Part shown: one piece after another, positions 1-64,000 of the stretch
Layout: the number at the start of each line of letters is the position of its first letter
Position numbering within the stretch: the first letter of the stretch is position 1
Source of the DNA: Spirosoma lacussanchae
GTDB lineage: Bacteria; Bacteroidota; Bacteroidia; Cytophagales; Spirosomataceae
Reading direction: 5' to 3'
Assembly: GCF_005870035.1 (NCBI RefSeq)
Contig: NZ_SWJG01000003.1
Coordinates: forward strand, 558,001-622,000
Length of the DNA: 64,000 bases
The notes under the pieces: model-generated
The model's input: only the letters and a program-made list of their open reading frames with translations
The model's database searches: none
What the model was told of the DNA's origin: nothing
Made by a program: the position numbers and the translations under genes

Positions 1-707
1 TAAAACGTTAGGGCCACAATAGAAGCCGCGTAAGCACCAAATGTCGTATAGGCAGCTGCCCGGTGAACGGGTTTGAGGCTACTGTCGGTCTGGATTTTCT
101 GGGCCAGCACATTGGTGGCTACCATACCGGCCAGGTGAACCACGGCCAGGTATTTATGGACTCTGATCCAGCTCAGCCCTCGTTTGGCGCCCACCACCGG
201 CGGAGGGGCCGTTAGCGACAGAGCGAGCGTAGTGCCGTAAGAAACGTTGATGTAGGAGGCCATTCGCTCGTGCCAGATTTTGGTATCAGCGTATTCCTGC
301 CCCTTCGCGTTATAGAGTTTAGCGCCCAGAAGCCCCTGCGCCACAAAGCCGGCCAGCGTGACAAAGCCGCCGATCTGGTGCGCCACCAGCATCGTTCTCC
401 GAATCTTGAGTTCCTTAGCCCGCCCAGCTGACGAGAGCGGAGCCATGTTCGTTACGCGCAGCAAACCCTTCGGCCCCCAAAATGCCCGCTGGGTGAAAAT
501 CATTTTCTGCGGCAGCAGACTAGGCGTTTCGTTGGCGTCAGCCAGCCCCTCCAGCAGGGCATTGGCCGACTCATCGGCGGGTACCGGCAAGGTATCTGAT
601 GCGGCCGGGGCGTTTCTGGAGGTGGTATCAGTGGCCGGGGTTTGCGCCAGCAGGCTCAGGCTCGTCAGCAACAGCGATAAAAAGGCAAGTGGGCGTAGGG
701 ACGTCAT
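1..707 (-). CDS. Secreted/membrane protein, possible b-type cytochrome-like (partial, 3' end outside window)
   Basis: The reading frame opens at ATG 707 and is still open at base 1, so about 235 residues of the N-terminal part are seen. It begins with a clear signal peptide ending near 'SLSLLAQ', followed by a Pro/Ala/Asp-rich linker. From about residue 100 hydrophobic segments carry spaced histidines: 'MLVAHQIGGF', 'IWHERM', 'RVHKYLAVVHLAG' and 'PVHRAAAY'. Paired histidines in membrane helices are what b-type cytochromes of the b561 kind use to hold heme. Together with the Rieske lipoprotein gene that ends only 19 bases upstream, this suggests an electron-transfer role. The heme assignment is inference; the membrane protein call is firmer. 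Confidence 0.6.
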   Translation of the reverse strand, partial: MTSLRPLAFLSLLLTSLSLLAQTPATDTTSRNAPAASDTLPVPADESANALLEGLADANETPSLLPQKMIFTQRAFWGPKGLLRVTNMAPLSSAGRAKELKIRRTMLVAHQIGGFVTLAGFVAQGLLGAKLYNAKGQEYADTKIWHERMASYINVSYGTTLALSLTAPPPVVGAKRGLSWIRVHKYLAVVHLAGMVATNVLAQKIQTDSSLKPVHRAAAYTTFGAYAASIVALTF

Positions 708-726
708 ATAGGATGATAAAGCTGAA

Positions 727-1230
727 TTACGCGGTTATCTGGAGCGAGTTGCCGTTGGTGCTGAGCGCCGTTTTATACAGTTTCATGGCGGGCTGGCTCG
801 GACCTCCGGCTGCTACTTTCACGCTGCCGTCAAGCGCGAAGACGGAGCCATGAACGCTACAGCCGAAGTCGTTGGACGATAGCCGGTACGAAACGGCATC
901 CTGCCGCTCGTGCGAACACAACCGCTGAATCGCCACGTATTTACTGCCACTCGTATTGGCCACCAGCACATCGCCTACCCGAACAAATTCGCCCTGCGTT
1001 TTGAGCTTGCTGAAATCGGTGCTGGTCAGATCGAGCGTAAAGTTGATAGCACCTTTGCTGGCCTCCGCATTGCCCGTCAGGCCGGGCGAGGTAACCGGGG
1101 TGGTAGTGCCGCCACCGGGTGCAGGATCGTCACCTCCACCGGAGCAGGACGTAAGGGTACCCAGGCAATAGAATGACATCAGCGCAGCGCTGCTCAGACC
1201 AAGACTGCGAATAAATTCACCGCGGTCCAT
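727..1230 (-). CDS. Rieske [2Fe-2S] domain lipoprotein
   Basis: A small protein exported to the cell envelope that should carry one Rieske iron-sulfur cluster. The N-terminus (MDRGEFIRSLG...) leads into a hydrophobic stretch and a lipobox ending 'TLTSC', then a Gly/Pro/Thr linker. The Rieske ligand pairs are visible near the C-terminus as 'RLCSHERQ' and 'GCSVHGSVF' (Cys-x-His ... Cys-x-x-His). I placed the start at the ATG at 1230 because 'MDRGEFIRSLG' is the usual start of these Bacteroidota proteins; an in-frame ATG at 1260 would add ten residues. The gene runs into the membrane protein downstream with a 19-base gap, so the two are probably co-transcribed as an electron-transfer pair. Confidence 0.85.
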   Translation of the reverse strand: MDRGEFIRSLGLSSAALMSFYCLGTLTSCSGGGDDPAPGGGTTTPVTSPGLTGNAEASKGAINFTLDLTSTDFSKLKTQGEFVRVGDVLVANTSGSKYVAIQRLCSHERQDAVSYRLSSNDFGCSVHGSVFALDGSVKVAAGGPSQPAMKLYKTALSTNGNSLQITA

Positions 1231-1362
1231 CGTGTTTTCGTTCGTTGGTTTGGTTAGCATAGATGATAAAATATAATGTAGTTACATGAATTAACGGACT
1301 CCGGATCAGGAAATTGTCGGCGTTGATCTGGCAGAAAAGCTGGTCCGAAACAGCGGTTTATG

Positions 1363-2955
1363 TTACAGTTTATACCGAAGCGAGAGGAACGCTCCGGTAC
1401 TGAGCAAATTGATCTTAAAGTATCCCACGCTCTTGAGTGGCACTTTCATAAACGGCTCGATCTGCCACGACAGCCGCCTGCTCAGCGCGCGTTCGTACCC
1501 GACTGACAGGTTGAGGTGACTGAGGCCATACCGGGTGGTACTATCTACGGTATGGGACCAATACCGGATGGCCGGATCGCTGGGCGTGGCATAGTTGTAG
1601 GTGTAATCTTCGTTTAGGAGAATATAGCTCGTCACTCCTCCGCTTACGAACCAGCGGCTGGGCGGACGTCCGTTGCTACGGGTTCGGCTGATGACATCGT
1701 AGCGGAGGTTCACCGGAATGTCGATCATCGAACACTCGCCACTAACGCCGGTTGGCTTCACTTTCGAGTACCAGTGAGCTGGTAATTCGTAATCCGTAGG
1801 GCGGGCGTTGTATACTTTACGGCTCCATACCGCACCAGCCTGAAGGCTCCAGCGCGAAGCAAGCCGGTACTCCAGCGCCAACCCTATGTTGGTACCCGGC
1901 CGCGCAAAATTGCGTAAGCCAACGGCGCTCAGATCCGGAGATACCATAAACCGTACGCTTAGGCCCCGCGGTACTGACAATGACGTCGGTTGTTGCCGGG
2001 CAGCGGTATCGGGCTGAGCCGTTACGGGTCGGGTAGTAAACGCTAACTTGTCCGGCCACTGGCCCGGTCGAATGGCCAGCCACTTCACCGATGAAGGCGA
2101 AGAGGTAGTCATCCGGGGTTGGTCAACCGTCTCCACGGGCCGGCTTGCTGCCGAACTGACGTCGGCCACGGGTGCGGTCCAGTCGGGGTTGGCAATACGG
2201 AATGGCTGTCGGGCCGGTTTAAACCCATTGGCAGAACCGGTAAGTCCAATCAAAGCCAGCGAACGGTGGTCGGTCCGGCTGGTAAGTGGCTTGTCTGGGC
2301 TGGTCAGCCGCCGTCTTGTCTGGCGCGTCTGGCTCCGGTAGCGGCCGGAGGTCGATCGCTCCGTAGCCGGGCGCCCGGGCAACGGTTCTGGCTTCGAGCT
2401 AACGGCTGATGGCCGATCAGGAACGGCTTCATCGACAGGTTGTATGGTAGCTGGTTCCAGCAAAGGTTTGTTTGTTGATGAGGGGCCGTTTGACAGGGCT
2501 TTGGTTTTGATCCGGGCCGACGTAGCCGCTGCCAGGGGTATTATCTTCTTGTTCTCCTTTACGCGGGCCAGGGGCCGCTCCGTTGCAGGCTCTGGTTCCG
2601 AACTGGTCAGCGGATCAAACGCAAGCGGTGCCCAGACCCGCCGGTTGAGGGGGTGGGGGTGGTTGCCAGTGGTTGCCAGACCCGATTGCGAGGGGGTAGT
2701 ACGACGACTGAACTCTTTATGGGAGGTGTACCAGCTACCACCTATCAGGAGCAGCATAAGGAGTAATACCAGCGGAAGTCCCCACCGAATGAGTCGTTCG
2801 CGCAGTTGTACGGGCCCCGACGTCGTTCGGTCATGGGTATCGAGCTGGTTTCGCATGGCCTGCCAGGCCGCCGGATCGAATGGGGGATCGAACTCTTCAG
2901 CCGACTTTCTGAAGAGGCCGTCCAATTGGTCATCGGTTAGCTCTTGCATACTCAT
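1363..2955 (-). CDS. Membrane-anchored protein with C-terminal outer-membrane beta-barrel-like domain
   Basis: A 530-residue protein. The N-terminus 'MQELTDDQLDGLFRKSAE' followed by 'FDPPFDPAAWQAM' is typical of Bacteroidota proteins encoded directly after an ECF sigma factor. One transmembrane helix lies near residues 53-72 (Leu-rich, 'LPLVLLLMLLLIGG'). Residues about 90-320 are a low-complexity Pro/Ser/Thr/Arg linker. The last 200 residues look like an outer-membrane barrel (repeated 'ALEYRLASRWSLQAG'-type strands ending 'GAFLSLRYKL'). Its start overlaps the sigma-factor gene by 26 bases, implying translational coupling. By position it may act as the anti-sigma or envelope sensor for that sigma factor; this is inference. 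Confidence 0.7.
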   Translation of the reverse strand: MSMQELTDDQLDGLFRKSAEEFDPPFDPAAWQAMRNQLDTHDRTTSGPVQLRERLIRWGLPLVLLLMLLLIGGSWYTSHKEFSRRTTPSQSGLATTGNHPHPLNRRVWAPLAFDPLTSSEPEPATERPLARVKENKKIIPLAAATSARIKTKALSNGPSSTNKPLLEPATIQPVDEAVPDRPSAVSSKPEPLPGRPATERSTSGRYRSQTRQTRRRLTSPDKPLTSRTDHRSLALIGLTGSANGFKPARQPFRIANPDWTAPVADVSSAASRPVETVDQPRMTTSSPSSVKWLAIRPGQWPDKLAFTTRPVTAQPDTAARQQPTSLSVPRGLSVRFMVSPDLSAVGLRNFARPGTNIGLALEYRLASRWSLQAGAVWSRKVYNARPTDYELPAHWYSKVKPTGVSGECSMIDIPVNLRYDVISRTRSNGRPPSRWFVSGGVTSYILLNEDYTYNYATPSDPAIRYWSHTVDSTTRYGLSHLNLSVGYERALSRRLSWQIEPFMKVPLKSVGYFKINLLSTGAFLSLRYKL

Positions 2956-3508
2956 CGTGGTTTAATTGCTTCAGCAGTTGGCGCAGGTTTTCCCGCGCCC
3001 GGGCCAGGTTCGATTTTGATGCACCCACCGTAATGCCAAGCTGATCGGCAATTTCGTCGTGCGTAAATCCGTCCATGACGTACAGGTTAAAAACCAGCCG
3101 GTAAGCTGGCGACAGCCGCTGAATCAGCTTCAGCAGGTCTTCATGAGCGAGCAGGCTAAAGGCATCGGCCGACGGGCTGACCGCCGTTGGTTCAGCCTGC
3201 TCGATGGTATCGTGATAATGATGACGCACCTCCTGCCGATAATGGTCGATGGCTGCGTTGATCAGAATACGCCGGAGCCAGCCCTTGAACGGTTGGGCCG
3301 AATCGTACTGATCCAGCCGGGTAAATACTTTCAGAAAGCCATCGTTTACTACCTCCAGCGCGCCTTCGCGGGTGGGCGAGTAGCGCAGACAGATGCTCAT
3401 AGCATACCCGTAGAACTGTCGGTATAACAGCTCCTGACTCTGCCGGTGGTTGCGGAGACAACCCGCCAGCAGATCAGACAGTGCCGGTATGTTGGGAGCG
3501 TTGGACAT
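2930..3508 (-). CDS. ECF-type RNA polymerase sigma factor
   Basis: At 192 residues this has the normal length for an extracytoplasmic-function sigma-70 protein. Region 2 is seen in 'YRQFYGYAMSICLRYSPT' and the following 'VVNDGFLKVFTRLDQYD'. Region 4, which reads the -35 element, is the helix-turn-helix around 'GFTHDEIADQLGITVGASKS' followed by 'NLARARENLRQLL'. There is no extra C-terminal domain. The 3' end overlaps the start of the barrel protein downstream, a usual arrangement for a sigma factor and its membrane partner. The target genes cannot be told from the sequence. Confidence 0.92.
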   Translation of the reverse strand: MSNAPNIPALSDLLAGCLRNHRQSQELLYRQFYGYAMSICLRYSPTREGALEVVNDGFLKVFTRLDQYDSAQPFKGWLRRILINAAIDHYRQEVRHHYHDTIEQAEPTAVSPSADAFSLLAHEDLLKLIQRLSPAYRLVFNLYVMDGFTHDEIADQLGITVGASKSNLARARENLRQLLKQLNHDEYARANR

Positions 3509-3585
3509 TCAGTTTAGTTCAGGTGCCGGAGGTACGGGGAGGGGCCTGCTACGCGGGCAACGCCCTGTCGTTACTACAGAATTGA

Positions 3586-4428
3586 TTACGGCAAGGGCGC
3601 TTCGGGGGTAGTAGCGTTAACAACGGGCCAGACACCGGGGCGTGGTACGCTGACCCCTTTAGTACTGCCGCGCTGTCCCTGATCATTGCCGAAGTAGTAC
3701 AGCGGCCACCCCTTGTAGGTAAGCTGCGTTTTGCCCACGGCTGTAATCGTCCCGAAATCGCTCTTTTTTAACGCTGAGGGAATGTCGCCCAGGCTGGATA
3801 CTTCGGCAATGGGCCAGGTGGCGTTGTTGCTTAGATCGGCCTGGGTATACCGGTTGGTGTTCTTCTTATCGTTGGCGAAGGCGTATAAAGTGCGGCCTGT
3901 ATTGTCTGTCAAATATAACGAGTTGCCGATTCCTTCTTTCTGATCGAAGGTGTAGTTTTTGCCGTCCAGCCCCACCAGCTGCCGGGATGCGAGCAGGACC
4001 GTATACGTTGGTTTGGCCACCTGCCAGACGTTACCTACGTTTTCGCCGTTGACATCGCCCGCCTTGGCATCGTTTTTATAATAGTAGAGCGGCCATCCTT
4101 TGAAGGCGGTTTGTTTCGTGCCGTCGGCCCGGGTAATCGTGGTGAAGTCGGCTGGGTTCAAGCCCGTAGCAATGGCTGGTGCTTCCTTGTAAAAGATGGG
4201 CCAGTTTGTCAGGCAGTTACCGGTGCAGTTGGCTTTGCCGTCGGCGTCGTTGGCGAAGAAATAAAGGGTTTTGCCGCCTTCGCCCGCCAGCACATTCCCC
4301 AGCGTGGTCGATGCCAGTACAAGATCCGGCGAGGCAACGGTAGGATTCTCCTCGTTGCAGCTCGTCAGGCTTACGATGAACAGCGCTGTCAGCATCAGCA
4401 GCCGACGCGAAAAGGTAAACAAGGTCAT
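3586..4428 (-). CDS. Secreted-repeat lipoprotein (COG4315 / Lipoprotein_15 family)
   Basis: A 280-residue exported lipoprotein with lipobox 'SLTSC' after a signal peptide. The body contains four copies of the family's Y-x-(F/W/Y)-x-x-D type motif: 'LYFFANDADG', 'LYYYKNDAKA', 'LYAFANDKKN' and 'LYYFGNDQGQ', with 'GWPLYYY' and 'GWPLYYF' in the second and fourth. This corresponds to two tandem copies of a unit made of two repeats. A CxxxC pair ('NCTGNC') follows the first repeat. The molecular function of this family is not known. The gene stands alone on the minus strand between the sigma-factor unit and the SDR gene. Confidence 0.85.
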   Translation of the reverse strand: MTLFTFSRRLLMLTALFIVSLTSCNEENPTVASPDLVLASTTLGNVLAGEGGKTLYFFANDADGKANCTGNCLTNWPIFYKEAPAIATGLNPADFTTITRADGTKQTAFKGWPLYYYKNDAKAGDVNGENVGNVWQVAKPTYTVLLASRQLVGLDGKNYTFDQKEGIGNSLYLTDNTGRTLYAFANDKKNTNRYTQADLSNNATWPIAEVSSLGDIPSALKKSDFGTITAVGKTQLTYKGWPLYYFGNDQGQRGSTKGVSVPRPGVWPVVNATTPEAPLP

Positions 4429-4535
4429 TGTATCAACTGTGTTTGGGGGTGAGAAATGAACAGTTGAACCGGTTCATTCGTCTGTACGGACAAACTGACG
4501 AATGGTTGCGTACCTCGAAAAAAAATATGGCCGGC

Positions 4536-5309
4536 CTAATATCCCCAGGCCAGCAACCCCCCATCGACCGAAATGGTCTGGCCCGTTATATAGCCCGATG
4601 CGGGCATACACAGAAATGACACGGCCGAGGCTACCTCGGCGGGCTCGCCGACGCGGTTCATGGGCGTTCGGGCCAGGATGCTCGCTAACTTGTCGGGATT
4701 GCTCAACACCGGTTCGGCCAGGGGGGTACGTATATACCAGGGCGCTACGGCGTTAATCCGGATGCGGTCCGGCGCCCACTCGACGGCCAGGTTTCGGGTC
4801 AGTTGTAACATAGCGGCTTTGCTCATGCCGTAGAGCGAGCCGCTACTGGTGTGGGTAAGAGCCGACACCGACGATACCATGACTACCTTTCCTCCAACGG
4901 CGGAGGTGCGTAGCAACGGGTAAGCCGCCTGCGTAAGTTCGTAGGCCGACCGGAGGTTCGTGTTCAGAATGTGTTCATACTCGGTCGGGCTGTAGTCTGC
5001 GGTGGCTTTGCGGATATTAGTACCGGCATTATTGACCACGATATCGAGCCGGCCCCACTCGGCCTGGATGGCCGCTATAACATCGGCAGCGGCACCCGGC
5101 TGGCCAATGTCGGTTGCCAGACCCGCCACGGTATGGCCCTGCTGGCGGTAAGTGTCAAGCTGATCCTGCAGTAAGCTATTGTCGCGGGCTACGATGAATA
5201 CGGCTGCCCCCAGACTCAGAAACTGGTTGACTATGGCCTCACCGATACCTTTGGTGCCGCCCGTTACCAGGGCATATTGACCGCTGAGGGTCCATAAGGG
5301 TTGATTCAT
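4536..5309 (-). CDS. SDR family oxidoreductase (tropinone-reductase-like)
   Basis: A classical short-chain dehydrogenase/reductase of 257 residues. The NAD(P)-binding motif is 'TGGTKGIG' near residue 17, followed by 'NNAG' near residue 92, a catalytic Ser in 'VSSVSAL' and the Tyr-x-x-x-Lys pair in 'YGMSK'. The C-terminal '[11 protein letters not shown]' is typical. The loop '[12 protein letters not shown]' after the catalytic site is characteristic of the tropinone-reductase-like subgroup. The Thr-Lys after the first glycines favours NADPH. The natural substrate is unknown. The gene is divergent from the M16 peptidase gene, with only 50 bases between the two starts. Confidence 0.88.
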
Positions 5310-5359
5310 GGACGAAAGGTCATTAAATTTAGCGATTCTCCCAACTCATTATTCATCCC

Positions 5360-6703
5360 ATGAACTACCGAATCAGGCTGCTGACGGGACTGCTGGTCAC
5401 AGCAGGCCTTGTCGTACATGCCCAGAACAAACCAAAGCCGGAAGACGTAAAGACGTTTACGCTCCGGAACGGTATGAAATTTATGGTTCTCGAAGACCAC
5501 TCCATTCCCAACGCCAACTTTTACACGTTCTGGAAGGTGGGCGCCCGCAACGAAGTCCACGGCATTACGGGCCTGTCGCACTTTTTCGAGCACATGATGT
5601 TTAACGGTGCGAAGAAGTACGGCCCCAAGCAGTTTGACCGCGTTATGGAAGCCAATGGCGGCTCCAACAACGCCTACACGACCGAAAACACAACGGTCTA
5701 TACCGACTGGTTTCAGAGTGGCGCCCTCGAAACAATCTTCGACCTCGAAGCCGACCGCATCCGCGATCTGGCCATCGACCCCAAAATGGTAGAAAGCGAG
5801 CGGGGTGTCGTGCTGTCGGAGCGGAGTACAGGGCTGGAGAATAGCAACTACCGGGTTATCAGCGAGCTGGTAAAATCGGTGGCCTTTGTCGAGCATCCGT
5901 ATATGTTTCCGGTCATTGGCTTCGAGTCGGACATCAAAAAGTGGACACAGGCCGATCTGGAGCGGTATTTTAAAACCTATTACTCGCCCAACAACGCTGT
6001 AGCCGTCGTGGTGGGTGATATTACAGCCGCGCAGGTACGGAAACTAGCTGAGCAGTACATTGAGCCCATCCCGGCCCAGCCCTTACCCGACAGCATCCGT
6101 ACCGTAGAGCCGCCCCAGAATGGCGAACGGCGCGTAACGACCTACAAGGACATAGCTACCCCCAACATCCTGCTGGCTTATCATACCCCTGCCACCCGTC
6201 ATCCCGATTATTATGCTCTTGATCTGCTGAGCGGGGTGCTGAGCGCCGGCAACTCGTCAAGGCTGGTGAAGGCGCTGGTGCTGGACTCGACCATCGCATC
6301 GCGGGCGTTTACGAACTTTGGCGAGTCGTTTGACCCGAATCTGTTTTACATCTATGGCATTGCGGCCAGCAACGTATCGGCTGAGCAGTTGGAGCGGTCA
6401 ATCCTGAACCAGATCGATAAGGTAATTGCCGAAGGAATCTCCGACGCCGAGCTGCAGAAGCTGAAGAACCAGAAGCTGATGGAGTTTTACCGAACCATGG
6501 AAACCATCAACGGAAAAGCCAACTCCCTCGGTACCTACGAGCTGTTCTTCGGCGATTACAAAAAGCTCTACGAAGCCCCGTCACTTTACGAAAAAGTGAC
6601 GAAGGAAGACGTACAGCGCGTTGCCAGAACCTACCTCACCGCGCGTAACCGCACCGTCGGCTACCTGCTGCCAGAACCCACCAAAAAAGGAGCCGCCAAC
6701 TAA
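5360..6703 (+). CDS. M16 family zinc metallopeptidase, catalytic partner
   Basis: A 447-residue exported insulinase-type peptidase. It starts with a signal peptide (through 'VTAGLVVHAQ') and contains the inverted zinc motif H-x-x-E-H as 'HFFEH' at residues 74-78, with the downstream acidic ligand region 'ETIFDLEADRI'. The second M16 half, with 'SVAFVEHPYMFPVIG' and 'RYFKTYYSPNNAVAVVVGD', is intact. The next gene starts six bases after its stop and encodes a second M16 protein without the zinc motif, so the product is probably a periplasmic heterodimer of the M16B kind. Confidence 0.92.
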   Translation: MNYRIRLLTGLLVTAGLVVHAQNKPKPEDVKTFTLRNGMKFMVLEDHSIPNANFYTFWKVGARNEVHGITGLSHFFEHMMFNGAKKYGPKQFDRVMEANGGSNNAYTTENTTVYTDWFQSGALETIFDLEADRIRDLAIDPKMVESERGVVLSERSTGLENSNYRVISELVKSVAFVEHPYMFPVIGFESDIKKWTQADLERYFKTYYSPNNAVAVVVGDITAAQVRKLAEQYIEPIPAQPLPDSIRTVEPPQNGERRVTTYKDIATPNILLAYHTPATRHPDYYALDLLSGVLSAGNSSRLVKALVLDSTIASRAFTNFGESFDPNLFYIYGIAASNVSAEQLERSILNQIDKVIAEGISDAELQKLKNQKLMEFYRTMETINGKANSLGTYELFFGDYKKLYEAPSLYEKVTKEDVQRVARTYLTARNRTVGYLLPEPTKKGAAN

Positions 6704-6709
6704 ATCGAC

Positions 6710-8086
6710 ATGAAAACAATTCTTACGCTCATTACGGCGCTCTTCCTGGCAGGTATAAGCCAGGCGCAAACCTTCAAAGTGCCACCGTATCAGAAACTCA
6801 AACTTAAAAACGGGCTTACAGTCTACCTGATGGAGCAACGTGAAGTGCCGCTCATCAACGTATCGGTAGTGTTCGATGCCGGGGCGGTGCAGGATGGTAA
6901 CCGCTACGGGCTGGCCAACATGACCGCCGAGGCCCTGCTGTTCGGCAGCGCGAAATACACCAAAGCGCAACTCGAAGAAAAAGCCGAATACGTTGGAGCC
7001 AGTATCGAGACCTATGCCGGTAAGGAAGTAGCCAAGCTATCGGCCTCGTTTGCGGTGAAAGATCAGGATCTGCTGTTCGATATCATTCAGGATGTCGTTA
7101 CCAAGCCGACGTTCGATCAGGCGGAATTTGACAAGTATAAGCAGCGCCAGTTGCTGCAGCTCACCCAGCAGAAAGAAAGCCCGCGGGCCGTGGTAAACAG
7201 TTATTTCAATCGCTTTGTCTACGACGCTCACCCGTACGCCAACCCCATTACCGGAACGCCCTCGGCGGTGTCGGCCATTACCGTCAGCGACGTTCGTCAG
7301 TTTTATCTGAAAAACTACACGACCGATCGGGCGGCTATTGCCATTGTGGGCGATTTTAACTCCGCCGACATGAAAAAAAGAATCACCAGCCTGTTCGGGA
7401 ACTGGAAGACCGCAGCTGCTACCACGCCCAAACTAACCGAGCCGCAGGTAACGTTCGACAAAAACCGGGTACTGCTGATCAACAAAGACGACGCCCGCGA
7501 AACAACGTTTCTGATCGGAGGCAAAGGCATCACGCAAAACAACCCCGACTTTATTCCCGTAACTGTTGTCAACACCATTCTGGGCGGTCGGTTTACGTCC
7601 TGGCTGAACGATGCGCTGCGGGTTAACTCGGGGCTTACCTACGGGGCCGGCAGCCGCTTTGGTACCTATCGCAACAGCGGTACGTTCGCCATCTCGACGT
7701 TTACCAAAGTCAGCACAACCACCGAAGCCATCGATCTGGCGCTGCACGTACTCGACAGTCTGCACCGGACCGGGATCGACGAAAAGGTACTCGAATCGGC
7801 CAAGAATTACGTCAAAGCCGACTTCCCGCCCCGCTACGAATCGGCCAGCGAACTGGCTAACCTGCTGACCGATATGTTCAGCCTGGGTTTCGACGAGTCG
7901 TTTATCAATAATTTCCAGAAGAACGTCGATGGCCTGACCGTGGCTAAAACCCGGCAGATCATCGATCAATATTTCCCCAAAAACAACCTGCAGTTCGTCC
8001 TGATCGGTAAAGCCGACGCCATTCGGGAAAAGGTAAAAAAATACGGGACGATCACCGAGAAAGAAATAAAAGCCGAAGGGTTCTGA
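6710..8086 (+). CDS. M16 family peptidase homologue lacking the zinc motif
   Basis: A 458-residue protein with a signal peptide (through 'LFLAGISQAQ') and the M16 fold ('LKNGLTVYLMEQREVPLINV', 'HPYANPITGTPSAV', 'FYLKNYTTDRAAIAIVGDF'). At the place where the active partner has HFFEH, this one reads 'GLANMTAEALLFG', so the zinc-binding His and Glu are missing. It keeps the 'NSGLTYGAGSRFG' region, the equivalent of the Arg/Tyr substrate-binding motif of non-catalytic M16B subunits. It is translated right after the active subunit. It is best read as the substrate-clamping, non-catalytic half of the complex. Confidence 0.88.
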   Translation: MKTILTLITALFLAGISQAQTFKVPPYQKLKLKNGLTVYLMEQREVPLINVSVVFDAGAVQDGNRYGLANMTAEALLFGSAKYTKAQLEEKAEYVGASIETYAGKEVAKLSASFAVKDQDLLFDIIQDVVTKPTFDQAEFDKYKQRQLLQLTQQKESPRAVVNSYFNRFVYDAHPYANPITGTPSAVSAITVSDVRQFYLKNYTTDRAAIAIVGDFNSADMKKRITSLFGNWKTAAATTPKLTEPQVTFDKNRVLLINKDDARETTFLIGGKGITQNNPDFIPVTVVNTILGGRFTSWLNDALRVNSGLTYGAGSRFGTYRNSGTFAISTFTKVSTTTEAIDLALHVLDSLHRTGIDEKVLESAKNYVKADFPPRYESASELANLLTDMFSLGFDESFINNFQKNVDGLTVAKTRQIIDQYFPKNNLQFVLIGKADAIREKVKKYGTITEKEIKAEGF

Positions 8087-8105
8087 TTAGACGCCAGCTA
8101 GAGAT

Positions 8106-8156
8106 AGACCATGGCCGCTTTTGTGATAACACCTGTTACCCTGGCGGCCATGGTCT
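8106..8156 (+). terminator. Long hairpin after the M16 operon
   Basis: Thirteen-base perfect arms (8106-8118 and 8144-8156) built around CCATGGCCGC enclose a 25-base loop, which itself can pair TAAC with GTTA. It sits 20 bases after the M16 stop codon and has no clear T-run, so it may act as an mRNA-stabilising or factor-dependent stop. Confidence 0.5.
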
Positions 8157-8287
8157 GATTTGACATAAGGTATACCTGAGCCATAGCCCCACGACGGTGA
8201 CGTTCTGTGCCTTGGGATACATGCTAACTAATGGCCCGTCAGGGTCAGAACAGCGCAGCGTCGGTAGCATTCGGGAAGGAAATTACC

Positions 8288-8295
8288 TACCTTTA
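8288..8295 (+). promoter_or_regulatory. Candidate -7 element (TACCTTTA) for the B12 operon
   Basis: TACCTTTA differs from the Bacteroidota -7 consensus TAnnTTTG at one base. Transcription from it would begin close to base 8300, just where the cobalamin aptamer starts. Confidence 0.4.
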
Positions 8296-8302
8296 CGCTT
8301 GA

Positions 8303-8500
8303 GTTTTCGGTGCCTGATGCTGCTTCATAGCAGCTTTCACGGCTTAAAAGGGAATCCGGTTATAGACCGGAGCTGTCCCCGCAACTGTACGTTTCACTGA
8401 GAACCGGTTCAATCCACATGGTCACTGTCACTGCCGAAGCCGGGAGAAGATGGGAAGACCCGAACCGGTGAAATAAGCCAGGAGACCTGCCGAAGACCAT
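8303..8500 (+). ncRNA. Cobalamin (AdoCbl-type) riboswitch
   Basis: The conserved landmarks of the cobalamin aptamer are present in order. 'CGGTGCCTGATGC' is at 8309, 'AAAAGGGAATCCGG' at 8346, 'AGCTGTCCCCGCAACTGT' at 8371, 'GCCGAAGCCGGGAGA' at 8433, and the B12-box 'GCCAGGAGACCTGCC' at 8478. It lies directly upstream of a TonB-dependent receptor gene on the same strand. B12 binding is expected to switch off the transporter, the usual logic for BtuB-type genes. Confidence 0.95.
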
Positions 8501-8510
8501 CCGTTGTTCT

Positions 8511-8573
8511 GGCGTTCGGAGGAAACGCCCCAACCGCGTGCCGGTCCGTTTTGACGGGCGGTGCCTACTTTTT
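8511..8573 (+). terminator. Expression platform of the cobalamin riboswitch
   Basis: Just after the aptamer a short hairpin GGCGTT/AACGCC (8511-8529) is followed by a second, larger GC hairpin (about 8538-8564, arms around CCGGTCCGT and ACGGGCGG) and then five T (8569-8573). This looks like a rho-independent terminator formed in the B12-bound state, ahead of the start codon at 8586. Translational control cannot be ruled out. Confidence 0.55.
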
Positions 8574-8585
8574 CTCGATGTATTG

Positions 8586-10532
8586 GTGAAAAAAAACCTG
8601 CATGAGCGGGCTATGCTGGTACTTGTCGGTCTGCTGATCAGACAGGTCGCTATGGCCCAGTTCGTTTCGGTTCCGGCAGATTCGGGCCGGGTGCTGTCAG
8701 CTGTGACGGTACGGGCGATCGCGTCTGAGCGGTTCCTGGCCGGGCAAAAGCTCCAGCGGATCGATTCGGCTACGCTGCTCCAGTTTCGGTTCGGCGCGCT
8801 CACCGACCTGCTGGCGTTCAACAGCCCGCTGGCGTTCCGAAATTACGGACCGGGTCAGCTGGCTACGGTGTCGTTTCGGGGTACCTCGGCCAACCATACG
8901 GCCGTACTCTGGAACGGTATCAATATCAATCAGCCTAACCTGGGCCAGACCGATTTTTCGACCCTGCCTGTGGCGGGTTTCGACCGGCTGGCGGTGCAGT
9001 ACGGCTCGTCGGCCAGCGTAGTGGGCTCAGACGCCGTTGGAGGTAGTGTACTACTGAGTAGCGGCCCCGACTGGCGGTCCGGGCTGGGCATATCGCTGGG
9101 ACAGCAGCTGGCCAGCTTCCAGAACAATCAGACACAATTGGGGCTTCGCTATGGTACGCCGACCGGCCGGGCCTGGCAACTGTCGGGCAAGACACTAGCC
9201 TACCGCAGCCAGCTTAACAATCAGTACCCGTACGCCGAGCGACGCAATTATTTTGTTGAGCAGTCCCGAACAGGGCAGCGGGGCTTTATTCAGGACGTGT
9301 ACCTCCGCCATCGAAACGGACGGCAGGTATCGGTCAATACCTGGCTGACCGACAATGATCTGGTCGTAACGCCCCAGGACACTATTGCCCGCGAACGCAC
9401 CCGAACCCAGTCGGCTCGGTTGCTGGCTACCTACGAGGCCAACAGAACAACCCTGCGGCTTGGCTGGATACGCGACCGGTTCGATTATGCAAAGGGCAAC
9501 GTCAGCACGCCCAGCCGCACCCGTACAGACCGATTACTGGGCCGTGCAGAACGGGAATTTCGGCTGTGGCCGAGCCGGGCCGGTTTACTGACCGACCTGC
9601 GTATAGGGGGCGAGTGGTCACATTACCGAACCTATACCGATGGTTACGGCGGGCAGCTGATCACCGAAAACCGGCAGGATCTGTATGCGCTGCTGCGGAT
9701 GCAGGCTACTCGCTGGCTCGTGTCAGCCACCATCCGTCAGGCCTTCGTAACGCGTTTCAACCCACCCCTGACTCCATCGCTTGGAGCCGAACACCAGATC
9801 ATACGTCATAATCTGCTCACATTAACTGCCAAAGCGTCGGCCGGGCGCAGTTACCGCGTACCCACGCTGAACGAACGCTACTGGGCGGGGCTGGGCAACC
9901 CGGACCTGCGGCCCGAGAATGGGCTGAACCTGGAAACGGGCCTCAGCCTGACCGCCACCCTGACTGATCAGCTGCGTATGACCGCCGATGTAACCGCGTA
10001 CCGCAATCGAATCGATGACTGGTCGTACTGGAATCCGGATTATGGCTACCGGGTCGAGAATCTGCAACTGGTCGTGGCCCGCGGAGCCGAACTGACCACC
10101 TCACTGTCGTACGACCATAATCGGTGGCGGGCCGGAATCCGGGCAGGATATGCGCTCACCCGTTCGGCCCAGCAGCGGGCCTATAGCACCTACGCCCAGG
10201 ATGTGATCGACAAGCAACTACCCTATGTACCTATTCATACGGGTACCATCAACGCCTACGTAGGCCGGGGTTCCGCCCGCCTGACCGTACAGACTCAGGC
10301 TACCTCGCGCCGGTATATCACCTTCGACGAAAGCCAGTCGTTCGACGGAGTCAGCCTGACCAACGTGCTGCTGGAAAGTACCGTTCGTATTGGCCCCGCA
10401 TCGATTCGGGTGCAGGGACAGGCCAACAATATCTTCGACGCGCTGCTGTTCAGCGTAAAGCGTAACGCCCTGCCCGGCCGAAATTTTTCTATCAACCTGC
10501 TTATTAATTCATCGTTTGTTTCTCATGACTAA
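8586..10532 (+). CDS. btuB: TonB-dependent outer-membrane receptor, probable cobalamin/corrinoid uptake
   Basis: An outer-membrane active-transport receptor of about 648 residues. After a signal peptide ('LVLVGLLIRQVAMAQ') come a plug domain ('LLAFNSPLAFRNYGPGQLA', 'VSFRGTSANHTAVLWNGI', 'GSDAVGGSVLLSS') and a 22-strand-type barrel ending in a hydrophobic strand with terminal His-Asp. I chose the GTG at 8586 (VKKNLHERAM...), because the frame upstream to GTG 8538 runs through the riboswitch terminator and gives no signal peptide. The cobalamin riboswitch upstream makes vitamin B12 or a related corrinoid the likely cargo. No TonB carboxylate-type or SusD partner is adjacent; the partner is the propeller lipoprotein downstream. 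Confidence 0.88.
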   Translation: MKKNLHERAMLVLVGLLIRQVAMAQFVSVPADSGRVLSAVTVRAIASERFLAGQKLQRIDSATLLQFRFGALTDLLAFNSPLAFRNYGPGQLATVSFRGTSANHTAVLWNGININQPNLGQTDFSTLPVAGFDRLAVQYGSSASVVGSDAVGGSVLLSSGPDWRSGLGISLGQQLASFQNNQTQLGLRYGTPTGRAWQLSGKTLAYRSQLNNQYPYAERRNYFVEQSRTGQRGFIQDVYLRHRNGRQVSVNTWLTDNDLVVTPQDTIARERTRTQSARLLATYEANRTTLRLGWIRDRFDYAKGNVSTPSRTRTDRLLGRAEREFRLWPSRAGLLTDLRIGGEWSHYRTYTDGYGGQLITENRQDLYALLRMQATRWLVSATIRQAFVTRFNPPLTPSLGAEHQIIRHNLLTLTAKASAGRSYRVPTLNERYWAGLGNPDLRPENGLNLETGLSLTATLTDQLRMTADVTAYRNRIDDWSYWNPDYGYRVENLQLVVARGAELTTSLSYDHNRWRAGIRAGYALTRSAQQRAYSTYAQDVIDKQLPYVPIHTGTINAYVGRGSARLTVQTQATSRRYITFDESQSFDGVSLTNVLLESTVRIGPASIRVQGQANNIFDALLFSVKRNALPGRNFSINLLINSSFVSHD

Positions 10533-11619
10533 TCAATTGACCAACGTACTCGCGGCTAGCCTGTTGGCTGTCGGCCTCTGGAGCTGTAACACCACCGAGC
10601 CGACACCGTCTCCCTACGAGACGGGCGCTTATATCCTAAACTCCGGAAATTTTACGGATAATAATGGGTCCATAACTTTCCTGGCCCGCAATGGTACAAA
10701 CCCCGCCACCGACATCTTCAACGCGGCCAACGCGCGGACGCTAACCGGCGGTTTGCAGGATTATACAGAAATTGACGGGAAAGGAATCATTCTGGTCGAC
10801 AACAGCACCGCCGGGCAGGACAAAGTCGAGATTGTCGAGATCGGTACGTTCAAATCGCTGACTACCCTGAAAGCGCCCGACGTAGAGAATCCTCGTTTCG
10901 TTGTCCGGGCAGGCCTCAACAAAGCCTACATCACCTGCTGGGGAGCTACAGGCAGCGGAGCTAACTTCTTCGCCAGCCCCGGCTATGTACTGGTGGTGAA
11001 CCTGGCGTCGCGTACGGTTTCCAAAAAAATTACGCTGCCTAAAGGCGCTAACCGTATTACCGTCGTTGGCAGTGAAGCTTTTGTCGGCAGCGACGGGGGT
11101 GACCGGGCCCTGACCGTGATTAATACCGAAACGGATGAACTAAAACAGCCCGGTATCGATGTAGGGGTGAACACCAATCCCATTGACGTTGATGCAAACG
11201 GACGGCTGTGGGCGTACGTACAGGAGACCAACGAAATGGTGCGGGTCAATACAGCCAGTAAAGTTGTCGACAAGCGGCTCAGGGTAGGCGGGTCGCCCAA
11301 AACACCGGGTTCGTTCGCGCTGAGCCAGGACAAGAAGACGTTCTATTTTGTCAACTCGTTCTACGACGCGTCTGATAACTATCGGCAGAAAGGAGAAACC
11401 TACCGTTTTGGTATCGATGATGCCAGCATACCGGCTACGAGTCCGTTTATCGGGCGACTGTTCAGCGGGTTGGGGGTTGATCCGCAAACGGGCATTATCT
11501 ACGCGGGGGTAACGCCTTCCTACAAGCAGGCCGGGTACGTAATACGTTACCAGCCCGGTGGCGCGCTGATTGATTCGGTACGGGCCGAGATAGGCCCGTC
11601 GCGGTTTTTCTTCCGATAG
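10525..11619 (+). CDS. YncE-like / DUF5074-type beta-propeller lipoprotein
   Basis: A roughly 364-residue cell-surface lipoprotein with lipobox 'GLWSC' after the signal peptide. The rest is a series of propeller blades with recurrent patterns such as 'GKGIILVDNSTAG', 'NRITVVGSEAFVGSDGGD', 'PIDVDANGRLWAYVQETNEM' and 'GVDPQTGIIYAGVTPSY'. The ATG at 10525 overlaps the receptor stop by eight bases, so the two are translationally coupled and both lie under the cobalamin riboswitch. In other Bacteroidota, surface lipoproteins next to BtuB capture corrinoids; that role is likely here but inferred from context. An upstream in-frame ATG at 10516 is less likely. Confidence 0.8.
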   Translation: MTNQLTNVLAASLLAVGLWSCNTTEPTPSPYETGAYILNSGNFTDNNGSITFLARNGTNPATDIFNAANARTLTGGLQDYTEIDGKGIILVDNSTAGQDKVEIVEIGTFKSLTTLKAPDVENPRFVVRAGLNKAYITCWGATGSGANFFASPGYVLVVNLASRTVSKKITLPKGANRITVVGSEAFVGSDGGDRALTVINTETDELKQPGIDVGVNTNPIDVDANGRLWAYVQETNEMVRVNTASKVVDKRLRVGGSPKTPGSFALSQDKKTFYFVNSFYDASDNYRQKGETYRFGIDDASIPATSPFIGRLFSGLGVDPQTGIIYAGVTPSYKQAGYVIRYQPGGALIDSVRAEIGPSRFFFR

Positions 11620-11729
11620 ACCAATAGGCTGAATACCGTGGAGGAGCCAGGGGAAGGCGGGTTCGCTAACCCCAGTCAGAAAGTCGATTAAATTTTTGGA
11701 ATATTTTTCTGTTTGTCAGACTAATTGTC

Positions 11730-11737
11730 TACTTTTG
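11730..11737 (+). promoter_or_regulatory. -7 element (TACTTTTG), distal promoter of the ribosomal operon
   Basis: This is a perfect match to TAnnTTTG, with a TTTG at 11712-11715 upstream in place of the -33 box (spacing shorter than usual). It is the first of two identical TACTTTTG boxes before rplC. Confidence 0.6.
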
Positions 11738-11856
11738 CACTCCCAAACTCGGCACACGAATCAACAACATACGAGGGTGAAGGTCTGCTTTGGCAGAAAC
11801 CACATCTGACTTTTAGGCAAACAAACCTTGCATAGCGGGGTCTTGTCTGCCTGTTT

Positions 11857-11887
11857 AAGGTCAGGTGCAGCGCGCCCGACCTTTTTT
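11857..11887 (+). terminator. Terminator-like hairpin in the rplC leader (possible attenuator)
   Basis: AAGGTC (11857-11862) pairs with GACCTT (11878-11883) around a GC-rich loop and is followed by a run of six T. It stands between the two promoters, about 140 bases before rplC. An upstream ACCTT near 11825 could pair with AAGGT instead and prevent the hairpin, so it may be an attenuator. This is inference. Confidence 0.4.
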
Positions 11888-11945
11888 CATGTTGTTTGAG
11901 GGCCTGAAAACGAAGCAGATACTAGGAAGTATCCTATTATTTACC

Positions 11946-11953
11946 TACTTTTG
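11946..11953 (+). promoter_or_regulatory. -7 element (TACTTTTG), proximal promoter of the ribosomal operon
   Basis: A second TACTTTTG lies 74 bases before the rplC start and downstream of the terminator-like hairpin. It would give ribosomal-operon transcripts that escape any attenuation in the longer leader. Confidence 0.6.
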
Positions 11954-12026
11954 CGGCCCGATTTGGCAAGTCGCCGGGTCTGGAAACGAGTACCTTAAAT
12001 TACCTGCTTACTTTAAACAAACACAA

Positions 12027-12647
12027 ATGTCTGGTTTAATTGGCAAGAAAATCGGGATGACCAGCGTGTACAATGCGGACGGGCAGGCTCTGGCATGTAC
12101 AGTGATTGAGACGGGTCCCTGTGTCGTAACTCAAGTTCGTAGCGTCGAGAAAGACGGCTACGCGGCTGTGCAACTGGGTTATGGCGAGCGTAAAGAAAAG
12201 CACACCAACAAGCCGGAGCTGGGCCACTTCAAGAAAGCTGGTACCACCCCGAAGCGCAAACTGGTTGAATTCAAAGAATTCGAGCAGGAGTTGAGCCTCG
12301 GAGCAACACTTACGGTAGCCGACGTTTTCAACGAAGCTGATTTCGTTGACGTAGTCGGAACCGCCAAAGGCCGCGGTTTTCAAGGCGTTGTGAAACGTCA
12401 TGGATTCGGTGGGGTAGGCGGTCAGACGCACGGCCAGCACAACCGGGGTCGTCACCCGGGTTCGATTGGCGCCTGTTCGTTCCCCTCGCGGGTATTCAAA
12501 GGCCTGCGCATGGCCGGTCGCATGGGTGGCAATCGCGTGAAAGTGCAAAACCTGCGTGTGTTGCGTGTAATGCCCGAGCAAAACCTGCTCGTTGTAAGCG
12601 GTTCTATTCCGGGGGCTAAGAATTCATACGTTATTATCGAGAAATAG
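12027..12647 (+). CDS. rplC: 50S ribosomal protein L3
   Basis: Ribosomal protein L3 (206 residues) helps organise domain VI of 23S rRNA near the peptidyl-transferase centre. The start '[15 protein letters not shown]' is typical, and the signature '[18 protein letters not shown]' with the following '[12 protein letters not shown]' is present. The frame is open upstream to 11865, but that stretch contains the proximal promoter and the terminator-like hairpin and bears no L3 similarity, so ATG 12027 is the start. This is the first gene of the operon; the usual preceding rpsJ is absent here. Confidence 0.97.
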
Positions 12648-12650
12648 GCC

Positions 12651-13289
12651 ATGGAAGTAATCGTATATAACAGCAAAGGCGAAGACACCGGCAAGAAAAT
12701 TACCCTGCCCGAAGAAGTCTTCGGTATCCAGCCCAATCAGCACGCGATTTATCTCGACGTGAAACAGTATCTGGCCAACCAGCGCCAGGGTACGCACAAA
12801 GCGAAAGAGCGTGCTGAAAATGCTCACTCGACCCGCAAACTGAAGAAACAAAAAGGTACGGGCGGTGCCCGCGCCGGTAGTGCCAAATCGCCTGTATTCG
12901 TAGGTGGTGGTACAATCTTCGGTCCCCGTCCCCGCGACTATAGCTTCAAGCTGAACAAGAAAGTGAAATCGCTGGCCCGCAAATCGGCATTTGCCGTAAA
13001 AGCGCAGGCCGACAAGATTTCGGTTATTGACAGCCTTACGCTCGAAGCACCCCGCACGAAAGATTACATCCAGTTCCTGAATGACCTCAAGGTAGCCGGC
13101 CGCAAAACGCTGCTGATTCTGCCTGACGTTAATCAGAACGTGGTTCTGTCGAGCCGGAACGTGCAGAAGACGAAAGTAACGACGGCTTCTCAGGTAAATA
13201 CATATGACCTGATGAACGCTGATCAACTGCTCATCAGCGAAGAAGCGCTGACATCCATCCAAACGCTCTTCGACAACGCAAACTCATGA
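12651..13289 (+). CDS. rplD: 50S ribosomal protein L4
   Basis: L4 (212 residues) lines the nascent-peptide exit tunnel with L22. The long tunnel loop is recognisable around 'HSTRKLKKQKGTGGARAG' and 'PVFVGGGTIFGPRPRDY', followed by 'LNKKVKSLARKSA'. It begins three bases after the rplC stop. In enterobacteria L4 represses its own operon; nothing in the leader lets me claim that here. Confidence 0.97.
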   Translation: MEVIVYNSKGEDTGKKITLPEEVFGIQPNQHAIYLDVKQYLANQRQGTHKAKERAENAHSTRKLKKQKGTGGARAGSAKSPVFVGGGTIFGPRPRDYSFKLNKKVKSLARKSAFAVKAQADKISVIDSLTLEAPRTKDYIQFLNDLKVAGRKTLLILPDVNQNVVLSSRNVQKTKVTTASQVNTYDLMNADQLLISEEALTSIQTLFDNANS

Positions 13290-13573
13290 ACGTACTGAAA
13301 CGACCAATCGTCACCGAAAAGATGACGGACCTGAACAAGCAGGGGAAGTATGCTTTTGAGGTCGAACTAAAAGCGAACAAACTCGAAATCGGCAAAGCCA
13401 TCGAGAAGATGTACGGTGTTAATGTTTCTTCGGTTCACACCATGCGTGTGTACGGCAAGAAGCGGAGCAAGAACATCAACGGACGCATTGTAACGGGTAA
13501 GACCCCAACCACCAAGAAGGCAATTGTAACGGTGGCAGAAGGCGAAGTAATCGATATCTACGCTGACCTGTAA
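13286..13573 (+). CDS. rplW: 50S ribosomal protein L23
   Basis: L23 (95 residues) sits at the tunnel exit and is the docking site for trigger factor and SRP. It opens 'MNVLKRPIVTEKMTDLNKQG' and has the conserved 'YGVNVSSVHTMRVYGKKR' region. Its ATG overlaps the rplD stop by four bases (ATGA), so translation is coupled. The length is normal for the bacterial protein. Confidence 0.96.
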   Translation: MNVLKRPIVTEKMTDLNKQGKYAFEVELKANKLEIGKAIEKMYGVNVSSVHTMRVYGKKRSKNINGRIVTGKTPTTKKAIVTVAEGEVIDIYADL

Positions 13574-13603
13574 ACCGGGCATTGCCCTACCAATTAATCA
13601 GTC

Positions 13604-14428
13604 ATGGGAGTTAAAAAAATGAGACCAGTTACGCCAGGTACCCGCTTCCGGGTGGCACCTGATTTTGCGGAACTGACAGCCTCCAAGCCGGAAAAAAGCC
13701 TGCTGGAGCCCCTGAAGAGAACCGGTGGCCGCAATAGCGAAGGTCACCGCACTATGCGCTACATTGGTGGAGGTCATAAGCGGCATTACCGCATCATTGA
13801 CTTCAAGCGCGATAAAGTCGGCCAGCCCGCCGAAGTTTTGACTGTAGAGTATGATCCCAACCGCTCGGCCCGTATCTCGCTGGTACAATACGCTGACGGC
13901 GAGAAACGCTACATTATTGCCCCTCAGGGTATCACCGTTGGTCAGACAATCATGTCGGGCGAAGGGTCTACGCCGGACGTGGGCAATGCACTGCCGCTGA
14001 GCGCTATGCCAATCGGTACCATCGTTCACAATATTGAGCTGACACCCGGTAAAGGGGGCTCGATGGCCCGCTCGGCTGGTACGTATGCCCAGTTAGTTGG
14101 TCGTGAAGATAAGTATGCTATCCTGCGGTTGCCTTCGGGCGAAACCCGCCGGGTACTGAGCGCAGGTATGGCTACGGTTGGTTCGGTATCGAACCCCGAT
14201 CACATGAACGTGGTCATGGGTAAAGCCGGTCGTAACCGCTGGCTGGGCATTCGCCCCCGTACCCGTGCCGTCGTGATGAACCCTGTCGATCACCCCATGG
14301 GTGGTGGCGAAGGCCGGGCTTCGGGTGGTCACCCACGCTCGCGCAATGGTCAGATGGCCAAAGGTCAGAAGACCCGCAAGAAGAACAAGGCTTCGAACAG
14401 CATGATTATTAGCCGACGCAAAAAGTAA
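13604..14428 (+). CDS. rplB: 50S ribosomal protein L2
   Basis: L2 (274 residues) is needed for subunit association and peptidyl-transferase activity. The most conserved stretch, '[17 protein letters not shown]', contains the His important for activity. The N-terminal '[15 protein letters not shown]' and the basic C-terminus ('[13 protein letters not shown]') match the family. It follows rplW after a 30-base gap and precedes rpsS by nine bases. Confidence 0.97.
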
Positions 14429-14437
14429 CAGATAACA

Positions 14438-14716
14438 ATGGCACGTTCACTCAAAAAAGGCCCATATATTGATTTTCGCCTAGACAATAAAGTCCAGGCG
14501 CAGAACGATTCGGGTAAGAAATCGGTCATCAAAACCTGGTCGCGTCGTTCTATGATCTCGCCGGATTTCGTTGGCCACACGTTCGCTGTTCACAACGGCA
14601 ACAAGTTCATTCCGGTCTATGTCACGGAGAACATGGTAGGACACAAGCTCGGCGAATTCTCGCCGACCCGCAACTTCCGGGGACACACCGCGAAGAAAGA
14701 CAAGGGCAAACGATAA
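14438..14716 (+). CDS. rpsS: 30S ribosomal protein S19
   Basis: S19 (92 residues) binds the 3' major domain of 16S rRNA in the head of the small subunit, together with S13. The family signatures '[12 protein letters not shown]', '[19 protein letters not shown]' and '[14 protein letters not shown]' are all present. A 78-base spacer with an imperfect TTTGGGC/GCCCAAA inverted repeat separates it from rplV. Confidence 0.97.
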
Positions 14717-14794
14717 ACTAGCATAGGGTTTTGGGCAGCGGGCTCGGGTAACTTACCCCAGCGCCCCTTCTCCCAGGCCCAAAGCCATACAAAC

Positions 14795-15187
14795 ATGGAA
14801 GCAGTAGCAAGACTTAAAGATGTGCCCACGTCGCCCCGTAAGATGCGGTTGATCGCCGACCTGATTCGGGGTCAGCGCGTAAGCCGGGCGTTGGGTCTGT
14901 TAAAATACCAGCCTCAGGCTAGTGCCGCTATACTACAGAAGGTGCTGCTGTCGGCAGTAGCCAACTGGCAGCAGAAAAACGAGGACGAGCGTATCGAAGA
15001 CGCCGACCTCTATGTAAAAACGATCTTCGTCGACGGCGGTCCGATGCTGAAGCGTCTTCGTCCGGCTCCGCAGGGTCGTGGTCACCGGATCCGGAAACGC
15101 TCGAACCACATCACCATTGTGATCGACAGCGCAGCCCAGCCGGTGTTAGAGCAGGCAGAAGCACAAACCCCAGAAAACGAGAACTAA
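14795..15187 (+). CDS. rplV: 50S ribosomal protein L22
   Basis: L22 (130 residues) contacts all 23S rRNA domains and its beta-hairpin lines the exit tunnel, where macrolide-resistance changes occur. The N-terminus '[20 protein letters not shown]' and the hairpin region '[19 protein letters not shown]' are as expected. The C-terminus has a short acidic extension ('[11 protein letters not shown]') beyond the bacterial core. The rpsC start follows after three bases. Confidence 0.96.
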
Positions 15188-15190
15188 GAA

Positions 15191-16078
15191 ATGGGACAAA
15201 AAATTAATCCAGTTGGCCTACGACTTGGTATTGTTCGGGGCTGGGAATCAAGCTGGTACGGCGGCAAAGAGTTTTCGGATAAACTCGTAGAAGACGAGAA
15301 AATCCGGAAATACGTAGCGGCTCGTATTCCGAAAGGCGCCATTGCGCGGGTCGTTATCGAGCGTACCCTGAAGCGCGTAACGCTGACCATCCACACAGCC
15401 CGCCCGGGTATTGTGATTGGTAAAGGCGGTGGCGAAGTTGACAAGATCAAAGAAGAGCTGAAAAACATCACGGGCAAAGACGTACAGATCAATATTTTCG
15501 AGATCAAACGGCCCGAAATTGATGCCAAACTGGTTGGTGAAGCGATTGCTCAGCAGCTGCAGGCTCGTATCTCGTTCCGTCGCGCCATGAAGCAGGCTAT
15601 CCAGTCGGCCATCCGCGTAGGAGCACAGGGTATCAAAGTAAAAGTATCGGGCCGTCTGGGTGGTGCTGAAATTGCCCGTTCGGAGCAGTACAAAGAAGGT
15701 CGTGTACCTCTTCACACCCTGCGTGCCGATATCGACTATGCTATCTCAGAAGCGCAGACCGTATACGGTAAGATTGGTATCAAAGTCTGGATCTTCAAAG
15801 GTGAAGTCTACGGCAAGCGAGATCTGTCGCCAGCCGCTATGATGAGTCAGGCGCAGGCCGGTGAGCGGGCTGCTGGTGCCAACGACCGTGGTGATCGCCG
15901 GGGTCCGCGTGGTGACCGCGATGGCAACGACCGCGGTGGTCGTGGTCGTGGTGACCGCGGTGGCAACGATCGGGGTGGTAACAATCGCGGTGGCCAGGGT
16001 GGCGGCCGTGGTGGTAACAACCGGGGCGGTGGCCAGGGTGCTGGCGGTAACCGGGGCGGTGGAGGTCCAAGACGATAA
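15191..16078 (+). CDS. rpsC: 30S ribosomal protein S3 with long RGG-rich C-terminal tail
   Basis: S3 forms part of the mRNA entry channel. The core is complete: '[20 protein letters not shown]', the KH domain with '[14 protein letters not shown]' and the C-terminal domain '[15 protein letters not shown]'. At 295 residues it is about 60-70 residues longer than the E. coli protein. From about residue 228 the chain is almost only Gly, Arg, Asp and Asn ('[15 protein letters not shown]' type repeats), encoded by a GGT/GGC-rich quasi-tandem stretch at about 15880-16070. Such RGG tails bind RNA in other proteins; here the role is unknown. Confidence 0.95.
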
Positions 16079-16081
16079 ATG

Positions 16082-16160
16082 AGTTTCAGTTTTCGGTTTT
16101 CGGTTCAGCGGTTGTGAAGCCCGGGCAGGAAACGGAAAACTGCAAACTGTAAACTTCTTA
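16082..16160. repeat. Intergenic inverted repeat, CAGTTTTCGGTTT type (copy 1)
   Basis: Between rpsC and rplP, CAGTTTTCGGTTTTCGG on one side and GGAAACGGAAAACTG on the other form imperfect arms around a GC-rich centre. Two similar elements occur at 24056-24133 and 25866-25954. Confidence 0.55.
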
Positions 16161-16165
16161 TACAG

Positions 16166-16597
16166 ATGTTACAGCCAAAAAGAACTAAATTCCGTAAGCA
16201 GCATAAAGGCAGGATTCCAGGTATCGCATCGCGCGGCCATGAGATTGCCTTCGGTACGTTCGGTATTAAGTCACTGGAGCCGGGTCGTATCACCGCCCGC
16301 CAGATTGAAGCCGCCCGTATCTCCGTAACCCGGGCCATGAAACGCGAAGGTCAGGTATGGATTCGCATTTTCCCCGATAAGCCGATTACCAAAAAGCCGG
16401 CTGAAGTACGGATGGGTAAAGGTAAAGGTGCCCCTGAGTATTGGGTTGCCGTGGTAAAGCCTGGTACGATCATGTTCGAAACGACGGGTGTAGATCTGGC
16501 AACAGGCATGGAAGCGCTCCGCCTGGCCGCTCAGAAATTACCGGTTCGGACCAAGTTTGTTGTCCGGCGTGATTATCAGGAGCAAGTCGAAGACTAG
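16166..16597 (+). CDS. rplP: 50S ribosomal protein L16
   Basis: L16 (143 residues) lies close to the A-site tRNA elbow and the peptidyl-transferase centre. The N-terminal '[19 protein letters not shown]' and the central '[20 protein letters not shown]' followed by '[18 protein letters not shown]' are diagnostic. It is separated from rpsC by an 87-base spacer holding an inverted repeat and from rpmC by 21 bases. Confidence 0.97.
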
Positions 16598-16618
16598 TCC
16601 CCCTAAGCGACGAACAAA

Positions 16619-16813
16619 ATGAAAAAAGAAGATTTGAAAGGATTGTCGGTCGATGAAATTCGTGCCGAGATCGGTGCCGAACAGAATCGTTTGCTGAAAC
16701 TGAAGTTTGCCCATGCCGTGTCTCCAATCGAGAACCCCATGCGCATTCGCGAGAGCCGGAAGCGGATCGCTCGCCTGAACACCGAACTGACAGCTAAATC
16801 GCGGCAAGCCTAA
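16619..16813 (+). CDS. rpmC: 50S ribosomal protein L29
   Basis: L29 (64 residues) is a two-helix protein beside L23 at the tunnel exit. It starts 'MKKEDLKGLSVDEIRAEI' and keeps the helix 'LLKLKFAHAVSPIENPMRIR' typical of the family. It sits between rplP and rpsQ as in nearly all bacterial S10 operons. Confidence 0.95.
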   Translation: MKKEDLKGLSVDEIRAEIGAEQNRLLKLKFAHAVSPIENPMRIRESRKRIARLNTELTAKSRQA

Positions 16814-16825
16814 TAAGACACGACG

Positions 16826-17191
16826 ATGGAAGAGCAACAAGCACCAGCACCACAGGAGGAAGCACAAGCCCCGGTGGTAGCAGCCACAGAACAGCCGCAG
16901 GCCGTCGCTACTCCCGCCAAAACGGGTGAGTCGACAACAGAGCGGAACGCTCGTAAAGAGCGGATCGGGCGGGTAACGAGCAACAAGATGCAGAAAACGA
17001 TCACGGTTGCGATCGAGCGTAAAGTAAAGCACCCGCTGTACGGAAAGTTTCAGAAAAAAACAAAGAAACTGACGGTTCACGACGAGAATAATGACTGCGG
17101 TATCGGCGACACCGTCCGCGTTATGGAAACCCGTCCGATGAGCAAAAACAAACGTTGGCGTTTAGTCGAAATCATCGAAAAAGCGAAGTAA
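16826..17191 (+). CDS. rpsQ: 30S ribosomal protein S17 with N-terminal extension
   Basis: S17 is an OB-fold protein that binds 16S rRNA helix 11. The core (from about residue 40: '[20 protein letters not shown]', '[16 protein letters not shown]', '[19 protein letters not shown]') is normal. In front of it is an acidic Ala/Pro/Gln-rich extension of about 40 residues ('[16 protein letters not shown]...'), making 121 residues instead of the usual 80-90. There is no good in-frame start just before the core, so the extension is probably translated. Confidence 0.94.
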
Positions 17192-17194
17192 GCC

Positions 17195-17563
17195 ATGGTA
17201 CAGCAAGAATCTAGATTAGGAGTAGCCGATAACTCAGGTGCTAAAGAAGTACTGGTTATCCGCGTTCTGGGCGGTACGGGCAAACGGTATGCATCAGTAG
17301 GTGACAAGATTGTCGTCACGGTGAAGCAGGCCCTCTCGTCCAGCAATATGAAAAAGGGTACGGTTTCGAAAGCCGTTGTAGTTCGCACCAAGAAAGAAAT
17401 CCGTCGGAAAGATGGATCGTACATCCGGTTCGAAGACAACGCAGCCGTACTGCTCAACAACAACGATGAGCCACGCGGCACCCGTATCTTCGGACCCGTA
17501 GCCCGTGAGTTGCGCGAGAAACAGTTTATGAAGATTGTATCGTTAGCGCCGGAGGTAATCTAA
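17195..17563 (+). CDS. rplN: 50S ribosomal protein L14
   Basis: L14 (122 residues) lies at the subunit interface and forms intersubunit bridges with 16S rRNA. The sequence '[19 protein letters not shown]' and the C-terminal '[20 protein letters not shown]' are textbook L14. It starts three bases after rpsQ and ends three bases before rplX. Confidence 0.97.
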
Positions 17564-17566
17564 GCA

Positions 17567-17929
17567 ATGGAAAAGAAAATAACGCTGCCGAAACATAAAT
17601 TCCATATCCAGACGGGCGATACCGTTCTGGTTATCGGTGGAAACGCAAAGGGCCAGCGCGGTGTTGTGAAAGAAGTGATCGTTGAGAAAGATCGCGCCCG
17701 GGTTGAGGGTGTGGCCATGATCACCAAACACATGAAGCCGACTGCGTCGAACCCACAGGGGAGCCTGGTTAAAACGGAAGGGTCAATCCACATCAGTAAC
17801 CTGAAACTGGTTGATCCTGCTACGGGCGAGCCGACCCGCACGGGCCGCAAACTGAACGAGAATGGCAAATTGCAGCGGTACTCGAAGAAGACGGGTAACC
17901 TGATTCCGGACTCGTATCGTAAGCAATAA
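17567..17929 (+). CDS. rplX: 50S ribosomal protein L24
   Basis: L24 (120 residues) is one of the two assembly-initiator proteins of the large subunit. The KOW motif is seen in 'QTGDTVLVIGGNAKGQRGVV', followed by 'VEGVAMITKHMKP' and 'EGSIHISNLKLVDPATGEPT'. Length is slightly above the E. coli form because of a basic C-terminal tail. Confidence 0.96.
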   Translation: MEKKITLPKHKFHIQTGDTVLVIGGNAKGQRGVVKEVIVEKDRARVEGVAMITKHMKPTASNPQGSLVKTEGSIHISNLKLVDPATGEPTRTGRKLNENGKLQRYSKKTGNLIPDSYRKQ

Positions 17930-17950
17930 CACTAAGCAAGGTCTAAGAAA

Positions 17951-18505
17951 ATGGCAACGCCAAGACTGAAAGAAAAATATTTGAGCGAGGTCGTACCTCA
18001 GTTGAAAGACAAGTTTCAGTATAAGTCGGTTATGCAAGTACCGCGTCTGAGCAAAATTGTCATCAACAAAGGGATCGGAGCTGCCGTCGCTGACAAAAAG
18101 CTGGTTGATGTAGGTGTCGACGAACTGACGACGATCACGGGTCAGCGCGCTATCCCGACCCTGTCGAAGAAAGCCGTCTCGAACTTCAAACTGCGGGAGA
18201 AAATGCCCATCGGTGCGAAAGTGACCCTGCGTGGCGAGCGGATGTATGAATTCCTGGATCGCCTGACAACGGTTTCGTTGCCCCGCGTTCGTGACTTCAA
18301 AGGCATCAGCGACAAAGGCTTCGACGGTCGTGGCAACTACACCTTCGGCGTGCAGGAGCAGATCATCTTCCCCGAGATCAGCATCGATAAGGTTTCCCGG
18401 ATTTCGGGTATGGACATCACCTTCGTGACGACTGCCAATACGGATAACGAGAGCTACGAACTGTTGAAAGCAATGGGCATGCCGTTCGCCAAGAGTGGCA
18501 AATAA
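17951..18505 (+). CDS. rplE: 50S ribosomal protein L5
   Basis: L5 (184 residues) binds 5S rRNA and contacts P-site tRNA and the small subunit head. Recognisable blocks are '[20 protein letters not shown]', '[20 protein letters not shown]', '[20 protein letters not shown]' and '[20 protein letters not shown]'. It stands between rplX and rpsN in the spc-type order. Confidence 0.97.
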
Positions 18506-18517
18506 TAACCAACCGAC

Positions 18518-18787
18518 ATGGCAAAAGAATCAATAAAAGCACGGGAGCGGAAACGCGAGGCATTAGTTGCCAAATACGCTGCAAAGCGGGCAGCCCTGAA
18601 AGCCGCCGGCGATTACATCGGTTTAGACAAACTGCCCAAGAATGCATCACCTGTTCGGTTGCACAATCGCTGCAAACTGACGGGGCGGCCCCGGGGGTAT
18701 ATGCGCAAATTTGGTATTTCACGGGTAACGTTCCGGGAAATGGCATCGGCGGGCAAGATTCCGGGAGTAACCAAGGCAAGCTGGTAG
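18518..18787 (+). CDS. rpsN: 30S ribosomal protein S14 (zinc-free form)
   Basis: S14 (89 residues) belongs to the 3' domain assembly of the small subunit head. It is the long C-minus form: the single Cys in '[14 protein letters not shown]' is not part of a CxxC...CxxC zinc ribbon. The C-terminus '[20 protein letters not shown]' is highly conserved. It starts 12 bases after rplE. Confidence 0.96.
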
Positions 18788-18824
18788 TTTCCAGACCCTA
18801 CTATCATTTGTAATTCAGTTTCCG

Positions 18825-18832
18825 TAATTTTG
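18825..18832 (+). promoter_or_regulatory. -7 element (TAATTTTG) before rpsH
   Basis: TAATTTTG with TTTG at 18807-18810 upstream lies in the 91-base gap between rpsN and rpsH. It would let the second half of the superoperon be transcribed independently. Confidence 0.45.
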
Positions 18833-18878
18833 CGAACTCTTTCGGAAACAGGGGTTTGCAAGTAACGCAACGCTAAGA

Positions 18879-19277
18879 ATGAATACAGATCCTATAGCAG
18901 ATTATCTGACTCGCGTCAGAAACGCTATCCGGGCGAAGCACCGGGTCGTGGAAATCCCTGCTTCCAACATAAAGAAAGAAATTACGAAGATCCTGTACGA
19001 AAAAGGATATATCCAGAACTACAAGTTCGACGATAGCACTCCGCAGGGAACGATTAAAATCGCCCTGAAGTACAACCCGACGACCAAACAGTCGGCGATC
19101 GTTGATTTACAGCGCATCAGCCGTCCAGGTCTGCGTCAGTACCGGGGTGCCGACAATCTGCCGCGCATCTATAACGGGCTGGGTGTTGCCATCCTGTCGA
19201 CCTCAAAAGGGCTCATGACCGACAAAGAAGCCAAAACGCTGAATGTCGGTGGTGAAGTATTGTGTTACGTGTATTAA
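18879..19277 (+). CDS. rpsH: 30S ribosomal protein S8
   Basis: S8 (132 residues) binds helix 21 of 16S rRNA early in assembly and in E. coli represses the spc operon. The N-terminal '[20 protein letters not shown]' and C-terminal '[20 protein letters not shown]' followed by 'VLCYVY' are classical. It follows a 91-base gap that holds a promoter-like box. Confidence 0.97.
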
Positions 19278-19291
19278 TCCGAAATAGAACG

Positions 19292-19849
19292 ATGTCACGC
19301 ATAGGTAAGAAACCCATTGCCCTGCCCAGCAACGTAACGCTGACTGTGAACGATGATAACGTCGTAACAGTAAAAGGGCCTAAAGGAACGCTGACCCAAC
19401 CGATTGACCCGGATATTTCGGTAGCCGTTGAAGATGGTCAGATCCAGGTGTCACGCCCTACGGAGCAGAAGCGCCACAAAGCGCTGCACGGACTGTACCG
19501 CTCGCTGGTCAATAACATGGTTACGGGCGTAAGCGAAGGCTTTAAACTGGATCTCGAGGTGATCGGGGTTGGTTATAAAGCGTCGGTTGCCAATAACATT
19601 CTCGAACTGCAGCTGGGCTACTCGCACAACGTGTACGTGGCCGTGCCGAGTGAGGTGAAAGTAACAGCCGTTACGGAGAAAGGTCAGAACCCGAAAGTAT
19701 ATCTGGAAGGATCGGACAAACAACTTCTGGGCGATGTAGCGGCCAAAATCCGCTCGCTGCGTAAAGTTGAACCGTACAAAGGCAAAGGTATCCGCTTCAT
19801 TGGCGAGCAGGTTCGTCGGAAAGCTGGTAAATCTTCGTCTAAGAAATAA
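19292..19849 (+). CDS. rplF: 50S ribosomal protein L6
   Basis: L6 (185 residues) lies near the sarcin-ricin loop and the GTPase centre. The start 'MSRIGKKPIALPSNVTLTV' at 19292 is the family start; an upstream in-frame ATG at 19262 lies inside rpsH and is rejected. Both L6 repeats are present, with the conserved 'EPYKGKGIRFIGEQVRRKAG' near the end. A 122-base spacer follows before rplR. Confidence 0.97.
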   Translation: MSRIGKKPIALPSNVTLTVNDDNVVTVKGPKGTLTQPIDPDISVAVEDGQIQVSRPTEQKRHKALHGLYRSLVNNMVTGVSEGFKLDLEVIGVGYKASVANNILELQLGYSHNVYVAVPSEVKVTAVTEKGQNPKVYLEGSDKQLLGDVAAKIRSLRKVEPYKGKGIRFIGEQVRRKAGKSSSKK

Positions 19850-19971
19850 GTCATTAGCTGGCCGTTACTTGTCCGGCTTGTGGTACACAGTACTACGGTT
19901 CGTGACAATTACCGGCTGCCAATGGTCATACATGACAATTTAAATCGCCTATTTGGTCGGAATCAAATAAT

Positions 19972-20325
19972 ATGGCAACGAATAAACAAGAAAGAAGACA
20001 ACGGATTAAGTTCGGTATCCGGGCCAAGGTGTCGGGTACGGCAGAACGCCCCCGTTTGTCAGTGTTTCGCTCGAACAAAGCGATCTATGCTCAGCTGATC
20101 GATGACGTTGCCGGCAACACGCTGGCCTCCGCTTCCTCGGTTGAACTGAAAAGCGAGACAGAAGGTAACACTGTCGAAACGGCGAAAAAAGTCGGACAGC
20201 GGCTTGCCGAAAAAGCACTTGCCAAGAACATCGACGCCGTCGTGTTCGACCGTAACGGCTACCTGTACCACGGTAAAGTAAAAGCACTGGCCGATGCAGC
20301 CCGCGAGGGTGGCCTCAAGTTTTAA
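19972..20325 (+). CDS. rplR: 50S ribosomal protein L18
   Basis: L18 (117 residues) binds 5S rRNA together with L5. The basic N-terminus '[20 protein letters not shown]' and the signatures '[20 protein letters not shown]' and '[20 protein letters not shown]' identify it. The 3' end is 16 bases before rpsE. Confidence 0.97.
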
Positions 20326-20341
20326 GCGATAGCGCGAAGCA

Positions 20342-20860
20342 ATGAACACGAACGCAGCAAGACCGACAAAATTTAACGAAGCCGACCTGAAAGAAAAGGT
20401 GGTGGCCATCAACCGCGTAGCGAAGGTGGTGAAAGGTGGTCGCCGGTTTAGTTTCTCGGCCATCGTCGTCGTCGGCGACGGTAACGGCGTAGTTGGTTAC
20501 GGATTGGGCAAAGCCAATGAAGTAACGGACGCCATTGCCAAAGGTGTAGAAGACGCCAAGAAGAACCTGGTACAAGTGCCGCTCCTGAAGCGTACGGTAC
20601 CTCACGAAATGGAAGGTAAGTTCAGCGGTGGCTTTGTGCTCCTGAAACCGGCCGCTCCTGGTACTGGTCTGATCGCGGGTGGTGCTATGCGCGCCGTTCT
20701 CGAGTCAGCTGGTGTACATGACATCCTGGCAAAATCGAAGGGGTCGTCAAACCCGCACAACGTAGTTAAAGCCACGCTTGATGCACTGCTGAAAATGCGT
20801 CTGCCTCACCAGGTAGCGTTCCAGCGCCAGATCAGCGTAGCCAAAGTATTTAACGGTTAA
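20342..20860 (+). CDS. rpsE: 30S ribosomal protein S5
   Basis: S5 (172 residues) lies at the mRNA entry channel and affects decoding fidelity. The double-stranded-RNA-binding N-domain is seen in '[20 protein letters not shown]' and '[17 protein letters not shown]'. The C-domain has '[20 protein letters not shown]' and '[19 protein letters not shown]'. Normal length and position. Confidence 0.97.
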
Positions 20861-20871
20861 CCAACAGCAAC

Positions 20872-21051
20872 ATGGCACGGGTACGCATCACGCAGATCAG
20901 AAGCACGATCAAGCGGCCGCAAACGCAGAAAAACGCCATCAAGTCGTTGGGCTTGGGCAAAATCAACCGTAGCGTTGAAGTTGAATTCAACGACGCAATG
21001 AAAGGAGCCATCAACAAGGTTCAACACTTAGTGCGGGTTGAAGAAATTTAA
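20872..21051 (+). CDS. rpmD: 50S ribosomal protein L30
   Basis: A 59-residue gene read directly from the bases: ATG at 20872, TAA at 21049-21051. The protein starts 'MARVRITQIRSTIKRPQTQK' and continues with 'NAIKSLGLGKINRSVEV', the L30 signature. It starts 11 bases after rpsE and precedes a 96-base gap before rplO, as in the spc operon order S5-L30-L15. Confidence 0.95.
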   Translation: MARVRITQIRSTIKRPQTQKNAIKSLGLGKINRSVEVEFNDAMKGAINKVQHLVRVEEI

Positions 21052-21052
21052 G

Positions 21053-21060
21053 TATCTTTG
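21053..21060 (+). promoter_or_regulatory. -7 element (TATCTTTG) before rplO
   Basis: TATCTTTG follows immediately after the rpmD stop. An inverted repeat GATTCTTTTG/CAAAAGAATC lies just downstream (21062-21071 and 21118-21127). This may be an internal promoter with a structured leader for rplO-secY. Confidence 0.45.
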
Positions 21061-21147
21061 CGATTCTTTTGGCTTTCTGTCCGCGCCGACACTCCTGTCT
21101 GCGTTGTGACATAGGGTCAAAAGAATCATCTTTTTACTACTAACACA

Positions 21148-21624
21148 ATGAACTTAAGCAACCTTAGACCGGCAAAAGGTTCCGTCAGAGAGCGCAAGCG
21201 AGTCGGACGCGGGCAAGGCTCGGGGATGGGCGGTACGTCTACCCGTGGCCACAAAGGAGCGCAGTCGCGCTCGGGCTATAGCCGTAAAATTCACTTTGAA
21301 GGTGGTCAGATGCCGCTGCAACGGCGTGTACCGAAATTCGGTTTCAAGAACATCAACCGCGTTGAGTACAAACCCCTCAATCTCGATTCGATCCAGGCTT
21401 TGGTTGACGAAACTAAGGTTACGGTCGTTGATTTTGATTTCATGGTAACGCACGGTCTGGTCAGCAAGAAAGACCTGATCAAAGTGCTGAGCCGGGGCGA
21501 AATTACGTCAGCCATTGAAGTGCATGCGCACGCCTTCTCTACCAGCGCTAAAGAAGCCATTGAGAAAGCAGGTGGCAAGGCCATTGTGCCGACAAAACCA
21601 GCTAAAGAGGAAGCAGCGAACTAA
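21148..21624 (+). CDS. rplO: 50S ribosomal protein L15
   Basis: L15 (158 residues) is a late-binding large-subunit protein. The Gly/Arg-rich N-terminal arm 'RVGRGQGSGMGGTSTRGHKG' and the region 'GGQMPLQRRVPKFGFKN' are diagnostic. It has a short Lys/Glu/Ala C-terminal tail. It precedes secY by 33 bases. Confidence 0.97.
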   Translation: MNLSNLRPAKGSVRERKRVGRGQGSGMGGTSTRGHKGAQSRSGYSRKIHFEGGQMPLQRRVPKFGFKNINRVEYKPLNLDSIQALVDETKVTVVDFDFMVTHGLVSKKDLIKVLSRGEITSAIEVHAHAFSTSAKEAIEKAGGKAIVPTKPAKEEAAN

Positions 21625-21657
21625 CCGTGTGAGCGCGGCAACAGCCGCCGTACCTGT

Positions 21658-22980
21658 ATGAACCGACTCATCACCACGTTTAAGAATATTTTTGCAATTG
21701 ACGAGTTGCGGAGTCGAATCCTCAACACATTGCTTTTCATCACGGCGTTTCGCCTTGGTTCGGCTATTGTGTTGCCGGGTGTTGACCCCAACAAACTGAA
21801 CCTGAACCCCCAGGGTCTGCTCGGTTTGTTAGACACCTTTTTAGGAGGTGCGTTCAGTAAAGCGTCGATTTTTGCATTGGGCATCATGCCGTACATTTCG
21901 GCATCGATCGCCATTCAGCTGTTGACGCTGGCTTTGCCTTACTTCCAGAAGATGCAGAAGGAAGGTGAGTCGGGGCGTAAACGGTTAAATCAAATCACGC
22001 GCATACTGACCATCGGTGTAACAGCGGTTCAGGCGATTACGTATGTAAACACAACCATTCCGCAGGAAGCACTTCTGATCGATCGGGGCCTGTTTACCAT
22101 TTCGTCGCTGTTTATACTGACTTCAGGTACTATTTTCTGCATGTGGCTCGGTGAGCGGATCACAGATAAGGGTATCGGTAATGGTATATCTATGATTATC
22201 ATGATTGGTATCGTGTCGCGGCTTCCGGGTGCTATCATCGGCGAAGCTCAGTCGCGCGGATCATCAGGGGTGCTTCTGTTCGTACTTGAGCTGGTTGCCC
22301 TGTATTTCGTTGTCATGGGCGCTGTTGTATTGACGCAGGCCGTTCGGCGGATCCCGATTCAGTACGCCAAGCAGGTTATCGGCAATAAAGTTGTGGGTGG
22401 TCAGCGGCAGTATCTGCCTCTGAAGCTAAACGCAGCCGGTGTTATGCCAATTATCTTTGCCCAGGCGCTGATGTTCATTCCGGGATACGTTGCCCAGCTA
22501 TTTGCAGATAAGAGCGATTTTGCTGCCAGTGTCCAGAATGCATTCGCTAGCTATACATCCTGGCAGTACAATGTACTCTTTGCGCTTTTGATTATTGTCT
22601 TCACGTTCTTCTACACGGCCATCTCAGTTAATCCCAACCAGATTGCAGATGACATGAAGCGGAGTGGTGGGTTTATCCCTGGCGTTAAGCCTGGTATCCA
22701 AACCTCCGACTACATCGGAACCGTTCTGGACCGGATCACGCTGCCTGGGGGGATCATGCTGGCGATCGTGGCTATTCTGCCCGCTATTGCTAACCTCTTC
22801 GGTATGACAAGCGGCTTCGCTCAGTTCTTCGGCGGTACGTCGTTGCTGATCATGGTCGGTGTGGTGCTGGATACCCTGCAGCAAGTGGAAAGTTATCTGT
22901 TAATGCGCCGGTACGAAGGCCTGATGAAGTCGGGTCGGGTACAGGGCCGGACAACAAGCGAGACGGCAGCAATCGCCTAA
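21658..22980 (+). CDS. secY: Protein translocase subunit SecY
   Basis: SecY (440 residues) is the channel of the Sec translocon in the inner membrane. About ten transmembrane helices are visible. The conserved blocks 'GVDPNKLNLNPQGLLGLLDT', 'GGAFSKASIFALGIMPYISA', 'LPYFQKMQKEGESGRKR' and 'NPNQIADDMKRSGGFIPGVK' are in order. It ends with the 'SYLLMRRYEGLMKSG' cytoplasmic tail. Its position after rplO is universal; no adenylate kinase gene intervenes before map. Confidence 0.97.
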   Translation: MNRLITTFKNIFAIDELRSRILNTLLFITAFRLGSAIVLPGVDPNKLNLNPQGLLGLLDTFLGGAFSKASIFALGIMPYISASIAIQLLTLALPYFQKMQKEGESGRKRLNQITRILTIGVTAVQAITYVNTTIPQEALLIDRGLFTISSLFILTSGTIFCMWLGERITDKGIGNGISMIIMIGIVSRLPGAIIGEAQSRGSSGVLLFVLELVALYFVVMGAVVLTQAVRRIPIQYAKQVIGNKVVGGQRQYLPLKLNAAGVMPIIFAQALMFIPGYVAQLFADKSDFAASVQNAFASYTSWQYNVLFALLIIVFTFFYTAISVNPNQIADDMKRSGGFIPGVKPGIQTSDYIGTVLDRITLPGGIMLAIVAILPAIANLFGMTSGFAQFFGGTSLLIMVGVVLDTLQQVESYLLMRRYEGLMKSGRVQGRTTSETAAIA

Positions 22981-22985
22981 AGACA

Positions 22986-23825
22986 ATGGCTGGTTCTGAT
23001 AAAAAAGACAAGATGATTTTTCTGAGGAGCGATGAAGAAATCGCGCTCATCAAAATCAGCGCGCAGGTACTTGGAAAAGCGCATGCCGAAGTGGCTAAGC
23101 TGATCCGGCCTGGGGTCACGACAAAGGAACTGGATGTTGTTGCTGAAACGTTTATTAGAGACAACGGTGGTATCCCTTCTTTTCTGGGATTCAATAAATT
23201 TCCGGCCTCCCTCTGCATTTCGGTTAACGACGTAGTGGTCCACGGTTTCCCTAGTCGGTATGAGTTACGTGATGGCGACATCATCTCGGTCGATTGTGGC
23301 GTAAAGCTGAACGGCTACCACAGCGATAGTGCGTATACTTACCCGGTCGGTGATGTAAACCCAGCGATACGTCGGCTACTGGCCCGGACCAAAGAGTCGG
23401 TATACATTGGCGCTGAGAAAGCCGTAGAAGGTAATCGGGTAGGGGATATCGGTTTTGCGATTCAGACCTATACCGAGAAATTTGGCTACTCTGTTGTTCG
23501 GGAGTTGGTAGGACACGGCGTCGGTCAGGATCTGCACGAAGCCCCCGAGGTTCCTAATTACGGTAAACGCGGACAAGGGCCACGGCTACGTGAGGGTATG
23601 GTGCTGGCCATCGAACCGATGATCAACTTCGGTAAGAAAGGCATCACCCAGGACAGAGATGGCTGGACAATCCGGACTATTGATCGGAAGCCTTCGGCCC
23701 ACTTTGAACATACGGTTGCCGTACGGAAAGGGAAGGCTGAAATTTTGACCACCTTCGAGTACATCGAGGCCGTCACTGCCAACACGAGCCTGATGGTTGA
23801 AACACAGGATTTAGTAGCGGCTTAA
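22986..23825 (+). CDS. map: Type I methionine aminopeptidase
   Basis: Removes the N-terminal methionine from nascent proteins. At 279 residues it is a type Ia enzyme with all five metal ligands visible: two Asp in '[19 protein letters not shown]', the His in '[12 protein letters not shown]', Glu in '[10 protein letters not shown]' and Glu in 'HFEHTVAV'. The N-terminal segment '[20 protein letters not shown]' matches the family. It starts five bases after secY and seven bases before infA. Confidence 0.96.
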
Positions 23826-23832
23826 AGCAGAC

Positions 23833-24051
23833 ATGGCAAAGCAGAATTCTATAGAACAGGACGGTGTGATTTTGGAGGCATTATCAAATGCTATGTTTCG
23901 GGTCGAGTTGGCCAACAAGCACGAGGTAATCGCTCACATCTCCGGCAAAATGCGGATGAACTACATCAAGATTTTGCCAGGAGACCGCGTAAAGTTAGAA
24001 ATGTCGCCTTATGATTTGAGTAAGGCGCGGATTGTGTACCGGTATAAATGA
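23833..24051 (+). CDS. infA: Translation initiation factor IF-1
   Basis: IF-1 (72 residues) occupies the A site of the 30S subunit during initiation. The S1/OB fold is seen in '[20 protein letters not shown]' and '[20 protein letters not shown]', and it ends '[12 protein letters not shown]' as in other bacteria. It sits between map and rpmJ. Confidence 0.97.
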
Positions 24052-24055
24052 GTTT

Positions 24056-24133
24056 ACAGTTTTCGGTTTACAGGTTTCGGTTGGCTACCAATCGAGGTCT
24101 TGAAAACCGGAAACCAAAGACCGAAAACTTTTT
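24056..24133. repeat. Intergenic inverted repeat, AGTTTTCGG type (copy 2)
   Basis: Between infA and rpmJ, ACAGTTTTCGGTTT near 24056-24070 is mirrored by GACCGAAAACTT near 24119-24131, with a further GGTTTCGG and CCGGAAACC pair inside. Same family as the elements at 16082 and 25866. Confidence 0.55.
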
Positions 24134-24138
24134 AAACC

Positions 24139-24255
24139 ATGAAAGTTAAAGCGTCGATTAAGAAGCGCAGTGAAGACTGCATCGTGATCCGTCGGAAAGG
24201 CAAGCTGTACGTGATCAACAAAAAGAATCCCCGTTACAAACAAAGACAAGGCTAA
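24139..24255 (+). CDS. rpmJ: 50S ribosomal protein L36 (zinc-free form)
   Basis: A 38-residue protein read directly from the bases, ATG 24139 to TAA 24255. It starts '[20 protein letters not shown]' and ends '[10 protein letters not shown]'. Of the four zinc ligands of the classical protein only Cys14 remains; the other positions are Ser11, Asn27 and Tyr33, so this is the C-minus form that does not need zinc. It ends two bases before rpsM. Confidence 0.93.
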
Positions 24256-24257
24256 GC

Positions 24258-24635
24258 ATGGCACGTATTGCAGGTGTTGATATCCCGGACAAGAAGCGCG
24301 GTGAGATTGCGCTGACTTATATCTACGGCATTGGTCGTAGTCGGGCGAAGAAGATCTTGACCGACGCTGGTATCAGTGTCGACAAGAAGGCCAGTGAGTG
24401 GTCTGACGATGAAGCGAGCGCAGTGCGTAACGCCATCTCGAGCGAATACAAAGTTGAAGGTCAACTGCGCTCCGAAGTTCAGTTGAGCATCAAGCGTCTG
24501 ATGGACATCGGTTGCTACCGGGGTCTGCGTCACCGCAAGGGCCTGCCGGTTCGGGGTCAGCACACCAAGAATAACTCGCGTACCCGCAAAGGCAAGCGTA
24601 AGACAGTTGCTAACAAGAAGAAAGTAACCAAGTAA
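24258..24635 (+). CDS. rpsM: 30S ribosomal protein S13
   Basis: S13 (125 residues) forms bridges to the large subunit and touches P-site tRNA. '[20 protein letters not shown]' followed by '[13 protein letters not shown]' and the C-terminal '[20 protein letters not shown]' identify it. The C-terminus is Lys-rich. A 108-base gap without a clear signal separates it from rpsK. Confidence 0.97.
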
Positions 24636-24743
24636 TAAACTGGTCGCTCATGGTCATGCTGGATCATTTGACATCATTAGGTTGTTGATCAGCCGGTGGT
24701 AAGTAATGACATCCCGTGACACACTGACGATTACCTCAAAACA

Positions 24744-25139
24744 ATGGCTCAAGCAAAACGCAAAGACAAAGCGAAGAAGCGGGTAGTAATTGTTGAACCC
24801 GTGGGTCAGGTACACATCCGGGCAACGTTCAACAACATTATTATTTCGATCACTAACATGAACGGCCAGGTTATTTCCTGGGCGTCGGCTGGTAAAATGG
24901 GATTCCGTGGTTCGAAGAAGAACACGCCCTATGCCGCCCAAACGGCTGCTCAGAACTGTGCTGCCGTTGCCCACGACCTGGGTATGCGGAAAGCCGAAGT
25001 ATTCGTGAAAGGTCCGGGATCAGGCCGTGAGTCGGCTATCCGTACCATTCAGAACTCGGGTATCGAAGTAACTACGATCCGTGATATTACCCCGCTGCCG
25101 CACAATGGATGCCGGCCGCCAAAACGTCGTCGCGTATAA
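24744..25139 (+). CDS. rpsK: 30S ribosomal protein S11
   Basis: S11 (131 residues) lies on the platform of the small subunit near the Shine-Dalgarno helix. '[20 protein letters not shown]', '[20 protein letters not shown]' and the end '[17 protein letters not shown]' are diagnostic. In Bacteroidota S11 and 16S rRNA changes accompany the general absence of Shine-Dalgarno initiation; the sequence here is ordinary. Confidence 0.97.
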
Positions 25140-25217
25140 TAGCGGATGACATGAATAGGGGCAGGCGACATTAGGTTGTGTCTGTCCAATGTTTCACAAT
25201 TATTCATTCATTAAAGA

Positions 25218-25823
25218 ATGGCACGTTACACAGGGCCAAAAGCCAAAGTTTCGCGCAAGTTCGGTGAGCCGATTCTCGGACCGAGCAAAGCGCTTCAGAA
25301 AAAGAATTACGGACCGGGGATGCACGGTCGGGGTCGTAAGCGGAAGCAGTCTGAATACGCACTCCAGTTGCTGGAAAAGCAAAAAGTAAAATACACGTAT
25401 GGCATTCTGGAACGCCAGTTCCGTGCCTTGTTCCACCGGGCTCAGGTTCGGGAGGGCATTACGGGTGAAAACCTGCTCAAACTGTGCGAAGCTCGTCTCG
25501 ACAACACTGTTTACCGCATGGGTATCGCTTCGTCACGTCGGGCAGCTCGTCAGCTGGTGTCGCACAAGCACATCATTGTTGATGGTGAAGTAGTCAATAT
25601 CCCATCGTATTCCCTCAAGCCAGGTCAGCTGATCGGCGTTCGGGAAAAATCGAAGTCGCTGGAAGCCGTTACCTCGAGCCTGTCGGCCCGCAACACCAAG
25701 CGGTACAACTGGGTAGAGTGGGATGGTCAGCAAATGACGGGTAAGTTCATCAGCTACCCTGAGCGCGACCAGATTCCGGAGAACTTCAACGAGCAGGCCA
25801 TCGTCGAATTGTATTCGAAGTAA
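25218..25823 (+). CDS. rpsD: 30S ribosomal protein S4
   Basis: S4 (201 residues) nucleates assembly of the 16S rRNA body. It begins '[20 protein letters not shown]' and has the S4 RNA-binding domain '[20 protein letters not shown]' and '[20 protein letters not shown]'. It lacks the N-terminal zinc knuckle of some S4 proteins. A 180-base spacer with an inverted repeat follows before rpoA. Confidence 0.97.
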
Positions 25824-25865
25824 TCGGGCTGGCAGAACTCCAAGGGGTTCTGCTGCCTTCATATA

Positions 25866-25954
25866 TAGTTTACGGTTTTGCAGTTTTCGGTTGTGAACCT
25901 CGTAAAGGCGGTCGTTTGACCGGAACCATCCAACCGAAAAACTGAAAACTCTTT
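25866..25954. repeat. Intergenic inverted repeat, CAGTTTTCGGTT type (copy 3)
   Basis: Between rpsD and rpoA, GCAGTTTTCGGTT (about 25878-25890) is mirrored by AACCGAAAAACTG (about 25933-25945). This is the third member of the family seen in this ribosomal operon. Confidence 0.55.
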
Positions 25955-26003
25955 TTGAGTCTTCACGCCAAGGCAGAGAACTGCTGTAAACAATACGAAA
26001 CGT

Positions 26004-26993
26004 ATGTCCATTTTAGCGTTCCAAATGCCCGACAAAGTCGTCGTGGAGAAAGCCGACGACTTTCACGGGGTATTTGAATTTAAACCCCTTGAGAAAGGAT
26101 ACGGTGTAACAATCGGTAACGCGCTTCGGCGGATTCTGCTGTCGTCGCTGGAAGGGTATGCTATTACGAGCGTAAAATTCCCCGGTGTGCTGCACGAATT
26201 CTCGTCCATTGAGGGCGTCGTTGAAGATGTGACGGAGATCATTCTGAACCTGAAAATGGTTCGTTTCAAGAAGATCAACGACATGGTCGACAACAAGATT
26301 ACGGTTAATATCAAAAAGCAGTCGGTTCTGAAGGCTGGTGATATATCGAAGTTCTCGCCATCGTTCGAAGTGCTGAATCCCGAGCTGGAGATTTGCCATA
26401 TCGATGATACCCGGGATCTGGAGATGGAAATCTTCGTTGAAAAAGGCCGGGGCTACGTTCCTGCCGATGAGCCACGCGCCAACGAACTGCCGTTTGGTCA
26501 CATCCCGATCGATGCCATCTATACACCGATCAAGAATGTAAAGTACAGCGTTGAGAACACCCGGGTTGAGCAAAAGACCGACTATGAGCGGCTACTGTTG
26601 GACATCGAAACCGATGGGTCCATTCACCCCGAAGAAGCACTCAAAGGGGCTGCTTACATCCTGATTCAGCACTTTATGCTGTTCTCGGATCAGACGATGA
26701 CCTTCGAAACGGCCAAGCCGGAAGAAGAAAACGTCGTTGACGAAGAAGTACTGCACATGCGCAAGCTGTTGAAGACCTCGCTGGCTGATCTTGACCTGTC
26801 GGTGCGGGCTTACAACTGCCTGAAGTCAGCTGACGTTCGGACGTTGGGTGACCTGGTTCGGCTTGAGATTTCAGATATGATGAAATTCCGCAACTTCGGT
26901 AAGAAATCATTGACGGAGCTTGAGCAACTGGTTGCTGAGAAAAACCTGACGTTCGGTATGGACGTCGCTAAGTACAGACTAGACGAAGATTAA
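26004..26993 (+). CDS. rpoA: DNA-directed RNA polymerase subunit alpha
   Basis: The alpha subunit (329 residues) starts RNA polymerase assembly. The N-terminal dimerisation domain ('[20 protein letters not shown]' then '[15 protein letters not shown]') and the C-terminal DNA- and activator-binding domain ('[20 protein letters not shown]' and '[16 protein letters not shown]') are both complete and joined by a normal linker. It is flanked by rpsD and rplQ, as in the alpha operon. Confidence 0.97.
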
Positions 26994-26997
26994 GATT

Positions 26998-27067
26998 TCG
27001 GGCCTAGGGCTTTGGACATCGGGACGAATTACCCCATGCTCTTTGCCCCAAGCCCTAAGCCAAGATA
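26998..27067. repeat. Inverted repeat between rpoA and rplQ
   Basis: GGCCTAGGGCTTTGG (about 27001-27015) is mirrored by CCCCAAGCCCTAAGCC (about 27047-27062), giving an imperfect 14-base stem directly before the rplQ start. Its sequence differs from the AGTTTTCGG family but its placement is the same. Confidence 0.5.
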
Positions 27068-27070
27068 ACA

Positions 27071-27703
27071 ATGAGACACGGTAAAAAAGATAATCACCTC
27101 AGCCGGACGCACTCGCACCGCGAAGCGATGTTGCAGAACATGGCTTCGTCGCTGATCCTGCATAAGCGGATCGAAACGACGCTGGCCAAGGCAAAAGAAC
27201 TCCGCAAATTCGTTGAGCCCATCCTGACGCGGGCTAAAGAAGACAACAACCAGAACCGCCGGGTGGTGTTTCAGTCGTTGACGAACAAAGAAACGGTTAA
27301 AGAACTGTTCGGTACGGTAGCTGATAAGATCGCTGATCGTCCGGGTGGGTACACACGGATCATCAAGCTGGGCAACCGGGCTGGTGACAACGCTGAAACC
27401 TGCCTGATTGAACTCGTCGACTTCAACGAAACGCTGCTGGCTGCTGCTGCCGAGAAAGCGGCTGCTACGACCAAAACGCGTCGGAGCCGTCGGGGTGGTG
27501 GAGCTCGCCAGGCTGCTGGCGCTGCCGAAGCCGCACCCGTTGCTGCCGAAGTAGTTGAGGAACAACCCACCGCTGAAGCAGCTCCGGCTGCCGAAGTTGA
27601 GGCCGCTCCCGTAGCTGAAACGTCGACAGAAGCACCTGCTGATGAGACGCCTGCAACGGACGCTGCTGCTCCTGAAGCTTCAACCGACGACGAGAAGAAA
27701 TAA
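27071..27703 (+). CDS. rplQ: 50S ribosomal protein L17 with Ala/Glu-rich C-terminal extension
   Basis: L17 lies at the tunnel exit side of the large subunit. The core is residues 1-120: '[20 protein letters not shown]' followed by '[20 protein letters not shown]' and '[17 protein letters not shown]'. After it comes a patch '[16 protein letters not shown]' and about 65 residues made almost only of Ala, Glu, Pro, Thr and Val, for 210 residues in total (E. coli has about 127). It is the last ribosomal gene of the operon, followed by a strong terminator. Confidence 0.95.
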
Positions 27704-27734
27704 AGCCGATGGCGCACTGCCTGAAATATAAGAT

Positions 27735-27767
27735 TGGGTTAGCCGGTATCGGTTAACCCTTTTTTTT
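27735..27767 (+). terminator. Rho-independent terminator of the ribosomal operon
   Basis: GGGTTA (27736-27741) pairs with TAACCC (27754-27759), with an inner AGCCGG/CGGTT part, followed by eight T. It stands 30 bases after rplQ and ends the superoperon. Confidence 0.85.
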
Positions 27768-27793
27768 AGTCCTTTGTATTCCAAAACGCATTC

Positions 27794-28897
27794 ATGAAAC
27801 ATACGCAGCAACCCGAAGCCCTGCTGGTTTTACAGGACGGCACGGTATATCGAGGCCTGGCACTCGGTAAGAAAGGAACCGCCGGGGGCGAGATTTGCTT
27901 CAACACCGGCATGACCGGTTATCAGGAAATCTACACCGACCCCTCCTATTATGGGCAAGTGATTATCAATACCACGTCGCATATTGGTAACTACGGGGTG
28001 TTACACGATGCAGAACAGGAGTCGGGTAGCGTGAAGATCCGGGGTATGGTCTGCAACTTCTTCTCAAACATCCACTCACGCTACACCGCCGATGGATCGT
28101 TGCAGGATTATTTCGAGCGGGCCAATATCGTAGGTATTCACGGGGTTGATACGAGGCAGCTGGTACGCTACATCCGCTCCAAAGGGGTAATGAACTGCAT
28201 TATTTCGTCGGAGATCCTGGACCCGGTGGCCCTATTGGCTGAACTGCACAAAGTACCCGATATGGAGGGACTTGAATTATCGTCGGAAGTCAGTACACGA
28301 GAGTCGTACGAACAGGGCGATCCGGAATCCCGGCTGCGGGTGGCCGTGCTTGACCTGGGCGTAAAACGGAGCATCCTGAGCAACTTCAACGAGCGGGGTG
28401 TGTTCACGAAAGTATTCCCTGCCCGGACGCCATACGCTGAACTGGCGGCCTGGAGACCCAATGGCTATTTCATCGCAAACGGTCCGGGTGATCCGGCAGC
28501 TATGCCATATGCCGTCGAAACGGTGAAGCAGGTGCTGGATGAAGAGAAACCCGTATTCGGTATTTGCCTGGGGCATCAGATCCTGTCGCTGGCCAGCGGT
28601 ATCTCGACCTATAAAATGCACAACGGCCACCGGGGCCTCAACCACCCGGTCAAAAACCTGATCACGGGCCGTTGCGAAGTAACGTCGCAGAACCACGGTT
28701 TTGCGGTTCGGGCCGAAGAAGTGCTGGATCATAGTAACGTTGAACTGACGCACGTCAACCTGAACGACAACACCATTGAAGGAATCCGGCGTAAGGATAA
28801 GCCCGCCTTCTCGGTGCAGTACCACCCCGAATCGTCACCTGGACCGCACGATTCGCGTTACCTGTTTGATCAGTTTGTGCAGATGATGAATGAATAA
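27794..28897 (+). CDS. carA: Carbamoyl-phosphate synthase small subunit
   Basis: The glutaminase subunit (367 residues) supplies ammonia for carbamoyl phosphate, used in arginine and pyrimidine synthesis. The N-terminal domain ('LVLQDGTVYRGLALGKKGTA', 'FNTGMTGYQEIYTDPSYYGQ') is followed by a class I glutamine amidotransferase domain. That domain has the nucleophile in 'GICLGHQ' (about residue 258) and the His-Pro-Glu triad part in 'FSVQYHPESSPGPHDS'. The large subunit gene carB is not in the window. Linkage of carA to rplQ is common in Bacteroidota. Confidence 0.96.
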   Translation: MKHTQQPEALLVLQDGTVYRGLALGKKGTAGGEICFNTGMTGYQEIYTDPSYYGQVIINTTSHIGNYGVLHDAEQESGSVKIRGMVCNFFSNIHSRYTADGSLQDYFERANIVGIHGVDTRQLVRYIRSKGVMNCIISSEILDPVALLAELHKVPDMEGLELSSEVSTRESYEQGDPESRLRVAVLDLGVKRSILSNFNERGVFTKVFPARTPYAELAAWRPNGYFIANGPGDPAAMPYAVETVKQVLDEEKPVFGICLGHQILSLASGISTYKMHNGHRGLNHPVKNLITGRCEVTSQNHGFAVRAEEVLDHSNVELTHVNLNDNTIEGIRRKDKPAFSVQYHPESSPGPHDSRYLFDQFVQMMNE

Positions 28898-28900
28898 ACG

Positions 28901-28931
28901 AAAGCCCGGAGCGTCAACTCCGGGCTTTTTT
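28901..28931 (+). terminator. Terminator after carA
   Basis: AAGCCCGGAG and CTCCGGGCTT form a nine- to ten-base stem with a six-base loop and a run of six T. It separates carA from the convergent FecR-like gene and may also act weakly on the other strand. Confidence 0.85.
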
Positions 28932-28955
28932 CATGGTCCTGCGGCTGAATCGTGG

Positions 28956-29909
28956 CTACGGATGAAGTACGAAGCCATGCTCGGTTTGCCGGATATTTAG
29001 CCGGCTGAGCTCGGCTACAGATCGAAGAACCGTTTCCGGATCACTGATGGGCAGAATACCCGTTAGCGTTTGGTTGCCAGGCACGGTATTTTCGAGCCGT
29101 ACTGGAATGCCAAACTGCTCTTCCAGCGTCCATATGACTTCGATCAGGCTGGCATTCTCGAAAACCAGCTGATCGCGGGTCCAGGCGTTATAGAGGGTTG
29201 GCCGTACTGTTCGCTGACGGGGCTGAGGATCTGCTACACTGGTTTCCAGGAGCTGACCAGGCTGCAGTGTCACGGCAGGCCGCGCGTCGTGAAAGCTGAC
29301 CTGTATTTGTCCCGAATTCAGAACTACCCGCTGCTGATGCGGACGGTTTTGTACCGAAAACGTGGTGCCCAGCGCCTGCACATCAAACGAGCCATCGGTC
29401 CGTACGGTAAACGGTGCTCCATTTCGGGCGGTTTTAATATCAAAATAGCCTTCGCCTGTCAGCTCTACGGCGCGGGTCAACTCGGTAAAGTTGCTACGCT
29501 GGTATCGGAGTGTCGAGTGGCTGTTGAGCGCCACTGTTGAGCCGTCGGGTAAGGTTACGGTTCGCCGTTCATTAAAGGCCGTTGCCTCGGTCACGTACTG
29601 CTGTTGCCAGAACCAGTACCCTAGGCCCAGCAATACCAGGACTGCCGCCAATGCCGCTACCACGAGCCAGCGTCGAGACACCGGGCCAGACGGCGTCTGG
29701 TGCGGCTGAGCGGAAGCCCGCTGATGACTAGTTGAGGGTTGCGGCTGGCTATACAAACGCTCAGCCTCGCGAAAAGCCGCCAGATTCGGTGGGTTCGACT
29801 GTTGCCATCGTTTCCAGAATAAAACGGCCTCAGAATCTCGTTGCTGGCAGTAGGCCCGGAACCGGTCGTCGAGCAGGAAGTCTTCGGCGGTATATGTCGT
29901 GTAATTCAT
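28956..29909 (-). CDS. FecR family protein (DUF4974), anti-sigma-type regulator without adjacent sigma factor
   Basis: A 317-residue inner-membrane protein. The cytoplasmic N-terminus ('YTAEDFLLDDRFRAYC') is followed by a Pro/Gln linker and one transmembrane helix near residues 80-103 ('WLVVAALAAVLVLLGLGYWF'). The periplasmic FecR domain ('ERRTVTLPDGSTVALNSHST', 'GEGYFDIKTARNGAPFTV', 'QALGTTFSVQN') comes next, and a C-terminal DUF4974 domain ('QLVFENASLIEVIWTLEEQF' to 'LSRLNIRQTEHG') ends it. These proteins usually sit between an ECF sigma gene and a TonB receptor gene; neither is next to it here. Confidence 0.9.
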   Translation of the reverse strand: MNYTTYTAEDFLLDDRFRAYCQQRDSEAVLFWKRWQQSNPPNLAAFREAERLYSQPQPSTSHQRASAQPHQTPSGPVSRRWLVVAALAAVLVLLGLGYWFWQQQYVTEATAFNERRTVTLPDGSTVALNSHSTLRYQRSNFTELTRAVELTGEGYFDIKTARNGAPFTVRTDGSFDVQALGTTFSVQNRPHQQRVVLNSGQIQVSFHDARPAVTLQPGQLLETSVADPQPRQRTVRPTLYNAWTRDQLVFENASLIEVIWTLEEQFGIPVRLENTVPGNQTLTGILPISDPETVLRSVAELSRLNIRQTEHGFVLHP

Positions 29910-29980
29910 GGCTGTAGGCAGCAGGTCTGGTGGCGTTTGTTTATGGATGAGTGAGATGATCTGGTCAGGCTTCGGAAAAA

Positions 29981-32900
29981 TCAGCCGGGCGGATCGGCCG
30001 GTTGTCGATTATCAGGACCAGAGATGGGATCGACAAAGCCGCGCCAGAACTCCCGGCTCCAGATTCGTTTGAACGGCCATTGTCGGCTTTGCAAAGCAAC
30101 CGGTAAATAGGCGTGGGCCTGCTTGGGCGACTGCTGGTAATAGGCATTATCGTCGGTTAGTACAAGTGATTGATAGATCTGGCCTACTTTAACCGTTAAG
30201 TCGGCAAACGGTAATTCGGGTTGCCAGTCGGGGCGTTGGGCCGCCAGCTTATCGTTAAGCAACGCCCCTATTGGCGAAGCCGTTCGAGGATACGGCTTTG
30301 GTTTGAAATGACCCTGGGAGACAGAAAGTGCGTAGTGTAGGTACGATTTCAGCAGCCGGGGGCCTTCGTTGGTGACGTTCTCGACCGCGAGCTGATCCGG
30401 CCACAGACTCGTTACCACATAGACCCGCTCCCGTGCCCGCGTTACGGCCACGTTGAGCCGGTTTTCGCCCCCGCGTGCGTTGAGACTTCCGAACTGCATA
30501 GTCAGACGACCGCGTTCATCAGGGGCGTATCCTACTGAGAAAATAATAATATCGCGTTCATCGCCCTGCACGTTTTCGATGTTTTTAACGAACAGGCCGA
30601 CTGGTTGCTCCGTGGTACGTTCGTCAAGTCGATCCTGAATCAACTGCTGTTGCTGGTAGTTGAACGTTACAATGCCGACCGACCGGCCTGGCAGTTCGGC
30701 CGCAATTTGATTGAGGAGTTGCAGAACCGCTTCGGCTTCGGCCAGATTGGTATTTTGCTGCCATACCCCCGCTACGTTCAGATATTGTATGGCAGGTGTG
30801 TGGTGGTTAACGTCGGCAAAGTGAGGCAGAAGCTGAAGTTTGTCCTGGTAGAAATGCGTGTTCGAGAACGTGATCAGATCGAGCGAACGACTCCGGTAGT
30901 GTTCGGTCAGCGATAGCTGCGGCAGCTGTTGTGAGGCCAGCTCAAGCAGGGATTCAACCTCCAGTTCGGCCGGAGTTTCTTCGTCGACTTCGTCGGTCAG
31001 GCGAGTCCGGTAGAGGTCGCTGGGGCGTAGCTGCTGGTTGTCGCCGGTTACGACGATCTGTTTGCCTCGAGCCATGGCCGGAATACCCTGTTCGGCAAAG
31101 CACTGCGAGGCTTCGTCGAAGATCACCAGATCGAACAGGTCTGCCCGTAGTGGAAACACGGCCGATACCGTTTCGGGGGAGGCCAGCCAGCACGGAACGA
31201 GTCTGAATACTTCGTCGGCGAAGCGTTCTATCAGTTTACGGACGGGCCATATGTTCCGTTTCTTGGTGGTTTGATGCAGCAGGTCGCGGTAGGTGACTAC
31301 GTTGTTGAGCCGGTTGAAAGTCAGGTTTTTGTACGTCTGTTCGCGAAGCTTGACCAACAGGGTATCCTGGCTGAGTGCCTGTTTGCGATGGATACTCGTC
31401 TGCAGAGCCTGCTCGAGCTGGGTCATCCGCAGCGAAGAAACCATGCGCAAAACGGGATACTGCTGCTCAAGGTCATCGATCCAGGCCAGATAAAGCGCGT
31501 TCTGAACAGTAGCGGTCCAGGTGGTCGGTTCCGTATGCGTCAGGCGGTCGACCAGGATTCGCTCGGCTTCCGAAAAATTGGCCTGTATTCGGTCGGCTTC
31601 TACCAGGTAGTCGAAGTCGCGCCGGAGCGACTGACGCAGCCTGTCGGCCTGAGCCGGATCGGACCAGATGCGGTCGAGCTGGGTACTGGTCAGGTACGAC
31701 TGGCTGCTGATCTGCTCGGCGTCGACCTGCCGGGCCAGGGTCAGCAAACGCGTAACACTGTCGATGAACTGCGTATGGGTTTGCCAATGAACTTCGGAGA
31801 GCAAACGCAAAACCGGCAAGTCGGCCAGCCGGTCGAGTATAGGTCGAACCCGGCGCAGGAGCCGCAGACTGTCGGGCTTATCAGACAGCGGCAAACCCGC
31901 CAATAGAGGCCCGGCTTCGTATCGAACGGCTTCCAGCCTGATGCGGGTATCGACCTGGGCGGCCAGCTTCGTCAGATCGCCTTCGGTTAGGGTTAGCCGA
32001 TTGGCAGCAGCAACAGCCATGAGCTGGCGATTGCCGGGATGGGTTAGCTGCCACCAGTTCCACCGGATCCAGGAGGGGCGGGCGGCCAGCGCATCAGTAA
32101 GTATGGCCCGAAAGGGCCGTAGTTCGGCGACGGGCAGGGAGGTTTCGGGATTGTCGGTGTCGGCCCAGGTGTCGGCGAGGTCGGTGAGTCGCGTTTCGGG
32201 TACTGCCAGGGCCGGATGGGCTGGGTTCGCCCGCAGGACCTGCAGCAGGCGCCACTGGCTGTCAGCGTCGGGCGTATCGAGTAGTGCCAGCAGCGCCGTA
32301 AGCGACCAGTCGAGCGCGTGCCAGTCGGCGAGTTCGGCCAGCGTCAGCGGTTTGCCCAGCTGGGCGGTGGTCAGTTTGTAGGCGTTAGTCCGGGTTTGTA
32401 CCCAGCGGCTAATCGTCTGATCGATTCGGGGCTGGTCGGCGGTGGTATAGTCTGCCATTGACTGGCGATCGGCCCAGGGGTGATCAGTGCGCAGCCGTTG
32501 CTGATAAGCGGAAAAGTCATGTAGTCGCTCGACAAAGTTATCCACATTGGTTTTGTGGAATTGTTGATAAACATCGTCGACCTGAATGGTTGGACCCGAC
32601 GTATCGCTGATCAGGTACAATTCTTTGGCCGACAGACCGAACAGGCTCGTATCGAACAGGGCTTCCTTGAACGCGCTGAGTTCAGCAACGGCTTCGTCAA
32701 TTCGGCGGCTCTCCACCTCAAAATCACGCTCCAGCAACACGGCATTCAGGCTGTTATTCTGCTGTCGATACGTATCTAGTTGCTCGATTTGCCCGGCTAT
32801 CTGAGCGTAAAGGGCTCGGCGGTCGTCCTGAAAATCATGGATCAGGGCCAGGAAGGTACCAATGCCGACGTCCTGTAACCGCGCCTGAACCACATCGAGC

Positions 32901-33931
32901 GCGGCTCGTTTCTGACAAACCAGCAGTACGCGTTTGCCGCCCGCGGCCGCATCGGCCATCAGATTCGCGATCAGCTGCGACTTTCCTGTACCTGGCGGCC
33001 CCTGCACCACCAGCGATTGCCCGGCTTTCACCGCCCGCAGGGCCGCTTCCTGCGACGCATCGAGTGGCAATGGGGTATGTATCTGTTTTTCGGGAAGCAG
33101 CGAAGAAGCCGACGGTATGGGTATGCCCGCATCCCGTGGCCCGTTGTTCTGTTCCAGAATCAGTTGGTCATAATCGGGAACGAGATACGACCCGGCCTGC
33201 GGAAAAATGCCCAGTACGGCTTCGGGGTATAACTTCAACTCGCCCGTGCGTTCGAGCTGGTCGAGCGTTTTGGCAGTTTGTTTGTTGAAAAACCGGAGTT
33301 GATCGGTGAACAAGTCCTGGTTGAAATGAATGTCGAACGGGCTCTCCTTAAGCCATTCGTACAGCTGCGTACGAAACACCAGCGGGTCGCGGTCGAAATC
33401 GTCGGCTGTTTTCTCAATGACCTCATCGGGTAGCCGAATCTGGTTAAACTGGCCATAGGCCAGGGCGAAGGTCGGATTCAGAAAAGCTACTTCGTCGCCC
33501 CGGCGAACGAGCGTCCAGACCTTGCCCCGCTGTTCGATCCGCACGGGGAAGAAGAGGAGGGGGCCATGAACGACCGTGCCATCGCCAAACTTGCCCTGTA
33601 CAAACGGCCAGCCTACGTACAGGTCTTCGGTACCACGTTCTTCCTCAATGAACCGGGCCGTGCGATCTATACGCCGAAGTTTCCGGCTTACTTCGTTGCT
33701 GCGTTCCTGCCGGGCATCGAGTACGTCGCAGACCGGCACCGCAGCTTTTCGGGCCATCAGCTCAGCCACGATCGTGAACGAAGACTTGTTAAGCACAAAG
33801 TCGGCTTCGTGCAGATCCAGGAACTGACCGGCTGGCAAACCGGTCAGCAGCATCGATCGATTACGGCTGCTGAGGTTAGCCAGGCGTCGGCGGTAGGCGC
33901 GCAGGATGTCGGAACGAAAGGTCGGAACCAT
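29981..33931 (-). CDS. Very large SF1 (UPF1-like, COG1112) helicase with N-terminal DUF4011-like region
   Basis: A protein of about 1,316 residues. The N-terminus ('YRRRLANLSSRNRSMLL') resembles the DUF4011 region of large Upf1-like helicases. The Walker A motif 'VVQGPPGTGKSQLIANL' lies near residue 310. Motif II 'VIFDEASQCFAEQG' and motif III 'VTGDNQQLRPSDL' come only about 600 residues later. Motif VI is 'LNVAVTRARERVYVVTS'. The C-terminus ('SLVLTDD...YY', 'RIWSREFW') recalls the Vsr/MTES_1575-type nuclease-like tail of such helicases, but the catalytic residues are unclear. I prefer ATG 33931 (preceded by AAGGA) over 33970, which lies inside a palindrome. Confidence 0.85.
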   Translation of the reverse strand: MVPTFRSDILRAYRRRLANLSSRNRSMLLTGLPAGQFLDLHEADFVLNKSSFTIVAELMARKAAVPVCDVLDARQERSNEVSRKLRRIDRTARFIEEERGTEDLYVGWPFVQGKFGDGTVVHGPLLFFPVRIEQRGKVWTLVRRGDEVAFLNPTFALAYGQFNQIRLPDEVIEKTADDFDRDPLVFRTQLYEWLKESPFDIHFNQDLFTDQLRFFNKQTAKTLDQLERTGELKLYPEAVLGIFPQAGSYLVPDYDQLILEQNNGPRDAGIPIPSASSLLPEKQIHTPLPLDASQEAALRAVKAGQSLVVQGPPGTGKSQLIANLMADAAAGGKRVLLVCQKRAALDVVQARLQDVGIGTFLALIHDFQDDRRALYAQIAGQIEQLDTYRQQNNSLNAVLLERDFEVESRRIDEAVAELSAFKEALFDTSLFGLSAKELYLISDTSGPTIQVDDVYQQFHKTNVDNFVERLHDFSAYQQRLRTDHPWADRQSMADYTTADQPRIDQTISRWVQTRTNAYKLTTAQLGKPLTLAELADWHALDWSLTALLALLDTPDADSQWRLLQVLRANPAHPALAVPETRLTDLADTWADTDNPETSLPVAELRPFRAILTDALAARPSWIRWNWWQLTHPGNRQLMAVAAANRLTLTEGDLTKLAAQVDTRIRLEAVRYEAGPLLAGLPLSDKPDSLRLLRRVRPILDRLADLPVLRLLSEVHWQTHTQFIDSVTRLLTLARQVDAEQISSQSYLTSTQLDRIWSDPAQADRLRQSLRRDFDYLVEADRIQANFSEAERILVDRLTHTEPTTWTATVQNALYLAWIDDLEQQYPVLRMVSSLRMTQLEQALQTSIHRKQALSQDTLLVKLREQTYKNLTFNRLNNVVTYRDLLHQTTKKRNIWPVRKLIERFADEVFRLVPCWLASPETVSAVFPLRADLFDLVIFDEASQCFAEQGIPAMARGKQIVVTGDNQQLRPSDLYRTRLTDEVDEETPAELEVESLLELASQQLPQLSLTEHYRSRSLDLITFSNTHFYQDKLQLLPHFADVNHHTPAIQYLNVAGVWQQNTNLAEAEAVLQLLNQIAAELPGRSVGIVTFNYQQQQLIQDRLDERTTEQPVGLFVKNIENVQGDERDIIIFSVGYAPDERGRLTMQFGSLNARGGENRLNVAVTRARERVYVVTSLWPDQLAVENVTNEGPRLLKSYLHYALSVSQGHFKPKPYPRTASPIGALLNDKLAAQRPDWQPELPFADLTVKVGQIYQSLVLTDDNAYYQQSPKQAHAYLPVALQSRQWPFKRIWSREFWRGFVDPISGPDNRQPADPPG

Positions 33932-33953
33932 ATTCCTTACAAGGTTAAACACA

Positions 33954-33995
33954 ATCGCAGGACTTGCCATAGCGCGCTATGATAAGTCCTGCGAT
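33954..33995. repeat. 42-base near-perfect palindrome
   Basis: Outer arms ATCGCAGGACTT and AAGTCCTGCGAT (12 bases, perfect) enclose a central self-complementary ATAGCGCGCTAT, separated by three-base spacers GCC and GAT. A second small inverted repeat GTATAG/CTATAC follows at 33996-34012. The element lies between the terC stop and the helicase start, with no T-run. Confidence 0.8.
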
Positions 33996-34028
33996 GTATA
34001 GGAACGCTATACTAGAAAACCGGCCTGG

Positions 34029-35111
34029 TCAGGCATCTTCTTTTACGCGTTCAACCTCTTCTTTCTTCTCTGGAATGAGCCAGGAGGCCAGCACGCTGAT
34101 GCTCAGGATGGCAATGATAATGTAAAGCGAATAAACAGGCTGAAAACCGAGCTCTTCGAGCCAGTGTTCGGTCAACATTTTCAGGCCGATGAACGTCAGC
34201 AGCACTGCCAGGCCGACTTTCAGAAAGCGGAACTGACTCATAATACTTGATAGGAAGAAGAACATGGACCGAAGCCCCATAATCGCAAACACGTTCGAGA
34301 AGAAGACGATGTATGGGTCTTTAGTGATCGAGAAAATAGCTGGGATCGAGTCGACGGCGAAGATCAGATCGGTAAACGCCACCACAATGACAATAATGAA
34401 CAGGGGCGTAACGAACAGCTTCCGATCCGACTTCCGGCGCACAAAGAAATTATCGGTTACGTTACGCTTGTACACGTTGAGGTACTTACTCGCAAACCGA
34501 ACAACCGGGTGTTTACTAGGCTCGATTTTTTCGTCTTCGTCTTTCTGGAAGAAAAGCTGAAGCCCGGTATAAACCAGGAACGCGCCGAAAATGTAGATAA
34601 TCCAGTCGAAACGCTGCAACAGAGCCGCCCCCACGAAGATGAAGACGAAGCGCAGGACAATCGCGCCCAGAATACCCCATACCAGAATCTTCTTGTAGTA
34701 CCGCTCCCGAACGCCGAATGAGCTGAATATCAGAATGAAGACAAAGATGTTGTCGGCCGAGAGCGAGTATTCGACCAGGTAGCCCGTTATGTATTCGAGG
34801 GCCATGTTATTCTGAAACCGGGTCAGGCTGGCCGCAAAATCGCCGGGGACCAGATCAACGTGGTCGGCGTACAGGTTCTGTACTTCCTGCAATCGTGCCA
34901 TATCGGTGATGCCGTGAACGAGATACCCATAATTTTTGAGCAGAAAATAAAACCCGACCGACAAGGCTACCCAGATGGCACTCCAGGTGGCGGCTTCTTT
35001 AAAATGGACAACGTGGCTTTTTTGCCGGGAGAACACCCCGAGGTCGAGTGCCATTACGATCAGCACAAAAGCGGCAAAAGCCAGAAAGAACGTAGTTTCG
35101 CTGGTTAGCAT
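34029..35111 (-). CDS. TerC family integral membrane protein
   Basis: A 360-residue inner-membrane protein with about nine transmembrane helices. TerC-family marks are 'FLAFAAFVLIVMALDLGVFS' at the N-terminus, 'EYSLSADNIFVFILIFSSFG' and 'FTDLIFAVDSIPAIFSITKD', the last two carrying conserved Asp residues in the membrane. The end is a charged 'PEKKEEVERVKEDA'. Members include Alx and YkoY-like proteins linked to manganese export or metallation of exported proteins, and TerC of tellurite resistance. No ter cluster is nearby, so a general metal-homeostasis role is more likely. No yybP-type riboswitch was seen upstream. Confidence 0.88.
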   Translation of the reverse strand: MLTSETTFFLAFAAFVLIVMALDLGVFSRQKSHVVHFKEAATWSAIWVALSVGFYFLLKNYGYLVHGITDMARLQEVQNLYADHVDLVPGDFAASLTRFQNNMALEYITGYLVEYSLSADNIFVFILIFSSFGVRERYYKKILVWGILGAIVLRFVFIFVGAALLQRFDWIIYIFGAFLVYTGLQLFFQKDEDEKIEPSKHPVVRFASKYLNVYKRNVTDNFFVRRKSDRKLFVTPLFIIVIVVAFTDLIFAVDSIPAIFSITKDPYIVFFSNVFAIMGLRSMFFFLSSIMSQFRFLKVGLAVLLTFIGLKMLTEHWLEELGFQPVYSLYIIIAILSISVLASWLIPEKKEEVERVKEDA

Positions 35112-35243
35112 AGCATATCGGCAAGAACATGAGTCTAACCCTGTCCTGCCGGAAAAGTTAGTTTAATTCGGTAAAACTATAATCAATACGCCGAATGGTT
35201 TCGCTTGGTTCGGCATAATATTGGCTTAGTGAGTCTTAGGCCT

Positions 35244-35251
35244 TAGTTTTG
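35244..35251 (+). promoter_or_regulatory. -7 element (TAGTTTTG) close to the GT2 start
   Basis: TAGTTTTG ends five bases before the ATG at 35256, so transcription would begin at or within a few bases of the start codon. Confidence 0.5.
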
Positions 35252-35255
35252 ACCC

Positions 35256-35996
35256 ATGTTTAATAGTAAAAAAGTCGTTGTAGTGATGCCCGCCTACCGG
35301 GCTGCCCTCACGCTGGAGCGTACCTACCGTGAAATTCCATTCGATCTGGTTGATGACGTCATTCTGGTTGATGACGCCAGTCCGGATAATACCGTTGAGG
35401 TTGCCCGCCAGTTGGGAATCCGGCATGTTATCCGACATGATCGGAACAAAGGCTATGGTGGTAACCAGAAAACCTGTTATGCGCAGGCACTTGAACTGGG
35501 AGCCGACATCGTTATTATGCTGCACCCTGATTACCAGTATACGCCCCTCTTGCTGCCCGCTATGATCACCATCATTGGCAATGGGCTTTACCCGGTTGTG
35601 TTTGGCTCCCGAATTTTGGGTAAAGGGGCTCTCAAGGGCGGAATGCCCATGTATAAATACATTGCCAATCGCTTTCTGACGTTTACGCAGAACCTGCTCA
35701 TGAATCAGAAACTGTCGGAGTATCACACCGGCTACCGGGCGTTTTCGGGTGAGGTATTGCGCAGCCTCGACTTCACCCATAACTCCGACGACTTCATCTT
35801 CGACAATGAGATGATTGCGCAGATTTTCTACAAAGGCTTCGATATTGGTGAGGTGACATGCCCCACCAAATATTTCGAAGAAGCATCGTCCATCAATTTC
35901 CGGCGCTCATCGATCTATGGCTTGGGAGTACTGCGCACCTCGCTCTTCTATATGCTCACAAAACTCGGGCTGATGCGCTGGAAGGTGCTGTCGTAG
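35256..35996 (+). CDS. Family 2 glycosyltransferase (dolichyl-phosphate-mannose-synthase-like)
   Basis: A soluble GT2 enzyme of 246 residues with no membrane helices. The nucleotide-sugar-binding start 'VVVVMPAYRAALTLERTYRE' and 'VDDVILVDDASPDNTVEVAR' contain the first Asp motif. 'GADIVIMLHPDYQYTP' stands in place of the usual DxD. The acceptor-side part 'SEYHTGYRAFSGEVLRS' is typical of polyprenyl-phosphate glycosyltransferases. The 3' end overlaps the convergent polyketide synthase gene by 41 bases. Donor and acceptor cannot be deduced. Confidence 0.9.
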   Translation: MFNSKKVVVVMPAYRAALTLERTYREIPFDLVDDVILVDDASPDNTVEVARQLGIRHVIRHDRNKGYGGNQKTCYAQALELGADIVIMLHPDYQYTPLLLPAMITIIGNGLYPVVFGSRILGKGALKGGMPMYKYIANRFLTFTQNLLMNQKLSEYHTGYRAFSGEVLRSLDFTHNSDDFIFDNEMIAQIFYKGFDIGEVTCPTKYFEEASSINFRRSSIYGLGVLRTSLFYMLTKLGLMRWKVLS

Positions 35997-37173
35997 CGTA
36001 GACCGGTGCGTCCATAACCACTTCCAGCACCATCGCTTCGAGGGTTAGACCAGGGCCAAACGCACAACTCAGTATATTATCGGGCTGAGATAGCGTAGGT
36101 TCCGTCTCCTCGGCCGATGTCGGTTCGGTCAGCTGCCGGCGCTGCAACTTGTTCCATACCTCTTTCAGCACAAATAGAACCGTAGCCGACGACATATTCC
36201 CGTTCTGACGCAGCACCTCGTAGGCGTGGCGGTTGTCGAAAGGGGTTATGCCGAGTTGACCTTCGATAACTTCCAGAATCCGCCGGCCGCCGGGATGGAG
36301 CGCGTAATGCCCAATGTCATCGAGGGTAAGGCCACACTGGTCGAGCAGGCGCTCCATCAGCTGACCAATCCCCTGCTGTATAAACGTCGGTACTTCGGCG
36401 GTGAGCGTCATCTCAAAGCCGAAGTCGCTCACATGCCAGGCCATTGCGTGTTTCCCTTCGGGGAGCAGGTCGCAGTAGAACGACCGCAGCCGGAACGACT
36501 GCTCGGGCCGGGGCCGGCTCTCAACCAGCACAGCCGCCGACCCGTCGGCAAAGAGCGCGTTAGAAAGCAGATGGTCGGTTTCTGTTTTTTTCTGGAAGTG
36601 AATGGTACACAGCTCTACACACACCACCAGCACCCGCGCGTCGGCATCGGATCGGACAATGGCATCGGCTGCTTTCAAGCCGTTAAAGGCCCCGTAACAG
36701 CCCATGAAATTGATGGCGAGCCGCTGGGTGGTATTCGGCAGGCCCAGCGCTTCGATGATCTCGATATCGGGTCCCGGTGCGTATAGCCCCGTACAGCTGA
36801 CCGTGATCAGGTGCGTAATGGTCTGCGGATCGAAGTCGGCATAGTTGGCGAAGCAGTCCCGAATGGCTTTCAGAGCCAGGGGAACAGCCTCCTGCCGATA
36901 TACGCCCATCCGCTGGCTTACCGTCGGAAACGGTTCCATACCGGGCGTGTTGGCATAAAAGGTAAACTCGTCTTTGGGCCGAACGTAATCGGCCAGTACG
37001 GTATGGCGCTGGTCGATACGCGTATGGCGATAAAGCGCCATAAGGCGTCGGCTGTCGCGCTCGTCGAGTTGCAGCACATCGGCCATAAACTCAGCCGCTT
37101 TCTGTTGGGTCGATGAATAGGCGGGTACGGCGGTGCCGATGCTATTGATATAGCCGCTGCGATGCTGTCTCAT
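35956..37173 (-). CDS. Type III polyketide synthase (chalcone/stilbene synthase-like)
   Basis: A 405-residue homodimeric condensing enzyme that extends an acyl-CoA starter with malonyl units and cyclises the product. The Cys-His-Asn triad is intact: Cys near residue 158 in 'INFMGCYGAFNGLKAA', His near 290 in 'ALHPGGRRILEVIE' and Asn near 323 in 'NGNMSSATVLFVL'. 'VSCTGLYAPGPDIEIIEALG' is also characteristic. The UbiA-type prenyltransferase gene is divergent and 114 bases away, which suggests that the pair makes a prenylated or quinone-like phenolic lipid. The product is not predictable from sequence alone. Confidence 0.92.
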   Translation of the reverse strand: MRQHRSGYINSIGTAVPAYSSTQQKAAEFMADVLQLDERDSRRLMALYRHTRIDQRHTVLADYVRPKDEFTFYANTPGMEPFPTVSQRMGVYRQEAVPLALKAIRDCFANYADFDPQTITHLITVSCTGLYAPGPDIEIIEALGLPNTTQRLAINFMGCYGAFNGLKAADAIVRSDADARVLVVCVELCTIHFQKKTETDHLLSNALFADGSAAVLVESRPRPEQSFRLRSFYCDLLPEGKHAMAWHVSDFGFEMTLTAEVPTFIQQGIGQLMERLLDQCGLTLDDIGHYALHPGGRRILEVIEGQLGITPFDNRHAYEVLRQNGNMSSATVLFVLKEVWNKLQRRQLTEPTSAEETEPTLSQPDNILSCAFGPGLTLEAMVLEVVMDAPVYATTAPSSASARVL

Positions 37174-37287
37174 AGAGTGGGTGCTCCGCCAGCACGGAGA
37201 CTAAACGTATGAACAAAACTGGGTTCTCGTATAACTGCGCGTTGAGCTGAAAGTTCTTTAAATTGAGCGCACTTTAACCAAAACACC

Positions 37288-38151
37288 ATGAACGCCCGAA
37301 CCCTATGGCTGCACCTGCGGGTACCTTTCTCGTTTTTTCTGCTGCCCATCTTCTGGTTCGCCGTCAGTCAGTCGCCCACCCTCCACCTGGGTCGTATCGT
37401 TGCCGTAGGCCTGGTCATTCATCTGCTGCTGTACCCGGCCAGCAACGCTTATAACAGCTATTTCGATAAAGATGAAGGGCCCATTGGCGGACTTGAATCG
37501 CCCCCGCCCGTTACCAGCAGCCTGTACTGGCTCTCATGGGTGCTCGACATCGTTGCGTTGATTCTGGGTGCTTTTGTCAACTGGGCCTTTGTCGTCTACC
37601 TGCTTGTCTACGGCTTTATCACCAAAGCATATAGCCACGACCGCATCCGGCTCAAAAAGTACCCGATCTTTAGCTGGTTACTCATCAGCGGGTTGCAGGG
37701 CGGGATTACCTATGTCATGACCTATGTGTCGATCAATAACCTGCCGCTGTCGGCGGTACTGGAACCCCGACTGTTGCTGGGCGGATTGCTGGGCGTTTTG
37801 AATCTGATGGCGCTGTATCCAGTTACGCAGGTCTACCAGCATAGCGAAGACGCTCGTCGGGGCGACCGGACGCTCAGCCTGCTGCTCGGCGTTCGGGGCA
37901 CCTTTATCTGCGCCGTGGTGATGTATGGTCTGTCGTTACTAGCCTTTTATGTCTATTTTCAGGGTAGCTACTACTTTTGGCTCTACCTGGTGTTTCTGTT
38001 GCCCGCCGTACTGTACTTCCTGCGCTGGTTCTGGCGGGTGTGGCATAACCCCGGCCTAGCCGATTACCGCCACACGATGCGTATGATGTGGACATCGGGC
38101 GTGTGTCTGAACAGTTTTTTTATTCTTCTGATCGCCCTAACCCATTCGTAA
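37288..38151 (+). CDS. UbiA-family membrane prenyltransferase
   Basis: A 287-residue enzyme with eight or nine membrane helices. The first Asp-rich motif is 'NAYNSYFDKDEGPIGG' near residue 52 and the second 'YQHSEDARRGDRTLS' near residue 192, the two sites that bind the prenyl diphosphate through magnesium. The family joins isoprenoid chains to aromatic or other acceptors. It is not an obvious MenA, UbiA or CyoE protein and stands divergently beside the type III polyketide synthase, so its acceptor may be the polyketide. That link is inference. Confidence 0.85.
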   Translation: MNARTLWLHLRVPFSFFLLPIFWFAVSQSPTLHLGRIVAVGLVIHLLLYPASNAYNSYFDKDEGPIGGLESPPPVTSSLYWLSWVLDIVALILGAFVNWAFVVYLLVYGFITKAYSHDRIRLKKYPIFSWLLISGLQGGITYVMTYVSINNLPLSAVLEPRLLLGGLLGVLNLMALYPVTQVYQHSEDARRGDRTLSLLLGVRGTFICAVVMYGLSLLAFYVYFQGSYYFWLYLVFLLPAVLYFLRWFWRVWHNPGLADYRHTMRMMWTSGVCLNSFFILLIALTHS

Positions 38152-38207
38152 TCAGTTTTTCGTCCCGATCGACGTGAAGTAAATGTAAATTTTTTTGGGT
38201 CTAAGGC

Positions 38208-38237
38208 TTGACAAGCGTCGAAATAGCGCTAATTTTG
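38208..38237 (+). promoter_or_regulatory. Promoter of the tRNA-Gly/tRNA-Leu genes
   Basis: TTGACA (38208-38213) and TAATTTTG (38230-38237) are separated by 16 bases. The expected start is about 40 bases before tRNA-Gly. This is the best-formed promoter in the window. Confidence 0.7.
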
Positions 38238-38282
38238 CATCCACAATTCGCCGACATACTGGGGGTTGCAAAATTATAATAC

Positions 38283-38358
38283 GCGAAAGTAGCTCAGCTG
38301 GTAGAGCGCGACCTTGCCAAGGTCGAGGTCGCGGGTTCGAACCCCGTCTTTCGCTCCA
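38283..38358 (+). tRNA. tRNA-Gly (anticodon GCC)
   Basis: The seven-base acceptor stem GCGAAAG/CTTTCGC, D arm (GCTC...GAGC), anticodon stem CGACC/GGTCG with loop TTGCCAA, and T arm GCGGG/CCCGT with TTCGAAC are all present. The CCA end is encoded (38356-38358). Confidence 0.97.
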
Positions 38359-38366
38359 CGAAAAAG

Positions 38367-38390
38367 GCACCGACCAACGGTGCTTTTTTT
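38367..38390 (+). terminator. Terminator-like hairpin between the two tRNA genes
   Basis: GCACCG (38367-38372) pairs with CGGTGC (38378-38383) and is followed by seven T; four A on the left extend the stem. The tRNA-Leu begins only seven bases later and has no room for its own promoter, so either read-through or RNA processing must take place here. Confidence 0.7.
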
Positions 38391-38432
38391 CGTAAATGCC
38401 GGGATGGTGGAATTGGTAGACACGCCGGACTT

Positions 38433-39174
38433 AGTTCTTTGATATTTTTCGTTTTATTGTCGTAATTAAGAGTGAAATACTCTTAATCGCATGGCTCGTT
38501 ATGTCTTTGATTCTTCTTTCGAGAAGAGGATAATCGATGTTTGCTCTGAATCTGGAAGTATGGCTAAAGCAGCCATAGCGCTTGGTATGAATTACAAAAC
38601 ACTTTGTTTTCATGCAAAGCGTCTTAATTGTTTTAAGGCTAACCAGTCAGGAATAGGTTTGCGAAAAAGCCACCAAAGGATTCAATTCCAATGAGTGCTA
38701 TTTTTAGTGGGTCTCACTTAACCTACCAGTCTCATAAAATAAAAAAGAGACTTTTAAGAGAGGGGTATAAGAAGCATCGTTGTGAATCATGTGGTTTATC
38801 AGAATGGAAGGCAGCTCCTATTCCTTTGGAATTACATCATAGAAATGGAGTAAAAACAGATAACTCGCTGAATAATATCGAGTTGTTGTGTCCTAATTGC
38901 CATGCTCTCACCGACAATTATCGAGCGAAGAACATCAAAAAGTTGAGTGCGCGGTTGGAAACGACCGATGTAGAACCGCTTAAATTCGGGGAAACCTTAT
39001 CAGGTAATTGATTGGCAATCCCGAGCCAAGCCCGCCCGCGAAAGCTGGTGAGGAAGGTGTAGAGACTTAATAGGCGGCACCTACGTTTTGCTTCTGGCAA
39101 GATAGGGTGAAGAGAAAGTCCAGACCACAAATCGTTGCAAATGGCAACGAGCAGCGAAAGCTGTAGCTGGTACG
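38433..39174 (+). ncRNA. Group I intron (IC3-like) in tRNA-Leu(UAA) with internal homing-endonuclease frame
   Basis: A 742-base insertion in the anticodon loop. The conserved core elements appear in order. P is AATTCGGGGAAACC (38983-38996) and Q is AATCCCGAGCCAAG (39017-39030), with TTCGGG and CCCGAG able to form P4. R is GGTGTAGAGACTTAATAGGC (from 39056) and S is AAGATAGGGTGAAGAG with the following AAAGTCC (39099-39121), with GACT/AGTC forming P7. The 3' part 'AGCGAAAGCT' and the terminal G before AAAATCC follow the cyanobacterial pattern closely. P1-P3 were not resolved. A hairpin TTAAGAG/CTCTTAA (38466-38486) precedes the internal frames. Confidence 0.9.
38491..39011 (+). pseudogene. HTH-HNH homing endonuclease, split by a -1 frameshift inside the group I intron
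   Basis: Two frames overlap at ATGA. 38491-38694 encodes 67 residues with an HTH-like segment ('GSMAKAAIALGMNYKTLCFH'). 38691-39011 encodes 106 residues with an HNH nuclease (zinc Cys pairs 'CESCG' and 'CPNC', 'PLELHHRNG', 'NNIELLCPNCHALTD'). Phage and intron endonucleases of this kind are normally one chain. Moving by -1 at the A5 run 38664-38668 gives a continuous 'GLRKKPPKDSIPMSAIFSG' junction, so one A has probably been lost, or ribosomes slip there. The C-terminus overlaps the intron core element P. Base composition is much more AT-rich than the neighbourhood. Confidence 0.8.
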
Positions 39175-39221
39175 AAAATCCTGTGGGCCACAAGCCCGTG
39201 CGGGTTCGACTCCCGCTCCTG

Positions 39222-39285
39222 GTACCTCCCGAAAGGGTAAGAAACACAAAAGCCGCCGACATCAGCGGCTTTTGTGTTTATATAG
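39222..39285 (+). repeat. Direct repeat copy 1 (tRNA-Leu 3' end plus terminator)
   Basis: GTACCTCCCGAAAGGGTAAG and the following terminator to TTATATAG are repeated at 40700-40764. Copy 1 includes the last bases of tRNA-Leu. The two copies differ in the bases just before and inside the left terminator arm. Confidence 0.85.
39242..39279 (+). terminator. Terminator of tRNA-Leu
   Basis: Perfect 15-base arms AAACACAAAAGCCGC (39242-39256) and GCGGCTTTTGTGTTT (39265-39279) enclose an eight-base loop, with T-rich sequence on the right arm. Confidence 0.85.
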
Positions 39286-39306
39286 GTGTACCGACACAGG
39301 GTCGCT

Positions 39307-39314
39307 TACTTTTG
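39307..39314 (+). promoter_or_regulatory. -7 element (TACTTTTG) before the structured region of the Abi locus
   Basis: Identical to the two -7 boxes before rplC. Transcription would begin near 39320 and enter the structured non-coding region at 39365-39640. Confidence 0.5.
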
Positions 39315-39364
39315 TACCTTGCTTTATTTTGAGCTGTCGCGACTCACTATATACACGCATTATA

Positions 39365-39639
39365 TGAAGGTCAGGAGTTGGGCAAAAAAGCCTTCAGCTT
39401 TCTTAGAGAAAAACACCGATTTAAATGAATTGGCGAAGACTGTGTCAGCTTCGCCAACGCCCAACTGAAGTTTGAGGCTAATGATATTTCGTTTGGGGCT
39501 CTGTAGTACTATCCATTGAGGCCATTGAATAAAACAGATATAGTCTTTCGCCAATGGTGATATATTTGTTAAGTTTGTACCAACATGCTCACCCCGCTTC
39601 CCGTTAGAACAGCGCGCTTAGGGTGAGCTTTCTATTTTT
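39365..39639 (+). ncRNA. Candidate structured RNA upstream of the Abi/HEPN gene (putative RNA antitoxin or leader)
   Basis: No convincing protein frame lies here, but nested stems do. AGTTGGGC (39376-39383) pairs with GCCCAACT (39459-39466), enclosing TTGGCGAAG (39430-39438) with CTTCGCCAA (39449-39457). CTTTCGCCAAT at 39545 offers a second partner for ATTGGCGAAG, so a switch is possible. The region ends in hairpin GCTCACCC (39587-39594) / GGGTGAGC (39621-39628) followed by a T-rich run, five bases before the Abi start codon. A promoter, structured RNA, terminator and toxin order is the layout of type III toxin-antitoxin and AbiF-type loci. The RNA itself is inferred. Confidence 0.55.
39587..39639 (+). 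terminator. Terminator-like hairpin directly before the Abi gene
   Basis: Eight-base perfect stem GCTCACCC/GGGTGAGC with inner CGCT/AGCG, then TTTCTATTTTT. It would end most transcripts before the ATG at 39645 and keep toxin expression low. Confidence 0.6.
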
Positions 39640-39644
39640 AGGGC

Positions 39645-40541
39645 ATGAGTAAAGTCCCTTATCGCAAGTCTGCTCTCACTTATCAGGATCAACTTAATCA
39701 ACTTAAGGCAAGAGGTTTAATCGTTCAGGACGACGTTAGAGCCCTTCATTTGTTAGCTCAGGTTAGCTATTACCGACTGAGCGGCTATTGGTATCCTCTT
39801 TTGGGTGATAAGCAAATACACCAATTCAAGCCGGGGTCTACTGTTGAAACAGGTTTTCGGTTGTATTGCTTTGACCGGGAGCTACGAAAACTAATGCTGG
39901 CCGAGTTGGAAAAAATAGAAGTGGCTATACGAGCACACATGATCTATGTGCTTTCGCATCGTTTTGGTCCATTTTGGTTTACAGATACAACTTTGTTTAC
40001 AGATGCGGCCAGCCACACAAAAACCATTAGTAGTCTGAGAGCCGAATATAGTCGTAGCGATGAACAATTTATAAAAGCGTTCCGGCAAAAATATAATGAT
40101 CCGTTACCGCCAAGCTGGATGATGTTGGAAGTTGCTTCATTCGGTTCGCTATCTATGTTATACAAGAATTTGAACACAACTATAGAGAAGAGACAAATCG
40201 CAAGCTATTTTGGGCTTGACGATGGTACGTTTGGGTCTTGGCTTCATTGTATAGTTTATTTACGGAACGTATGTGCCCATCATGGTAGGCTGTGGAATCG
40301 GGTAATGAGTATCCAGCCCCGTATTCCGAAAAGCCCACGTAAGCCTTGGCTAGCTAACAAGTTGGTCATTAATAATCGGACGTATTTTGCCTTATCTATG
40401 ATTCTTTTCTTGTTGTCAACGGTTAATCCCAATCATCGTTTTTTGCAGAAACTGGCTGCTCTATTTCACAACTACCCAGAGGTGGATAAAAATGCAATGG
40501 GTTTTGAATCTGGTTGGGAGAATGAACCGCTTTGGCAGTAA
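39645..40541 (+). CDS. Abi_2 (AbiD/AbiF-type) abortive-infection protein, HEPN ribonuclease
   Basis: A 298-residue cytosolic protein. The N-terminus 'SALTYQDQLNQLKARGLIVQ' and 'HLLAQVSYYRLSGYWYPL' is the Abi_2 signature. The HEPN fold is marked by 'ELEKIEVAIRAHMIYVLSHR' and by the catalytic R-x4-H motif in 'YLRNVCAHHGRLWNR' (Arg near residue 207). Family members stop phage growth by cutting RNA in infected cells. The gene lies in an AT-rich island beside tRNA-Leu and is preceded by a terminator-like hairpin and structured sequence, which suggests RNA-based control. It has no partner protein gene. Confidence 0.92.
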   Translation: MSKVPYRKSALTYQDQLNQLKARGLIVQDDVRALHLLAQVSYYRLSGYWYPLLGDKQIHQFKPGSTVETGFRLYCFDRELRKLMLAELEKIEVAIRAHMIYVLSHRFGPFWFTDTTLFTDAASHTKTISSLRAEYSRSDEQFIKAFRQKYNDPLPPSWMMLEVASFGSLSMLYKNLNTTIEKRQIASYFGLDDGTFGSWLHCIVYLRNVCAHHGRLWNRVMSIQPRIPKSPRKPWLANKLVINNRTYFALSMILFLLSTVNPNHRFLQKLAALFHNYPEVDKNAMGFESGWENEPLWQ

Positions 40542-40675
40542 GCAGGGTTACGGTGAAATAAAGATGCAAAATGAAGGCGCGAAACTTTTCAGGAACTACA
40601 CTCAGACAATAATGTAGGGAAGTTAAATTCACGAAACCTTTATTTTGTATAGATAGTTGATTGTCAATACGATAT

Positions 40676-40699
40676 GGGGGTGTTCTGGACCCAGCCCCC
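40676..40699. other. Hairpin GGGGG/CCCCC at the right edge of the island
   Basis: TGGGGGTGTTCTGGACCCAGCCCCCG lies directly before direct-repeat copy 2 where copy 1 has the tRNA T arm. It may be a degraded remnant of a T-arm or an unrelated hairpin. The rest of 40542-40675 and of 40780-40887 shows nothing recognisable. Confidence 0.35.
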
Positions 40700-40764
40700 G
40701 TACCTCCCGAAAGGGTAAGAAATAAACAGAGCCGCTGATGTCAGCGGCTTTTGTGTTTATATAG
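40700..40764 (+). repeat. Direct repeat copy 2 with palindromic terminator
   Basis: Matches 39222-39285. Its hairpin GCCGCTGA/TCAGCGGC (40731-40748) followed by TTTTGTGTTT is better paired in its inner part than copy 1. It lies 124 bases before the glycosidase-like gene. Confidence 0.85.
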
Positions 40765-40887
40765 CCCGGCCTTGCCGGGACGCAAGTAGATGCGCCGGAA
40801 CCCTACTTTATCTATGGCTATCCCCCAATCGGCAGATAGATCGATCTCTGTTAGAAGATTCGGAAAACGGGATGCGCCACGGATCGC

Positions 40888-43047
40888 ATGCTATTGATAT
40901 CAAAACCATACGGGCGGGCTTTGCTCGGATCAGGGGTGCTGCTCGTGCTACTAAACATCGGTAAGGGCGAGGCTCAGCCGATAGACCGGCGGGCAGTGGT
41001 CGATCGGCATCGGGTGACAATCACCCAACCCGACACCCTCGGGTCGCTAACGGTGGGCAACGGTCGGTTCGGATTTACGGTAGATGCTACTGGCCTGCAA
41101 TCGTTTCCCGAGCAGTATGCCCGTGGTATTCCGCTGGGCACTCAGTCCGAATGGGGGTGGCACCGCTTTCCTAACCCCGCCAGATATCAGTTTGCCGAGA
41201 CGCTGCAATCGGTCGATGTCAACGGCACGCCACGTCCATATGCTGTGCAGTGGCGGCAGGCGGGGCGCCATCAGCAGGCCGCCGACTACTTCCGGCAGAA
41301 TCCGCACCGGCTTCAGTTGGGTAATCTGGGCTTCGTTATTCTGAAAAAAGACGGACAAGTGGTTCAACTGACTGACCTGAAAGATGTTCGGCAACAACTA
41401 GATCTGTGGACAGGTACCATCAACAGTACGTTTACCATTGAAGACACTCCCGTCAGCGTGACCACTTGCGCCCATGCCGGGCAGGATATCGTAGCCGTGC
41501 GGGTTGTATCGGACCTGCTTCGGCAGCGACGGATCTCGCTCCGGCTTCGGTTTCCGTACCCGACCAATGCATTCACTGACGTAGGGACTCACTACGCCAG
41601 CGCATCGGCGCATCAGACCCGGCTGGAGCGCCTGGGGCCTGCGTCGGTACGGTTTCATCGTCAGCTTGATCAGGATAGTTATTTTGTGACGGCCCGGTTG
41701 AGCCAGCCTGCGCCAGTGCGGGCGGCTGCTGACCATGATTTCAGGATAGAGCTTTCAGGAGCGTCGGCTTTTGAAGCCGTGGTGCAGTTTTCGGCGCAGT
41801 CGTCACCTGGTCGATTACCCACGTTTGCCGATGTACAAGCCAGCAGCCGACTGGGCTGGGAGCGGTTCTGGCGGTCGGGTGGTGCCATTGATCTGGCGGG
41901 CAGCACCGACCCGCGAGCTGCCGAACTCGAACGGCGCGTTGTGCTGTCGCAGTACCTGACCCGCGTACAATGCGCCGGCGACTCGCCCCCGCAGGAAACG
42001 GGTCTGACCTATAACAGCTGGTACGGTAGGCCCCACATGGAAATGTACTGGTGGCATTCGGCCCATTTCGCCCTGTGGGGCCGCACCGATCTGCTTGCCC
42101 AAAGTATGGGCTGGTACAAGCGGGCGCTGGCTGGGGCCCGGGAGATAGCTCGTCGGCAGGGGTACCGGGGCGTTCGCTGGCAAAAGATGACTGACCCGGA
42201 CGGGGGCGAAACGGCGTCATCGGTAGGGTCTTTCCTGATCTGGCAACAGCCACATCCGATCTACCTGGCCGAACTGATTTACCGAAACCAGCCATCAAAA
42301 GCCGTTCTGGAGAAATACCGGGCCGTGATTTTTGCAACCGCCGACTTCATGGCTTCGTTCGCGAGCCTGAACCCTAAAACGGGTCGTTATGATCTTGGGA
42401 AGGGTATTATTCCGGCGCAGGAATGTTTCGACCCGGCCCAAACGGTTAACTCGCCCTACGAACTGGCCTACTGGAGATGGGGCCTGCAGGCAGCCCAGCG
42501 CTGGCGTACCCGGCTCAACCTGCTGCCCAATTCGGACTGGCAGCGGGTCATTGACGGGCTGGCTCCCTTAACACAGCAGGACGGCGTATACCAGGCTGCC
42601 GAGAACGTGGCGGATTCTTACTCGCCCGACAGCCGCTATACCATCGACCATCCGGCTGTGCTGGCTGCGCTGAGTACCCTGCCCGCCAACGGCCTGGTCG
42701 ACCGGGCAGTGATGCAGCGTACCTACGATACCGTTGAGCGGGTCTGGCACTGGGATCATACCTGGGGCTGGGATTTTCCGATGGTGGCCATGACAGCTAC
42801 CCGGCTGGGGCAGCCCGACCGCTCACTGGACGCCCTGTTTAAAGACGTAACGAAAAACACATATCTGGTCAACGGCCATAACTATCAGGACAAACGACTT
42901 ACGCTCTATCTGCCCGGCAACGGTGGTTTGCTGGCGGCCGTAGCGCTGATGTGTGCTGGCTACGATGGCAACACCATCCCTGCACCGGGATTTCCCAAAA
43001 ACGGCCGCTGGACAGTGAAGTGGGAAGGGCTTAAACCCATGCCCTGA
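40888..43047 (+). CDS. Secreted six-hairpin glycosidase-like protein (GH65/GH95-type fold)
   Basis: A 719-residue exported protein with signal peptide through 'LLVLLNIGKGEAQ'. The N-terminal half is a beta-sandwich domain ('LGSLTVGNGRFGFTVDATGL', 'FPEQYARGIPLGTQSEWGWH'). The second half is an (alpha/alpha)6-barrel with Trp-rich blocks 'RPHMEMYWWHSAHFALWGRT', 'RWQKMTDPDGGETASSVGSF' and 'WQQPHPIYLAELIYR'. Such proteins cleave or phosphorolyse plant- or host-type glycans, but the catalytic acid and the specificity are not clear to me. It stands alone just outside the island. Confidence 0.7.
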   Translation: MLLISKPYGRALLGSGVLLVLLNIGKGEAQPIDRRAVVDRHRVTITQPDTLGSLTVGNGRFGFTVDATGLQSFPEQYARGIPLGTQSEWGWHRFPNPARYQFAETLQSVDVNGTPRPYAVQWRQAGRHQQAADYFRQNPHRLQLGNLGFVILKKDGQVVQLTDLKDVRQQLDLWTGTINSTFTIEDTPVSVTTCAHAGQDIVAVRVVSDLLRQRRISLRLRFPYPTNAFTDVGTHYASASAHQTRLERLGPASVRFHRQLDQDSYFVTARLSQPAPVRAAADHDFRIELSGASAFEAVVQFSAQSSPGRLPTFADVQASSRLGWERFWRSGGAIDLAGSTDPRAAELERRVVLSQYLTRVQCAGDSPPQETGLTYNSWYGRPHMEMYWWHSAHFALWGRTDLLAQSMGWYKRALAGAREIARRQGYRGVRWQKMTDPDGGETASSVGSFLIWQQPHPIYLAELIYRNQPSKAVLEKYRAVIFATADFMASFASLNPKTGRYDLGKGIIPAQECFDPAQTVNSPYELAYWRWGLQAAQRWRTRLNLLPNSDWQRVIDGLAPLTQQDGVYQAAENVADSYSPDSRYTIDHPAVLAALSTLPANGLVDRAVMQRTYDTVERVWHWDHTWGWDFPMVAMTATRLGQPDRSLDALFKDVTKNTYLVNGHNYQDKRLTLYLPGNGGLLAAVALMCAGYDGNTIPAPGFPKNGRWTVKWEGLKPMP

Positions 43048-43161
43048 CACCTGCCAGTGCCCTGATACCTGCCAGGCTTTCTCTTTGGAATAGCATCTGG
43101 GCCAGGCGAACAGGCAGGCCGACTCGACTACCTTAGGGGGCGATACTGAAAACAAGAGCAT

Positions 43162-43190
43162 AAAAAAAGGTCGCTTTCGTAAAAGCGACC
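43162..43190 (-). terminator. Terminator of the small heat-shock gene
   Basis: On the minus strand GGTCGCTTTTACGAAAGCGACC forms a nine-base stem followed by seven T. It lies about 55 bases after the Hsp20-like gene. Confidence 0.85.
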
Positions 43191-43245
43191 AGGGTACGCA
43201 TCTATAGGCTACAGGACGCAAACAGGTCCCGGATGGATTGATTCA

Positions 43246-43653
43246 CTAGAAAAGATCTTTGATGTCGATCCGGCTATGGAGGTGCTCTTCGTCTTTGAAG
43301 GGCAGCATAATCAGTACCTGACCATGTTCGTGAATGGCTTCGATCTGGTCGGCGTCAACGAAAGACGGGATGTCCAGCACCCGCAGAAACATGGGTACTG
43401 CCAGCCGCTGCGAGCCGCCTTCTTCATCCTGCGTAACCGAGGTATTGACCAGCAGGGTATACAGCACGAGTTTACTGCCTTCGACCAGCACGTTGAACGC
43501 ATTGGCGCGCACACCGGGAGCTGATAACGTAATCACCAGCCGTTCGTCTTCGCGCTCAACCTGCATCGTTGTCTGACTCGAACCGCCATATAAGGTATTA
43601 AGCAAATCAATCTGTCCGCCCGTACCCTGAAACACATTTTCTATCGCTTTCAT
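43246..43653 (-). CDS. Hsp20/alpha-crystallin family small heat-shock protein
   Basis: A 135-residue chaperone-like protein. The alpha-crystallin domain is seen in 'MQVEREDERLVITLSAPGV', 'NVLVEGSKLVLYTLL', 'VPMFLRVLDIPSFVDAD' and the hydrophobic motif 'HGQVLIMLPFKDEE'. It lacks the classical C-terminal I-x-I tail and ends 'IDIKDLF'. These proteins hold unfolding proteins in a refoldable state. The divergence from hemC leaves about 300 bases, which hold the hemC promoter and otherwise nothing I recognise. Confidence 0.85.
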   Translation of the reverse strand: MKAIENVFQGTGGQIDLLNTLYGGSSQTTMQVEREDERLVITLSAPGVRANAFNVLVEGSKLVLYTLLVNTSVTQDEEGGSQRLAVPMFLRVLDIPSFVDADQIEAIHEHGQVLIMLPFKDEEHLHSRIDIKDLF

Positions 43654-43939
43654 AGGTGTTGCTGTTTACTGTTCAGATACTATCTGATAAACAAACCCCG
43701 TGCCTAAGCGGTTTGAGCCCGCCAAAGCCGACAGGCTGTCAGGGATTTGGCCACGTTTTGGCCCATTATATGCCTTTTTGACGCGATCAACACGTGTTTT
43801 GCCAAATAAGGCAGTTACGGATTGTGAACGAATGGTGTATAAGGATTGTCGCGGTTTGTGGGGATTTTGTGGTTCACATTCCACACAGCGTCAGCACGGA
43901 AGCCGCAGGAGTAAGCCTGTTTTTCGGCTTGTAATGACG

Positions 43940-43947
43940 TATCTTTG
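43940..43947 (+). promoter_or_regulatory. -7 element (TATCTTTG) directly before hemC
   Basis: TATCTTTG ends eight bases before the hemC ATG at 43956, so the mRNA would have a leader of only a few bases. Confidence 0.6.
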
Positions 43948-43955
43948 TCGGCATT

Positions 43956-44885
43956 ATGCATATCCGAATTGGAACCCGCAGCAGCCGCCTGGCCGTGTGG
44001 CAAGCGGACTATATACAGACCTTACTGCAGGCCGGTGGACTTACGTCCGAGCTGGTCCTGATCGAGACAAAAGGAGATCAGATACTGGATCGGTCGCTGG
44101 CTAAAATCGGCAGCAAAGGCGTTTTTACGCAGGAGCTAGAAGATCAGCTCCGGGCCGGTACGATCGACATTGCCGTACACAGCGCCAAAGACCTGCAATC
44201 GTCGCTGCCGGCTGACCTGGGCATTATCGCTTTTACGGAGCGTGAACAGGTGAACGATGTCCTCGTAAGCCGTGATCCATCCCTGTCGCTGACCAGCGGA
44301 CAGCCGTTTGTGATCGGTACCTCGTCGACCCGGCGGGTGGCAATGCTGCGCCATTTTTGTCCGCACATCCGGGTGGTCGACATGCGGGGTAACCTCCAGA
44401 CCCGGCTGCGTAAACTCGACGAAGGTCAGTGCGACGCGCTGCTGCTGGCCTATGCGGGCGTACACCGGATGCAGTACGACGATCTGATTGCCGAACAGCT
44501 GCCGGTTGCTGAGTTTACGCCCGCCGTTGGTCAGGGAAGCGTAGCCATCGAAGCGGCCAGCACACTGGCTATCGAGAAACAGGAAGCCATCCGCCGACTG
44601 ACTAACCATGAACCAACCGAGGCTGCCCTGAAAGCAGAGCGGGCTTACCTGCGCCGACTCGAAGGCGGGTGCAGCATTCCGGTATTTGCCCTGGCTACCT
44701 ACACGGATGAGACGCTGAGCCTCACAGGTGGACTAATCAGCCTCGACGGGGAGGACATGCTGCGCGAAACGTACAGCGGCCCGGCCCACGACGCCGAACG
44801 GCTCGGACATGCTCTGGCCGAGCACATTCTGGCCCAGGGGGGTGACGTTATTTTACAGGCAATCCGGCATCAACTGAGTGAATAA
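43956..44885 (+). CDS. hemC: Hydroxymethylbilane synthase (porphobilinogen deaminase)
   Basis: Joins four porphobilinogen molecules into hydroxymethylbilane in heme biosynthesis. At 309 residues it has the normal length. 'IRIGTRSSRLAVWQADYI', 'AKIGSKGVFTQELEDQL', 'IDIAVHSAKDLQSSLP' and 'IGTSSTRRVAMLRHF' are conserved substrate and cofactor regions. The Cys that carries the dipyrromethane cofactor is in 'RLEGGCSIPVFALATY' near residue 240. The gene seems to have its own promoter with an almost leaderless start. Confidence 0.97.
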   Translation: MHIRIGTRSSRLAVWQADYIQTLLQAGGLTSELVLIETKGDQILDRSLAKIGSKGVFTQELEDQLRAGTIDIAVHSAKDLQSSLPADLGIIAFTEREQVNDVLVSRDPSLSLTSGQPFVIGTSSTRRVAMLRHFCPHIRVVDMRGNLQTRLRKLDEGQCDALLLAYAGVHRMQYDDLIAEQLPVAEFTPAVGQGSVAIEAASTLAIEKQEAIRRLTNHEPTEAALKAERAYLRRLEGGCSIPVFALATYTDETLSLTGGLISLDGEDMLRETYSGPAHDAERLGHALAEHILAQGGDVILQAIRHQLSE

Positions 44886-44948
44886 AAGCCGGGCCAGCCG
44901 GTTGGCGGGCCCATACATAGCCAGCGCTACAACCTGACCAGACGAATC

Positions 44949-46187
44949 ATGAACCTTTTCCGAATCAGCTGGAGTAACCTTACCGACAAACCCCTGAGCA
45001 GCTTTCTGAGTGGTCTGCTGATGACCTTCGGGATCACGATTATTTCGCTGTTGTTGTTGCTGAATAAACAGCTCGACGATCAGTTCCGGCGGAATATACG
45101 CGGCATCGATATGGTGATTGGCGCCAAGGGCAGTCCGTTGCAACTGATCCTGTCGAGCATTTACCAGGTCGATGCGCCGGTGGGAAACATTCCGCTCGCG
45201 GAGGCCGAACGGCTGACGCGTAACCCGATGATCAAGACGGCTATTCCGCTGGCCATGGGCGATAATTACCGCTCGTTCCGGATTGTGGGTACCAACAAAA
45301 AATACCTCGATCATTTTGGTGCTACCGTGGCGCAGGGGCAACTGTTTAAACAGGATCTGGAGGTGGTAATCGGGCCGAGGGTGGCCGAAGTGGCCGGGCT
45401 GAAACTCGGCGATACGTTTGCCAGCTCGCATGGGCTGGACGATGAGGGCGAAGAACATGCCGACTCGAAGTATAAGGTAGTGGGCATCCTGAACGGGACC
45501 AATACCGTTACGGACCAGCTCATCCTGACTCCCGTTTCGAGCGTCTGGGCTATCCATGAACACCACGAAGCCGGTGAGGAGCACCATGACGAGGACCATC
45601 ACGAAGGCGAAGTCCACGAAGATGGCGAAGCGCACGACGAGGAGCCGCGCGAGATTACGAGCATGCTTATCAAGTTTCGGAACCCGCTGGGTATGATGCT
45701 GGCGCGGGGTATCAACCAGAACTCTAAGCTCCAGGCGGCCCTGCCCAATATTGAGGTGAACCGGCTGTTTTCCCTGCTCGGCGTAGGCGTCGAAACGCTG
45801 CGGGGCCTGGCCATTGTCATCATGCTGATTTCTGGTATCAGCGTGTTCGTATCGCTGTACAATTCGCTGAAAGAACGTCGATACGAAATGGCGCTGATGT
45901 TGTCGATGGGCGCAACCCGCGTTCAACTGTTTATGATGCTCCTGCTCGAGGGGCTGGTGCTGGCGCTGATTGGCTTTGGGCTGGGTATACTGCTGAGCCG
46001 GGTTGGCTTATGGCTTTTCTCGACCAGTGTATCCTCCGAATATCATTACAACCTGGCGGCTTTTGGTATCCTGCCCGAAGAGTGGACCCTGCTGGGCGTC
46101 GCCTTGCTGATCGGCCTGCTGGCTGCGGCTCTGCCCGCCCTGGGCGTTTACCGCATGAACATCTCCCGCACGCTGGCTGAAGAGTAA
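44949..46187 (+). CDS. FtsX/MacB-type ABC transporter permease with His-rich loop
   Basis: A 412-residue inner-membrane protein. An N-terminal helix ('SFLSGLLMTFGITIISLLLL') is followed by a large periplasmic domain and the three C-terminal FtsX helices ('LRGLAIVIMLISGISVFVSL', 'VQLFMMLLLEGLVLALIGFG', 'LLGVALLIGLLAAALPALGV'). The periplasmic part holds a metal-binding-looking loop of His, Asp and Glu ('EHHEAGEEHHDEDHHEGE'). The partner ATPase gene is not next to it. Such loops often mark zinc- or nickel-related transport systems; that role is inference. Confidence 0.85.
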   Translation: MNLFRISWSNLTDKPLSSFLSGLLMTFGITIISLLLLLNKQLDDQFRRNIRGIDMVIGAKGSPLQLILSSIYQVDAPVGNIPLAEAERLTRNPMIKTAIPLAMGDNYRSFRIVGTNKKYLDHFGATVAQGQLFKQDLEVVIGPRVAEVAGLKLGDTFASSHGLDDEGEEHADSKYKVVGILNGTNTVTDQLILTPVSSVWAIHEHHEAGEEHHDEDHHEGEVHEDGEAHDEEPREITSMLIKFRNPLGMMLARGINQNSKLQAALPNIEVNRLFSLLGVGVETLRGLAIVIMLISGISVFVSLYNSLKERRYEMALMLSMGATRVQLFMMLLLEGLVLALIGFGLGILLSRVGLWLFSTSVSSEYHYNLAAFGILPEEWTLLGVALLIGLLAAALPALGVYRMNISRTLAEE

Positions 46188-46191
46188 ACAA

Positions 46192-46221
46192 AAGCGGGAA
46201 GAGGCTGGCTTGTTCCCGCTT
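46192..46221. terminator. Bidirectional hairpin between convergent genes
   Basis: AAGCGGGAA (46192-46200) and TTCCCGCTT (46213-46221) form a nine-base stem between the ends of the permease gene and the cyclase gene. There is no long T-run. Confidence 0.55.
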
Positions 46222-46246
46222 CTTCCCGCTCCTGGCCGGGCTCGGT

Positions 46247-47293
46247 CTAGCCCATTACATTGTAAATCATAACCGGGGCTGCTTTATTCTTGAGGGTGGC
46301 TTCGCCGAGAGGCTCGCAGGTGAACGACTCGGCTACCTGTTGCTGAGCGGCTTCGGTGATGACGATCTGCCCCGCCCGAGCCACCGACTGCAGACGCTGG
46401 GCCGTATTGACGGTATCGCCGATAACGGTGTAGTCGAGCCGTCGGAGCGCCGTTGAACCGATATTCCCCGAAACCATTTCGCCGGTGTTGATGCCGATAG
46501 CGACCTGCGGGTGGTAGCTGGTATGATGAGGCAGATTGTCTTCCAGCGAAGCGATCTGCGCGCGGACACCCAACGCGGCTTCGATGGCCCGGTCGAGGTG
46601 GTAGTCGCCCCGGAATACGGCCATCACGGCATCGCCCATGAACTTGTCGACGTGGCCGCCCTGCGCAATAATTTCCTTGACCATCACGTCGAAATACCGA
46701 TTCACCAGCTTGACAACGGTATCGGCCGTTTCGCGCTCGGCAATGGCCGTAAAGCCGCAGATGTCGATGAACATGACGGTTGCCGTTACGGTTTCGCTGG
46801 CCGAGAGCGAGGTCTCGAACTCGGCGCGGCTCATGAACGTCAGCACCGACTCGTCGACGTACATCCGCAGAATATTGTTTTCTTTAATCGCCTGCAAGGT
46901 CTGGCGGAGCTGACCAATGTACGCCATGGTTTTCTCCATCGTTACCTCGAGGTCTTCGAAGTTGACCGGCTTGGTTACGAAATCAAAAGCCCCCCGGTTC
47001 ATGGCGGTACGAATGTTATCCATGTCGCCATAGGCCGACACGATAACGGCTTTGAGCATTGGATTTGTCTCGTGGAGCCGGATCAGTAGCGTCAGCCCAT
47101 CCATACCGGGCATGTTGATATCGGTCAGTACCATATCGATATCGGGCTGCTGGTCGATCAGCGTCAGCGCTTCGTTACCATCGTGGGCAAATACAAACTC
47201 GTACTGTTTTTCACGAATCTGACGCCGAAACTTCTGTTTGATGAGAAGTTCAAGATCGGTCTCGTCGTCAACCACCAATATTTTCGCTTTCAT
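46247..47293 (-). CDS. Response regulator-class III adenylate cyclase fusion
   Basis: A 348-residue protein. The receiver domain (residues 1-120) has 'ILVVDDETD', the phospho-acceptor Asp in '[13 protein letters not shown]' and Lys in 'DFVTKPVN'. A helical linker leads to a class III cyclase domain from about residue 165. Metal-binding Asp are in '[13 protein letters not shown]' and '[11 protein letters not shown]', Lys is in 'HVDKFMGD', and '[14 protein letters not shown]' supplies Thr at the second purine-selecting site. Lys/Thr is the class IIIb adenylate cyclase pattern. Phosphorylation by the neighbouring kinases probably controls cAMP production. It overlaps the upstream regulator gene by four bases. 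Confidence 0.93.
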
Positions 47294-47667
47294 GCAATGG
47301 TGCGAAGTTTTTCTTTAAGTACAGTGAAGTCGAGCGGCTTGGTCAGGAAATCGTTGGCCCCGAGTTTAGCCGCCTGCTGCTGCGATTCGGGATCGCCATA
47401 GGCTGTAATCATCATCACAACGGGCGGGGGCGGGGCGTTGAAGTCGGTCCGGATATGCCGTAACAGCTCGAAACCGCTCATGCCGGGCATGTTGATGTCC
47501 GACAGAATCAGTACTACTTCTGAAGGTCTACTCGATAAATAGGTTATGGCTTCTTCGCCCGAGTTGGCAAAGGCCAGTTCAAACTCACCATTCCGAACTT
47601 CGCGTCGAAACCGCTGCTCAAACAAATCTTTTACGTCTGGTTCGTCGTCAACAACTAATATTTTCAT
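47290..47667 (-). CDS. Single-domain response regulator
   Basis: A 125-residue receiver protein without output domain. The acidic pocket ('ILVVDDEPD'), phospho-acceptor Asp in '[17 protein letters not shown]', conserved Thr in '[10 protein letters not shown]' and Lys in 'DFLTKPLDF' are all present. Its receiver is like that of the cyclase fusion that follows with a four-base overlap, so the two are made together and may compete for, or pass on, phosphate from the same kinase. A TATCTTTG box lies just upstream. Confidence 0.95.
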
Positions 47668-47683
47668 GGCAGATCGAGTTAGT

Positions 47684-47691
47684 CAAAGATA
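47684..47691 (-). promoter_or_regulatory. -7 element (TATCTTTG) for the response-regulator/cyclase pair
   Basis: On the minus strand TATCTTTG ends 16 bases before the response-regulator ATG at 47667. It lies between that gene and the end of the histidine kinase gene. Confidence 0.6.
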
Positions 47692-47717
47692 AGCGGTTTG
47701 TGGGCAGCGTGGTGCCT

Positions 47718-49808
47718 TCAGACTGGTAGTTTAAGGGTAAATGTTGTTCCCTGGCCTTCCTTGCTGTCAACGTCCAGGGTACCGCCGTGCCCTTTGGTAA
47801 TGATATCGTAGGCCAGAGACAGGCCCAGCCCGGTTCCTTCGCCGGTGGGTTTGGTGGTAAAGAACGGCTGGAAAATCTTGGACAGCAGCGCAGCTGGAAT
47901 TCCGGTACCGTTGTCGCGGATACGGATAACTGCCTGGTCGTTTTCCAGTCGAACCTGAGCCGTCACCTCGGGTTGGTAGCCAGCCGTCGGCGTGGTTTTC
48001 TGCCGACTCTGAACGGCGTAGAAGGCGTTGGTGTAGAGGTTGAGCAGCACCCGGCCCAGATCCTGAGGCATCACCTGTACCGGACCCAGCGCTGGGTCTG
48101 GATCAACCTGAAAACTGGCGTTGAATGTTTTGTCTTTGGCCCGCAGGCCGTGGTAGGCCAGCCGCAGGTACTCCTCGCAGAGCGCGTTCAGATCGGTTGG
48201 CTCGCGCTGGCCGCTGGAGGCCCGGCTGTGCTGGAGCATACCCCGGACAATGCTGGAGGCCCGGCTGCCGTGCTGGCTGATCTTCTGGAGGTTCTGGCGC
48301 AGGTCGGTCAGCAGCTCGTCGGTGAGCTGGGGGTCGGGGTTTGGTTTGTGGTGTTCGTCGGCGATCTCGTCGATGAGCTCGACGGAGACCTCGGCGAAGT
48401 TGTTGACGAAGTTGAGGGGGTTCTGGATCTCGTGGGCGATGCCGGCCGTCAGCTCACCCAGCGACGCCAGCTTTTCCTGCTGGATGAGCTGGTTCTGGGC
48501 GGCCTTCAGTTCGGCCTGCTGCTGCCGGAGCTGGGCATTGGTGCGGGTCTGCTGGCGGTTGCTACGCCATAAAACCAGGGCAACAACGCCCAGTAGTCCC
48601 AGCCCGATCAGTGCCCCGATCAGCCGTTGCTGTTGCCGTTGGTCTTCTTCGGCCTGCAAAATGGCCGCGGCCTGCTGTTCGGCTGCCTTGGCGTTCTGCT
48701 GAAGAATGGTTAGCTGCTGCCGGGTCTGGGCGCCCAGCAGGGTGTCGTTGTAGGCAATGAAGGTCTGCTGATACTGGTAAGCGTGCCGGTAGTCATTTTG
48801 TCGGGCGTACGATTGGGCCAGTACCTGGCTGGCATCCCGAATAACTTCTTTATGACCAATTTGCCGGCTGAGATTCCAGCTCTTCTGCCCGTAATACACG
48901 GCACTGTCGGCCCGGTTGGCGTCCAGCTGCGCCCGGGCCATCACCGTTTGCGCCCAGGCAATCACCTCGTAGGCGCCTTCGGCCAGCAACACCCGAAGCG
49001 ACCGGTGGGCGGTTCGGATAGCCTGAAGGGGCTGCCCCTGCTCGGTTTCTACGGCCGCCAGATTACTTTCGGCCTGCGCCCGCAGTAGTGGATTCTGGAG
49101 CGATTCGGCCAGCCTGATCGATTTGTCGTAATAGTTCTGCGCTTTCTCCGGATCGCCCTTCAGCCGGTACAGTTCGCCAAGTGCGTTCAGAGTTCGGCAT
49201 ACGCTTCCGAGGTCGTTAGCCCGCTCGTGCTCATCCATGGCGGCTGTCAGGAACTCGAGGGCCAGGGTGTAATCGCCAAGCAGAATATGGAGGGAACCCA
49301 GGTGAGAATGCGTCTGCCGGATCAGCAACAGGTCGTTCCGTTGTTCGGCAACGTGCAGACTCTGCTGGCCCAGCTCAAAGGCGGTGGCATAGTCGCCCCG
49401 CTGAATGCTTACCCAGGCGAGTCGGCTCTGGACCCGGGCCACGCCCAGACTATCCTGCAACTGGCTGAAACCATCGCCGGCTGCGTTCAGATACTGCATC
49501 GCCCTGTCGTAGTTATTGAGATTACTATAGGCGCGACCCAGCGTAAACTGCGCCATGGCGATGCCTGGCTTGTAGCGGATAGCGCGCGCAAGCGCCAGAG
49601 CTTCGTTGCTATATTGAAGGGCCGACACTCGATTGATGTCGGTTGAGGCATTGGCCAGATCGATCAGCCGGTTAACCCGACCGGTGTCGGTTTTGGTAAT
49701 CGCCAGCTGCCGGGTGAGCACCCTGATCAGCGAGTCCTGCGCCCGCACCCGATAGCCCAGGGTCAGGAGCAGAAAGCAGGTAACACCAAGTAGCCATTGT
49801 CTTCTCAT
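47718..49808 (-). CDS. Histidine kinase with TPR sensor domain
   Basis: A 696-residue sensor kinase. A signal peptide (through 'LLTLGYRVRAQ') precedes a periplasmic array of about six or more tetratricopeptide repeats ('YKPGIAMAQFTLGRAYSNLN', 'VARVQSRLAWVSIQRGDYAT', 'ALGELYRLKGDPEKAQNYYD'). A transmembrane helix near residue 400 ('GALIGLGLLGVVALVLW') and a coiled coil follow. The HisKA-like box '[19 protein letters not shown]' has the phosphorylated His near residue 458. The HATPase domain has '[10 protein letters not shown]', 'DNGTGIP' and '[14 protein letters not shown]'. Downstream are its likely targets. Confidence 0.93.
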   Translation of the reverse strand: MRRQWLLGVTCFLLLTLGYRVRAQDSLIRVLTRQLAITKTDTGRVNRLIDLANASTDINRVSALQYSNEALALARAIRYKPGIAMAQFTLGRAYSNLNNYDRAMQYLNAAGDGFSQLQDSLGVARVQSRLAWVSIQRGDYATAFELGQQSLHVAEQRNDLLLIRQTHSHLGSLHILLGDYTLALEFLTAAMDEHERANDLGSVCRTLNALGELYRLKGDPEKAQNYYDKSIRLAESLQNPLLRAQAESNLAAVETEQGQPLQAIRTAHRSLRVLLAEGAYEVIAWAQTVMARAQLDANRADSAVYYGQKSWNLSRQIGHKEVIRDASQVLAQSYARQNDYRHAYQYQQTFIAYNDTLLGAQTRQQLTILQQNAKAAEQQAAAILQAEEDQRQQQRLIGALIGLGLLGVVALVLWRSNRQQTRTNAQLRQQQAELKAAQNQLIQQEKLASLGELTAGIAHEIQNPLNFVNNFAEVSVELIDEIADEHHKPNPDPQLTDELLTDLRQNLQKISQHGSRASSIVRGMLQHSRASSGQREPTDLNALCEEYLRLAYHGLRAKDKTFNASFQVDPDPALGPVQVMPQDLGRVLLNLYTNAFYAVQSRQKTTPTAGYQPEVTAQVRLENDQAVIRIRDNGTGIPAALLSKIFQPFFTTKPTGEGTGLGLSLAYDIITKGHGGTLDVDSKEGQGTTFTLKLPV
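48112..48472. repeat. Kinase-core repeat copy A (identical block shared with copy B)
   Basis: Bases 48112-48434 are identical to 50221-50543 (offset 2109), and the match continues with two differences to about 48472. It covers the H-box and dimerisation region of the kinase. Confidence 0.9.
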
Positions 49809-49820
49809 AGGAGCATATAG

Positions 49821-51191
49821 CTAGGCGGGTAGTTCAATAATAAACTCGGTGCCTTCGCCTTCGCGGCTCCTGGCTTCTATGGTACCACCGTGTCCCTTGG
49901 TAATGATGTCGTAAGAGAGAGACAGGCCCAGCCCGGTTCCTTCGCCGGTGGGTTTGGTGGTAAAAAACGGCTGGAAAATCTTGGACAGAATCGACTCCGG
50001 CATACCAACGCCGTTGTCCCGAACCCGAATCCGCACTTCGTTACCAATGCATTCGGTCGTAACCGTTACGGTAGGCTGGTACGAACTAGCCTGCTCCTGG
50101 GCGGTTTTCTGCCGGCTCTGAACGGCGTAGAAGGCGTTGGTGTAGAGGTTGAGCAGCACCCGGCCCAGATCCTGGGGAACAACCGTCACGAGGCCGAGAC
50201 TGGCGTCCAGTTCAGTGCTGAAACTGGCGTTGAATGTTTTGTCTTTGGCCCGCAGGCCGTGGTAGGCCAGCCGCAGGTACTCCTCGCAGAGCGCGTTCAG
50301 ATCGGTTGGCTCGCGCTGGCCGCTGGAGGCCCGGCTGTGCTGGAGCATACCCCGGACAATGCTGGAGGCCCGGCTGCCGTGCTGGCTGATCTTCTGGAGG
50401 TTCTGGCGCAGGTCGGTCAGCAGCTCGTCGGTGAGCTGGGGGTCGGGGTTTGGTTTGTGGTGTTCGTCGGCGATCTCGTCGATGAGCTCGACGGAGACCT
50501 CGGCGAAGTTGTTGACGAAGTTGAGGGGGTTCTGGATCTCGTGTGCGATGCCGGCCGTCAGCTCACCCAGCGATGCCATTTTCTCGCTGTGAATAAGCTG
50601 GTTCTGGGTCGCTTTCAGCTCGGTCAGCGCCTGTTCCAGCTCTTCTTTCTGGCTGGTGATTTCGGCCGTGCGCTGGGCCACCAGGTATTCGAGTTCCTGC
50701 TTGCGGGCCTCAATTTTTCGTCGTTCGGCGGCTTCGATCTCGCGTTCCTGTTCCAGCTTGATCAGCGCCTTTTTCTGGCGACTGGCCACAATCAGGAAAG
50801 CAACGAGCCAGACCAGGGAAAAGCCGACCGTTGAGTCGGTGAAGTTGCTGTACGTTTTGGCAAACTTCGGAAACAAGTCCTCGATGACTTTGAAAACGGA
50901 CATCAGGAACATAAACGGCGCCACCGCCAGGAAGGCCGTACGGGCGGCCTGGTTGGGGCTAAGCAGGTGGACCGTGTAGCCGACCATGCCCAGGGCAATC
51001 AGCCAGATCAGGCGGAGCGGAAAGTCCTCGTCGGTAACGGTGCTGAGACCGATCAGGGCAACGTTGATAAACCAGTAATTCTTGAGCCACCAGTCCCATT
51101 GAGGAAGCCGATTTTTGGTGTCAAGAAATCGCCTTGTCTGCCAGATAATCAGCAGCGTAAGGAGTGACGACGAGATTTCATCCTCATCCAT
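49821..51191 (-). CDS. Membrane histidine kinase with multi-helix sensor domain
   Basis: A sensor kinase of about 456 residues. The N-terminal region has four or five membrane helices ('[20 protein letters not shown]', '[20 protein letters not shown]', '[15 protein letters not shown]'). A coiled coil ('[20 protein letters not shown]') leads to the H-box '[19 protein letters not shown]' and the HATPase domain ('[20 protein letters not shown]', '[14 protein letters not shown]'). I prefer ATG 51191 (MDEDEISSS) to 51260, because the longer start would overlap a promoter-like stretch. The catalytic half is nearly identical to the next kinase gene, which starts 13 bases downstream. Confidence 0.92.
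50221..50581. repeat. Kinase-core repeat copy B
   Basis: The partner of 48112-48472, with 323 identical bases in a row. The flanking catalytic regions of the two genes are also alike, but with many more differences. Confidence 0.9.
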
Positions 51192-51304
51192 GGTCAGGTA
51201 GGGTTTGGCGTGTGGGTGGTTTAGTGTGGGCAAGATAGATACCAAACGCCAACCGTACAACGGCTGATATAGGCCAGCGGAGCTTACATATGTTAGTCGG
51301 TTGA

Positions 51305-54300
51305 TTAGGTAGATACCGACGTGGGCCGACCCGCCAGAAGCTCATTCTGCCGCCGAATTCGTCCCGACAAACTCCTGACGATGCTACGCAGCACCTCGCC
51401 CCGCTCTTCCATCAGGTCAAAGAAATCGTCCTGGTCGAGCCGCAGCAGCCGGACTTCTTCTACCGCTTCGGCGGTAGCTGATCGGGATTCGGTATCGAGC
51501 AGCGCCAGCTCTCCGAAAAAATCGCCCCGGCCAAAACGAGCCAGCTCGGTGTTGCCATCCAGAATGCTTACCTCACCCGTGTCGATGACGTACAGAGCCG
51601 TGCCGAGGTCGCCTTTCTGGAAGATGACATCGCCAGGCTGGTACGATTCTTCCTTCATGATCGGGGTAATGCTGGCCAGTACGTTTTCGGGCGTTTGGGC
51701 AAACAGGCTAGTGTTGGCCAGCAGTAGTACCCGGTCATAGTCGGGAATCTGGCTGGTAGAAGTAGACGAGTGATTCATAAGTAAAGGCGACAGAACAGAC
51801 GTACGGCTCAGCAGCTGACGAGCTTCGTCGGCCTGGCTGGCGGGTATGGCGCGCAACACGAGCCCAACCGTCCAGGCCGAAAATACAGTTTCGCCGGTTC
51901 GGAGTATATACGAACGGATGGATTCAGCATCCTTGAACGGGCCGAGTTCAGCATCGAGAATACGCACCTTTTCGGCCCGTTGCAGGTCATCGACCAGTAC
52001 CTGCAGGGTCTGGTAAACGTTGCGCGGAATCAGGTTGTCGAGGAGTTCGAGGGCGTTGGCCCGGCGTTCGCGGGCGGGGTGGCCTACCCCCAGTCGGGCA
52101 CCGGCAATGGTCTCGGAGTCGTAAAGCTGAGTCAGCACGTCGAACAGGCGTTGCCGCAGTACGGTCAGCTCATAGTCCAGCGACTGAACCAGGCTGTCGT
52201 CCGTTTCGGTAAGGGTGCCATGCAGGATTCGGTGGGCCAGCGCCAGTTCGTCGTGGAGCAGGGACCGGAAGACCTGATCGTCGGCGGGTTCGTTGGGAAA
52301 ACGGCGGAGGGCCCGCAGCGCAGCCCCCCGCACCCGCAGATCGGACTGCCGGGCCAGCTCGTTCAGAAACTGACGGCTCCGGGGGGTGCGGATAGTACCG
52401 CAGATAATGGCTATACGCTGAATCAGTACAGGGTCGGTCGTGCTCCGCCAGGCTTCCTGCAAAAGCGGCAGCACATCCGCCTGGCTGCCTTTCAGGGCGT
52501 TGGCCGCAACACGTCCGGCCGTTTTACTGGTTAGCCGGTCTACCAGATGCCGAGCCAGGTCCGGGTCGGTGAGTTGACCTGCGGCCAGCATGGCGTCGTT
52601 CAGCAGCCCGTTCTGGCTCTGGGTCAGGTAGCGGGTTACGGTAGGAGCGAAGTCGGTCAGGCGCAGTCGGCCAATCAGGCCCAGTGCCATTCGCTGCCGA
52701 CCCGGGTCCGACGCGTTGGTTAGCTCGGTCAGGCTACGGACGCCCACCGGATCGCGCGGGTTCAGCTCCAGTACCCCCCGGATGGCGCCCTGCCGAATGG
52801 TGATGTCGGTATGGTTCAGGAGCGGGGCCAGCTCAGACGGATCGGCACTGATGCGTCTGCCCAGCAGGTAAGCGGCCTGTTCGCGCAGAGCAGGGTCGGA
52901 ATCGGTCAGGGCAATGTGGCGAACGGGCGCAACCGGCAGGGGCTGGTTGGTGCGGGCGGCTACTGTCAGGGTACGTTGCCGCACCGATGGGCTGGGGTGG
53001 GTTAGCAAGGTCGGTAACTGTCGGCTCAGCTCGTCGGGGTTGTGCTGATCGAGCCAGCCGATAGCCGCCGTTACATCGTCGGGGTTGTTGCTGCGTAGCC
53101 GGGCCGTTACCGCCGACGACGCCGTAGCCGGCATGGCTAGCTGATCTCGTTCGAGAAACCGTCGGCCAATGGCGTCGTTGAGTTCGTGCAGGTAATGATT
53201 GTAGGTCTGGTCGAGCAGCCATACCAGTACGCCCAGTAGCACGATCCAGACCAGGGGCATCAGCGCTTCGATGGCGGGGCGGGCGTGGAGCGCAAAAATC
53301 AGGAAGCCCGCCACCCCCAGACCGATTGGCTCGTAAAACCCTTTGGCTACCGTATGGCCCTTGAGCCGCTGCGGAGCTGACAGGGGCTGGAACAAAACCA
53401 GAAAAACGGGGTCGAACAGCGATCGGCGTACTACTTCGAAGAGCAGGTAGAGGCCGCAGAAGTACACCAGCCGGGTTGTTTCGTCGGTCGTGATCATGTT
53501 CAGAACGACCAGTCCGCCCAGCCCGGCCAGCGCTACCCAGGGCAGAACGAGCAGCGAACGCTGTACCCCAAACCGGTCGAGGGCCTGCCGCGACAGCAGA
53601 AGCTTAACGATCATCGCTACCCCGTAGGTAAGCGCCAGCACCAGACTAACGTAGTAGATTACATCGGTCTGGTCATGAAAACGGTGCTTTACATTAATAA
53701 AGAAGCTGTACTCGACCTGGGTAGCCACAGCCGCCAGCGTAGCCAGACTCAGACACATGAAGAAGATCAGCTTACTGCCCCCGAATCGTTTCTCGATCAG
53801 CTGCGACTCTTCCCGGCGGGTGGCCCGACTGGAGCGGTGGGGTGCATGAACCTCATGCGACCGGACCGTAAGCCGCAGAATGTAGAGCGATGCGACAAAC
53901 GCGGCCAGCGCGACGACCAGCAGCCGAAGTACTTCTTCGTGGGCATGAACCAGGGCAGCCAGAATAGCACCGATGGCTTTGGCTGGCATGTCGCCCGAGC
54001 TGATGACGCTGAACAGCCGCTTGCTCTGACGGGTATCGAACACCACCGCCGAAACCCCCCAGAACTCCAGATTGGTCAGCAGATAAATAATCCGGTACCC
54101 AACCATGATGGCTACCGCAGCCGCCACCGAATGACCTACCTCAACCAGAACGCCCACTACTACCGTCATCACAACGACCGAGAGCAGCACCCGCATGGCC
54201 AGGGTACTCAACAAGAGATGATGTTCGTAATACGCATAGAGTCGCCCCACCAGGATCATACCCAGCGCAGACGCTACGTACGCAAAAGGCAGGCTGGTTT

Positions 54301-54490
54301 CCGGATGGTTCTCGAGCAGTATGGCATTGGCGGCTACGTAGATCAGGATGGTGCCGATGCCCAGCAGAAAGTTATGGACAAAAAAAAGCCCAACCGTACG
54401 GGCTTCGTCGGGTCGAATACCCACTGCCCGTTGCCAGCGTTGAGCCAATGGTGATGGTGATGCAGAAGAGGTGTCGGTTCCGACGTTCAT
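51305..54490 (-). CDS. NTT/MFS-like membrane domain-HEAT repeat-cyclic nucleotide-binding fusion protein
   Basis: A protein of about 1,061 residues in three parts. First, some 12 membrane helices resembling ATP/ADP-translocase or MFS carriers ('VGLFFVHNFLLGIGTILIYV', 'LLVVALAAFVASLYILRL', 'VYFCGLYLLFEVVRRSLFDP'). Then about 350 residues of HEAT-like repeats ('HPSPSVRQRTLTVAAR', 'DPALREQAAYLLGRRI', 'LRVRGAALRALRRFP'). Last comes a C-terminal cyclic-nucleotide-binding domain with the phosphate-binding cassette 'FFGELALLDTESRSATAEAV'. ATG 54490 is chosen because a TATCTTTG box (54517-54524) lies between it and the next upstream ATG. The adjacent adenylate cyclase suggests that cAMP is its ligand. 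Confidence 0.88.
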   Translation of the reverse strand: MNVGTDTSSASPSPLAQRWQRAVGIRPDEARTVGLFFVHNFLLGIGTILIYVAANAILLENHPETSLPFAYVASALGMILVGRLYAYYEHHLLLSTLAMRVLLSVVVMTVVVGVLVEVGHSVAAAVAIMVGYRIIYLLTNLEFWGVSAVVFDTRQSKRLFSVISSGDMPAKAIGAILAALVHAHEEVLRLLVVALAAFVASLYILRLTVRSHEVHAPHRSSRATRREESQLIEKRFGGSKLIFFMCLSLATLAAVATQVEYSFFINVKHRFHDQTDVIYYVSLVLALTYGVAMIVKLLLSRQALDRFGVQRSLLVLPWVALAGLGGLVVLNMITTDETTRLVYFCGLYLLFEVVRRSLFDPVFLVLFQPLSAPQRLKGHTVAKGFYEPIGLGVAGFLIFALHARPAIEALMPLVWIVLLGVLVWLLDQTYNHYLHELNDAIGRRFLERDQLAMPATASSAVTARLRSNNPDDVTAAIGWLDQHNPDELSRQLPTLLTHPSPSVRQRTLTVAARTNQPLPVAPVRHIALTDSDPALREQAAYLLGRRISADPSELAPLLNHTDITIRQGAIRGVLELNPRDPVGVRSLTELTNASDPGRQRMALGLIGRLRLTDFAPTVTRYLTQSQNGLLNDAMLAAGQLTDPDLARHLVDRLTSKTAGRVAANALKGSQADVLPLLQEAWRSTTDPVLIQRIAIICGTIRTPRSRQFLNELARQSDLRVRGAALRALRRFPNEPADDQVFRSLLHDELALAHRILHGTLTETDDSLVQSLDYELTVLRQRLFDVLTQLYDSETIAGARLGVGHPARERRANALELLDNLIPRNVYQTLQVLVDDLQRAEKVRILDAELGPFKDAESIRSYILRTGETVFSAWTVGLVLRAIPASQADEARQLLSRTSVLSPLLMNHSSTSTSQIPDYDRVLLLANTSLFAQTPENVLASITPIMKEESYQPGDVIFQKGDLGTALYVIDTGEVSILDGNTELARFGRGDFFGELALLDTESRSATAEAVEEVRLLRLDQDDFFDLMEERGEVLRSIVRSLSGRIRRQNELLAGRPTSVST

Positions 54491-54516
54491 GGTGAAATGG
54501 AAACGCGATTTACCCT

Positions 54517-54524
54517 CAAAGATA
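54517..54524 (-). promoter_or_regulatory. -7 element (TATCTTTG) for the cNMP-binding fusion gene
   Basis: On the minus strand TATCTTTG ends 26 bases before ATG 54490. The same octamer precedes the response-regulator/cyclase pair in this cluster. Confidence 0.55.
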
Positions 54525-54529
54525 AGCAC

Positions 54530-54890
54530 TCACCGTCTAAACCGCTTTTCGGGCGCAGGTTTAGTTTAGGCGGCTCTGCACGCCCGCCATCGGTTCGATC
54601 TGATGCCTGGTTTGCGCCTATCGGCCGGAGGCCTATACACACGTACAGAGTACACCAGCTGATACGGCTGCTGCGGCCGGGCGATAGCAACAAGAAAAGG
54701 TCGCCGAATCACCTGCCCGATCGGTGCAGCGTGTACTCAGGAGGGTTCTGCAGCCGAAGCAGGCCGGGAGAACGCAGGGCAGAAGCGGGGATGCCAACCA
54801 AACGGGCATAAATACTGTTGTACTGGTACGGGCGTCGTTACCTGAACGGAATCAATAAAAACGATAATTTTTGCGGTCAACTGTCTGACT
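54530..54890. other. Intergenic region between divergent cluster and sucA
   Basis: About 360 bases without a convincing gene. A small open frame at 54497-54811 on the plus strand has no recognisable protein features and would lie across the minus-strand promoter. Nothing else is seen apart from scattered GC-rich half-repeats. Confidence 0.5.
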
Positions 54891-54897
54891 GATACGC

Positions 54898-54905
54898 TAC
54901 CTTTG
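54898..54905 (+). promoter_or_regulatory. -7 element (TACCTTTG) before sucA
   Basis: TACCTTTG ends 28 bases before the sucA ATG, with a TTTG at 54870-54873 upstream as a possible -33 box at a rather long spacing. Confidence 0.6.
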
Positions 54906-54933
54906 CGGGTCAAAACAACGACGCGCCTTCGTC

Positions 54934-57723
54934 ATGGACCAGTATTCATACATTGCCAACTCTGACGCGGCTTACGTAGATCAACTGTACCAGTCTTATA
55001 AGCAAGACCCTCAATCAGTTGACCAAAGCTGGCAGCAATTTTTTAAAGGATTTGAGTTCTCCTTAACCTACGGCGAAACCGCCGGATCGACAACCAACGG
55101 CGCGGCCAAAACCAACGGCGCTGCCACCAACGGCCAGGCGGCTGCTACGAAACCCGTAGATGCCAGCCATGCCGACCCGTCGGACCGCGAAAAAGAAGTA
55201 TCAGTAGCCAGCCTGATCAAAGCCTACCGCTCGCGGGGGCACCTGCTGGCTAAAACTAACCCGCTCAAAGCCCGGAAAGATCGTCAGCCCCGCGTTGACC
55301 TGCCCGACTACGCCCTGTCTGACGCCGATCTCGATACGACCTTCGAATCGGGTAAGCTGCTGGGCATCGGGCCGGCTACCCTGCGCAAGATTATGGAGTC
55401 GCTCCAGAAGATCTACGCGGGTAACATCGGCTTTGAGTATATGTACATCCGGGAGCTGGACGTTAAAAACTGGCTCCGCAATAAAATCGAGAAAGAAGCG
55501 CTGGTCTTTAGCCCTTCGGTATCGGAAAAGAAGCGTATTCTCGAAAAGCTGAACGAAGCGTCGGTATTCGAAAACTTTCTGGCTACCAAATACCTCGGTC
55601 AGAAGCGCTTTTCGCTCGAAGGCGGTGAAGCCACCATTCCTGCCCTCGACACCATCATCAGCACGGCCGCCGATATGGGCGTAGAAGAGGTGATGATCGG
55701 GATGGCCCACCGGGGGCGTCTCAACGTGCTGGCCAACATCCTGGGTAAATCGTACGAATCGATCTTCGACGGTTTCGAAGGCAACGTGCCTCAGCAGGTA
55801 CATGGCGACGGCGACGTAAAATACCACCTCGGCTACTCGAGCCTGACCGAAACGCCCAACGGCAAACAGATCAGCGTGAAGCTGGCTCCTAACCCCTCAC
55901 ACCTCGAAGCCGTTAATCCGGTCGTGGAAGGCTTCGTGCGGGCGCAGGCCGATGAAGAATACAACGGCGATTTTACCAAGATCATGCCGATCCTGATTCA
56001 TGGCGATGCGGCCGTGGCAGGGCAGGGTATCGTATATGAAGTAACCCAGATGGCCAAGCTGGCCGGCTATCAGACCGGCGGTACGGTACATTTCGTGATC
56101 AACAACCAGGTCGGTTTTACCACCGATTTTGACGATGCGCGCTCGTCGATCTACTGTTCGGATATTGCCAAGATCATCGATGCGCCGATTTTTCACGTCA
56201 ACGGCGACGATCCGGAAGCGGTAACTTTCTGCGCCAAGCTGGCCGTTGAATTCCGCGAGAAATTCAACCGCGACGTGTTTATCGACATGGTATGTTACCG
56301 GCGCTACGGACACAACGAGTCGGATGAGCCGAAGTTCACCCAGCCGACCATGTATAGCATCATCGACAAGCGGGCCAACCTGCGCGAGCTATACAAGAAC
56401 CTGCTCATCGAGCGGGGCGATGTAGACGCGGAGCTGGCTCAGCGGATGGATACCGAGTTCAAGAAACAGCTGCAGGATCGGCTCGATCGGGTGAAGCAGA
56501 AAGCCGAGATTCCCTACAAACCCCTCCGCCTTGACCTCGACTGGGCTGAGCTCCGCTTTGCCGAACCGCAGGATTTCGAGACGTCGCCCGAGACGGGGGT
56601 GCCCGCCGAAACGCTCGATCAGATCGGTCAGGCGCTGGTAAAACTACCTGAGGGCTTCAAGCCACTGAAGCAGATCGAAAAGCTGCTGAAAGATCGGCAG
56701 ACCATGCTCACCGAAACCAAAACGGTGAACTGGGGCACGGCCGAGCTGCTGGCCTACGGGTCGCTGCTGCTGGACGGTCGCCCCGTTCGGCTGAGCGGTC
56801 AGGACGTACAGCGGGGCACGTTCTCGCACCGCCATGCCGTCCTGCACGACGTAGAGACTAATGCAACCTACTCATCGCTCGACTTCATCAAAGAAGGTCA
56901 GCCGAAGTTTCAGGCTTACAACTCACTATTGTCGGAGTACGGCGTTCTTGGTTTTGAGTATGGCTACGCCATGGCCAACCCCCACGCGCTCGTGATCTGG
57001 GAAGCCCAGTTCGGTGATTTCTCGAACGGCGCCCAGCTGATCATCGATCAGTTTATCGCGGCTGCCGAATCGAAATGGGGTATCCAGAACGGTGTGACGC
57101 TGCTTCTGCCGCACGGCTACGAAGGCCAGGGCCCAGAGCACTCGAACGCCCGGCCCGAGCGGTATCTGCAGCTGTACGCGGAGCACAACATGATTGTGGC
57201 CAACGTATCGTCGCCGGCTAACTTCTTCCACCTGCTGCGTCGTCAGCTGGCGTGGCCGTTCCGGAAACCGCTGGTCGTTATGTCGCCCAAGTCGCTGCTG
57301 CGGCATCCCAAGTGCATCTCGCCCCTCGAAGACCTCACCAAAGGGTCGTTCCAGGAGGTGCTGGGCGATACCTACGCCAAGCCGAAAAAGGTGAAACGGG
57401 TACTGCTCTGCACGGGTAAAATTTATTATGACCTGCTCGACAAACAGCAGGCCGACCAGCGCGACGATGTGGCTATCATCCGGCTCGAGCAGCTGGCTCC
57501 GCTGCCCAAAGCGCAGCTGGATGCCGTGCTGGCGCAGTATGGAAAAGCCGAGAAATTCTGGGTACAGGAAGAACCCGAAAACATGGGCTACTGGACCTAC
57601 CTGCTTCGTATCGGGCTGACCCTGCCCATTATTTCGCGCCATGCCGCAGCTTCGCCCGCTACCGGCTATGCCAAAGTACATACCCAGGAACAAGCTGACA
57701 TCGTTCGTAGAGCGTTTGACTAA
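54934..57723 (+). CDS. sucA: 2-oxoglutarate dehydrogenase E1 component
   Basis: The thiamine-diphosphate-dependent decarboxylase (929 residues) that starts the conversion of 2-oxoglutarate to succinyl-CoA. The N-terminal segment 'YVDQLYQSYKQDPQSVDQSW' is the E2-binding tail. A Thr/Asn/Gly/Ala linker follows, then 'VMIGMAHRGRLNVLANILGK', the ThDP/Mg site 'PILIHGDAAVAGQGIVYEV' to 'HVNGDDPEAVTFCAKLAVEF', and 'CYRRYGHNESDEPKFTQP'. The C-terminal half has 'GTFSHRHAVLHD' and 'PHGYEGQGPEHSNARPERY'. sucB follows after 90 bases. Confidence 0.97.
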   Translation: MDQYSYIANSDAAYVDQLYQSYKQDPQSVDQSWQQFFKGFEFSLTYGETAGSTTNGAAKTNGAATNGQAAATKPVDASHADPSDREKEVSVASLIKAYRSRGHLLAKTNPLKARKDRQPRVDLPDYALSDADLDTTFESGKLLGIGPATLRKIMESLQKIYAGNIGFEYMYIRELDVKNWLRNKIEKEALVFSPSVSEKKRILEKLNEASVFENFLATKYLGQKRFSLEGGEATIPALDTIISTAADMGVEEVMIGMAHRGRLNVLANILGKSYESIFDGFEGNVPQQVHGDGDVKYHLGYSSLTETPNGKQISVKLAPNPSHLEAVNPVVEGFVRAQADEEYNGDFTKIMPILIHGDAAVAGQGIVYEVTQMAKLAGYQTGGTVHFVINNQVGFTTDFDDARSSIYCSDIAKIIDAPIFHVNGDDPEAVTFCAKLAVEFREKFNRDVFIDMVCYRRYGHNESDEPKFTQPTMYSIIDKRANLRELYKNLLIERGDVDAELAQRMDTEFKKQLQDRLDRVKQKAEIPYKPLRLDLDWAELRFAEPQDFETSPETGVPAETLDQIGQALVKLPEGFKPLKQIEKLLKDRQTMLTETKTVNWGTAELLAYGSLLLDGRPVRLSGQDVQRGTFSHRHAVLHDVETNATYSSLDFIKEGQPKFQAYNSLLSEYGVLGFEYGYAMANPHALVIWEAQFGDFSNGAQLIIDQFIAAAESKWGIQNGVTLLLPHGYEGQGPEHSNARPERYLQLYAEHNMIVANVSSPANFFHLLRRQLAWPFRKPLVVMSPKSLLRHPKCISPLEDLTKGSFQEVLGDTYAKPKKVKRVLLCTGKIYYDLLDKQQADQRDDVAIIRLEQLAPLPKAQLDAVLAQYGKAEKFWVQEEPENMGYWTYLLRIGLTLPIISRHAAASPATGYAKVHTQEQADIVRRAFD

Positions 57724-57813
57724 ATAGGAATAGGGTATACGGTATGTAGGTTCGGGTAGTTTCTTTACCAGATAGCTACATACGCGAAGCCTGAAAACCG
57801 AAAACCGATAATT

Positions 57814-59442
57814 ATGGCCGTTGACATGAAGATCCCCGCTGTGGGAGAAAGCATCACCGAAGTGACCGTGGGCACCTGGTACAAAAAAGAAGGTGACCAC
57901 GTAAAGATGGACGATGTCCTGTGTGGACTCGACTCCGATAAAGCGACGTTTGAACTGACGGCCGAAGCCGATGGCGTACTGCACATCCTGGCTCAGGAAG
58001 GCGATGTACTGCCCATTGGCGCCAGCATCTGCTCGATCGACACCGACGGATCGGGCTCAACCGGTAGTGCTACTCCGGCTCCGGCGGCCGAACCCGCTCC
58101 GGCCGAAGCGCCCAAAGCCGATCCGCAGCCCGCTCCGGCCAGCGAAGCCCCTAAGGCCGACGCGCCAGCCGCGGCTCCTGCAACGGGAGGTAACGTCATT
58201 GACATGAAAGTGCCGGCCGTTGGGGAGTCGGTTACGGAAGTTACCATTGCTTCCTGGAGTAAGAAAGACGGCGATCAGGTAGCGCTGGACGAGGTTCTCT
58301 GCGAACTGGAGTCAGACAAGGCCACCTTCGAACTACCCGCCGAAGCGGCTGGTATCCTGCGCATCGTTGCCCAGGCCGGCGAGACCCTGCCCATTGGGGG
58401 GCTGATTGCCAAAATCGAAACGAGCTCAGCAGCTGGTCAGGCCGCACCAAGCCCCGCTCCGTCGGCGCCCGCACCGGCGGCTGCGTCGGCCAATGGCAGT
58501 AACGGACAGGAAAGCTACGCGGCTAACCACCCATCGCCCGCAGCGGCTAAAATTCTGGCCGAAAAAGGAATCGATGCCAAACAGGTAGCTGGCACCGGCG
58601 TAGAGGGCCGCATCACCAAAGAAGATGCTATGAAAGCTGCGCCCAGCCCGGCGCAGCCAGCTGCTCAACCGGCTCCGTCGACCCCTGCACCAGCCGCCAA
58701 GGCACCCGCGCCCAGCCCGCAACCCGCAGCCGCCCCCGGTAGCCGCAACCAGCGTCGCGAAAAAATGACCTCGCTGCGCCGGACCATTGCGCGTCGGTTA
58801 GTGGCCGTCAAGAACGAAACGGCCATGCTGACTACCTTCAACGAGGTAGACATGAAGCCGATTATGGACCTTCGGAACAAGTACAAAGATAAATTCAAGG
58901 AGAAACATGGCGTGGGCCTCGGCTTCATGTCGTTCTTCACGAAAGCGGTTTGTGCAGCGCTGAAAGATTTCCCGGCCGTAAACGCCCAGATCGATGGCGA
59001 CCAGATTGTTTACAACGACTTCTGCGATGTATCGATTGCGGTATCGACCGATCGGGGGCTGGTCGTGCCGGTTATCCGGAACGCTGAGCAGCTGAGCTTT
59101 GCCCAGATCGAGAAAGAGATTGGCCGACTGGCTGGTCTGGCCCGCGATAACAAGCTGACCATCGAGCAGATGACAGGGGGTACCTTCACGATCACCAACG
59201 GCGGTACGTTTGGGTCGATGCTCTCGACGCCCATCATCAACGCTCCGCAGTCGGCTATCCTGGGTATGCACAACATTGTAGAGCGTGCGGTCGTGGTGAA
59301 TGGTGAGATTGTGGTTCGTCCGATCATGTACGTAGCCCTGAGCTACGACCACCGTATCATTGACGGCAAAGAGTCGGTAAGCTTCCTGGTTCGTGTGAAA
59401 CAGATTCTGGAAGACCCCTCCCGGCTTCTGCTGGATATGTAA
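57814..59442 (+). CDS. sucB: Dihydrolipoyl succinyltransferase (E2o) with two lipoyl domains
   Basis: The core transferase of the 2-oxoglutarate dehydrogenase complex (542 residues). It has two N-terminal lipoyl domains, each with 'DKATFEL' around the lipoylated Lys (about residues 45 and 172). They are joined by Ala/Pro linkers. The E1/E3-binding domain ('[20 protein letters not shown]' and '[13 protein letters not shown]') and the catalytic domain with '[20 protein letters not shown]' follow. Classical E2o proteins have one lipoyl domain and about 400 residues, so the second is an elaboration. The lpd/E3 gene is not in the window. Confidence 0.95.
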
Positions 59443-59451
59443 GCCCTTCGG

Positions 59452-59507
59452 CTCCTAAAACAAACAAGTCCCGCCAGATTGCTGGCGGGACTTGTTTGTT
59501 TTAGGAG
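59452..59507. terminator. Perfect 26-bp inverted-repeat terminator after sucB
   Basis: Arms 59452-59477 and 59482-59507 are perfectly complementary over 26 bases around the loop ATTG. T-rich on both strands (TTGTTTGTTTT and its mirror), so it can serve sucB and the convergent xisI gene. Confidence 0.93.
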
Positions 59508-59519
59508 CGTCTTTTATAA

Positions 59520-59855
59520 TCAGGAAATTGCGAAGCCAGTATATTGACGCAGATTTTCTGGATGAAAAGCGAGTACGATGTCTTCTTTAGGGACACCGGC
59601 TTCCAGTAATGCATCGGCAATTGGGCGATCTGTTCCATCGTACTGAATCCATATTTTATCATTGATGATGTCGACGTGGATTGTTGGGCCGTAGATTCGT
59701 TCGCTTCCCCGCCAACCAGTACGCATGAGTTGGTAATGATCCTGTTCTTTATCGAGGATGAGAAAACGGTCTATTGTACTAACGAGCGGTTTTCCCTGTA
59801 TATACCACTGAAGGGCATCCTGAATTATTTGCCGATACCGTGCCAATTTATCCAT
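59520..59855 (-). CDS. xisI: XisI-family protein
   Basis: A 111-residue protein of the XisI (fdxN element excision controlling factor) family. Typical blocks are 'LARYRQIIQDALQWYIQGKP', 'LDKEQDHYQLMRTGWRGSER' and 'IYGPTIHVDIINDKIWIQYD', then 'PKEDIVLAFHPENLRQYTGF'. In heterocyst-forming cyanobacteria XisH and XisI control excision of the fdxN element, but pairs occur widely without such elements and their general role is unknown. Its start overlaps the end of xisH by 31 bases. Confidence 0.88.
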   Translation of the reverse strand: MDKLARYRQIIQDALQWYIQGKPLVSTIDRFLILDKEQDHYQLMRTGWRGSERIYGPTIHVDIINDKIWIQYDGTDRPIADALLEAGVPKEDIVLAFHPENLRQYTGFAIS

Positions 59856-60262
59856 ATTACAATGTCAGCCTTGAACTCGTCATAAATTATTAAACGCAAT
59901 TTACGATGTTCAATAAGTCGTTGACCTAGCCGCTTTGTAAAAAAGTCCTGATACGCTGTCGAAGGAACGGCTAAATAAATAACCCGTTCCGGCTCTATGT
60001 CAGCCAGTACCGATTCGTACATATCATATTGCCCAATTGCTTTTTGAGCGTCGGCAACTGCTGAACGTCCCGCAAAGCTCTTTACTTCAACAGCAATTAA
60101 ATCTTGACCCCTGATGGCGCCGATTGTGTCGCGAGTTGCTCCAATATCCACATACAGGCCATGTGAATCATAATCGATGTATAACGGATCATGGGTTATG
60201 GTCCATCCGTCTTTCTGAAGAGCAGCAATGACTGAATCGTGAAATAGATCTCGCGCTGCCAT
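59825..60262 (-). CDS. xisH: XisH-family protein (PD-(D/E)XK nuclease-like)
   Basis: A 145-residue XisH-type protein. 'AARDLFHDSVIAALQKDGWT' and 'ITHDPLYIDYD' form the N-terminus, 'LYVDIGATRDTIGAIRGQDL' and 'IAVEVKSFAGRSAVADAQKA' follow. Asp in 'VDIGA' and Glu-x-Lys in 'VEVKSF' match the PD-(D/E)XK nuclease core. It is encoded with XisI (31-base overlap) and begins two bases after the gpmI stop. No excisable element boundaries were seen nearby, so an independent, perhaps toxin- or defence-like, function is possible. Confidence 0.88.
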   Translation of the reverse strand: MAARDLFHDSVIAALQKDGWTITHDPLYIDYDSHGLYVDIGATRDTIGAIRGQDLIAVEVKSFAGRSAVADAQKAIGQYDMYESVLADIEPERVIYLAVPSTAYQDFFTKRLGQRLIEHRKLRLIIYDEFKADIVIWINWHGIGK

Positions 60263-60264
60263 GA

Positions 60265-61845
60265 CTATTCCCCAATCAGACTGACGCCGGTCATTTCGCG
60301 GGGTTGCTGAATGCCCATCAGGTGCAGAATGGTTGGCGCAATGTCGGCCAGTTTGCCGCTGTTCAGCGTTGGATGGTAATCTCTGTCGACCAGGATACAG
60401 GGTACGAGGTTGGTCGTGTGGGCTGTGTTGGGCGACCCGTCGTCATTGACCATGTACTCGGCGTTACCGTGGTCGGCAATGATGATAGCCGTATAGCCAT
60501 GCTCCAGAGCAGCTTCTACTACCGCTTTGGTACAGGTATCGGCGGTTTCGGCTGCTTTCTTAACAGCTTCGAACACGCCCGTATGACCTACCATATCGGT
60601 ATTGGCGAAATTGAGACAGATGAAATCCGTTTCTTCGTTCTGTAACTCTGGAATAATAGCGTCGCGGATGTCGTAGGCCGCCATTTCGGGCTTCTGATCG
60701 TAGGTCTTGACCGGAATGGTGGTAGCCACGCCCTGCGCATCGTAAACGACCATTTCTTTGGGCGAAGGGCAGAGAATGCGCTTCTCGCCGGCAAACGGCT
60801 CTTCGCGGCCGCCCGAGAAGAAGAACGTGACGTGCGGGTACTTTTCGGTTTCGGCAATCCGGATCTGCTTCCGCCCCGCGCCGGCGATGACTTCGCCCAA
60901 CGTGTTCTGCAGGTTGTCTTTCTCGAAGATGATCTTCACACCGGTGAAATCATCGTCGTATTTGGTCAGGGTGATGTAGTTGAGCGCCAGTTTGGTCATG
61001 CCCTGCTCAGGGTAGTCTTTCTGCGTCAGCGCCTGGGTGATTTCGCGGCCCCGATCGGTGCGAAAGTTGAAACACAGCACCACATCTCCTTCCTCAATGA
61101 CGGCCGCTGGCGACCCGTCGGCTTTCGTAACAATGATCGGCTTCACGAATTCATCGGTTACGTCGGCATCGTATGAATGCTGCAGCACAGTGGTCACGGC
61201 TTCAGGCGCGCAGGTGACGGCACCTAGTCCATGTACCATAGCATCGTAAGCTACCCGAACGCGTTCCCAGCGGTTATCGCGGTCCATGGCATAGTACCGG
61301 CCGGTTACGCTGGCGATCTGACCGGTGGTAGCGGCCATGTGCTGCTGCAGGTCGGTCAGGAAGCCAATGCCACTTTTGGGGTCGGTGTCGCGACCGTCGG
61401 TGAACGCATGGACGAATACATCGGTCAGGGCGTGCGCGTGGGCGATAGACAGCAAACCTTTCAGATGGTCGATATGAGCATGAACGCCCCCGTCAGACAC
61501 CAGCCCGATGAAGTGTACTTTTTTGCCGGTACGTTTGGCATAGGCCAGCGCGTCGACCAGCACCGGTTCGGTGTCGAGGGTATGTTCGTCGACCGCTTTG
61601 TTGATTTTCACCAGGTCCTGATAAACGACCCGACCGGCGCCGAGGTTCATATGCCCTACCTCCGAGTTGCCCATCTGGCCGGCTGGCAGACCAACGGCCA
61701 GCCCCGATGCCTCAAGTGTGCTGTTCGGGTATCGGGGGTAAAGCGACCGCACAAACGGAACGCTAGCTGCTTCAATAGCTGACACCTCCGGTTTGAGTGG
61801 AATACCCCAGCCGTCGAGAATGATGAGAATGACTTTCTTGTTCAT
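60265..61845 (-). CDS. gpmI: 2,3-bisphosphoglycerate-independent phosphoglycerate mutase
   Basis: Interconverts 3- and 2-phosphoglycerate in glycolysis with two manganese ions. At 526 residues it has the normal length. 'ILIILDGWG' binds metal, the phospho-Ser is Ser61 in 'QMGNSEVGHMNLGAG', 'HAFTDGRDTDPKSG' and 'SVTGRYYAMDRDNRWER' line the active site, and 'ADHGNAEYM' and 'NTAHTTNLVP' complete the metal ligands. Enolase, the next glycolytic enzyme, is encoded 1 kb away on the same strand. Confidence 0.97.
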   Translation of the reverse strand: MNKKVILIILDGWGIPLKPEVSAIEAASVPFVRSLYPRYPNSTLEASGLAVGLPAGQMGNSEVGHMNLGAGRVVYQDLVKINKAVDEHTLDTEPVLVDALAYAKRTGKKVHFIGLVSDGGVHAHIDHLKGLLSIAHAHALTDVFVHAFTDGRDTDPKSGIGFLTDLQQHMAATTGQIASVTGRYYAMDRDNRWERVRVAYDAMVHGLGAVTCAPEAVTTVLQHSYDADVTDEFVKPIIVTKADGSPAAVIEEGDVVLCFNFRTDRGREITQALTQKDYPEQGMTKLALNYITLTKYDDDFTGVKIIFEKDNLQNTLGEVIAGAGRKQIRIAETEKYPHVTFFFSGGREEPFAGEKRILCPSPKEMVVYDAQGVATTIPVKTYDQKPEMAAYDIRDAIIPELQNEETDFICLNFANTDMVGHTGVFEAVKKAAETADTCTKAVVEAALEHGYTAIIIADHGNAEYMVNDDGSPNTAHTTNLVPCILVDRDYHPTLNSGKLADIAPTILHLMGIQQPREMTGVSLIGE

Positions 61846-61899
61846 GACAGGTTTAATGAGTGATTTTAGGCATGAGTGACTGAGTGTCTAAATGGGCTT

Positions 61900-62421
61900 T
61901 TATTTGTTCCGTTCGGGCGGACCAGCCTGTAATTCACTCATTCGCTCATTAACCAGATAGGTTAGTAATTGCCGACAGCAGCGGAGGGTTATCTGATAGA
62001 CCTCTTCAAACACATCGGGGCCTTCGTAATACGGGTCGGGTACGTTGGGCTGGTCGCTGACCTCAGGGTCAAATTCGCGTAGCAGAAAAATGGTATCCTG
62101 CGTGTAGAGCCCGGTGGCGCGGTAATTCAGTTTCTCGATGGCTTCGAGGTTCTGCTCATCCATGGCCACGAAGTAATCGAACTGGGCCAGGTCTTCGCCC
62201 GTCAGGCGCCGGGCGCGGTGGGTGAGCGTCAGGCCGTGTTCGAGGGCATTCTCGCGGGTTCGGCGGTCGGGCAACTGCCCGAGGTGATACGACGAGGTAC
62301 CGGCCGAATCGCAGCGGATTTGTTTGCTCAGGCCGGCCGAGGATACCAGTTCCTGAAATACTCCCTCTGCTACCGGCGACCGGCAGATGTTGCCATAACA
62401 GACGAAGAGAACAGCAATCAT
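61900..62421 (-). CDS. Low-molecular-weight protein-tyrosine phosphatase
   Basis: A 173-residue phosphatase of the arsenate-reductase-like LMW-PTP fold. The P-loop C-x5-R is 'VCYGNICRSP' with Cys8 and Arg14, and the general-acid Asp is in 'VPDPYYEG'. Residues 'DSAGTSSYHLGQLPDRRTRE' are also typical. Bacterial members act on phosphotyrosine proteins such as exopolysaccharide kinases; no such kinase is nearby. It is co-directional with divIC and gpmI. Confidence 0.93.
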   Translation of the reverse strand: MIAVLFVCYGNICRSPVAEGVFQELVSSAGLSKQIRCDSAGTSSYHLGQLPDRRTRENALEHGLTLTHRARRLTGEDLAQFDYFVAMDEQNLEAIEKLNYRATGLYTQDTIFLLREFDPEVSDQPNVPDPYYEGPDVFEEVYQITLRCCRQLLTYLVNERMSELQAGPPERNK

Positions 62422-62490
62422 AAGTAGGATCGATGAGTTATGAGCAAGAAGTTATGAGGGCTGGTATCGCTCACAATTTCTTGCTCATAC

Positions 62491-62799
62491 CTATTTTTCA
62501 AGCGGTTCATTATTTTCGTCTACGATAACGAAGATGTCTTCGGTGGGCTTTTTCATCAGGTACTTCTCGCGGGCATACTTTTCCCGAAGCCGGTCGTTAC
62601 CCAGTACCTCGCGCCGTTCCCGACGAATGTCTTTGATGCGCCCTTCGTAAAACGCAGCGTCGCCCTCCAGTTCGCGAAGCTTCCACCAGTTCCGTATTTG
62701 CGACGGCAGATCGTTGGCGTCGAAAAACGTCATCCAGGTCAGCAGCACCAGCGCCGTAGCGACGTAAAAATTGCGGAGACGACGAAGGAGGGTTTGCAT
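62491..62799 (-). CDS. DivIC/FtsB-like septum formation protein
   Basis: A 102-residue bitopic membrane protein. A short cytoplasmic N-terminus is followed by one transmembrane helix ('FYVATALVLLTWMTFF'), then a coiled coil ('KLRELEGDAAFYEGRIKDIR') and the family end 'LREKYAREKYLMKKPTEDIF'. FtsB/DivIC proteins join FtsL and FtsQ in the divisome. Linkage directly downstream of eno is a common bacterial arrangement. Confidence 0.9.
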   Translation of the reverse strand: MQTLLRRLRNFYVATALVLLTWMTFFDANDLPSQIRNWWKLRELEGDAAFYEGRIKDIRRERREVLGNDRLREKYAREKYLMKKPTEDIFVIVDENNEPLEK

Positions 62800-62821
62800 G
62801 ACGAAAAAACGTATAAGAATT

Positions 62822-62875
62822 CGGTAGTCAGGCCATTATGCACATCGTGGTCCGTGCACAATGACCTGACTACCG
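62822..62875. terminator. Long hairpin between eno and the divIC-like gene
   Basis: Arms of 22 bases (62822-62843 and 62854-62875) built on CGGTAGTCAGG/CCTGACTACCG with two non-Watson-Crick positions and a ten-base loop. It starts three bases after the enolase stop. There is no T-run on either side. Confidence 0.6.
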
Positions 62876-62878
62876 TTA

Positions 62879-64000
<1,122 letters not shown>

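Follow-up and report, generated by a model that had tools for sequence, protein, structure and literature searches.

AbiF proteins paired with a non-coding RNA (ncRNA) have already been published, and the locus described here is a variant of these systems. In PbAbiF-AbiFr (Zilberzwige-Tal et al. 2025, as reported in PMC12373285 and PMC12737573), PbAbiF was solved with its bound ncRNA (PDB 8VZ6), and its residues R210 and H215 are reported to be required for activity (PMC12373285). According to the same source, an RNA of C. difficile binds AbiF directly and thereby neutralises it both in cis and in trans, and the AbiF-RCd22 locus of this species carries an upstream RNA, a reported antitoxin, with two abiF motifs and a separate terminator (PMC12373285). 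AbiF is the reported ancestor of Cas13 (PMC12737573), and a review describes it as devoid of RNA-targeting specificity (PMC12948488). In ToxIN, likewise, an RNA is the antitoxin of a toxin protein, and phage PhiTE possesses a mimic of it, pseudo-ToxI (PMC3475682).

In the window (the whole stretch of 64,000 nucleotides of Spirosoma lacussanchae DNA that was analysed), the ORF at 39645-40541 matches Pfam Abi_2 (E 4.8e-58, 196.9 bits against a cut-off of 25.6) and PADLOC AbiD (E 9.4e-78, 259.7 bits), and it is the single Abi_2 match at E 0.001 in the 6.33 Mb host genome. Its nearest solved sequence is PDB 8vz6_A (E 4.4e-69, residues 2-298 covered). R207, N208 and H212 are unchanged across an alignment of 10 AbiF sequences, and R207 and H212 align with R210 and H215 of PbAbiF; the Abi_2 protein bearing R-x4-H in YLRNVCAHHGRLWNR that the original prediction had pointed out was thus confirmed. 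At the level of the protein, PbAbiF is a full-length homologue with the same catalytic R and H and an ncRNA partner, although it falls outside the AbiF clade of the window, on a long branch of unsure placement. By analogy with these relatives, the window's AbiF is predicted to be a toxic ribonuclease.

The order of type III toxin-antitoxin loci (RNA gene, terminator, toxin gene) is present in the sequence and in its homologues, with transcription and termination as presumed steps, and the anticipated AbiF-type HEPN protein with its own RNA upstream was in this respect borne out. The layout is like that of AbiF-RCd22, except that in the window one hairpin would have to serve as both RNA motif and terminator. 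A tandem-repeat antitoxin like ToxI was not found, the broader of our two RNA models, R2, giving one match in the window. ToxI is a repeat array, whereas most AbiF-type phage RNAs found here are single hairpins, and ToxN belongs to a protein family other than AbiF. We consider it very probable that the window holds an AbiF-type defence locus made of two parts, toxin and antitoxin, in which a hairpin RNA would restrain a HEPN toxin by binding. The basis for this in our analysis is the protein family and its residues, the RNA structure, the promoter-like box, the co-inheritance and the copies away from AbiF; transcription, abundance, termination, binding, neutralisation, toxicity and trigger are extrapolated from relatives.

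The hairpin RNA ahead of AbiF

Comparison of homologous loci indicates that the conserved RNA of the locus is the terminator-like hairpin itself, at 39582-39639 with both ends predicted (Table 1).

Table 1. Features of the AbiF locus and its flanks, in positions of the window
Feature	Position	Strand	Evidence
Left flank direct repeat: tRNA-Leu end and the hairpin after it	39222-39285	+	D1/D2, spacing 1478-1479
Leader with nested stems, outside the conserved RNA	39286-39565	+	Drift in L003, absent from L004
Promoter-like box TAnnTTTG (TAAGTTTG) of the RNA gene	39570-39577	+	Motif count in homologues
Small RNA linked to AbiF and predicted to be its antitoxin, about 58 nt including the U-tract, ends predicted	39582-39639	+	Model R1, covariation, identity in L003
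Bulged hairpin	39587-39628	+	Folding, covariation
Outer stem, 8 bp	39587-39594/39621-39628	+	
Inner stem, 4 bp	39595-39598/39611-39614	+	
U-rich tract	39629-39639	+	Sequence; also U-rich in 31 aligned homologues
AbiF/AbiD (Abi_2) HEPN protein, predicted ribonuclease toxin, 298 aa	39645-40541	+	Pfam, PADLOC, PDB
Catalytic R-x4-H motif, R207 to H212	40263-40280	+	Alignment of 10 AbiF sequences
Right flank repeat, second copy	40700-40764	+	D1/D2 repeat pair

The hairpin has a loop of 12 nt and a 3' bulge of 6 nt (CGCUUA), and the stretch 39576-39640 folds with a z of -2.55, 3 of 200 shuffles being equally stable, in agreement with the strong hairpin that had been pointed out here. Its stem stops at 39628; five bases upstream of the AbiF ATG, where the original prediction had the hairpin end, lies the end of the U-rich tract instead. 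Together, the hairpin and the U-tract probably also terminate transcription, and the hairpin first described as a terminator is the RNA that is conserved and covaries. Locus L003, whose AbiF is 91% identical to that of the window, is identical over 39584-39628 (45/45) and over the tail (16/16). In L004, with an AbiF of 73% identity located elsewhere in its genome, similarity upstream is limited to the promoter-like box and the hairpin. Model R1 gave the window RNA 86.2 bits (E 6.9e-21), the window being one of the sequences from which R1 was built.

The hairpins of class A, to which the window RNA belongs, were chosen by a regular expression that found 32, of which 31, from homologous loci, were aligned nearly gap-free and a second copy in L051 was omitted. 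Every one of the 336 cells in the 12 pairs of this alignment is a standard pair and 7 of the 12 pairs have double-sided changes; in four loci, for instance, the inner stem CGCU/AGCG is replaced by CCCU/AGGG. The covariation score was 0.329, whereas shuffles gave 0.164 and sliding the structure gave no more than 0.102; none of 500 shuffles came up to the alignment in paired cells, in double changes or in this score. Further pair types in alignment A2 were not above shuffles (9 against 9.7), and alignments A4 and A5 were fitted to the structure of the model. Loop columns 18, 19, 21, 26 and 29 are invariant, although the regular expression put no constraint on the loop, nor on the seven outermost bases of each side; the 3' bulge and some of the inner stem were prescribed by it, so that the conservation of the bulge is partly a matter of choice.

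The motif TAnnTTTG, which we take to be the Bacteroidota -7 motif, lies within 20 nt ahead of the RNA in 73 of 85 homologous RNA matches against 6 of 170 control windows, and exactly 4 nt before the RNA start in 70 of these 73. Since the box of the window also stands 4 nt before its RNA, transcription should begin near 39582. A further TAnnTTTG box is found at 39561, and TACTTTTG at 39307, already noticed in the original prediction and present as described, fits the motif too, ahead of the unconserved leader.

The Rfam abiF model RF03085 and the window RNA have in common an outer stem, a one-nt 5' bulge or extra pair, a short inner stem, a loop of 11-12 nt and a 3' bulge of 6-7 nt, whereas their loop and bulge sequences differ. 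RF03085 gave no match at E up to 10, and hence none at its gathering threshold, in 39200-39700, nor any at E up to 10 in the window's own genome (150 of 2157 candidates scored), and it missed each of the 13 class A loci on which it was run. As the window RNA has the bulged-hairpin architecture known ahead of abiF without the RF03085 score, we call it RF03085-like rather than a member. The original prediction had not recognised this RNA, which is fair in that the Rfam model gives no match, yet the layout fits the consensus of that model.

Co-inheritance with AbiF and insertion at tRNA-Leu

Scanning with ten aligned AbiF proteins returned 566 relatives, the best 80 of which were taken as named loci. 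In 73 of these best 80, RNA and AbiF share a strand and the RNA precedes the AbiF match by 0-101 nt; R2 matched at E 0.01 in 83 of 89 sources. In L028, the RNA stands on the strand opposite to AbiF, in divergent orientation and with its own TAnnTTTG box. Six of the best 80 are without an R2 RNA: L032 is truncated at the start, the RNA of L091 is an RF03085 one, L071, L086 and L087 have hairpins of like architecture that R2 does not match, and in L049 no such RNA was found, though it lies inside the class A clade of the AbiF tree. Some loci have variant or additional hairpins. L010 and L083 carry, upstream of AbiF, a variant that by eye is without the usual 3' bulge. L051 has a second near-identical RNA (498-555), some 710 bp upstream of the copy linked to AbiF and ahead of an ORF that reads like a candidate nucleotidyltransferase, and tandem pairs of AbiF-type RNAs occur in a chromosome (L005:1348-1483) and in a viral contig (L218:4826-4951).

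On the AbiF tree (89 rows, PbAbiF plus 88 loci), the rows with class A RNA make up one side of one branch with a support of 97; this takes 1 change, where shuffles need 25.4 on average and none of 500 gets as low. Classes B and C are by-eye or default assignments, with some rows intermediate, and for this reason only class A is relied on. Within Spirosoma, class A is found in the window, L004 and L014 and class B in L007 and L008, both classes thus occurring in one genus; the RNA follows the protein and not the host. The RNA class follows the AbiF clade.

Among 36 genomes of the genus, R1 matched in five, all of which have AbiF (150 candidates scored per genome). Beyond these five, the RNA of the AbiF genome G025 was found by R2, the AbiF gene of G021, which has no R1 match, is partial, and in G031 Abi_2 matches weakly (31.8 bits) and neither R1 nor R2 finds an RNA. 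In the survey of the order, a local search of 29 fetched Abi_2 loci (L101, L103, L106, L113 and L117 among them being repeats of genomes already sampled) gave R2 at E 0.001 in 24 and none at this threshold in five, two of which have weak matches. In the genome-wide search, R2 was within 3 kb of 23 of 32 Abi_2 matches above 60 bits and of none of 17 below 60 bits; this search scored 14 candidates per genome and missed some RNAs, e.g. those of G332 and G389, that the local search found. Distant Abi_2 proteins may have another RNA partner or none.

The AbiF locus sits in an insertion of some 1.48 kb with a direct repeat on either side, and in L003 the right copy also contains the tRNA 3' end. This end is single, within the stretch fetched, in 30 of 31 fetched tRNA-Leu loci of the genus; the exception is L158 (G009, whose insertion is that of L003), with two copies at a distance of 1421 nt. 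The AbiF locus was apparently inserted at the end of tRNA-Leu, without an integrase of its own. In L006 (1501-2394 and 3398-3482), from another genome of the genus, a different AbiF likewise lies about 1 kb from one tRNA of the tRNA-Gly/tRNA-Leu pair. Perhaps, this tRNA pair is a shared insertion hot spot for AbiF.

It is worth mentioning that the tRNA-Leu of the window (38398-39224), whose anticodon reads UAA in intronless relatives by eye, is split by a group I intron at about 38433-39174 (RF00028, 57 bits) with an HNH ORF at 38691-39011 inside it. The intron is present in 6 of the 31 fetched tRNA-Leu loci of the genus and absent from 25, and it is long enough for an HNH ORF in 2 of the 6 (L161 and L167). 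Elsewhere in the window, a cobalamin riboswitch was found at 8291-8508.

Copies of the RNA away from AbiF

In 390 genomes of the order, at least 33 R2 matches passed E 1e-5; an Abi_2 match lies no more than 3 kb away from 18 of them, whereas 15 have none at that distance. No Abi_2 match at E 0.001 was found in 14 of the 15 genomes with an orphan RNA, and AbiF was absent from 16 orphan stretches (the 15 and G381) by an HMM built from alignment A1. The orphan RNA is better kept than either flank in all five pairs compared, e.g. 97% against 90 and 80% in L132/L135 and 97% against 59 and 74% in L128/L134; by eye, the orphan L137 has lost the promoter-like box and one pair. In an addictive pair the toxin is expected to be lost before the antitoxin, and retention of the orphan RNA may reflect an antidote function. 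No neighbouring gene, among the neighbours listed, is common to all orphan RNAs. In L128, L134 and L137, the orphan RNA stands ahead of a helix-turn-helix/PIN pair (HTH_17 and PIN_3 by a domain search on L128 alone), in surroundings whose translations read, by similarity, like type I restriction genes. On plasmids, a search returned 4 records with one full-length match, in Persicobacter (E 1e-6).

Exact core patterns recovered 19 + 19 stretches from IMG/VR, and AbiF stands beside the RNA in L191 alone, the other 37 of the 38 having none in the stretch. Searching the whole records of 22 of these 37 for Abi_2 gave 0 matches, 13 more are complete records, and L206 and L208 were covered in part. 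The 37 stretches form 23 blastn clusters, of which some are probably related (L209 and L226 have upstream sequence in common), so that we speak of some twenty lineages. Although the patterns left the outer stem free beyond two pairs, this stem extends by at least five further pairs in 29 of 37, and by just one in L190. In 40 model-fitted viral matches, which include L191, a second match in L218 and a doubtful one in L209, 94.2% of 415 cells pair and the covariation score is 0.441 against 0.138 in shuffles (0/500), with 7 pairs carrying double changes against 5.1, a number equalled in 23 of 500 shuffles.

Twenty proteins from 17 viral contigs were compared with PHROGs (thresholds E 0.001 and 1e-6); eight had no match, three matched unknown families and nine a named function, i.e. 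endolysin (L195), terminase (L217, L210), virion/tape measure (L198), anti-repressor (L211), resolvase (L203), helicase (L214, L219) and GroEL (L212). A blastn search of named phages with three RNA queries gave one chance-level match in 50,697 records and otherwise none. A DNA region of the lactococcal phage sk1 reportedly protects another phage from AbiF, judging by the title of a study, and sk1 was searched for this reason; no abiF-type RNA was found in it by Rfam or R2.

The copies without AbiF fit phage decoys together with leftover or protective antidotes. We lean slightly towards a reading in which the AbiF hairpin is a widespread stand-alone weapon, carried by some twenty phage lineages as a decoy that would disarm the AbiF of the host and by bacteria with orphan copies as an antidote to AbiF elements that arrive from outside. 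Pseudo-ToxI of phage PhiTE offers a precedent for the decoy (PMC3475682). On the other hand, the viral RNA lies above both flanks in 6 of 8 non-identical related pairs, often barely, and the decoy is less likely for this, the RNA being not clearly better kept than its flanks. An abiF sRNA is annotated in the lytic cyanophage S-CREM1 (PMC9964418, also PMC12197685), and these sources mention three other phage genomes in Rfam (PMC9964418, PMC12197685); it is of the RF03085 type, unlike the viral RNAs found here, and the passages of PMC9964418 that deal with it give no decoy reading. A proposal of an AbiF RNA decoy was not found in the literature searched; the Cell 2025 AbiF paper, outside that scope, may contain one.

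Alternative readings and meaning

The original prediction placed the antitoxin, as a structured RNA of some 320 nt, at 39320-39640. Such an RNA would agree with the box at 39307, at the equivalent place of which L003 has TACCTTTG, and with the nested stems at 39376-39466, which can indeed be drawn, the piece 39370-39475 alone folding well (z -2.74). Nevertheless, the stretch of these stems folds differently in L003, the one relative in which the leader was found, and the leader is identical there at 224 of 280 positions (80%), a neutral-like drift at the rate of the third codon positions of AbiF (79.6%). By inspection, bases matching the alternative partner at 39545 are partly changed in the same alignment, and the leader is not common to L004. 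The whole of 39284-39650 (367 nt) folds with a z of -0.96, 17 of 100 shuffles being as good. Folding energy alone is undecided between leader and hairpin, and it is conservation that decides; homologues have in common only about the last 60 nt upstream of AbiF. The 320-nt leader was rejected as the RNA on these grounds, and an antitoxin of this extent is most improbable.

If the hairpin is the RNA, it could still act in cis only, as an attenuator or leader that limits AbiF expression with no antitoxin role in trans. Such a role suits a hairpin and U-tract that end five bases ahead of the AbiF ATG and a hairpin that stands just upstream, on the AbiF strand, in so many of the best 80 homologues, but it leaves aside the invariant unpaired loop bases, which termination does not need and the selecting pattern did not impose, the divergent RNA of L028 and the solitary copies in chromosomes and viral contigs, and we regard it as unlikely. 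A guide that sends AbiF to target RNAs, as a crRNA does for Cas13, was also implied by the "guide-like" RNA of the original prediction and would suit the reported ancestor of Cas13 (PMC12737573). Yet the 31 aligned homologues have one fixed hairpin with a conserved loop and no variable segment that could be a spacer, and AbiF is without RNA-targeting specificity according to a review (PMC12948488), which makes a guide scarcely credible.

For the two-part toxin-antitoxin locus, the mechanism that we propose, by analogy with the C. difficile RNA, is one of binding and neutralisation of AbiF by the window RNA. The promoter at 39570 would yield an abundant small RNA of about 39582-39639, a single bulged hairpin; the hairpin and the U-tract would end most transcripts, and occasional read-through would give the AbiF mRNA. 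The small RNA, bound to the AbiF HEPN dimer, would block the R207/H212 active site. Phage infection may reduce the supply of RNA and free AbiF, which would then cleave single-stranded RNA and abort the infection.

The window would thus hold a minimal AbiF system, in which one hairpin of about 46 nt seems to be both antitoxin and terminator, and its RNA class is one that the public family model RF03085 misses. The unexpected part lies outside the window, in the RNA that stands alone, above all in phages. These stand-alone copies raise a question of counter-defence, that is, whether AbiF, the reported Cas13 ancestor, is disarmed by phages that carry copies of its antidote. If this is true, the RNA mimicry known for ToxIN would extend to the reported ancestor system of Cas13.
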